33,048 nucleotides of DNA from Parcubacteria bacterium C7867-002 (lineage in GTDB: Bacteria; Patescibacteriota; Minisyncoccia; Phycocordibacterales; PALSA-1337): NCBI GenBank assembly GCA_001189105.1, contig LFCL01000004.1, forward strand, positions 1 through 33,048, read 5' to 3'. Each line of letters begins with the position of its first letter. The first letter of the stretch is position 1. Below, piece by piece: positions 1 to 33,048 of this stretch. Position numbers and translations under genes: made by a program. The notes beneath the pieces were generated by a model. The model searched no databases. It had not been told where the DNA came from and was given only the letters and a program-made list of their open reading frames with translations.

Positions 1-48
1 AGGAATATCATCAACTGAAGAGTAAATTTTTGAGACGCTAGTTAACTG

Positions 49-525
49 TTACCTTATTTGCATTTTATTGGGGGTCAGCCCTGCCATGTGCTCAATCTCC
101 AAATCCTTGAGGATTTCAAGTACTTGATTGAGATCAGAAAATCCACGAAATCCGCTTACACGTGAAAAAAGGATGTTCAAATTGGCATCAGTATACATCT
201 CATCAAGCAGCGCCCATGTGGAACGAAGATCGTGAATAGCGTTTTTTGTTTTCTTGAACCCAAATTCATCAACCAAATCATACAAAGGTCGTTCGAACCG
301 AGCAATTGCCTGCCCCGCATTGTGCCCTGTAGCCCCGTGAGCCAGTTTCCCCTGTTCAAATATGGTTACCCGGTGCTTCGTATACTTCAAAATGAAGAAC
401 GCTGTTGAAATACCTGCGATTCCTGCGCCAATAATCGCAATATCCGTATCAAGATCAGTTCCTAGAGGAACAGGTTTTCTCGTATGATCAAGCTGATGAA
501 TCCAGGGCGATTTATTTATCTTCAT
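49..525 (-). CDS. FAD-dependent oxidoreductase (DAO family), N-terminal part, prematurely terminated
   Basis: Rossmann motif DIAIIGAGIAGISTAFFILK followed by E (TIFEQG) and HGATGHNAGQ; only 158 aa for a family usually over 350 aa. Same frame stays open after the TAA to the window edge (QLTSVSKIYSSVDDIP). Confidence 0.75.
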   Translation of the reverse strand: MKINKSPWIHQLDHTRKPVPLGTDLDTDIAIIGAGIAGISTAFFILKYTKHRVTIFEQGKLAHGATGHNAGQAIARFERPLYDLVDEFGFKKTKNAIHDLRSTWALLDEMYTDANLNILFSRVSGFRGFSDLNQVLEILKDLEIEHMAGLTPNKMQIR

Positions 526-539
526 AATGAAATGTCAAT

Positions 540-615
540 TGGTCGGAGCGCCGGGATTCGAACCCGGAGTCACCTGTTCCCAAAACAGGGATGTTAGCCG
601 TTACACCACGCTCCG
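540..615 (-). tRNA. tRNA-Pro (UGG)
   Basis: Minus strand CGGAGCG...CCTGT-TTTGGGA-ACAGG...CCGGGTTCGAATCCCGG-CGCTCCG-A-CCA; anticodon TGG; CCA encoded. Confidence 0.95.
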
Positions 616-682
616 AAATACGTTGTTCATACTATCACAACATATGCCTATAATGGTAGTCCTGAGCTCATTTTGATAGTTT

Positions 683-1063
683 TTATAAAATAAGATCTCG
701 AATCCAGCGTACACGAGCCCGTCTCGCCGTAAGGTCTTTAAAGACGCACAGAACATGGAAACTGAATTCTTGACCTATACCCTTCCCTTTTTCTTCCAAG
801 TAGGTCTCGACCATACGTCGAATATTACGAATCTTCAAACCATGCACATTCTCCTCTGGCCTATAGGTTTCATCAAGCAAATCAATAGATTTAACAATAA
901 TACTTTTAACCTCAAAGAAATGGAGCTGAGTATCCTTTTCCGCAATAATATCTATTTCACCCCATTTCTTCTGATAATTACGCTCGACCAACCTAAATCC
1001 CTCTTTTTCTAAAAATTGAGCAGCGATGTTTTCCCCAACTTTTCCTTTAGTTCGTGTGTCCAT
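683..1063 (-). CDS. yraN: YraN family protein (UPF0102, endonuclease-like)
   Basis: GKVGENIAAQFLEKEGFRLVERNYQKKWGEIDIIAEKD...FFEVK signature. Confidence 0.9.
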   Translation of the reverse strand: MDTRTKGKVGENIAAQFLEKEGFRLVERNYQKKWGEIDIIAEKDTQLHFFEVKSIIVKSIDLLDETYRPEENVHGLKIRNIRRMVETYLEEKGKGIGQEFSFHVLCVFKDLTARRARVRWIRDLIL

Positions 1064-1100
1064 GAGTATATAAACGCTATTATAAGGCTAATAATCGATG

Positions 1101-1130
1101 ACTTTCACGTGAAATGTTTCATGTGAAAGC
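1101..1130. promoter_or_regulatory. Tandem parS-like palindromes
   Basis: TTTCACGTGAAA (1103-1114) and TTTCATGTGAAA (1117-1128); compare Bacillus parS TGTTTCACGTGAAACA. Confidence 0.6.
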
Positions 1131-1141
1131 GTATCTAAAAG

Positions 1142-1247
1142 CCTTTAAAGACGGTAATAAGCCATATAATCTGTCTTTTATAAACCAATCCACTGAGTTA
1201 TCCCCAGATTACGATAACGAGACGTGGATATAAGCCGTTTTTAAAGG
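1142..1247. repeat. Long-range inverted repeat CCTTTAAAGACGG / CCGTTTTTAAAGG
   Basis: 1142-1154 and 1235-1247, 12/13 complementary, enclosing a DnaA-box-like TTATCCCCA (1198-1206). Confidence 0.5.
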
Positions 1248-1278
1248 AAACTCAGGTACATCACTTGGGGACAAGAAG

Positions 1279-1319
1279 GGGGAGAGTCGACCCCTACGAG
1301 GTCAGTACGGGCTTCATAT
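1279..1319 (-). repeat. Small structured element, copy A (hairpin GACCTC-GTA-GGGGTC with flanks shared with copy B)
   Basis: Minus: TATGAAGCCCGTACT-GACCTC-GTA-GGGGTC-GACTCTCCCCC, aligned to copy B at 1636-1674. Confidence 0.55.
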
Positions 1320-1381
1320 GGTGCTCCTCCTCGACAGGCTCGGAGTCCGCTCCATATATTCAGCCTTTTCGATTCTCCGAC

Positions 1382-1403
1382 GTAACATGCTCAAGCATGT
1401 TAC
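1382..1403. repeat. Perfect 9-bp hairpin GTAACATGC-TCAA-GCATGTTAC
   Basis: Exact inverted repeat just downstream (minus strand) of tRNA-Gly. Confidence 0.7.
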
Positions 1404-1421
1404 TCTCGGTTCACTACTGTT

Positions 1422-1495
1422 TGGTGCGGGTAGGGAGAATCGAACTCCCATCTTATCGTTGGCAACGATACATTTTACCACTAAACTATACCCGC
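1422..1495 (-). tRNA. tRNA-Gly (GCC)
   Basis: Minus strand GCGGGTA...TATCG-TTGCCAA-CGATA...GGGAGTTCGATTCTCCC-TACCCGC-ACCA; CCA encoded. Confidence 0.95.
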
Positions 1496-1596
1496 ATTTA
1501 TTTTCAAAAACCTCTAACTGATAAGGCAGAGTATAGCGTATGTCACAGAAATTTACAAAAGTACCTGATATTTAGCCGTAGAATAGGGAAGGGGAC

Positions 1597-1620
1597 GCCT
1601 TAAAACGGCTCTTTTAAGGC
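1597..1620. repeat. Hairpin GCCTTAAAA-cggctc-TTTTAAGGC
   Basis: Perfect 9-bp inverted repeat, intergenic. Confidence 0.6.
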
Positions 1621-1635
1621 TAGGGCGAAGATTCT

Positions 1636-1674
1636 GGGGGATTCGAAGCTTACAGCTTCGGTACGGGTTTCGTA
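1636..1674 (-). repeat. Small structured element, copy B (hairpin GAAGCT-GTA-AGCTTC)
   Basis: Minus: TACGAAACCCGTACC-GAAGCT-GTA-AGCTTC-GAATCCCCC. Confidence 0.55.
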
Positions 1675-1703
1675 TTTTTTCGCCCCGATATTCATCGGGA
1701 CAC

Positions 1704-1728
1704 AAAAACCTCGTAAAACGAGGTTTTT
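1704..1728 (-). terminator. Intrinsic terminator of tRNA-Arg
   Basis: AAAAACCTCG-TAAAA-CGAGGTTTTT stem-loop with T tract, immediately downstream of the tRNA-Arg CCA end. Confidence 0.85.
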
Positions 1729-1803
1729 TGGTGCCCCCGGAGGGATTCGAACCCCCAACAACGGTTCCGAAGACCGGTATGATATCCATTTCACCACGAG
1801 GGC
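1729..1803 (-). tRNA. tRNA-Arg (UCG)
   Basis: Minus strand GCCCTCG...loop CTTCGGA...GGGGGTTCGAATCCCTC-CGGGGGC-ACCA; CCA encoded. Confidence 0.93.
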
Positions 1804-1882
1804 GTGGGCACGGTTATTACACCAATGCTTCCACATAGTAGCGCACATAGGAAAAAAGCCAAAATTATTGTAGACTGTCAAC

Positions 1883-3370
1883 ATGAAAATGGCCGAAAAA
1901 AGCCCTATTCCAGTAGAAGTTACTCGTGTGGTTGAGGCTTTGGAAAGTGCTGGCTTTCAAGCGTATTTGGTTGGCGGATGTGTCCGTGACCTGCTTTTTG
2001 GACGTAAACCAAAGGATTGGGACGTTACCACCAACGCAAAACCTGAGCAAATCCAAGGATTATTCACAAAGACAGTCTATGAAAACATCTATGGCACAGT
2101 TGCCGTTATCAATGAAGAAACAGCCGATGACACCTTAAAAAACATCGAAGTAACGCCATATCGCCTTGAATCTAGTTATTCAGACCGCAGACATCCAGAC
2201 CACGTTACATTCAGTGAAACAATTGCTGATGATCTTCAGAGACGTGACTTTACCATTAACGCTATCGCCATTAGCTTATCAAATGGTGCCATAAAGGACG
2301 TTATTGACCTTTACGAAGGTTTCAAGGACTTAGATACGCGTTCTATAAGGACAGTAGGGAAACCAGAGGATCGGTTTAATGAGGATGCGTTGCGCATGAT
2401 GCGAGCGGTCCGTCTTTCGGTAGAACTTGGTTTTACCATTGAAAAACATACACTTTCTGCCATATCTACCCTCAACGACCACATAAAAGACATCTCTATC
2501 GAGCGTATTCGTGACGAATTTAGCAAGATTCTGATGTCAAAAAACCCGAAACAAGGTATAGAGATGTTGCATTCTCTCGGTCTTTTGAAACATTTTATTC
2601 CGGAATTAGAAAAGGGTATTGGTGTAGAACAGACTCAAGCCCATAAATACGACGTATGGGAACACCTTTTACGTAGCTTACAACACGCTGCCGACAAAGA
2701 TTGGTCATTGGACATTCGATTAGCCGCGCTTTTCCACGATATAGCCAAACCACAGACACGAGAGTTTTCACGTGCAACAAATCAGTACACATTCTATGGG
2801 CATGATGTTATTGGTTCACGTGAAACACGTAAAATACTCGATAGAATGAAGTTTTCACGTGCAACTATCGATAAAGTGTCTAAATTGGTTCGTTGGCACA
2901 TGTTTTTCTCAGATACTGAGCAAATAACGATTTCCGCCGTACGCAGAATGATTGTTAACGTTGGCCAAGAAAATATCTGGGATCTTATGAATGTGCGTAT
3001 TTGTGATCGTATAGGTACCGGTAGACCCAAAGAAAACCCTTATAGATTGAGAAAATACCAAGCAATGCTCGAAGAAGCGATGCGGGACCCTATTTCTCTC
3101 CATATGCTCAAAATTGATGGTAAAAAAATAATGGAAGTGTGTAACATTCCTGCTGGCCCAAAGATTGGAGCTATTTTACATGCCGTATTCAATGAAATCC
3201 TTGAAAATCCGCTCCTAAATACCTCTGAACACCTAGAACAGCGAGCAAAGGAGCTTGCTATGCTGCCAGAAAAAGAATTAAAGGCATTGGGAGAAGCAGG
3301 GGAACTAAAAAAACGGGAAGAAGATAAAAAAGACGTTGAAGAAATAAGAAAAAAATATAATGTCTCTTAG
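1883..3370 (+). CDS. cca: CCA tRNA nucleotidyltransferase (poly(A) polymerase family, with HD domain)
   Basis: YLVGGCVRDLLFGRKPKDWDVTTNA, RRDFTINAIA, HKYDVWEHLLRSL, ALFHDIAKP. Confidence 0.95.
   Translation: MKMAEKSPIPVEVTRVVEALESAGFQAYLVGGCVRDLLFGRKPKDWDVTTNAKPEQIQGLFTKTVYENIYGTVAVINEETADDTLKNIEVTPYRLESSYSDRRHPDHVTFSETIADDLQRRDFTINAIAISLSNGAIKDVIDLYEGFKDLDTRSIRTVGKPEDRFNEDALRMMRAVRLSVELGFTIEKHTLSAISTLNDHIKDISIERIRDEFSKILMSKNPKQGIEMLHSLGLLKHFIPELEKGIGVEQTQAHKYDVWEHLLRSLQHAADKDWSLDIRLAALFHDIAKPQTREFSRATNQYTFYGHDVIGSRETRKILDRMKFSRATIDKVSKLVRWHMFFSDTEQITISAVRRMIVNVGQENIWDLMNVRICDRIGTGRPKENPYRLRKYQAMLEEAMRDPISLHMLKIDGKKIMEVCNIPAGPKIGAILHAVFNEILENPLLNTSEHLEQRAKELAMLPEKELKALGEAGELKKREEDKKDVEEIRKKYNVS
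2764..2866. promoter_or_regulatory. Cluster of three parS-like sites inside cca
   Basis: GTTTTCACGTGCAACA (2764-2779), TGGTTCACGTGAAACA (2812-2827, 15/16 to Bacillus parS), GTTTTCACGTGCAACT (2851-2866). Confidence 0.65.
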
Positions 3371-3379
3371 ATGGGTGAG

Positions 3380-3388
3380 TTATCCACA
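3380..3388 (+). promoter_or_regulatory. Consensus DnaA box TTATCCACA
   Basis: Exact 9/9 match in the intergenic region after cca. Confidence 0.5.
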
Positions 3389-3397
3389 GTAATGTCC

Positions 3398-3426
3398 TTT
3401 ACACTGTCTTTTATAGGACATATACT
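3398..3426 (+). promoter_or_regulatory. Sigma70-type promoter TTTACA-N17-TATACT
   Basis: -35 at 3398-3403, 17-nt spacer, -10 at 3421-3426, no plus-strand ORF downstream. Confidence 0.65.
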
Positions 3427-3432
3427 ATGTTC

Positions 3433-3799
3433 AGACCTCGAGATGTTCCCGAGGTATCGCAGAGATAAGTAATCTCTCCGATAGAACACCGAAAGCTCTT
3501 TCAGAAAAAATGTATCGGCAGCAGGGTAGGCTGCTCTCCTTTTCATGAAGTCCTGCGGAGGATGTGTTGGTGAACTTACATCCTTCAGTTGCTTAGAAAA
3601 AATTGGTGCACACGTTGTCTTAAGAACTACACAAAGGTCCTCCAACGGAGGAACTGAAATTTAAAAGGCAATGCGCATCGAGACTAAGGAATCGTTCGGA
3701 CAGTAAGTGGGTAATGTTAGCTCTTTTTACCTCACGCAGACTTCAAATCAAAACCGCGTCATGCACCTCACTCATTAGAGATGCGCAACGCGGTTTTTT
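3433..3799 (+). ncRNA. Candidate free-standing structured ncRNA, unassigned family
   Basis: Promoter upstream, multiple perfect hairpins inside (e.g. TATCG-c-AGAGAT-aagta-ATCTCT-c-CGATA), strong terminator at the end, no convincing ORF. Confidence 0.6.
3750..3799 (+). terminator. Intrinsic terminator
   Basis: AAAACCGCGT ... ACGCGGTTTTTT with an inner imperfect stem. Confidence 0.85.
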
Positions 3800-3846
3800 A
3801 TTTGGCTATTTATTTTTATTAATATGTCTCAACCTGAACCCCTAAA

Positions 3847-4614
3847 TTACCTCAGAATAAGTTCGATAGGGCAATGGTCCGAACCTAATACCTGATCAAG
3901 AATACGTATTTTTTCCACTTTTTTAAGAATTTCCGGAGTAACGAAGAAATAATCGATGCGCCACCCCACATTTCGCTCACGAGCAAACGTTTTCATATCC
4001 CAATACGTATATGCACCCGTAGTATCCGGATTAAAATGACGAAAAACATCAATGTAGGCGTGTGCGACAACATCGTCCAACCATGCTCGTTCTATTGGCA
4101 AAAAGCCTGTATTTGCTTCGTTTTCTTTCGGTCGAGCGAGGTCTATAGCCGTATGTGCTGTATTTATATCGCCACAAAAAATAACTTCGTGGCCTTTCCG
4201 AACCAAACCATTCACATACTTCAAAAACTCATCATAATACCGTAATTTGAAGGCTAACCGTTCTGGACCACCACCGCCGTTAGGGAAGTACGTATTGATA
4301 AGAACAAATTCCTTAAAAAAGAGAGCGAGAAAGCGACCTTCTTGATCGATCTCCGGAACCCCCAAAGCATACTCAACTTTTTCGGGCTTAATTTTACTAA
4401 ATATGGCTACACCACTATATCCTTTGCGACCCCTGGAATGATCAAAATAAGAGTGGTAACCGGGTGGATTACGTACCCCTTCTTCGAGCTGTTCTGGGTG
4501 ACATTTGGTCTCCTGAATACAGTACATATCAGGGGACTCATTGAGAAACCAGTCAAAACCGCCTTTTTTAACATTTGCACGCAAACCGTTCACGTTCCAG
4601 GAGATTATTTTCAT
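3847..4614 (-). CDS. xthA: Exodeoxyribonuclease III
   Basis: MKIISWNVNGLRA, IQETKC, YSGVAIFSK, FCGDINTAH, RIDYFFVTPE, GSDHCPIEL. Confidence 0.96.
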   Translation of the reverse strand: MKIISWNVNGLRANVKKGGFDWFLNESPDMYCIQETKCHPEQLEEGVRNPPGYHSYFDHSRGRKGYSGVAIFSKIKPEKVEYALGVPEIDQEGRFLALFFKEFVLINTYFPNGGGGPERLAFKLRYYDEFLKYVNGLVRKGHEVIFCGDINTAHTAIDLARPKENEANTGFLPIERAWLDDVVAHAYIDVFRHFNPDTTGAYTYWDMKTFARERNVGWRIDYFFVTPEILKKVEKIRILDQVLGSDHCPIELILR

Positions 4615-4659
4615 GTAGAAATAATAACATAACGCAACCAGTCTGCATGCGCCCGGTCT

Positions 4660-5385
4660 TTATTCCTGATTTTTCTTGCCGTGAAACTTCTGGTGGACCC
4701 GTTTAAGCTCATTATCAGTAATATGCGTATAGATTTGAGTCGTACTTATGTTTGCGTGTCCTAAAAGCATTTGTACGGAGCGTAGATCGGCTCCATTCGA
4801 GAGAAGGTCTGTCGCGAAACAGTGCCGAATAACGTGAGGAGTCACTTTTTTAGAAATTCCTGCCTTTACCGCACATTGTTTCACAATTCGCTCGATCGAA
4901 CGACGAGTAAGACCTGAATCTGGGCCCTTATTCTCCTTGCCATCCATTTTTATAAATAAGGCATCTTCGGCATCGGTACGCTTATCAAGGTACTTTTTTA
5001 TAATCTTTTTGGCATTTTCGGAGAGAAAAACTACGCGGACCTTGTCACCCTTACCACGGATCGAAAATTCATCGGCCCGAATATCGATATCCCTCGTCAG
5101 GGAACACAGCTCGGAAACACGTAAACCAGTCATGTAGTAATTCTGGGTCTTTTTCTTGAGAGTATTACCTGTTGCACGGTTATTTCCGGTAACTTGCCGG
5201 TTGAGCCACAGACGAAATTCACGAATGACCGTCTCTGAAATATCGCTTGCTTGCTTGATTTTTGATTGTTCTATGAAGCGACTAAGGTAATGATCATAGT
5301 TTTCAACGGTTTTCACGGCACGACCTTTTTCGATTTCGATATATTCCAGAAATTGCTGCTTTAAGGAGTTGATATTGTGCGACAT
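4660..5385 (-). CDS. Tyrosine recombinase XerC/XerD family, with apparent internal deletion
   Basis: TGLRVSELCSL, HVIRHCFATDLLSNGADLRSVQMLLGHANISTTQIYTH; only 241 aa, direct join KKKTQNYY|MTGLRVSEL. Confidence 0.93.
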   Translation of the reverse strand: MSHNINSLKQQFLEYIEIEKGRAVKTVENYDHYLSRFIEQSKIKQASDISETVIREFRLWLNRQVTGNNRATGNTLKKKTQNYYMTGLRVSELCSLTRDIDIRADEFSIRGKGDKVRVVFLSENAKKIIKKYLDKRTDAEDALFIKMDGKENKGPDSGLTRRSIERIVKQCAVKAGISKKVTPHVIRHCFATDLLSNGADLRSVQMLLGHANISTTQIYTHITDNELKRVHQKFHGKKNQE

Positions 5386-5398
5386 GACTCTATTGTAA

Positions 5399-5437
5399 CA
5401 GAAAAATCACCGAGGCCTACCCTCGGTGATTTTTCTG
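5399..5437. terminator. Perfect 17-bp inverted repeat (bidirectional terminator-like) between divergent genes
   Basis: CAGAAAAATCACCGAGG-CCTAC-CCTCGGTGATTTTTCTG, A/T tracts on both sides. Confidence 0.75.
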
Positions 5438-5483
5438 GGATGTCCTTGTGTTTATATGATATACATGCTATTATGCTGCAACA

Positions 5484-5750
5484 ATGCTTAGCATCAGACA
5501 AAAAACTAAAATCATCAAAGATACCGGGATACATGCAAACGACACCGGCTCTCCGGAAGTGCAAGTTGCAATTCTTACCAAAAGAATCGTCGAATTGACC
5601 GATCACCTCAAGAAACACAAGAAAGATAACCATTCCCGTCGTGGTTTGCTCGGCATGGTTGCAGATCGTCAAACACATCTCACATACCTCAAAAAGAACT
5701 ACCCAAAGCGTTACGCCACCCTTACCAAGAAACTTGGTCTCAAGAAATAA
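5484..5750 (+). CDS. rpsO: 30S ribosomal protein S15
   Basis: HANDTGSPEVQVAILTKRIVELTDHLKKHKKDNHSRRGLLGMVADRQTHLTYLKK. Confidence 0.97.
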   Translation: MLSIRQKTKIIKDTGIHANDTGSPEVQVAILTKRIVELTDHLKKHKKDNHSRRGLLGMVADRQTHLTYLKKNYPKRYATLTKKLGLKK

Positions 5751-5840
5751 GTTCTCAGAGCTGCTATAATAGGCAGAGTAGAGTGCATTTTAATACAGGA
5801 TCTCCCCACGGAGACTCGCTCTTAATTTTTATATAATTTC

Positions 5841-6359
5841 ATGTCAGTCATCAAACACAAGGAACAGCGTGTCGGTATATATATCGACGCTCAAAACCTC
5901 TATCACAGCGGTAAAAATCTCTATCATTCAAAAGTAAATTTTGGAACAATCGTCAAAGACGCCCTCGAGGGACGTAAACTCGTTCGCGCGGTCGCATATG
6001 TCATTGCCACAGAATCAGGTGAAGAAAGTGGCTTCTTCGACGCTCTTACGAAAATGGGAATCGAAACGAAGGTTAAAGACCTGCAAATATTCAGTTCGGG
6101 CGCAAAAAAAGCAGACTGGGATGTTGGTTTGGCTATAGATGCCGTGAAGCTTTCTCCAAAATTGGATACGGTGATCCTCATAACAGGGGACGGCGACTTT
6201 GTACCACTGGTCGAATACCTCCAAATGAACCAAGGATGTCAGGTTGAGGTTGTATCCTTTGGCAAATCCACCTCAGCAAAACTCATTGAAGCTGCCGATC
6301 ATTTTACCGATCTGGACCAAAACGTCAGCAAATACATACTAAGAAGCGGAAGGAAGTAA
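5841..6359 (+). CDS. NYN domain protein, LabA/DUF88 family (PIN-like putative nuclease)
   Basis: GIYIDAQNLYH, KADWDVGLAIDAV, ILITGDGDFVPLVEYLQ, EVVSFG. Confidence 0.9.
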   Translation: MSVIKHKEQRVGIYIDAQNLYHSGKNLYHSKVNFGTIVKDALEGRKLVRAVAYVIATESGEESGFFDALTKMGIETKVKDLQIFSSGAKKADWDVGLAIDAVKLSPKLDTVILITGDGDFVPLVEYLQMNQGCQVEVVSFGKSTSAKLIEAADHFTDLDQNVSKYILRSGRK

Positions 6360-6386
6360 TTTAAGAAGAGGTTATATTCTGTTGAT

Positions 6387-6785
6387 ATGCCACCAAAAGA
6401 ACCTTTGTACCGCATAGGATTTCTCGACATATCTTCGAGTGCGTATGGAACTCGTTACGATGTAGGCCATAAAGACAGCTGGCCTGAACGGAAACTCAAC
6501 CTTGAACCTGCTGAGTTGGAATTCATATTGTCATGTGACACATTTCAAACTCTTGAACAACATTTAAATGCATACGCCAATCAGCACACCCTAGACCTTA
6601 ATACCATTTCGCGATTAAAAAAAATATTAGAACAATGCGTGCTAGATGGATTATTTTTAACTAATCATCAGATTTCCAAAGACCTGATTGAAATAGCACG
6701 TCATAATGTGTCAAAGCCGGAGGAAGATAACCGAGAAATAACCCTTATTGGCATACCGACCCGCAATCATAATTACTCATTTTGA
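6387..6785 (+). CDS. N-terminal fragment of a split protein (small helical/wHTH-like domain, then start of a GT-A-like domain, ITLIGIPTRN)
   Basis: Frame ends at 6785; the next ORF in another frame continues GT-like motifs. Confidence 0.55.
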   Translation: MPPKEPLYRIGFLDISSSAYGTRYDVGHKDSWPERKLNLEPAELEFILSCDTFQTLEQHLNAYANQHTLDLNTISRLKKILEQCVLDGLFLTNHQISKDLIEIARHNVSKPEEDNREITLIGIPTRNHNYSF

Positions 6786-8061
6786 TTTCGTAAAAAGAAA
6801 TAATTTTGCTCATGACTTGGCGATACAAAGAAAGGTGGATGAGGAAATTGTAAGATTTATAGTATGTGGGGATGAGACAGATACAAACCATGTCGGAGCT
6901 CTTCGTAATTCGATTTTACTGTATGGACAGGGACAAAAAATTCTCCTGACCGACGATGATACCTTATGCAAAATACACTCTTTACCTCAACATATAGCCA
7001 CATCTTCTATTGAGACACTGACATTTACAACTTCAGCCAGTAAGCCGTTATGGTTTTTTGACACATATGCGTCAGCAACTACTTATTTTCCTCGGGTCGA
7101 GATTGATTATTTAGGAGAATACGAAAAAATGGTGGGCCGTTCCGTAGCTTCACTTATTTCAAAATTATCTCCGGACAATCTCCATTTCAGTCGGGACATA
7201 TCAGGTACCACAAATCAATTACTTCACAAAAGCGTGTGTGGATCTCTTCCAAAACAAAAAATAGCCACTGTTTTCCCTGGAATCATCGGTGATTCATGGA
7301 TGCGCGTACGACCTCCAACACTTATTACTGACTCTACTCAACCCCATAACCTCTGGGGAAAATCAATAGTTGAATATAACCAAAATAAACTGACTCCTTA
7401 TCTTGCACGCATGAATAATGGGTATAGTGTATATACGGGTAGGGATTGTCTTGGATTCATGTCTATTGATTCTAAAAATATCCCTTTATTCCCACCTCGA
7501 GGAGTTAATGAGAACGCAACTTTTGGATATCTTCTGGATACCTATTTTTCTCACTATGTTTCTGGTTATATACCATACGCCATCGAGCATCGTCGTCCCA
7601 TTTCATATAACCCGGACGTAAAAGTGGTACACATGTTATGTGCCACATGGACTCTGACTCTCATAGCAATGGAAAAAATACACAGGCCTGACCCCCAAAA
7701 AACCTCAGAGCAAAATTGTATAGATCTCGGAAATTCTCTCATACGATTTTCCCAGTATTCCGAGGAAATATTCAAAGAGGTGATCATCGATGGCTTTAGA
7801 GAGCGGGTGGGTGCTTTTATACAACACTGCCTTAATATGCAAAAAAGATACAATGATGGACCTGACTATTGGCATCGAGATATAGACACGCTTATTAAAG
7901 AACTCGAGCTTATTGCCACAAATGACACTTCTATACTCACACCTTTTTTCAAGGATACAAAAGGAGAAATTGAAGGAATTTTTGGGTGGAAAGAATTTCA
8001 ATCCTGGATCAAACAATGGGGAATAACTCTTACACAGTGGCCATTATTGCTTAACGACTAA
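6748..8061 (+). CDS. C-terminal part of a GT-A/GT2-like protein
   Basis: VDEEIVRFIVCGDETDTNHVGALRNSILLYGQGQKILLTDDDTLC contains a DDD motif; later PLFPPRGVNENATFGYLL. Family call by eye. Confidence 0.5.
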   Translation: MAYRPAIIITHFDFVKRNNFAHDLAIQRKVDEEIVRFIVCGDETDTNHVGALRNSILLYGQGQKILLTDDDTLCKIHSLPQHIATSSIETLTFTTSASKPLWFFDTYASATTYFPRVEIDYLGEYEKMVGRSVASLISKLSPDNLHFSRDISGTTNQLLHKSVCGSLPKQKIATVFPGIIGDSWMRVRPPTLITDSTQPHNLWGKSIVEYNQNKLTPYLARMNNGYSVYTGRDCLGFMSIDSKNIPLFPPRGVNENATFGYLLDTYFSHYVSGYIPYAIEHRRPISYNPDVKVVHMLCATWTLTLIAMEKIHRPDPQKTSEQNCIDLGNSLIRFSQYSEEIFKEVIIDGFRERVGAFIQHCLNMQKRYNDGPDYWHRDIDTLIKELELIATNDTSILTPFFKDTKGEIEGIFGWKEFQSWIKQWGITLTQWPLLLND

Positions 8062-8067
8062 GACAAG

Positions 8068-8649
8068 CTAGCACCACAAATCAATACATGATTGCATTAG
8101 ATAAAGGGGGACCTGACCATTTCCATCAATAAGCAGCGCGGCGGTACGAGTTGATAATCCTAACCTATAGTTTACCGGCTTCTCAACCGTAGTACCCACT
8201 GAATCAACACAATAAAAATCACCGTTGGATAACTTTAGAATTACCATATATTTATCAGCATTTCCAATACCTGCCTGATTAATTGCAACGCAACGGGTGT
8301 ACGAATCATCCACCACAAAACTTGGATTATTTACCTTCGATAGGTAAGGTAAGATGGACTGATGAATAAACATACCCTGTGCACAACCGTATCCAATCGT
8401 ATCATTACCTCCCCATGTACTGGCATTCACTATTGCGCCATACGTACCATTTCCTATTGTATCCCGATATATGGCTGCCGATGAACGTAAATTTCGTAAT
8501 TGTGCTTTAACTTTTGCATCAAGAGACTTATTCCGAGCATTCTTCAAAGAAACCATCATGACACTCGAGAGCATCCCGATGATGGATATTACTACCATCA
8601 ACTCAATAAGCGTAAAACCGCGAATGATTTTGTTATGTAATTTTGCCAT
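8068..8649 (-). CDS. Type IV pilin-like / type II secretion pseudopilin
   Basis: RGFTLIELMVVISIIGMLSSVMMVSLKNAR prepilin cleavage site and N-terminal helix. Confidence 0.93.
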   Translation of the reverse strand: MAKLHNKIIRGFTLIELMVVISIIGMLSSVMMVSLKNARNKSLDAKVKAQLRNLRSSAAIYRDTIGNGTYGAIVNASTWGGNDTIGYGCAQGMFIHQSILPYLSKVNNPSFVVDDSYTRCVAINQAGIGNADKYMVILKLSNGDFYCVDSVGTTVEKPVNYRLGLSTRTAALLIDGNGQVPLYLMQSCIDLWC

Positions 8650-8743
8650 AGAATAACTTCGTCCTTATTATGACATGTTACGATATATTCATCCACTGGT
8701 AGTGTTCTTTTTTTAAATGAAATTAATAGTATAATACTGTTAC

Positions 8744-10690
8744 ATGAACGACGACGCAGCTATTGAATTTCAACCGGGAGAAAATAATGATGTTGAAACA
8801 GAATCTTCGTCTGACGAAAAAGACGTGTCTCACTCTGACCAGGTGTTTGATATTTCAGAAGATGCTATATCTCCCGTAAAAGAAGAAGAGGGAGGAGCCT
8901 CGTCAGGAATAATGAAAGTATTTCCGATACGGAAACCCGCACCTTCTGGATTTGTAAAAGCAGTCCCCGCTCCACAACCAGCTCCTGCTGCATTTGTAAA
9001 AACTGTACCCCCACAACCCGCACCAACACCCATTACTCCTCAAATCAAAACACCTTCATCTACGCCTGCTCCAAAACCCGAGACATCAGGAGCTGCCCCA
9101 AGCGCACCCGAACCAACCAAAAACGTCTTGGATCCAAACTATGTTCCTCCCAACGAGTTTGCAGCCCAAAGTGTCGCATCGGTACGCCCAAAAATTGTTA
9201 TTCCTGATTCGCTCCCCGAAATTCCGGCATTCAAAGGTACCCTTGATCAAAAACCTCATTCTTTTACACCGCTTTCAGCACATAAACCTACAGAAACAAC
9301 CAAACCAACCAGTGCACCCTATGTTCCCTCATATACCCCACCTATTTCCACACCAAAAGCACCAGTAGCGAATGTTCCAGTGACCCCAAAAGAAGAGATT
9401 CCTAAAGTTATTCCTCCACCCATCATCAGTAAAGACGCTTCGTCTCCGCCCCCAGTAAAACCAATGATTGAGGCTGTGCCTGCTCCTGCTCCAATTCCAA
9501 AGCCGCCCGCTTTTTCCATAAAAGCAGTTGAACCGATACCACCTCCAAGTTCCCGAGGTACATCAATTGGCTCAATTCCTCTCAAAGAAATCAGCGGACA
9601 ATTTGCCTCAAATCGCACAGTGCCCGCCAATCCAGCAACCAAAACACTTGGCGCCACACCGGCAACACGTACTGACGGAAAGATTCAGACCAAAGAAGGA
9701 TCAGATCTTCAACGTCTTCGGACCTACGAAAGTGACGTAGCCAATGCACTTTCACACAAACGCACCTCTGTTGCTTCAATTGCCATTGCTGAAAATACTA
9801 AGAGGGAAGAAGCTACAGCTGAACAAGTTCAGGAACAAGAGAACGAAGTCCAGCAACAATCACAATCAGCACCAAAAAATCACTCGGTATTCAAGATTCT
9901 GCTCGTCATTTTGATTATTATTTTTATAGGTGGAGGCATCGGGGGAGCATATTACCTCTACAGCAAGAGTCCTTTGGCCCCAAGTCCTCACACATTTATT
10001 CCTGAACCAATAGCAAACACATCGGGCGTTCTCTCGATAAACTCCGAGGAGACGATAGACATACAAGGAATGGATCTCAATGCGGTGCGTGCCCGTATCG
10101 CAGCTGAAGTAAACAAACCACACAGTCCTGGAAATATCCACGAACTTGTGTTTGTTAACAATGGTAATCGTGTAACAGAAGCTGAAATGCTGACCTTGAT
10201 GCAGATCGACGCTCCAGATATTCTCAAAAGATCACTGACCGATCCGTGGATGCTCGGTATATACACTGATGAAATGGGGGAAAAGGATGTCTTCATTGCA
10301 GCAACAACCAATTTCTTCCAGAATACCTTTGCTGGAATGCTTCAATGGGAGAACATCATGGCTGATGACCTCAAATTCTACATTTCTTCTGCTCGTGGTA
10401 TCGTCAACGCCCCTGCACCTGGTTCTACCATAGAAGTCAGTGGGGGTAACGGAAGTACGACGCCTATCGTACAACCACCAAGCAACTCAATCGACCGATA
10501 CTACACTATTCGTGGTCAATTTGAAGATCGCATTATCATGAACAAAGACGTACGTGTATTTCGAACAACCGATCGAAACATTTTGTTCCTTTATTCATTC
10601 ATCAACAACTCCACGTTAGTATTTACCACCAAAGAAAAGACTCTTGTCGAGATACTCAATCGACTTGAAAAACAGGCTTTTATACGTTAA
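8744..10690 (+). CDS. Proline-rich single-pass membrane protein, unknown function
   Basis: About 300 aa Pro/Ala-rich N-terminus, TM helix FKILLVILIIIFIGGGIGGAYYLY, then an extracytoplasmic domain. Confidence 0.75.
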   Translation: MNDDAAIEFQPGENNDVETESSSDEKDVSHSDQVFDISEDAISPVKEEEGGASSGIMKVFPIRKPAPSGFVKAVPAPQPAPAAFVKTVPPQPAPTPITPQIKTPSSTPAPKPETSGAAPSAPEPTKNVLDPNYVPPNEFAAQSVASVRPKIVIPDSLPEIPAFKGTLDQKPHSFTPLSAHKPTETTKPTSAPYVPSYTPPISTPKAPVANVPVTPKEEIPKVIPPPIISKDASSPPPVKPMIEAVPAPAPIPKPPAFSIKAVEPIPPPSSRGTSIGSIPLKEISGQFASNRTVPANPATKTLGATPATRTDGKIQTKEGSDLQRLRTYESDVANALSHKRTSVASIAIAENTKREEATAEQVQEQENEVQQQSQSAPKNHSVFKILLVILIIIFIGGGIGGAYYLYSKSPLAPSPHTFIPEPIANTSGVLSINSEETIDIQGMDLNAVRARIAAEVNKPHSPGNIHELVFVNNGNRVTEAEMLTLMQIDAPDILKRSLTDPWMLGIYTDEMGEKDVFIAATTNFFQNTFAGMLQWENIMADDLKFYISSARGIVNAPAPGSTIEVSGGNGSTTPIVQPPSNSIDRYYTIRGQFEDRIIMNKDVRVFRTTDRNILFLYSFINNSTLVFTTKEKTLVEILNRLEKQAFIR

Positions 10691-10699
10691 AATAACGTT

Positions 10700-11062
10700 A
10701 TGAATAAAAAAGACTTAGACATTTTCAAGAAAAAACTTCTCGAAGAAAAGCTGACTCTCGAACAGGAGTTGAGTGGTATCGCTCACAAAAGCTCCAGTTC
10801 TCCTGGTGGATGGGAAGCAACAACTGACAATATCGAGGTGGGAACAGCCGATGAAAACGAATTAGCAGACAAACTCGAAGAACTCGATGACAATACAGGA
10901 ATTGCTAACCAGCTTGAAACTCAGCTCGCCGACGTCAAAAGTGCCCTTGAGCGTATCGATGCGGGTACATATGGAACATGTGAAAAATGTGGTAAACCCA
11001 TAGAAAAAGACCGTCTTGAAGCAAATCCTTCCGCCCGTATTTCACTCAAACACCCTCACTAG
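10700..11062 (+). CDS. TraR/DksA family protein
   Basis: ALERIDAGTYGTCEKCGKPIEKDRLEANPSAR; first Cys pair only, second CxxC missing. Confidence 0.88.
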   Translation: MNKKDLDIFKKKLLEEKLTLEQELSGIAHKSSSSPGGWEATTDNIEVGTADENELADKLEELDDNTGIANQLETQLADVKSALERIDAGTYGTCEKCGKPIEKDRLEANPSARISLKHPH

Positions 11063-11129
11063 CATATTTTTCGACATTTCTTGAGACTTTCTTCATCATA
11101 TCTTCATTTCAATAAGATAGTGTTGAAAG

Positions 11130-12653
11130 GTGAGCATTGCAAAAACCTATAGCGCACAACTTATAGGACTTTCTATGGAACCTGTTTCAGTAGAAGTCGA
11201 CATCTCGCACGGCCTTCATTCGTTCTCTATTGTGGGCTTAGGTGACCGTGCGGTCGAGGAAGCCAAAGATCGGATTTCCGCCGCTATCAAAAACTCGGGA
11301 TACGTTTCTCCCAAACAAAAGAATCAAAAAGTAGTTATATCATTGGCTCCTGCCGATGTTCGCAAAGAAGGACCTTCTTTTGATGTGGCAATGGCAATTG
11401 CCTACTTCTGTGCAACAGGGGAGCTATCTTTACATCTCGACAACATCTTATTACTCGGGGAACTCTCACTTGAAGGAAAAATTCGAAAGATAAGTGGTCT
11501 GCTACCACTCTTGTGCCAAGCAGATGAACATGGATTCACGACGGCATTTGTACCATCTGAAAATATTCATGAAGCCGAACTTGCTCAAAATCTCACGATA
11601 TATGCGGTCTCATCACTTGGCGAACTGGTGTCTCATTTTTCAGGCGCAAAAACCCTTACACCGATTCAACCAAAAACCTGGCACGATCTGAGTTCGCCGT
11701 ATTCACATATCGATATGCGGACAATCCGTGGCAACGAAACAGCGAAACGAGGCTTAGAGATAGCTGCGGCTGGGGCACACAACACGATTATGTGTGGCCA
11801 ACCGGGCACCGGCAAAACAATGCTAGCACAGAGTTTCAACTCTCTCTTACCACGTCTATCATATGAACATGCCTTGGAAGTAACGTGTATACACTCGGCA
11901 GCACGCACGCTCCATCATAATATCGTCACCTATCCACCATTTCGCTCACCTCACCACACAGCTTCATATCCTTCAATTGTGGGTGGGGGAGCCATACCAA
12001 AACCAGGCGAAATAACCTTGGCCCACCGAGGAGTATTGTTTCTTGATGAATTCACTGAGTTTAGCCGGGATGTCATAGAAGCTCTCAGACAACCGTTGGA
12101 AGATCGACATATTACCATTTCCCGTGCACGAGGCGCCGTCACGTTTCCTGCACAGTGCATCCTGATTGCTTCGATGAATCCTTGTCCTTGTGGCAAAGGG
12201 CAAGGCATGGGATGTACCTGCCCAATGCGTCAGGTGGAAAAATACCATCGCAAAATTTCCGGACCAATCGTTGACCGTATCGACATCTGGCTGAACGTCA
12301 ATAAAGTCGACTATGACAAATTATCCGCCACCCGATCTGATTCTGAATCATCGGAAGTTATTCAAACCCGAATAATCGAAGCTCGTCGACGACAGCGGAC
12401 TCGTTTCAAAAACCACACAATTGATAAATATTTTAATAGCGAAATGAATGCCGAAGATATAGAAAAATGTGTCACTTTGGAAAAAGATGTGCGAGACCTT
12501 CTTACAATATCTGCCCAACGCCTGGGATTATCCGGTCGAGGATTTCACCGTGTCATCAAAGTAGCTCAGACTATTGCCGACTTGGCAGGGGATGAACTGA
12601 TTACCACACACAACATACTCGAAGCACTCCAGTACCGACAGAAAATAACCTAG
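11130..12653 (+). CDS. YifB/ComM family Mg-chelatase-like AAA ATPase
   Basis: GTG start; FSIVGLGDRAVEEAKDRISAAIKNSGY, GQPGTGKTMLAQ, FRSPHHTASYPSIVGGG, GVLFLDEFTEF, NPCPCGKG. Confidence 0.95.
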   Translation: MSIAKTYSAQLIGLSMEPVSVEVDISHGLHSFSIVGLGDRAVEEAKDRISAAIKNSGYVSPKQKNQKVVISLAPADVRKEGPSFDVAMAIAYFCATGELSLHLDNILLLGELSLEGKIRKISGLLPLLCQADEHGFTTAFVPSENIHEAELAQNLTIYAVSSLGELVSHFSGAKTLTPIQPKTWHDLSSPYSHIDMRTIRGNETAKRGLEIAAAGAHNTIMCGQPGTGKTMLAQSFNSLLPRLSYEHALEVTCIHSAARTLHHNIVTYPPFRSPHHTASYPSIVGGGAIPKPGEITLAHRGVLFLDEFTEFSRDVIEALRQPLEDRHITISRARGAVTFPAQCILIASMNPCPCGKGQGMGCTCPMRQVEKYHRKISGPIVDRIDIWLNVNKVDYDKLSATRSDSESSEVIQTRIIEARRRQRTRFKNHTIDKYFNSEMNAEDIEKCVTLEKDVRDLLTISAQRLGLSGRGFHRVIKVAQTIADLAGDELITTHNILEALQYRQKIT

Positions 12654-13051
12654 AAAGGATTCTTTGCGCCACGAATTTCAAAATGCACATGTGAGCCGGT
12701 TGATTTACCAGTACTGCCCATCAAGGCAATCTTTTGACCTTGTTCAACATAATCTCCAGCTTTTACCAAATTTTTTGAATTATGCGCATATACTGACTGC
12801 GTACCATTTGGATGTGCAATAATCACAAAATTACCGTATCCACCGTTATATCCACCATCGTTACGACTAACAATTACTGTACCTTCGGCTGAAGCATAAA
12901 TAGGTGTACCAATAGGTGCTGCCAGATCAACACCGTTATATCCATGAATACCTTGCGTACGAACACCTGCCTTAATTGGACGAATATAATATCCTACAGT
13001 TGAACCAGTTCCACTTGAAAGAGATTTGCCAACAACCAAACGTGTAGGCAA
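12650..13051 (-). CDS. M23 family metallopeptidase domain (C-terminal fragment of a split LysM-M23 gene)
   Basis: GIHGYNGVDLAAPIGTPIYASAEGTVIV...GYGNFVIIAHPNGTQSVYAH...STGKSTGSHVHFEIRG. Confidence 0.9.
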   Translation of the reverse strand: MPTRLVVGKSLSSGTGSTVGYYIRPIKAGVRTQGIHGYNGVDLAAPIGTPIYASAEGTVIVSRNDGGYNGGYGNFVIIAHPNGTQSVYAHNSKNLVKAGDYVEQGQKIALMGSTGKSTGSHVHFEIRGAKNPF

Positions 13052-13064
13052 CGAAGTGGTAATT

Positions 13065-13688
13065 TCAACATTTATATTGGAGAGTAATACCCTTGATAGT
13101 TTCTCCTGGCTTAACGATATGAGTAATACCAGATACAGGAAGAATAATAAGTGATTGTCCCGGACGAATACCAGATGCTTTGGTAATATCGTTAGACCAT
13201 AGGATGGTATTTACAGATACACCAAACATATCAGCAATACCTGAAAGAGTGTCGCCATTTTGAACAATGTAGGTACTGATCTGTGTATTAGCCACCGAGG
13301 ACATACTCGAATCTGCATTTCCCATAGCCAAATCAGCAATCAATGCATTACCCGCCACCGGAACCACCTCACCTACCTTTTCCGGATTTGGGTCAACATT
13401 ATTAGCAGCCTGTAGTAATGCAATGGTTTGGGAACTCTGGTGAACATGCACAGGGAACCCTTGGGCCGATACAGATTCACTGCCCATCAAAGATGAAATG
13501 ATCGAGGAGATGATACTTGCATGGGCAACTTTTGAAAAAGCACTCATGGTTACAGAGCAGACAGAAAAAATAACCGCCAGAGCGACGGTTTGCTTCAAGA
13601 GAGATGAATATTTATTTGTTGACGAGGCGGTAAATTTCATAACAAAATTACACATGCCGCAATACTTCCGTAGCTCTCGTGCAGTCAT
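13065..13688 (-). CDS. Secreted LysM-containing N-terminal fragment of the same split gene
   Basis: TYIVQNGDTLSGIADMFGVSVNTILWSNDI (LysM), then HIVKPGETIKGITLQYKC* truncated second LysM. Confidence 0.88.
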   Translation of the reverse strand: MTARELRKYCGMCNFVMKFTASSTNKYSSLLKQTVALAVIFSVCSVTMSAFSKVAHASIISSIISSLMGSESVSAQGFPVHVHQSSQTIALLQAANNVDPNPEKVGEVVPVAGNALIADLAMGNADSSMSSVANTQISTYIVQNGDTLSGIADMFGVSVNTILWSNDITKASGIRPGQSLIILPVSGITHIVKPGETIKGITLQYKC

Positions 13689-13811
13689 TCAGAATGTAGA
13701 CTATATACAATAAATGGCTTCATTGAGCCAGTTTTATAGCTATCTATATCTGGTAGCTCTTCTAGGGTATCAGGTAAGGATTAATTGTCAATTTAAGATA
13801 TGCACAGCCAT

Positions 13812-13836
13812 ATTTATTGACACTGTGTCAATAAAT
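13812..13836. promoter_or_regulatory. 25-bp perfect palindromic operator-like site
   Basis: ATTTATTGACAC-T-GTGTCAATAAAT, 12-bp arms, between divergent LysM/M23 and uvrD. Confidence 0.65.
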
Positions 13837-13920
13837 TATTCAAACTCGTACACTCTATAACTCATGCCTTCTTCTTCAAAAAAGTTTCTCAGTATGTTCT
13901 GTATGGTAAGATACATTCCT

Positions 13921-14574
13921 ATGACTGCACTCAATGATGCTCAACAACGTGCAGTGGAAACCACCGAAGGTCCGGTCCTGATTATCGCTGGAGCAGGGGC
14001 GGGTAAGACTCGAGTCATCACTCATCGTATCCTTCACCTCATCAAACAAGGCACAGCTCCTTCATCGATCATTGCTATCACGTTTACCAACAAAGCAGCC
14101 AAAGAGATGCGTGACCGTGTCCATGCACTTCTTGATGGGAATAAGGACCTCAATCGCCCTGTCTCAATGCGAGAGCGACCATTTGTAAGCACCTTCCACT
14201 CTCTCGGTGTTCATATTATTCGCGAAAATGCAGCACTCCTTGGTCTAACTCGACATTTTACGATTGCCGATCGTTCTGATTCACGTCGTGCAATCAAAGA
14301 GGCACTCGAACGTCTGTCATTGGATCCAAAAAGTTTCGATCCGGGCAAAGTCCTCGGAGCAATTTCCCGTGCCAAAGGGGAAGGGCTCACTCGTCTGGCA
14401 TACACTGATCGCGTTTCGAGTTATTTCGAAGAAACTATCGCGTCGATTTGGGACATCTATGATTCTGTGCTAGCAAAAGAAAAAACACTAGAATCGATGA
14501 GTACCAGGATACCAACCGGGTTCAATATCGTATTGCAAAATATCTGGCCGATGAACACAAAAACATTTGCGTAG
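13921..14574 (+). CDS. uvrD: UvrD/PcrA-type SF1 helicase, N-terminal fragment (frame broken)
   Basis: LNDAQQRAVETTEGPVLIIAGAGAGKTRVITHRI, ITFTNKAAKEM, VSTFHSLG; start corrected from 13864 to ATG 13921. Confidence 0.92.
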   Translation: MTALNDAQQRAVETTEGPVLIIAGAGAGKTRVITHRILHLIKQGTAPSSIIAITFTNKAAKEMRDRVHALLDGNKDLNRPVSMRERPFVSTFHSLGVHIIRENAALLGLTRHFTIADRSDSRRAIKEALERLSLDPKSFDPGKVLGAISRAKGEGLTRLAYTDRVSSYFEETIASIWDIYDSVLAKEKTLESMSTRIPTGFNIVLQNIWPMNTKTFA

Positions 14575-15770
14575 TGGGCGATATTGACCAAAATATCTAT
14601 AGCTGGCGAGGCGCAACAATCGAAAATATTTTGAATTTTGAAAAAGATTATCCTGATGCAACAGTTATCACGTTGGAGCAAAATTACCGCTCCACGAAGA
14701 ATATCCTTACTGCTGCTAACGATATTATCGAGAAAAATACGATGCGCCGTAAAAAGACACTGTACACGGACAACGATAGTGGCGAAAAACTCTCACTCCT
14801 CAACAACTATACGGAAAATGATGAGGCACGTGCGATCGCCGATGAAACTCGCATATTGATCCAAAAAGGAACTGACCCTCGCAATATCGCCGTGCTCTAT
14901 CGTACCAATTTCCAATCACGCGCCTTGGAAGAATTTTTTATCAAGAAAAACATTCCGTATCAACTGGTTGGGACACGTTTTTTTGAACGCAAAGAAATTA
15001 AAGACACACTGTCTTACATGAGAGCTGCACTCAATAGGGAAGCTTGGGGAGATATTATGCGCTGTATCAATGTGCCCGCTCGCGGCATTGGAAAAGTGAC
15101 AGTTGCAAAAGTGGTGAATGGCAAACGAGATGAGCTACCTCCGGCAATGCAGGTAAAAATTTCAAGTTTCTGGAAACTCCTCGATGATATTGCTGCGGAA
15201 ATAAAAGAAAAGAAACCTTCGGAGGCAGTAAAATTTGTGTTACACGAAACAGGACTTCAAAATTCTCTGCGCGAAGGAACCAGTGAAGATGAAGAACGGA
15301 TTCTCAACGTTCAAGAACTTGTATCGGTTGCAGCTCAGTACGACCATCTCAGTCCCGAAGAAGGAATCGAGATGTTTTTGACAAACGCAGCACTTGCCAG
15401 CGACCAAGATGATTTGGAAAAAGATCAAAATGCCGTAAAACTAATGACGGTTCATGCTTCGAAAGGACTAGAATTTGATTATGTCTTTATCGCTGGCCTC
15501 GAACAAAACCTATTTCCTTTGAAGCATCTAGATGAAGCACATATTAGTCAAGCCGAAGAAGAGGAGGAGCGTCGTATCTTTTATGTAGCCCTGACTCGTG
15601 CTCGCAAAAAAGTATACCTAAGTTATGCTATGGTACGTACTATATACGGATCACAACGAGTGAACACTGCCTCGGAATTCATTGCCGATATTCAAAAACA
15701 CTTGATTCACGACCATAGTTCAGGAAATTCCGGTCTGACGGGTGCAAAAGCAATTTTCATTGATTTTTAG
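14574..15770 (+). CDS. uvrD: UvrD/PcrA-type SF1 helicase, C-terminal fragment
   Basis: GDIDQNIYSWRGATIENIL, LEQNYRSTKNIL, VKLMTVHASKGLEFDYVFIAGLEQNLFP, RIFYVALTRARKKVYLSY. DEYQDTNRVQYRIAKYLADEHKNICVV lies in this frame upstream of 14574. Confidence 0.92.
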   Translation: MGDIDQNIYSWRGATIENILNFEKDYPDATVITLEQNYRSTKNILTAANDIIEKNTMRRKKTLYTDNDSGEKLSLLNNYTENDEARAIADETRILIQKGTDPRNIAVLYRTNFQSRALEEFFIKKNIPYQLVGTRFFERKEIKDTLSYMRAALNREAWGDIMRCINVPARGIGKVTVAKVVNGKRDELPPAMQVKISSFWKLLDDIAAEIKEKKPSEAVKFVLHETGLQNSLREGTSEDEERILNVQELVSVAAQYDHLSPEEGIEMFLTNAALASDQDDLEKDQNAVKLMTVHASKGLEFDYVFIAGLEQNLFPLKHLDEAHISQAEEEEERRIFYVALTRARKKVYLSYAMVRTIYGSQRVNTASEFIADIQKHLIHDHSSGNSGLTGAKAIFIDF

Positions 15771-15777
15771 CCATTTT

Positions 15778-16593
15778 ATGACACTGATAGCAAAAAAGTC
15801 ACTTGGGCAACACTTTTTGAAGTCAGCCTCGGCGCTTCAGAAGATTCTTGAGGCTGCCCATATCGAAATACAGGAGACAGTACTTGAAATCGGACCAGGT
15901 ACCGGCATTTTGACCGATGAATTACTCCGAATGAGCGGCCGTGTTGTAGCCGTAGAAAAAGACGACCGTGCGTATGCACTCCTCCAAGAAAAATATACTG
16001 CCGAGATAGCAGCAGGGAAGCTCGATCTTATTCATGGTGATATTTTGACCATCGACCGAAACAAGATTGGATTGAGTGACACTCACTACGCAGTTGTAGC
16101 AAATATTCCGTATTATATTACCGGGGCAATCCTCGAATCTTTTTTGGAACACGAACCTCGACCCAATCGAATGGTTCTTTTGGTGCAAAAAGAGGTTGCT
16201 GAGCGAATTATCGCCCGATCTGGCAAAGAAAGTATCCTTTCGGTGTCAGTAAAGGCTTTTGGAACACCACGAATCGTGGCCGTGGTACCCCGTGGGGCTT
16301 TTGTACCACCACCAACCGTCGATTCTGCCATTATTGAAATCCGAGATATTGGAAAAAACACTCTTTTTGGAACAGGAGAGGGGAAAATCGATAGTAAAAA
16401 GTTCTTTTCACTCATAAAAACTGCTTTTGCCCATAAAAGAAAGTTTGCAATACGAAATGTGGAACCACTCTATGACAAAAAAGCTCTCGAAACTGCCTGG
16501 GAACACGTAAAACTGACTCCAAACGTTCGTGCCGAGGATATTTCAGTACAAAAATGGTGTGAACTAAGTAGTTTTCTTAATGGAACACACTAG
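15778..16593 (+). CDS. rsmA: 16S rRNA (adenine1518-N6/adenine1519-N6)-dimethyltransferase
   Basis: KKSLGQHFLKS, VLEIGPGTGILTDELL, VVANIPYYITGAIL. Confidence 0.95.
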   Translation: MTLIAKKSLGQHFLKSASALQKILEAAHIEIQETVLEIGPGTGILTDELLRMSGRVVAVEKDDRAYALLQEKYTAEIAAGKLDLIHGDILTIDRNKIGLSDTHYAVVANIPYYITGAILESFLEHEPRPNRMVLLVQKEVAERIIARSGKESILSVSVKAFGTPRIVAVVPRGAFVPPPTVDSAIIEIRDIGKNTLFGTGEGKIDSKKFFSLIKTAFAHKRKFAIRNVEPLYDKKALETAWEHVKLTPNVRAEDISVQKWCELSSFLNGTH

Positions 16594-16594
16594 G

Positions 16595-16698
16595 ACCCGG
16601 GGAAGAGTGTGCCCTTACACTCAAAACCAGATAAAGTGCCTATCGTGCGCCTCAGTGATAATCTTGTTTTGAGTGTAAGGGCACACTCTTCCCCGGGT
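16595..16698. repeat. Perfect 33-bp inverted repeat with 38-nt centre
   Basis: ACCCGGGGAAGAGTGTGCCCTTACACTCAAAAC at 16595-16627 and exact reverse complement at 16666-16698. Confidence 0.95.
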
Positions 16699-16773
16699 TC
16701 ATCCAACTTCTTCAATTCTGTGCATAAGTAAGGGGATATACGAAGCAAAAACTGCTATAATTTATCTCGTATT

Positions 16774-17670
16774 ATGACTGCTTACCCTCGCACACAAACT
16801 GTTGTAACTTTTATCGTATGTGCGGTAGTGATTATAGGCGTGGCCACCTATGTGTACGGGGGATCTCTGGCTACATTGAGAAGCAAAAAAGGTTCAAGTG
16901 TGGCCGTTATTTCAGCCACATCGACTCCGACGGACCAACTTGTAGAAACCGCAAGCTGGAAGGAAACATTTTTTAATGTAACAGATGCAAACAATAACGA
17001 ATACGAAACTTCATCAGCCACACATGTTTCAACTGGCGCAGAAACAGAAAAAATAACCGCAACCGACATTTTTGGTCGTGAATTCTTTTCAAAATACATG
17101 ACATTGCGTCAAACAGGCATGATTGCAAATTCGGATGCAAAAGATGCCTTGGTTGATCAGATTATAGAAAGCGGACACATGATTACCGATGGTCCCAAAG
17201 TTTATACCTTGGCAGATTTAACCATTTCAGCCGTAGAAGATGATGCGAGTCGTGCAGCATATGCCAATGCAGTCGCACACACAATGTTGTCTCATCAGCC
17301 AGCCGAACATGAAGGAGTAATCGCCAAAGAAGCTTTGGAAACAGGGAACAACGAACGGTTGGCGGACATAGATCCGATCATCGTTGCCTATAGCACAGTT
17401 CGTTCGGACCTCCTTGCCATACCAACACCACTGTCAGCCGCCCAATATCATCTGAACCTGGTAAACGGAATGAGTGAAGCGGTAGCAAACGCTGTTTCAC
17501 TTCGAAATGCCATCACTGATCCGCTTCAGACACTTGCCACCCTTTCTCGATATCAGGCAACCGAGAAAAACGTGTTTGATACCGTAGTAAATTTACGCGC
17601 GTATTTCAATAATTACGGCATCACCTTTAGTCCAGCCGATAGTGCCTACAGTGTCTTCTCCTTAAAATAA
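16774..17670 (+). CDS. Membrane-anchored protein of unknown function, first gene of the T4SS-like cluster
   Basis: N-terminal TM TVVTFIVCAVVIIGVATYVYGG; 2 bp from the next gene. Confidence 0.7.
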   Translation: MTAYPRTQTVVTFIVCAVVIIGVATYVYGGSLATLRSKKGSSVAVISATSTPTDQLVETASWKETFFNVTDANNNEYETSSATHVSTGAETEKITATDIFGREFFSKYMTLRQTGMIANSDAKDALVDQIIESGHMITDGPKVYTLADLTISAVEDDASRAAYANAVAHTMLSHQPAEHEGVIAKEALETGNNERLADIDPIIVAYSTVRSDLLAIPTPLSAAQYHLNLVNGMSEAVANAVSLRNAITDPLQTLATLSRYQATEKNVFDTVVNLRAYFNNYGITFSPADSAYSVFSLK

Positions 17671-17671
17671 T

Positions 17672-19294
17672 ATGAGTTTTTCACTTTCTGCAAAAAAGAT
17701 ACTCTGCTCAATCCTGATGGTAGGCATCATGTTTCCGACTTTTGCACGCATCACTCACGCACAACTTGCAGTTACCGATCCAGTCAATACGGTACAAGGT
17801 GTCCTTCAAGTGATTCAGGGAAGCGCCCAGTCATTCCTACAAAACTCCTTGGTCTATAAGGAATTTGTCATGGACTTGCTTCTCAACCTGGTAGCCAAGC
17901 AACTCATTCGGACAATGACACAGAGTATCGTGAACTGGATCAATTCCGGCTTTAGTGGAAGTCCAGCCTTCCTAACTGATCCAGGTTCATTCTTTTTGGA
18001 TGCTGCAGACCAAATCACCGGTGCCATGCTTGATCAAGATGGTCCATTGGCCTCACTGTGTACGCCATTCAGCTTTGATATACGTCTTTCCTTGGCTCTC
18101 CAGGTTTCAAGTCGTGCACACCAACGCTACACGTGTACCCTGGGTACAATTATCCAAAATACTCGTGATGCTGCCGCACGAGGTGTGACTATCAATGGAT
18201 TTATGGCTGGTGACTTTTCCCAGGGTGGATGGCCTGCATTCCTTGCTCTCTCTACCGAACCTCAAAACAACTATTCAAGTGCATCGCTCTATGCCTACAG
18301 CGATCTGTTGTCACGAATTGCCAAGAAGGAAGCTGCTATCAACGTTGACCTCAACCGCGGCCGAGGATTTATGTCATGGACAAAATGTGAAGACGTAACA
18401 GGATCAATTGGAGCAGGAGGAACACTCACTAGTCCTCAGCAAGATGCTCAACTCAATCAACCAGGCAATCAAACTGTCCAAACAGGTAAAGCTGAAGATA
18501 GGGAAGATACCAGTATCAAGAAAACCACAGACAAAACAACAGGTCTTGTAAAATACGAACGCTGCAAAACAGAAACTCCAGGTTCTATTATTGAAAATAC
18601 TCTCAGTAATCAACTTGGCTCTGGCGTACGTCAACTTGAACTTGCAGATGAAATAAATGAAATCGCTGGAGCCTTGGTCAATCAACTCGTCACTGCGATT
18701 CTTACGACTGGTCTCAATGCAGTCAGTGGCAGTTCGAGTGGGGGACCATCGACGGTCAGCAAAATTTTGGGTGAAGGCACTCAATCTGTCGCCCAAGTAC
18801 AAAAACTGGGCAAACAATTGGCAAACGACCTCAAACCATATCTCACTCGTGACCAAGATGTCGTGGAAAATTATCAAAAAGCTGTTGTTGCTGCCCAGGG
18901 TGCCCAGGAAAAGTTTGTCGCGGTGCGCGCATGCTGGATCCAGAAAAACGTTCCTTCACAAGCTGCACAAATTGATGCCGCAATTGCAGCAAAAGTAACT
19001 CCGTTGCTCAGCGCTGTCACAACCAAACTCCAAGAAGCCTCAACGACGATGGAAACATTGCTCGCAATTCAACAGATCGCCCTGACCGCAACTACCACAG
19101 CACAACTCCAACCAGCATCCGAGGCTTTCTCCGATCTGCTTCGCCAACAAGCACTCCAAAGTGTCTCCGATCTCCAAGAATCAAAGGATGCCCTCAAGGA
19201 TACACGCCGCGATGCAAGCAAACTCGAAGATGAGGCTGCGGCACTCATGAAAGCGTGTCAGGCATACAGCTCCTCGTCCACATCAACACCATGA
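17672..19294 (+). CDS. Secreted/periplasmic protein of the T4SS-like cluster, unknown function
   Basis: Signal peptide MSFSLSAKKILCSILMVGIMFPTFARITHAQ, long helical region. Confidence 0.7.
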   Translation: MSFSLSAKKILCSILMVGIMFPTFARITHAQLAVTDPVNTVQGVLQVIQGSAQSFLQNSLVYKEFVMDLLLNLVAKQLIRTMTQSIVNWINSGFSGSPAFLTDPGSFFLDAADQITGAMLDQDGPLASLCTPFSFDIRLSLALQVSSRAHQRYTCTLGTIIQNTRDAAARGVTINGFMAGDFSQGGWPAFLALSTEPQNNYSSASLYAYSDLLSRIAKKEAAINVDLNRGRGFMSWTKCEDVTGSIGAGGTLTSPQQDAQLNQPGNQTVQTGKAEDREDTSIKKTTDKTTGLVKYERCKTETPGSIIENTLSNQLGSGVRQLELADEINEIAGALVNQLVTAILTTGLNAVSGSSSGGPSTVSKILGEGTQSVAQVQKLGKQLANDLKPYLTRDQDVVENYQKAVVAAQGAQEKFVAVRACWIQKNVPSQAAQIDAAIAAKVTPLLSAVTTKLQEASTTMETLLAIQQIALTATTTAQLQPASEAFSDLLRQQALQSVSDLQESKDALKDTRRDASKLEDEAAALMKACQAYSSSSTSTP

Positions 19295-21435
19295 AGAAAT
19301 TCTCCTTAAAACTTCCAACACTCTGCTTGGCCATTTTCGGAACATGGTTTCTGGGAACACAGCTGGCTCACGCTGAGATAGTTACAAGTCTTCTTGGTTT
19401 TGAAGGTCTTTCGGTGATAATTGCTCAGGTCCTGGCTAATGTATTAAATACGTTCCAGATGATTGCTGCCTGGATATTGGCCATGGCTGGCTTCCTGTTG
19501 AACTATTCCATCAACCTAACCCTCCAGATGAAGACGTTCCTGGAACAGACACCGGCAATCTATACTACTTGGAAAGCGCTCCGAGATATTAGCGGCTTGT
19601 TCATCATCTTTTTCCTCTTGTATGCTGCAATAAAACTCATTCTGAGTATTCAAGATGCAAAATTTGGTAGCCTGATCAAGAACATCGTGGTTGCAGGGGT
19701 ACTTATTAACTTTAGTTTCTTCTTTGCCAGTCTTGGAATAGATGTGTCGAACATTGTTTCGATTCAACTCTACAATGCCATTGCACCCGCCAATACCCTC
19801 AATGTAGGTAATTTGAGTCCTACTGGAGTAACCGAACGTATTGGCGACGGAGGATTATCCGATGTCTTTATGAAATCACTCAAAATTCCTGCACTCTACG
19901 ATACCAACGCAAAACTTACTCCCGCCGGACAAGTAGCAGCGGCAGGTGGAGCATGGACGGCTCCTATCAAGATTATTCTCATGGGTAGCGCATCGATCAT
20001 TATCATGTTAGCAGCTGCATTGAGTTTTGCCGCTGCTGCTTTTGCGTTTATTATTCGGTTCGTAGTACTCATATTCCTTCTGGCATTTTCACCAATCTGG
20101 TTTGCTTCACATATCGTTCCGGAAATAGGGGATTATGCAAAAAAATGGACCAATGCATATAAAGGTATGTTGATATTCATGCCTGCATACTTACTCCTCA
20201 TGTATTTGGCCTTAAATGTACTCACGACGAGTCCATTCCTCGGAGGTACTGACATTGCCAATGCTGCAGCAAGTGTTGGCACAGGTAGCACGGTATGGTA
20301 TTCCAGCATCCTAACGCTTTCCATCAACGCAGTCATTGTCATGATACTCCTCAACTTTCCACTGGTCGCTGCCATCAGTATCGGTGGGGGAACAGTTAAA
20401 TTCGCCAACGCCACCGTTCAAGGAGCTTCACGATGGGTACGCAATAACACCGTTGGTGCAGCGAGTACTCGTATTATCGGAGGAGCAGCAAATTATATTG
20501 ATAAAAAGGTTGGTGGAACACGAATTGGAAACACTCTCATTGCCCGAGATATTAGAGGTGCAACAACTGGTGCACTAGCTAAAAATAAGTTTGGTACTGG
20601 TCGCTCATATGAGGATTTGAATAAGATAAATAAAGATATAAAGACAAAAGACAAAGAAATTGGCCGTATTGCACTTGTTAACACATTGATAAAAAAGAAC
20701 GCTCCATTAAAGGAAGTAGCTGCCGCCGTTAAAGATATGGGTGATAAAGAAAAACTCGCCCTTGGAGCAGAGACACTTGCCGATCCACGAGTAGCAGCTC
20801 AATTAAAGGGTTCTGATTTTGAAGCAATCAAGAAATCTGATGACTTTAGTGACGAAGAAAAGAAGGCTGTCTCTGATGCACGAACACGTGCACTTGAAGA
20901 TGCTGTTAAGGCTAGTGAAGCTGGCGATGCAACTACCCTTAACCATATGATAGGGAATATGGACGGTAAAGATCTCCTAAAATTTGCAGAAAAGAAGGCT
21001 GATATACTTACAAATGCCAACTTTGTTCTGCATCTCAAGCAATCACAACTGAAAACTATGGATGATGAAGGTTTAGATATAGATACCAAAAAGAAAATTG
21101 CTGAAACAATTCTTAAGACCAGTCCTCCTCATAAATCGGTTGGATTTATTAAGAAAAACAAAGCTTCTTGGGGTGTAGAGGAAGAAGCAAAAAAAGATGA
21201 GAAGAAACAACCCCAAGTTATAGCTGCCGTGGGCGGAACATCTAAACCTGAACCTGAGGCCATATTTATTCCTCAATTAAAGAAAACTGAGTCATCACCT
21301 ATATTTATTCCTCCATCTTCACCGAACCCTCCTAAGTTCAGTAAGACCTACGCGGCTGAAAGTAACTTAGGCATAGGAAAAAAACCACCCATTATTATTC
21401 CTCCTCAAAATCCTCCTAAATTTGGTAATAATTAA
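19291..21435 (+). CDS. VirB6/TrbL-like polytopic membrane protein
   Basis: Signal peptide, several TM helices, long charged C-terminal tail; ATG overlaps the upstream TGA (ATGA). Confidence 0.75.
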   Translation: MKKFSLKLPTLCLAIFGTWFLGTQLAHAEIVTSLLGFEGLSVIIAQVLANVLNTFQMIAAWILAMAGFLLNYSINLTLQMKTFLEQTPAIYTTWKALRDISGLFIIFFLLYAAIKLILSIQDAKFGSLIKNIVVAGVLINFSFFFASLGIDVSNIVSIQLYNAIAPANTLNVGNLSPTGVTERIGDGGLSDVFMKSLKIPALYDTNAKLTPAGQVAAAGGAWTAPIKIILMGSASIIIMLAAALSFAAAAFAFIIRFVVLIFLLAFSPIWFASHIVPEIGDYAKKWTNAYKGMLIFMPAYLLLMYLALNVLTTSPFLGGTDIANAAASVGTGSTVWYSSILTLSINAVIVMILLNFPLVAAISIGGGTVKFANATVQGASRWVRNNTVGAASTRIIGGAANYIDKKVGGTRIGNTLIARDIRGATTGALAKNKFGTGRSYEDLNKINKDIKTKDKEIGRIALVNTLIKKNAPLKEVAAAVKDMGDKEKLALGAETLADPRVAAQLKGSDFEAIKKSDDFSDEEKKAVSDARTRALEDAVKASEAGDATTLNHMIGNMDGKDLLKFAEKKADILTNANFVLHLKQSQLKTMDDEGLDIDTKKKIAETILKTSPPHKSVGFIKKNKASWGVEEEAKKDEKKQPQVIAAVGGTSKPEPEAIFIPQLKKTESSPIFIPPSSPNPPKFSKTYAAESNLGIGKKPPIIIPPQNPPKFGNN

Positions 21436-21447
21436 TCAGATAAACAC

Positions 21448-21987
21448 ATGGAAAATATACCTAAACAATTCAAAGATTTGGCTGAGTCAGCAGAACTCTA
21501 CGATCAATCAGAAAAGGTTGGTGAGAAGTTTGGCCTGATGATCGATCAGATAGGGGAGCTTGATGCAGAAATAAGAGGAGTCCTCTTGGGTCTTTTCAAG
21601 CCTGCAGATTTTCCTCAGCATCTTGTAGAGCGTCTTGAAATCAAATCTGATGTCGCACAAAAAATCACCGAAGAAGTAAACAAGGAAATCTTCCAGGTAA
21701 TCAAAGCCAAACTCCAAGCCGAAACACCTCCTGAAAACATTCATTCCGACCTCGAAAAGGTTGGGGGATTCACCATAGAAGAAGAGAGCGCGCCGTTACA
21801 CCACCCAGAACCTCAACCTCATACAGAACCACTGGTAGACCATCTGCTTTCCAAGCCCACCTATGTTCCTCAGGAAAAAGTTCAGGTCACTCCTGCTGCT
21901 CCCACCACTCTTGTTACCCCTGTAAAACCTGCGGAGCCGGTGAAAAAACCGACCGGACCAGATCTCTACAGGGAACCAATAGAATAA
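21448..21987 (+). CDS. Conserved hypothetical protein of the T4SS-like cluster
   Basis: Helical N-terminus, Pro-rich C-terminus, operon position. Confidence 0.6.
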   Translation: MENIPKQFKDLAESAELYDQSEKVGEKFGLMIDQIGELDAEIRGVLLGLFKPADFPQHLVERLEIKSDVAQKITEEVNKEIFQVIKAKLQAETPPENIHSDLEKVGGFTIEEESAPLHHPEPQPHTEPLVDHLLSKPTYVPQEKVQVTPAAPTTLVTPVKPAEPVKKPTGPDLYREPIE

Positions 21988-22015
21988 CCAGGGGGTGTGA
22001 TGTATAATATGAGTG

Positions 22016-22450
22016 ATGCGTTTTCAAGTTCCTCAATTTATCGAAGTCGAAGATAAGATCTTTGGCCCGCTCACCCTCAAACAGTTTATTTACCTGGCTG
22101 GTGGTGGGGGATTGTCATTCCTGGTATACATCTTCCTCAAAAATTTTGTTCTGGCATTTATTCCTATCGCTCTCATTCTTACCATTTCCAGTGCACTGGC
22201 TTTCTACAAGCTCAACAACAGACCTTTCATAACCATCGCCGAAGCAGCTTTCAAATATTACACCAATGCCAAACTCTATATTTGGAAGAAACAAGACAAG
22301 GTCAAACCTGCGGACACGCGCACGGCACTCAACGATGTCAAGACCTATGCCTCGGTGATGGTTCCAAAAATTTCAGATAGTAAGCTCAAGGATATGACCT
22401 GGAGTTTGGATATTAAGGAAAGTTTATATTCAGACCGCAACCAAAAATAA
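22016..22450 (+). CDS. PrgI family protein
   Basis: MRFQVPQFIEVEDKIFGPLTLKQFIYLAGGGGLSFLVYIFL. Confidence 0.88.
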   Translation: MRFQVPQFIEVEDKIFGPLTLKQFIYLAGGGGLSFLVYIFLKNFVLAFIPIALILTISSALAFYKLNNRPFITIAEAAFKYYTNAKLYIWKKQDKVKPADTRTALNDVKTYASVMVPKISDSKLKDMTWSLDIKESLYSDRNQK

Positions 22451-22451
22451 C

Positions 22452-23093
22452 ATGGCCCAAAAAACCCAATCAACTCAAGACTTTGTTCCTATCCAGGAAA
22501 TCCGTGATGGTGTCATTACCCTCAAAAACGGGGGAATGCGCGCCATTATTCTGGCATCATCATTGAACTTTGCCCTCAAATCATCCGACGAGCAAAATTC
22601 CATCATGCTACAGTTCCAAAACTTCCTGAACTCCCTCGATTTTTCAATTCAAATATTCGTCCAATCAAAAAAGCTCGATATTCGACCTTATATCGCACTT
22701 CTTGAAGGTCAGTACAAAGACCAACTCACTGAACTCATGAAAGTCCAGGTACGCGAATATATCGAATTCATCAAAACATTCGTCGAAAACACAAATATCA
22801 TGTCAAAAAGTTTCTTCGTGGTAATCCCTTATGATCCACCACTCCTTACTGCCAGCAAGAATCCATTAATGAATGCTTTGCCTGGTAGAAAAAGTGGAGT
22901 AAAGGACACAGGAACAGCCGATGAAAAATTCCAAGAATACAGAAGCCAGCTCGAACAACGTGTATCAGTTGTGGAACAAGGACTGGTCCGTTGTGGAGTA
23001 CGCACTGCAGAACTCGGAACCGAAGAAGTGGTAGAATTGTTCTATAAGATCTTCAATCCAGGAGAAACAGAGAAGCCAATCCAAATAACATAA
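22452..23093 (+). CDS. TraC/VirB4 N-terminal-domain-like protein
   Basis: DFVPIQEIRDGVITLKNGGMRAIILASSLNFALKSSDEQNSIMLQFQNFLNSLDFSIQIFVQSKKLD; directly upstream of the VirB4 ATPase. Confidence 0.78.
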   Translation: MAQKTQSTQDFVPIQEIRDGVITLKNGGMRAIILASSLNFALKSSDEQNSIMLQFQNFLNSLDFSIQIFVQSKKLDIRPYIALLEGQYKDQLTELMKVQVREYIEFIKTFVENTNIMSKSFFVVIPYDPPLLTASKNPLMNALPGRKSGVKDTGTADEKFQEYRSQLEQRVSVVEQGLVRCGVRTAELGTEEVVELFYKIFNPGETEKPIQIT

Positions 23094-23094
23094 T

Positions 23095-24906
23095 ATGTCT
23101 ATATTCTCCAAATTACTCGGCAAAAAAGATTCTGCACCGGTCATCTCTGTACTCCCAGAGGAGATATATCAGGCTGGTGTCCTGGAACTCAAAGATGTTA
23201 TTGCTCCTTCTGCACTCAAGGTGACTTCCAAAGATCTCAACTTGGGAGAAAAAGTTGGTCGCACACTCTTCGTCATCTCATATCCTCGCTTCCTCGATGA
23301 AAGTTGGTTTGCTCCCATCATCAACCTCGACAAAGTATTCAACGTTTCCATATTCGTACACCCGATCGACACCGCCAAAATCCTCCGTCATTTCCAAAAG
23401 AAAGTAGCCGAAATCCAAAGTCAAGTCTCCCGCAGGGAACAGAAAGGCTTGGTTCGTGATCCTGCACTCGATACCGCCTACCAAGATCTCGAAGCACTTC
23501 GTGACCAACTGATGCAAGCCCAGGAGCACCTATTCGATGTTGGTGTATATATCACTCTTTTTGCTGACAATGAAAGTGAGCTCGATAAACTGGAATCAGA
23601 AATCAAGTCAATTCTTGAATCAAAACTTGTGTACGTAAAACCTGCACTCTTCCAACAAGAACAAGGTTTTAAGAGTGTTATGCCGATAGGGGACGATCAG
23701 CTGGCCGTGCATTCGAAACTCAACTCTTCACCTCTTTCCAGTCTTTTTCCTTTTGTATCCTTCGACCTGACTTCAGACAAAGGTATTTTGTACGGCATCA
23801 ATCGTCACAACTCTTCATTAGTATTGTTTGACCGATTCCTCCTTGGTAACTACAACTCGGTAACCTTTGCCGTAGCCGGAGCAGGTAAGTCCTATTGTAC
23901 CAAGCTCGAAATCCTGCGAACCCTGATGTTCGATACCGATGTTATCGTGATCGATCCGGAAAAAGAATACGAATACATGGCCGAAGCAACGGGAGGAAAG
24001 TATTTCAATATTTCCCTGAACTCCGAGCACCATATCAACCCATTTGATCTACCAATCCCTCGTGAAGACGAGTCTGCAGCTGATATTCTCCGTTCGAACA
24101 CCATCAACCTGGTTGGTCTATTCCGCATCATGCTAGGAGGATTGTCTCAAGAAGAGGACTCAATCATCGACCGCGCTATCAGTGAAACCTATGCACTGAA
24201 GGATATTACACCAGAATCTGATTTCAGAAATGTAGAGCCGCCACTTTTATCCGACTTTGAACTTGTATTGGCTGGTATGGAAGGAGCAGAATCACTCGTT
24301 GAACGATTAGCAAAGTATACAAAGGGAACATGGTCAGGATTCATCAACCGTCCATCAAACGTCGATATCAATAAAAAATTCGTAGTCTTTTCTCTCCGTG
24401 ACATGGAAGATGAGCTCAAACCAGTAGCGATGTATATCGTCACACACTATATATGGAATGCGGTGCGCAAGAACCTCAAAAAGAGACTGCTGGTTATCGA
24501 TGAGGCATGGTGGATGATGAAATCAGAAGATACGGCTTCATTCTTGTTTAGTTTGGCAAAAAGAGGACGTAAATATTTCCTTGGTTTAATGACCATCACC
24601 CAAGACGTAGGGGACTTCCTCAATTCTCCGTATGGTTTGCCGATTGTAACCAACTCCTCGATCCAGATTTTGCTCAAACAATCTCCAGCGGTTATCGACA
24701 GTATCCAAAAGACATTCAACCTAACCGATGAAGAAAAATACTTACTCCTTGAATCAGATGTAGGAGAGGGCATGTTCTTCGTAGGACTCAAACACGTAGC
24801 CATCAAAATCGTGGCTTCATATACCGAAGATCAGATCATTACGACAAATCCAGCTCAGGTGATGCAGATTCAACAGGCCAAGAAGGAATTGGAGCAGGTA
24901 GGGTAG
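23095..24906 (+). CDS. VirB4/TraC-family T4SS ATPase
   Basis: Walker A AVAGAGKSYCTKLEILR, VIDPEKEYEYMAEATGGKYFNIS, HHINPFDLP, Walker B KRLLVIDEAWWMM. Confidence 0.95.
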   Translation: MSIFSKLLGKKDSAPVISVLPEEIYQAGVLELKDVIAPSALKVTSKDLNLGEKVGRTLFVISYPRFLDESWFAPIINLDKVFNVSIFVHPIDTAKILRHFQKKVAEIQSQVSRREQKGLVRDPALDTAYQDLEALRDQLMQAQEHLFDVGVYITLFADNESELDKLESEIKSILESKLVYVKPALFQQEQGFKSVMPIGDDQLAVHSKLNSSPLSSLFPFVSFDLTSDKGILYGINRHNSSLVLFDRFLLGNYNSVTFAVAGAGKSYCTKLEILRTLMFDTDVIVIDPEKEYEYMAEATGGKYFNISLNSEHHINPFDLPIPREDESAADILRSNTINLVGLFRIMLGGLSQEEDSIIDRAISETYALKDITPESDFRNVEPPLLSDFELVLAGMEGAESLVERLAKYTKGTWSGFINRPSNVDINKKFVVFSLRDMEDELKPVAMYIVTHYIWNAVRKNLKKRLLVIDEAWWMMKSEDTASFLFSLAKRGRKYFLGLMTITQDVGDFLNSPYGLPIVTNSSIQILLKQSPAVIDSIQKTFNLTDEEKYLLLESDVGEGMFFVGLKHVAIKIVASYTEDQIITTNPAQVMQIQQAKKELEQVG

Positions 24907-24947
24907 GAACACTCGCCCTTTCGTGCAGAGTGATATACTATACCCCA

Positions 24948-25439
24948 ATGAACTCATCCTCCAAAAAAGTCGGTATCTTGGGTATGTGCATCCTCATGTT
25001 CATTGCCCTTGTAGTTGATTTACTCACCCTCATACCTCTTGTGGGTGATATTATGGGTCCCCTCTACTGGATAGCATTGGCCGTATTCCTGTGGTTTAAA
25101 GGATTTGGCTTTTTGAATTTCAAACGTGCTGCACCTATGATTATTTCCGTGGTAGGGGAGCTTATTCCAGCAATTCAAGCGTTACCAACCATTCTTGCTG
25201 GTACAATCGCACTTATTTTTGTTCTTAAAGTACAAGAAAAGACCGGCCTATCACTCAACACCCTTACCAGCGGCAAGGTAAACCTGGCTAAAAACGGGGC
25301 TGGTTTCGATCGTCTTGGAAATTCGACCCTCAATTACAATGGTGTACGCCAACCAAGTGCTCCGCAAACGCCCGAAGAAGTTCGCAACACCAACAATCGT
25401 CCATTGGTCGTAGACGGTGTACGTGCTCCACAGAAGTAG
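24948..25439 (+). CDS. Small membrane protein of the T4SS-like cluster
   Basis: Hydrophobic helices; ATG 24948 preferred over the GTG at 24930 because a -10 TATACT sits 8 nt upstream. Confidence 0.65.
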   Translation: MNSSSKKVGILGMCILMFIALVVDLLTLIPLVGDIMGPLYWIALAVFLWFKGFGFLNFKRAAPMIISVVGELIPAIQALPTILAGTIALIFVLKVQEKTGLSLNTLTSGKVNLAKNGAGFDRLGNSTLNYNGVRQPSAPQTPEEVRNTNNRPLVVDGVRAPQK

Positions 25440-25475
25440 CACAGGGGATAAAGCACGCTGTGGTACAATATACGC

Positions 25476-26504
25476 ATGTTGAGCAAGCTTGCTTCCTATA
25501 TTTTTTTGATACTTACCGTAGTTATACTTGCTGCTTCCTCTGTATCAGCACAAGGTGTTTCTGTTACTCCAGGTCTCGAACTTTCTCCTTCCACCAGCAG
25601 TCCCGTGCCTGGACAATCTTTGACTATCACTGCTCGTAGTTACACCGAGGACGCAAGTTCCGCAACGATTATCTGGTACGTCGATAGTAAAGAAGTAAAA
25701 AGGGGAGTAGGGGCTACAACACTCGAAATCAAAGCCCCTGTTCTTGGTAAACGAAACGTCATTAGTGCACGAGCGATCATCCCTCAAGGAGGTGAAGTGA
25801 GTGGTGAAATTACTCTCGGATCAGGATCTGTTGATTTGATTGTAGAATCAGATGGATATGTTCCGCCTCTTTTTACAGGAAAAATAAGTCCTTCATTTCA
25901 AAATAATGTGAAAATTATCGCCATCCCTCATCTCGCCAACGCAGCAGGAGTTGAATATGATTCAAAAACACTCATATACGAGTGGCAACGCAACGACATG
26001 GCGATCGAAGGGCAGTCCGGATATGGCAAGCGTTCAATAATTATCGAAGGTGCTCCTGTGCCACGTCCATATACCATAAGTGTGACAGTGCGATCGCGTG
26101 ACGGTCTCTCCGTCACAAAAGGATACATCACCATATCTCCTCAAGTTCCCACGCTTTCGTTTTACGTAGACGATCCTTTGTACGGACCACTTTTCAATAA
26201 AGCAGTGGGGAGTCAACTCAATCTCGGTACCCAACGCGAAAGTTCTGTATTGGTAGTCCCGTTTGGTTTTAACAAACCACAAAATGGGGCAGGGAACCTA
26301 TCCTATGAGTGGACAATAAATGGGTCCCTGCGTTCCGATCTGCTCACCAACCAATCCATCATCCTTCGTGCACCGGACGAATCTGCAGGATCATCACGTA
26401 TCGGACTTACGATCAAAAACAATCGTGATATCCTCCAAGGTGCTCTCGGAGGATTTACCGTGGTATTCTCTGCACCGGCCGAAGAGTCATCCGTATCATT
26501 TTAA
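25476..26504 (+). CDS. Secreted protein of the T4SS-like cluster, beta-rich, unknown function
   Basis: Signal peptide MLSKLASYIFLILTVVILAASSVSAQ. Confidence 0.65.
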   Translation: MLSKLASYIFLILTVVILAASSVSAQGVSVTPGLELSPSTSSPVPGQSLTITARSYTEDASSATIIWYVDSKEVKRGVGATTLEIKAPVLGKRNVISARAIIPQGGEVSGEITLGSGSVDLIVESDGYVPPLFTGKISPSFQNNVKIIAIPHLANAAGVEYDSKTLIYEWQRNDMAIEGQSGYGKRSIIIEGAPVPRPYTISVTVRSRDGLSVTKGYITISPQVPTLSFYVDDPLYGPLFNKAVGSQLNLGTQRESSVLVVPFGFNKPQNGAGNLSYEWTINGSLRSDLLTNQSIILRAPDESAGSSRIGLTIKNNRDILQGALGGFTVVFSAPAEESSVSF

Positions 26505-26509
26505 ATTGT

Positions 26510-27697
26510 ATGAAAAAAATACTTATCATCTCATTCATAATACTCACCGCCACATTGCCGGTATATGCTCAAAGTGGAGGAGGGAGTAACACAAGCAACC
26601 CGACAAACAACCGATTGCCGACCTATACTTTGCTCGAACCTCTTCCATGTATCCCAAATGCAACACCGGCCGCTGACGATCCGTGTACCAAAGCTGGTGA
26701 AATCCAAACTAAACTGAATTTCAAATATTATGTTCAGTATATGTTCAACCTGCTCATTGCAGTTGCAGCAGTTGCATCTGTATTCATGATTGTATATGGA
26801 GGCTTTCAATATATGAGTACTGACTCATGGCAAGGGAAGAGTGATGGTTTGAGTAAAGTTAAGAACGCATTACTTGGACTCCTCTTGGTTCTGACCTCCT
26901 ATATTATCCTCCGCACCATCGACCCTCGACTCGTAGCCATACCAACCACACTAGTCCCGCCGTTGAATATACAGTATGAGAGTGTTGGCTCAGGTTTACT
27001 TGGTCAATTACAAAAAGAAGTTGATTCATTTAGTACGAGCAATCTTGCAGCCAAGGCCAAAGTAGCCGAAGCTTTGAAAAAAAATGAGGAACGTCAGGCT
27101 CGTATAGCTGAACTCAAGGAACAACGTGAAGAGCTTGTGGGCACATTTGGAATGGGGGCCGATGAATCAGATCCAGAGGTCCAAAGTATTGATGCAAAGA
27201 TTGCTGCATATCAGAATGAAATGATCAGAGAGACAGCATCTGCATATCTTATGACAGACAAGGTTGTGCTTGATGCGGAAATATACAAATTCGGCCCTTC
27301 ATCAGGAACAAAGACTCTGAATTGGGCAGGTGCTGCACAACAAATTGAGACTGTGTATATCAAACGCTATACCACTTTAAAACAAGCCGGGGCAGAACCT
27401 GATCAACTACAAGAACTCACTCGATATAAAGATTATGCAAAGTTGGCCGTAGAAATAAATCATATCGTAGCAAAAGTAGTGCAAGAAAAATTGGATTATG
27501 ATAACTCTATCACCCCAATCCAGACTGACAGTAATGCAAACGCTCGAATAGCTGTTTTACGAACCGATGCAAATAGTGCTATTGCTGATATTGCCAGACT
27601 CCGTATTTTTACTAATCCCGACCCAGTGATCAAATCCCTCCTTCTTAAGCATGTATCCGAGGCGCAAGACTTCCTAGAAACCATAAAAATAGAATAA
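26510..27697 (+). CDS. VirB2/TrbC-like pilin domain protein with long coiled C-terminal region
   Basis: Signal peptide and FMIVYGGFQYMSTDSWQGKSDGLSKVKNALLGLLLVLTSYIIL. Confidence 0.7.
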   Translation: MKKILIISFIILTATLPVYAQSGGGSNTSNPTNNRLPTYTLLEPLPCIPNATPAADDPCTKAGEIQTKLNFKYYVQYMFNLLIAVAAVASVFMIVYGGFQYMSTDSWQGKSDGLSKVKNALLGLLLVLTSYIILRTIDPRLVAIPTTLVPPLNIQYESVGSGLLGQLQKEVDSFSTSNLAAKAKVAEALKKNEERQARIAELKEQREELVGTFGMGADESDPEVQSIDAKIAAYQNEMIRETASAYLMTDKVVLDAEIYKFGPSSGTKTLNWAGAAQQIETVYIKRYTTLKQAGAEPDQLQELTRYKDYAKLAVEINHIVAKVVQEKLDYDNSITPIQTDSNANARIAVLRTDANSAIADIARLRIFTNPDPVIKSLLLKHVSEAQDFLETIKIE

Positions 27698-27701
27698 TCA
27701 C

Positions 27702-28994
27702 ATGCCTTCAAACAAAAAAAATGTGTTTCTCATTGTCCTTCTCGTAATCGCCTTAGTGGGCGCAGGTTTTGCTTATTGGTATTTCATGTTTAATACCACT
27801 CCAACTTCCACAGGAACAGTAAACTCCGGTATATTCGGATTTCAACCGTTTGGTAGAACTCCAACAGGGAACAACACTGTTCCTCAAAACAATACCGTCG
27901 AACCAGGTTCAAATTCTAGTTCAACTCCTGCAGTGGTTGTAATTCCAACCTTACGACTCCTCAGCAATGCACCTGTAGGAGGATATGGTGCCAGTACGAC
28001 ACCGAACAAAACGGTTGTGCGTTGGATTGATAGGGGACGAGGAAATGTATCTGAAATCAGCAGCAACACGTTGAACACAACCCTTATTTCCAATACTTTG
28101 GTCCCTCGATCATATACAAGTGTCTGGAATAAAAATCTCACCTCATTCATCAGCTCTCTTCTCGAAGACGGAACCCGAGGCGCGACAACACTGTATGCAA
28201 GTCTTCAATCAAGACCGAAATCAACACTCTCTTCTACAACCCCCTCCAACACCCTTACTCCTTATGAACTCAAAGGTAGACCGCTTCCTGAAAACATGAT
28301 TACCTATGCAGCTTCACCACGCAAAGATTCTCTCTTTATGCTTATCAATGAAAATAACACTGGTGTAGGTTATGTCTCAACCTTTGACGGTGCCGGACTC
28401 ACTCGCATCTTCGACACTCCTTCTACTCAACTAACTGCAGAATGGCCTGAGGAAAATACTATTGCAATTACAACCAAACCGACGTTTGATCAGGGGGGAT
28501 TTCTTTATTTTGTAAATCCAAAAACAGGTGTATGGAAAAAGGTTCTTGGTCCGGTCAACGGACTCAGCACTCGTGTTAGTAGGGATGCTAAATACATTCT
28601 TGCCTCATTTTCAAGTTCAACAGGAGGTCTTGTAACAAGTTTCTACACCATCGGTTCAGGAACAACCAGTGACCCGAGTATTCAAACATTGGCAGAAAAA
28701 TGCGTCTGGGGAAATTTCTACAAACAAATGGTTTATTGTGCTGTGCCAACACAGATCCCAAGCGCACTGTATCCTGATGATTGGAACAAAGGAAAGATCT
28801 CTTTCAGCGACAAAATATGGCAGGTCAACGTGCTCACCGGAGAAGTGACCCTTATTACCTCTTTGGCAGACAAGGCGGATCGAATTATCGACGCCACCAA
28901 CCTCCAAATCGACGATCGTGACGACTTCCTCTTCTTTATGAATAAGACTGATTTGTCTCTTTGGTCGCTCGATCTTGTAGCGAATACGAACTAA
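27702..28994 (+). CDS. Membrane-anchored extracytoplasmic protein of unknown function
   Basis: N-terminal TM VFLIVLLVIALVGAGFAYWYF, Ser/Thr/Asn-rich linker, globular domain. Confidence 0.65.
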   Translation: MPSNKKNVFLIVLLVIALVGAGFAYWYFMFNTTPTSTGTVNSGIFGFQPFGRTPTGNNTVPQNNTVEPGSNSSSTPAVVVIPTLRLLSNAPVGGYGASTTPNKTVVRWIDRGRGNVSEISSNTLNTTLISNTLVPRSYTSVWNKNLTSFISSLLEDGTRGATTLYASLQSRPKSTLSSTTPSNTLTPYELKGRPLPENMITYAASPRKDSLFMLINENNTGVGYVSTFDGAGLTRIFDTPSTQLTAEWPEENTIAITTKPTFDQGGFLYFVNPKTGVWKKVLGPVNGLSTRVSRDAKYILASFSSSTGGLVTSFYTIGSGTTSDPSIQTLAEKCVWGNFYKQMVYCAVPTQIPSALYPDDWNKGKISFSDKIWQVNVLTGEVTLITSLADKADRIIDATNLQIDDRDDFLFFMNKTDLSLWSLDLVANTN

Positions 28995-29755
28995 CTATTT
29001 TTTGGAGAGGTTTTCTTGCTGTACTGGTTACGGATATAGAGCTCCTGACCCAAGGTAAAGAGGGTACTGACAGACCAGTAGATAGCAATAATAGCAGCTG
29101 CTTGAGGGAACTGACTTGGAATCAGCCAATACGTAGAAGCGAAAGCGAGGATAGGGAGCATGATCTTCATCTGTTTACCCATAGAACCCGACAGTTGTGT
29201 AGCGAAATCTGCTTTAGCATGCTCTTCCGGTGAAAGCTTCTTTTGCTGACGCATCGCGGGAGAGTAGTGAATCTGAAAAAACTGGATTACTCCCGTCAGA
29301 AGCGAGAGAAAGAAACTTTTGTGGGATAAATCAATAAGACCCAAGAAATGAATCTTGATCTCGGGAACAGAAATAAAACTATAGAGAAATTCTGGATGAA
29401 TATCAGGAACAATCTTATAGAACACAGAAATAAGAGCGAAGAGTATCGGAAGTTGAATAAAGAGGAGTAAAATGCCCGAAAAAGGACGTATGCCGCGGGA
29501 CTTGTAGAGCTCCATGATCTTCATCGCCTGAACCTGACGATCAGCAGCGTATTCTTTTTTGATCTTTGCCATATCCGCCTCTACTTCTTTCATGCGAATC
29601 TGGGTCAAAATAGAAGACTTCGAAAGAGGGAAGAGGATGAGCTTTACAATAACAGTAAAAATAACGACGGCTACACCAATATCAATCCACGGCAAGAGGT
29701 CCATAATCCCAACGAGACCATTATAAAGAGGGGTAAATATAAATGTGTGGTACAT
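28991..29755 (-). CDS. yidC: Membrane protein insertase YidC/Oxa1 family
   Basis: GLVGIMDLLPWIDIGVAVVIFTVIVKLILFPLSKSSILTQIRMKEVE; next to rnpA. Confidence 0.93.
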   Translation of the reverse strand: MYHTFIFTPLYNGLVGIMDLLPWIDIGVAVVIFTVIVKLILFPLSKSSILTQIRMKEVEADMAKIKKEYAADRQVQAMKIMELYKSRGIRPFSGILLLFIQLPILFALISVFYKIVPDIHPEFLYSFISVPEIKIHFLGLIDLSHKSFFLSLLTGVIQFFQIHYSPAMRQQKKLSPEEHAKADFATQLSGSMGKQMKIMLPILAFASTYWLIPSQFPQAAAIIAIYWSVSTLFTLGQELYIRNQYSKKTSPKNS

Positions 29756-29798
29756 ATAGGAGCTAAATATACACCTTTTACGTCTAAATATCTAATAC

Positions 29799-30137
29799 TT
29801 ACTGAAACAGTTTTGCTTTTACAAAAAGATCTTTGAGGTCAGCTTCGATAGTGGTCACAGATGCGGTAATAGCAGGAGATTTGGCCAGAAGCGCGATCTT
29901 GTACCCAGGAGCAATCCGAGAATAGACCTTTTGTACTGCTTCATAAGTCTTTCTTTTCAGTGTATTTCTGCCAACTGCAGTCTTTACAACCTTGACCGGA
30001 ACAATAGCTGCAAACCTACTCTGTACTCCTGTATTTGAAACATACCGCAAAAGAAAAAGGGGAGAGTGAGCAACTCGTCCCTTTTCCATAATTTCCTTAA
30101 CATCGTGAGCCGTAAGCCTTTTGGAGCTTGGAAGCAT
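29799..30137 (-). CDS. rnpA: Ribonuclease P protein component
   Basis: MLPSSKRLTAHDVKEIMEKGR, KTAVGRNTLKRKTYEAV; position between yidC and rpmH. Confidence 0.9.
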   Translation of the reverse strand: MLPSSKRLTAHDVKEIMEKGRVAHSPLFLLRYVSNTGVQSRFAAIVPVKVVKTAVGRNTLKRKTYEAVQKVYSRIAPGYKIALLAKSPAITASVTTIEADLKDLFVKAKLFQ

Positions 30138-30150
30138 GCCTGTAGAGGTC

Positions 30151-30285
30151 TTAAACAGCTAAACGCTTGCGACCTTTAGCACGACGACGAGCGATCGCCT
30201 TGCGACCAGGAGTGGTTTTCATGCGCACACGAAAACCATGACTCTTCGCTCGCTTGCGCTTTTTTGGTTGGTACGTGACTGACAT
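30151..30285 (-). CDS. rpmH: 50S ribosomal protein L34 (missing from ORF track)
   Basis: [44 protein letters not shown]. Confidence 0.97.
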
Positions 30286-30436
30286 GTATAGAATATTACA
30301 TTATTTGCCCCAAAAGGCAAGATTACAACAAAAAGAATGGTCAACGCACCTATCCCCAACTTATCAACATATTTTAAAGTACTCCACAAGTTTGCAGAAC
30401 TATAAACAGGTATATACTTATAGGAAATTTCCACCC

Positions 30437-31786
30437 ATGCACGACTATTCTAAAATGTGGCAAACAGCTCTCGTTGAAATCGAAACTGCTGTATCGCAAG
30501 CAAACTTTTCGACATGGTTCAAAGAGACGCGCATCATTCGAGAAGAGGAGGGAGTTGTATATCTCGGTGTACCAAATTCATTCACTCAGGAATGGTTAGT
30601 AAAAAAGTTCCATAATTCCATATTACGAATTCTGCGCCAAGCAAACGAACAAGTTCGAGCTCTCGAATATGTCATCGAGAAGGAAAGTGGTTCAAAAAGC
30701 GACAGTTCCCGCAACAAAAAGCCGGCCATGATGCCAACAATGGCTATGCCGTTGCAGGATTTCTATATAAACAAAGAAGACAACCTCAATCCTCGCTATA
30801 CCTTCGAAAATTTTGTTGTTGGACCATTCAATGAGCTTGCTCACGCGGCCTCCCAGACTGTCCTCAAAGGTCCTGGGCAGACATATAACCCACTCCTGGT
30901 GTATGGAGGGCCAGGTCGAGGTAAAACTCACCTCATCCAAGCGATCGGCAACCAGATCAAAGTCGCGTTTCCAAACAAAAAGGTGTTTTATCTTACCTCT
31001 GAACGGTTTGGTTCCGAATTTCTCAGCGCCCTCCAAGAAGGGAAAGCTCAAGCGTTTAAAGAAAAATACCGTAAATACGACGTGGTTATTATGGACGATG
31101 TACAATTCTTCTCAAGTAAGGAGAAATTCCAAGAGGAGTTCTTCCATTTGTTTAATACCTTCAAAGACACCGGCCGTCAGCTTATTTTCTCGTCTGATAA
31201 GCATCCAAATGTTATTCCTGGCCTCGAGGAGCGTGTTCGTAGTCGTTTCAATGCGGGAATGTCGGTCGATATTCCAGAACCAGACCAAGAATCCCGCATG
31301 GCTATCGTACGAACCAAATGTGCGATTCACAACATAACCCTTTCTCCAGAGCTTATGGAGTTTTTGGCATCCACTATCAAGGATAATATCCGTGAGATCG
31401 AGGGTGTAGTTAATATTGTGGCGTGTCAGACCCAACTCAAAAACAGGGAATTAAACATCAACGAAATCAAGAATATCCTCAAAAACAACACTCGTCCCAA
31501 AAAGATGATGTCTGTAAAAGAAGTAGTTAAGATTGTTTCAGACTTTTATAACATCGACGAGGAAAGTATATACAATAAGACTCGTCGTAAAGAAATAGTA
31601 CGTCCACGTCAAATGGTTATGTACCTCTTACGTGAGGACTTTGGCATATCTTTTCCTTCAATTGGGGAAAAGTTGGGGGGAAGAGATCATACAACCGTTA
31701 TTCATTCTTATGAGAAAGTTAAAACTGAGTTGAAAAATGATACTATCCTTGCCCAGGAAGTCACTGAGCTTCGATCGATGATTTAA
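30437..31786 (+). CDS. dnaA: Chromosomal replication initiator protein DnaA
   Basis: MHDYSKMWQTALVEIETAVSQANFSTWFKET, PLLVYGGPGRGKTHLIQAIGNQI, VVIMDDVQFF, RPRQMVMYLLRED, GGRDHTTVIHSYEKV; start moved from 30254. Confidence 0.96.
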   Translation: MHDYSKMWQTALVEIETAVSQANFSTWFKETRIIREEEGVVYLGVPNSFTQEWLVKKFHNSILRILRQANEQVRALEYVIEKESGSKSDSSRNKKPAMMPTMAMPLQDFYINKEDNLNPRYTFENFVVGPFNELAHAASQTVLKGPGQTYNPLLVYGGPGRGKTHLIQAIGNQIKVAFPNKKVFYLTSERFGSEFLSALQEGKAQAFKEKYRKYDVVIMDDVQFFSSKEKFQEEFFHLFNTFKDTGRQLIFSSDKHPNVIPGLEERVRSRFNAGMSVDIPEPDQESRMAIVRTKCAIHNITLSPELMEFLASTIKDNIREIEGVVNIVACQTQLKNRELNINEIKNILKNNTRPKKMMSVKEVVKIVSDFYNIDEESIYNKTRRKEIVRPRQMVMYLLREDFGISFPSIGEKLGGRDHTTVIHSYEKVKTELKNDTILAQEVTELRSMI

Positions 31787-32023
31787 CCTGGGGAATAGTC
31801 AGTGAGAACCTGTGGACAAGATACGAATAGCGCGTTGAGAAATGTCGAACAAAAACACTTCATCTTTATGAAAACAACCTCTGCCCACATCTCCCTACGA
31901 ATATCCTCTGAGTTATCCTTTTATAACTGGTCTAAAAAGGCTTTTAAATACTACGCTTTGGCAACTTATCCCCATTTCCACACCATTAATAATAGAAATT
32001 ATTTATTTAATTAAGAAAACACT
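31787..32023. promoter_or_regulatory. Candidate oriC region (dnaA-dnaN intergenic)
   Basis: DnaA-box-like TGTGGACAA (31811-31819), TTATCCTTT (31913-31921), TTATCCCCA (31966-31974), then AT-rich tract at about 31982-32021. Confidence 0.55.
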
Positions 32024-33048
32024 ATGAAAATAGAAGTTCAAACAAAGAAGATAAAAGAAGCGATCTCTCTGACAGAGAAAATTTCAGGTAAACACGCAAC
32101 ACTGCCTGTCCTTGCGTGTATTCTGTGTGAAGTAAAGAAAGGGGAGGTTGTCTTTCGTGCTACGAACCTTGATGTGGGGATAGAGGTGACTGTTCCTGCG
32201 AAAGTTGAAGGAGAAGGGTCGGTCGCTATTCCTGCGCATATCATAGCTTCTCTTATCTCTCAGTTACCGGACCAGAATCCTACTATTACTCTCGAGTTGT
32301 CCGCAGGTAATATTTTAGTTACATCAGCAAAGTCAAAAGGAGTTATTAAAACCGTTCCAACGGAAGATTTTCCGAGTATTCCTCGAGTTACGGAAGAATC
32401 GGTTTCGGTTAGCACAGATCTTTTTATAAAAGGTCTTAGGTCGGTGGGGTACAGTGCCTCTGTTTCTAGTGTAAAACCGGAACTTTCCAGTGTATACGTC
32501 TATCGTGATGAGGAGAATGTAGTGTTTGCTGCCACCGACTCATTTCGTTTGGCAGAACGAAAGATAAAGGTTCCAGGAGGAGTTACTACAGGGGAGATAC
32601 TTGTACCCTTTAAAAACATTTCCGACCTCGTTCGTACGCTCGAATCTATGGGAAATACAGTGGATATGCGTACCAATAAAAATCTCATATCTTTTGAAGC
32701 TAACGGTGTATATATAGTCTCTCGTGTTACCGACGGAGTATTTCCTGATTACCGACAGATTATCCCCAAGAGTTTTATTGCGGAGGCTGTAGTTTTGAAA
32801 CAGGATATTTTGAATAGTTTGAAAATTTCAAATATTTTCTCTGATAAATTCAATCAGATTAAACTTATTGTTGATCCGAAAAACAAAGTGATGGAGATTC
32901 AAACTAAAAATGGAGATGTCGGGGAAAACAGTACTGTTATTGATGCTGCGCTTACCGGGGAGAGAGTTGAGATTAATTTTAACTGCAAATATATTGCCGA
33001 CTGTTTTCAATCCATTGATGCTGACAGTGTTGCATTCCAGATCAGTGG
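32024..33048 (+). CDS. dnaN: DNA polymerase III beta sliding clamp, 5' portion (runs off window; missing from ORF track)
   Basis: MKIEVQTKKIKEAISLTEKISGKHATLPVLACIL...FAATDSFRLAERK...SRVTDGVFPDYRQIIPK. Confidence 0.96.
   Translation, partial: MKIEVQTKKIKEAISLTEKISGKHATLPVLACILCEVKKGEVVFRATNLDVGIEVTVPAKVEGEGSVAIPAHIIASLISQLPDQNPTITLELSAGNILVTSAKSKGVIKTVPTEDFPSIPRVTEESVSVSTDLFIKGLRSVGYSASVSSVKPELSSVYVYRDEENVVFAATDSFRLAERKIKVPGGVTTGEILVPFKNISDLVRTLESMGNTVDMRTNKNLISFEANGVYIVSRVTDGVFPDYRQIIPKSFIAEAVVLKQDILNSLKISNIFSDKFNQIKLIVDPKNKVMEIQTKNGDVGENSTVIDAALTGERVEINFNCKYIADCFQSIDADSVAFQIS

Follow-up and report, generated by a model that had tools for sequence, protein, structure and literature searches.

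A very probable ParB-type centromere embedded in the tRNA nucleotidyltransferase gene cca of a Parcubacteria lineage

The window analysed here is the whole 33,048-nucleotide stretch of contig LFCL01000004.1 from Parcubacteria bacterium C7867-002. Three of its genes are central to the analysis:

683-1063, minus strand: YraN-like gene adjoining cca, recognised by reading the sequence
1883-3370, plus strand: cca, CCA-adding tRNA nucleotidyltransferase of 495 aa (PF01743, PF12627, PF01966, PF13735)
30254-31786, plus strand: dnaA, a marker of the origin region (PF00308, PF08299, PF11638)

The product of cca includes the PolyA_pol head, RNA-binding and HD domains. The NCBIfam models for CCA tRNA nucleotidyltransferases were its best matches, with scores under their cut-offs, and the closest cca genes among named relatives are those of Candidatus Taylorbacteria, Zambryskibacteria and other Parcubacteria. 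Elsewhere in the window, a XerC/XerD-like recombinase recognised by eye (4660-5385) is seemingly short between its N-terminal and catalytic parts, and a UvrD/PcrA-like helicase (13864-15770) is split over two adjoining open reading frames (ORFs) in different frames, which points to a frameshift or sequencing error. A block including PrgI- and VirB4-like ORFs (16774-28994), which by eye is similar to an operon for type IV secretion or a pilus, stands between the parS region described below and dnaA.

The original prediction placed three parS-like sites inside cca. The 16-mers at 2764, 2812 and 2851 match the parS sequence TGTTTCACGTGAAACA at 13, 15 and 12 of 16 positions, respectively, exactly as predicted in sequence, coordinates and match counts, and all three lie in cca, which is one intact ORF. 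The three sites therefore stand, but the extent given for the cluster does not, as sites at 1101 and 1115, and perhaps one at 154, also belong to it:

154-169, plus strand: possible weak parS-like site, GCTTACACGTGAAAAA; matrix score 10.6
1101-1116, plus strand: parS-like site with a perfect 12-base core, TTTCACGTGAAA; -782 relative to the cca start; matrix score 11.9
1115-1130, plus strand: parS-like site 5' of cca, TGTTTCATGTGAAAGC; 3 mismatches; -768 relative to the cca start
2764-2779, plus strand: parS-like site 1, GTTTTCACGTGCAACA; 3 mismatches; encodes F-S-R-A-T; cca offset 881
2812-2827, plus strand: parS site 2 (core site), TGGTTCACGTGAAACA; 1 mismatch; encodes G-S-R-E-T; cca offset 929
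2851-2866, plus strand: weak parS-like site 3, GTTTTCACGTGCAACT; 4 mismatches; encodes F-S-R-A-T; cca offset 968

In the window, three 16-mers (1115, 2764 and 2812) match TGTTTCACGTGAAACA with no more than three mismatches; shuffling gave an expectation of 0.22, and none of 100 shuffled windows reached three. Using a weight matrix trained on hand-picked sites from other families only, the six top-scoring 16-mers of the 33-kb window were those at 2812, 1115, 2764, 1101, 2851 and 154, all within its first 2.9 kb. A matrix score below about 13 is by itself reachable by chance (40 simulated windows gave a median best score of 8.4 and a best of 20.9), and sites 1 and 3 are weak when taken alone; the clustering of low-scoring sites is a stronger argument than single matrix scores.

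A pattern search of the 631,749-base assembly agreed with the predicted concentration of matches at this locus, as the core site at 2812 was the sole match with at most one mismatch, and such matches were not scattered in same-genus genomes either. One other match, with two mismatches, was found on contig C21, where the surrounding genes read by eye (polymerase III alpha, RNase HII, IF-2 and a cysteine desulfurase-like gene) gave no hint of a second cluster. The assembly is 89.7% complete, and additional sites may be absent from it.

The linkage of the sites to cca extends well beyond this genome. By hand count over the 16 genomes of the genus that have a full cca, the interval from -805 to +1491 relative to the cca start holds every one of the 17 sites with at most one mismatch and 34 of the 40 with at most two. 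The reversed control gave three matches in these genomes. All matrix sites in 9-kb stretches around cca from 19 genomes fell between -805 and +1514 of the cca start, with several relatives having sites at about -570 to -805. Across the order, 26 of the 30 members for which both site and cca positions were listed have a site with at most one mismatch no further than 4 kb from cca, and in nine of them it lies inside cca. No site with so few mismatches was present in 129 of 197 order members (about two thirds), which suggests that the consensus may be looser, or the centromere located elsewhere, in these genomes. In relatives, the same palindrome was also seen at other positions and in other frames of cca, in intergenic DNA, and in ORFs homologous to the YraN-like gene (L205, L206, L207, L219 and L222). 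In genome G047, five perfect parS sites spaced 53-63 bp apart lie just 5' of a YraN-like ORF (contig C15, L196:5980-6218). Sites in G224 and G223, which are at contig ends or in another ORF, were left uninterpreted.

Seven same-genus assemblies that include no cca had no site with at most two mismatches anywhere. Natural loss of parS in these relatives was considered and set aside, since three of the seven (G007, G009 and G020) also include no dnaA, and the contig carrying the origin is probably absent from those assemblies.

The position of the sites near the origin is also shared. The original prediction put the cluster about 28 kb from dnaA, and with dnaA starting at 30254 the two are indeed separated by about 27-28 kb in the window. 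The distance is 28-35 kb in this genome and in G001, G003, G015, G018, G021, G022, G025 and G026, 46-49 kb in G038 and G028, and 4 kb in G037. In G025, a single-contig genome of 981,549 bases, 32 kb lie between dnaA and the cca sites.

A ParB is encoded by the same genome (G000:C6:22118-22417; PF02195, E 3e-27), and a ParB_N domain was found in this genome and in 36 of 40 genomes. The ParB includes a GERRLRA CTP box, and the solved chains aligning best with it are those of Spo0J/ParB. When the residue numbers of the positions that define parS versus Noc binding (PMC7383237) were applied to it, Arg and Gly were found at the equivalents of R173 and G201, with a GKSR motif and the G in GHTR, as in RxxG ParBs. 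ScpA is likewise present in this genome, and was found in 37 of 40. On the same contig, near parB and miaA, an ORF at L094:9796-10395 reads by eye like a LAGLIDADG-type homing endonuclease.

Of the two partners whose presence elsewhere in the genome bore on the original prediction, ParB was thus recovered, with parS-type residues and a CTP box, but a canonical ParA was not, as PF13614 was absent from this genome (89.7% complete) and from 30 of 40. A weak CbiA match was considered as a hidden ParA and set aside, as it lies in a long ORF whose start reads like CTP synthase. ORFs of 341-362 aa for a ParA-like ATPase were seen in only a few same-genus genomes (G010, G017 and G011; L145, L146 and L147). 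A complete ParABS system includes a ParA ATPase partner; as the canonical one is apparently missing, the system seems to combine ParB-parS with SMC and to fall short of full ParABS. Four features of chromosomal parS sites, namely a palindrome with few mismatches, clustering near the origin, maintenance of the bases and a cognate ParB, are found here.

The palindrome might instead be the operator of another regulator, or ParB might act mainly as a local regulator of cca and its neighbours. The sites lying 500-1200 bp 5' of cca in some relatives are consistent with this, as is the case of Pseudomonas aeruginosa, where ParB represses genes beside the intergenic parS3 and parS4 (PMC7022226). However, the sequence is that of the conserved bacterial parS, the genome encodes a ParB with matching specificity residues, and the sites occur not only upstream but also mid-gene and downstream, which is not the pattern of an operator, and they lie close to the origin. 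Both forms of this reading are very improbable.

It is very improbable that the sites in cca represent no more than a lesser or decaying outlier, with the main parS cluster lying in the missing part of the genome or having a diverged consensus. The incompleteness of the assembly, the weakness of sites 1 and 3 and the two-mismatch site on contig C21 would fit such an arrangement, but in same-genus genomes that are 97-100% complete (G018, G006, G017, G003 and G022) the strongest sites are still found only at cca, and the core site is strictly maintained in the genus.

This maintenance was assessed in a codon alignment of cca from 29 genomes, of which the same-genus subset comprised the 16 genomes with a full cca. 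The codons GGT TCA CGT GAA ACA at 2813-2827 are present at the same place in 16 of 16 same-genus genes, the exceptions being one ACG and one TGT, in proteins that are only about 70% identical. No other five-codon window in these genes has a higher third-position identity (0.99; gene mean 0.57, standard deviation 0.10), and windows covering sites 1 and 3 rank within the top dozen. Among 124 conserved four- or six-fold degenerate codons, five are fixed as to the codon used, and all five are inside the sites. The chance of this is about 4e-9 if codons are exchangeable, a figure that is only a guide given the relatedness of the genes. Outside the sites, only 19% of serines are encoded by TCA and 32% of arginines by CGT. 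At the position of site 3, TTT TCA CGT is retained in 14 of the 16 genes, and at that of site 1 there is just a single mismatch in G011, G019 and G022. Hence, the excess conservation at synonymous positions that a centromere within cca would call for is observed, and is extreme at the sites.

Two of the reading frames of the parS palindrome in cca give (V/F/G)SRET and xHVKx, and the third includes TGA. A set of 52 cca genes from the order, four of which were added for having sites while the others were not so chosen, includes 112 sites with at most three mismatches. The SRET frame accounts for 90 of these, the HVK frame for 13 and the TGA frame for nine. None of these nine contains TGA, having TGT, TGC or other sense codons instead. 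As a stop would end the ORF in any case, the point is that a site is kept there at all, with one base changed.

The residues of the enzyme differ between carriers and other families. Where the core position is without parS, the families compared mostly have GA(R/K)(I/V/M/L)(T/A), whereas GSRET is found in the same-genus genes (one has GSCET) and also in G156 and L104; G198, G090 and G026 have GSRVT with TGGTTCACGTGTAACA. At cca offset 546, site carriers have FTCN, versus FTIE or FTIN in most others. The most extreme case is the 603-aa cca product of G109, from another family (contig C5, L195:1402-3210), the gene for which includes eleven in-frame sites in one frame, eight perfect and three with one or two mismatches, mostly as VSRET peptides and partly in insertions. 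Two insertions are not in the other cca proteins compared, one being a run of (N/D)VSRET units, and all four enzyme domains are still detectable. The 609-aa cca product of G086 (contig C9, L221) carries a different insertion, with VSRET and VTREP units, in the same head-domain loop. Apparently, parS drove the peptide insertions in these two proteins. As read from sequence, the double duty of this DNA appears to have visibly shaped the enzyme across relatives, adding peptide repeats in one. That a Ser-Arg-x-Thr repeat of the enzyme merely happens to spell parS, through chance and ordinary protein constraint, would account for the three window sites sharing a reading frame and all encoding S-R-x-T, but can be dismissed as extremely unlikely, as the codons are frozen and not the residues alone, families without sites mostly have GAR(I/V/M/L)T at the core position, the palindrome recurs in other cca positions and frames, YraN-like ORFs and intergenic DNA, and the reversed control gave no site in the 52 genes.

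On the sequence evidence, it is thus highly likely that this Patescibacteria lineage has its chromosomal parS centromere here, in a cluster mostly embedded in cca. The same reading, a centromere embedded in a tRNA-maturation gene of a reduced-genome bacterium, was that of the original prediction, and it is supported by the linkage, the ParB and the codon conservation. ParB dimers would bind the 16-bp palindromes, strongly at 2812 and more weakly at 2764, 2851, 1101 and 1115. Once bound, the dimers would form closed, CTP-dependent clamps that slide onto neighbouring DNA. By loading SMC-ScpAB close to the replication origin, they would allow sister origins to separate, with ParA seemingly no participant. 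Because the sites are part of a coding sequence, selection would act jointly on what the DNA specifies for ParB and on what it encodes for the enzyme: the sites would be held mostly in the two stop-free frames, or with a stop-avoiding base change, and the enzyme would tolerate Ser-Arg-Glu-Thr where relatives without sites mostly have Ala-Arg-hydrophobic-Thr. A further and improbable idea is that cca is kept as a dual-code gene because its two roles are coupled: ParB spreading from the in-gene centromere might tune the transcription of cca and neighbouring tRNA genes with origin replication, linking tRNA maturation to segregation in Patescibacteria without ParA.

A literature search, with subscription papers mostly outside it, gave nothing joining ParB-parS with Patescibacteria or parS with tRNA nucleotidyltransferase; mentions of Candidate Phyla Radiation together with ParB were on other subjects, as judged by title. 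As no literature joining ParB-parS with Patescibacteria was found, the sites offer a testable centromere map for a large, mostly uncultured bacterial branch. They also provide a clean case of overlapping codes, in which a structural DNA element appears to have fixed codons, chosen residues and dodged a stop codon, and ParB-SMC without ParA in many families poses the question of how origins are segregated in small cells.

Among known systems, nucleoid occlusion by Noc is related, Noc being paralogous to ParB and its palindromic site (NBS) akin to parS. However, in the ParB found here the two specificity positions are R and G, as for parS binding, instead of the Q and R of Noc, the sites read as parS, and the Noc profile TIGR04285 matches this ParB below its cut-off (201 versus 315 bits). 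Streptococcus pneumoniae and Staphylococcus aureus have ParB-parS and SMC without ParA, according to a review (PMC7333895), so that a ParB-parS-SMC system of this kind is known in principle. S. pneumoniae is alike in having no ParA homologue, but it belongs to a distant phylum, and the review passages on it describe no in-gene array in a tRNA enzyme.

The closest likeness is to parS of Bacillus subtilis (ParB/Spo0J, Soj and SMC), with its 16-bp palindrome, several sites near the origin, a ParB with a CTP box, and ScpA. In B. subtilis, too, a parS lies within a gene (spo0J). Here, by comparison, the clustering is in cca, where sites recur in many families and change the enzyme sequence, and a canonical ParA was not found. 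The locus is very probably a ParB-type centromere in which the DNA and protein codes overlap to an unusual depth; parS itself is of a known kind, and what appears new is an array that recurs inside a gene and shapes the enzyme it encodes, seemingly with no ParA involved.
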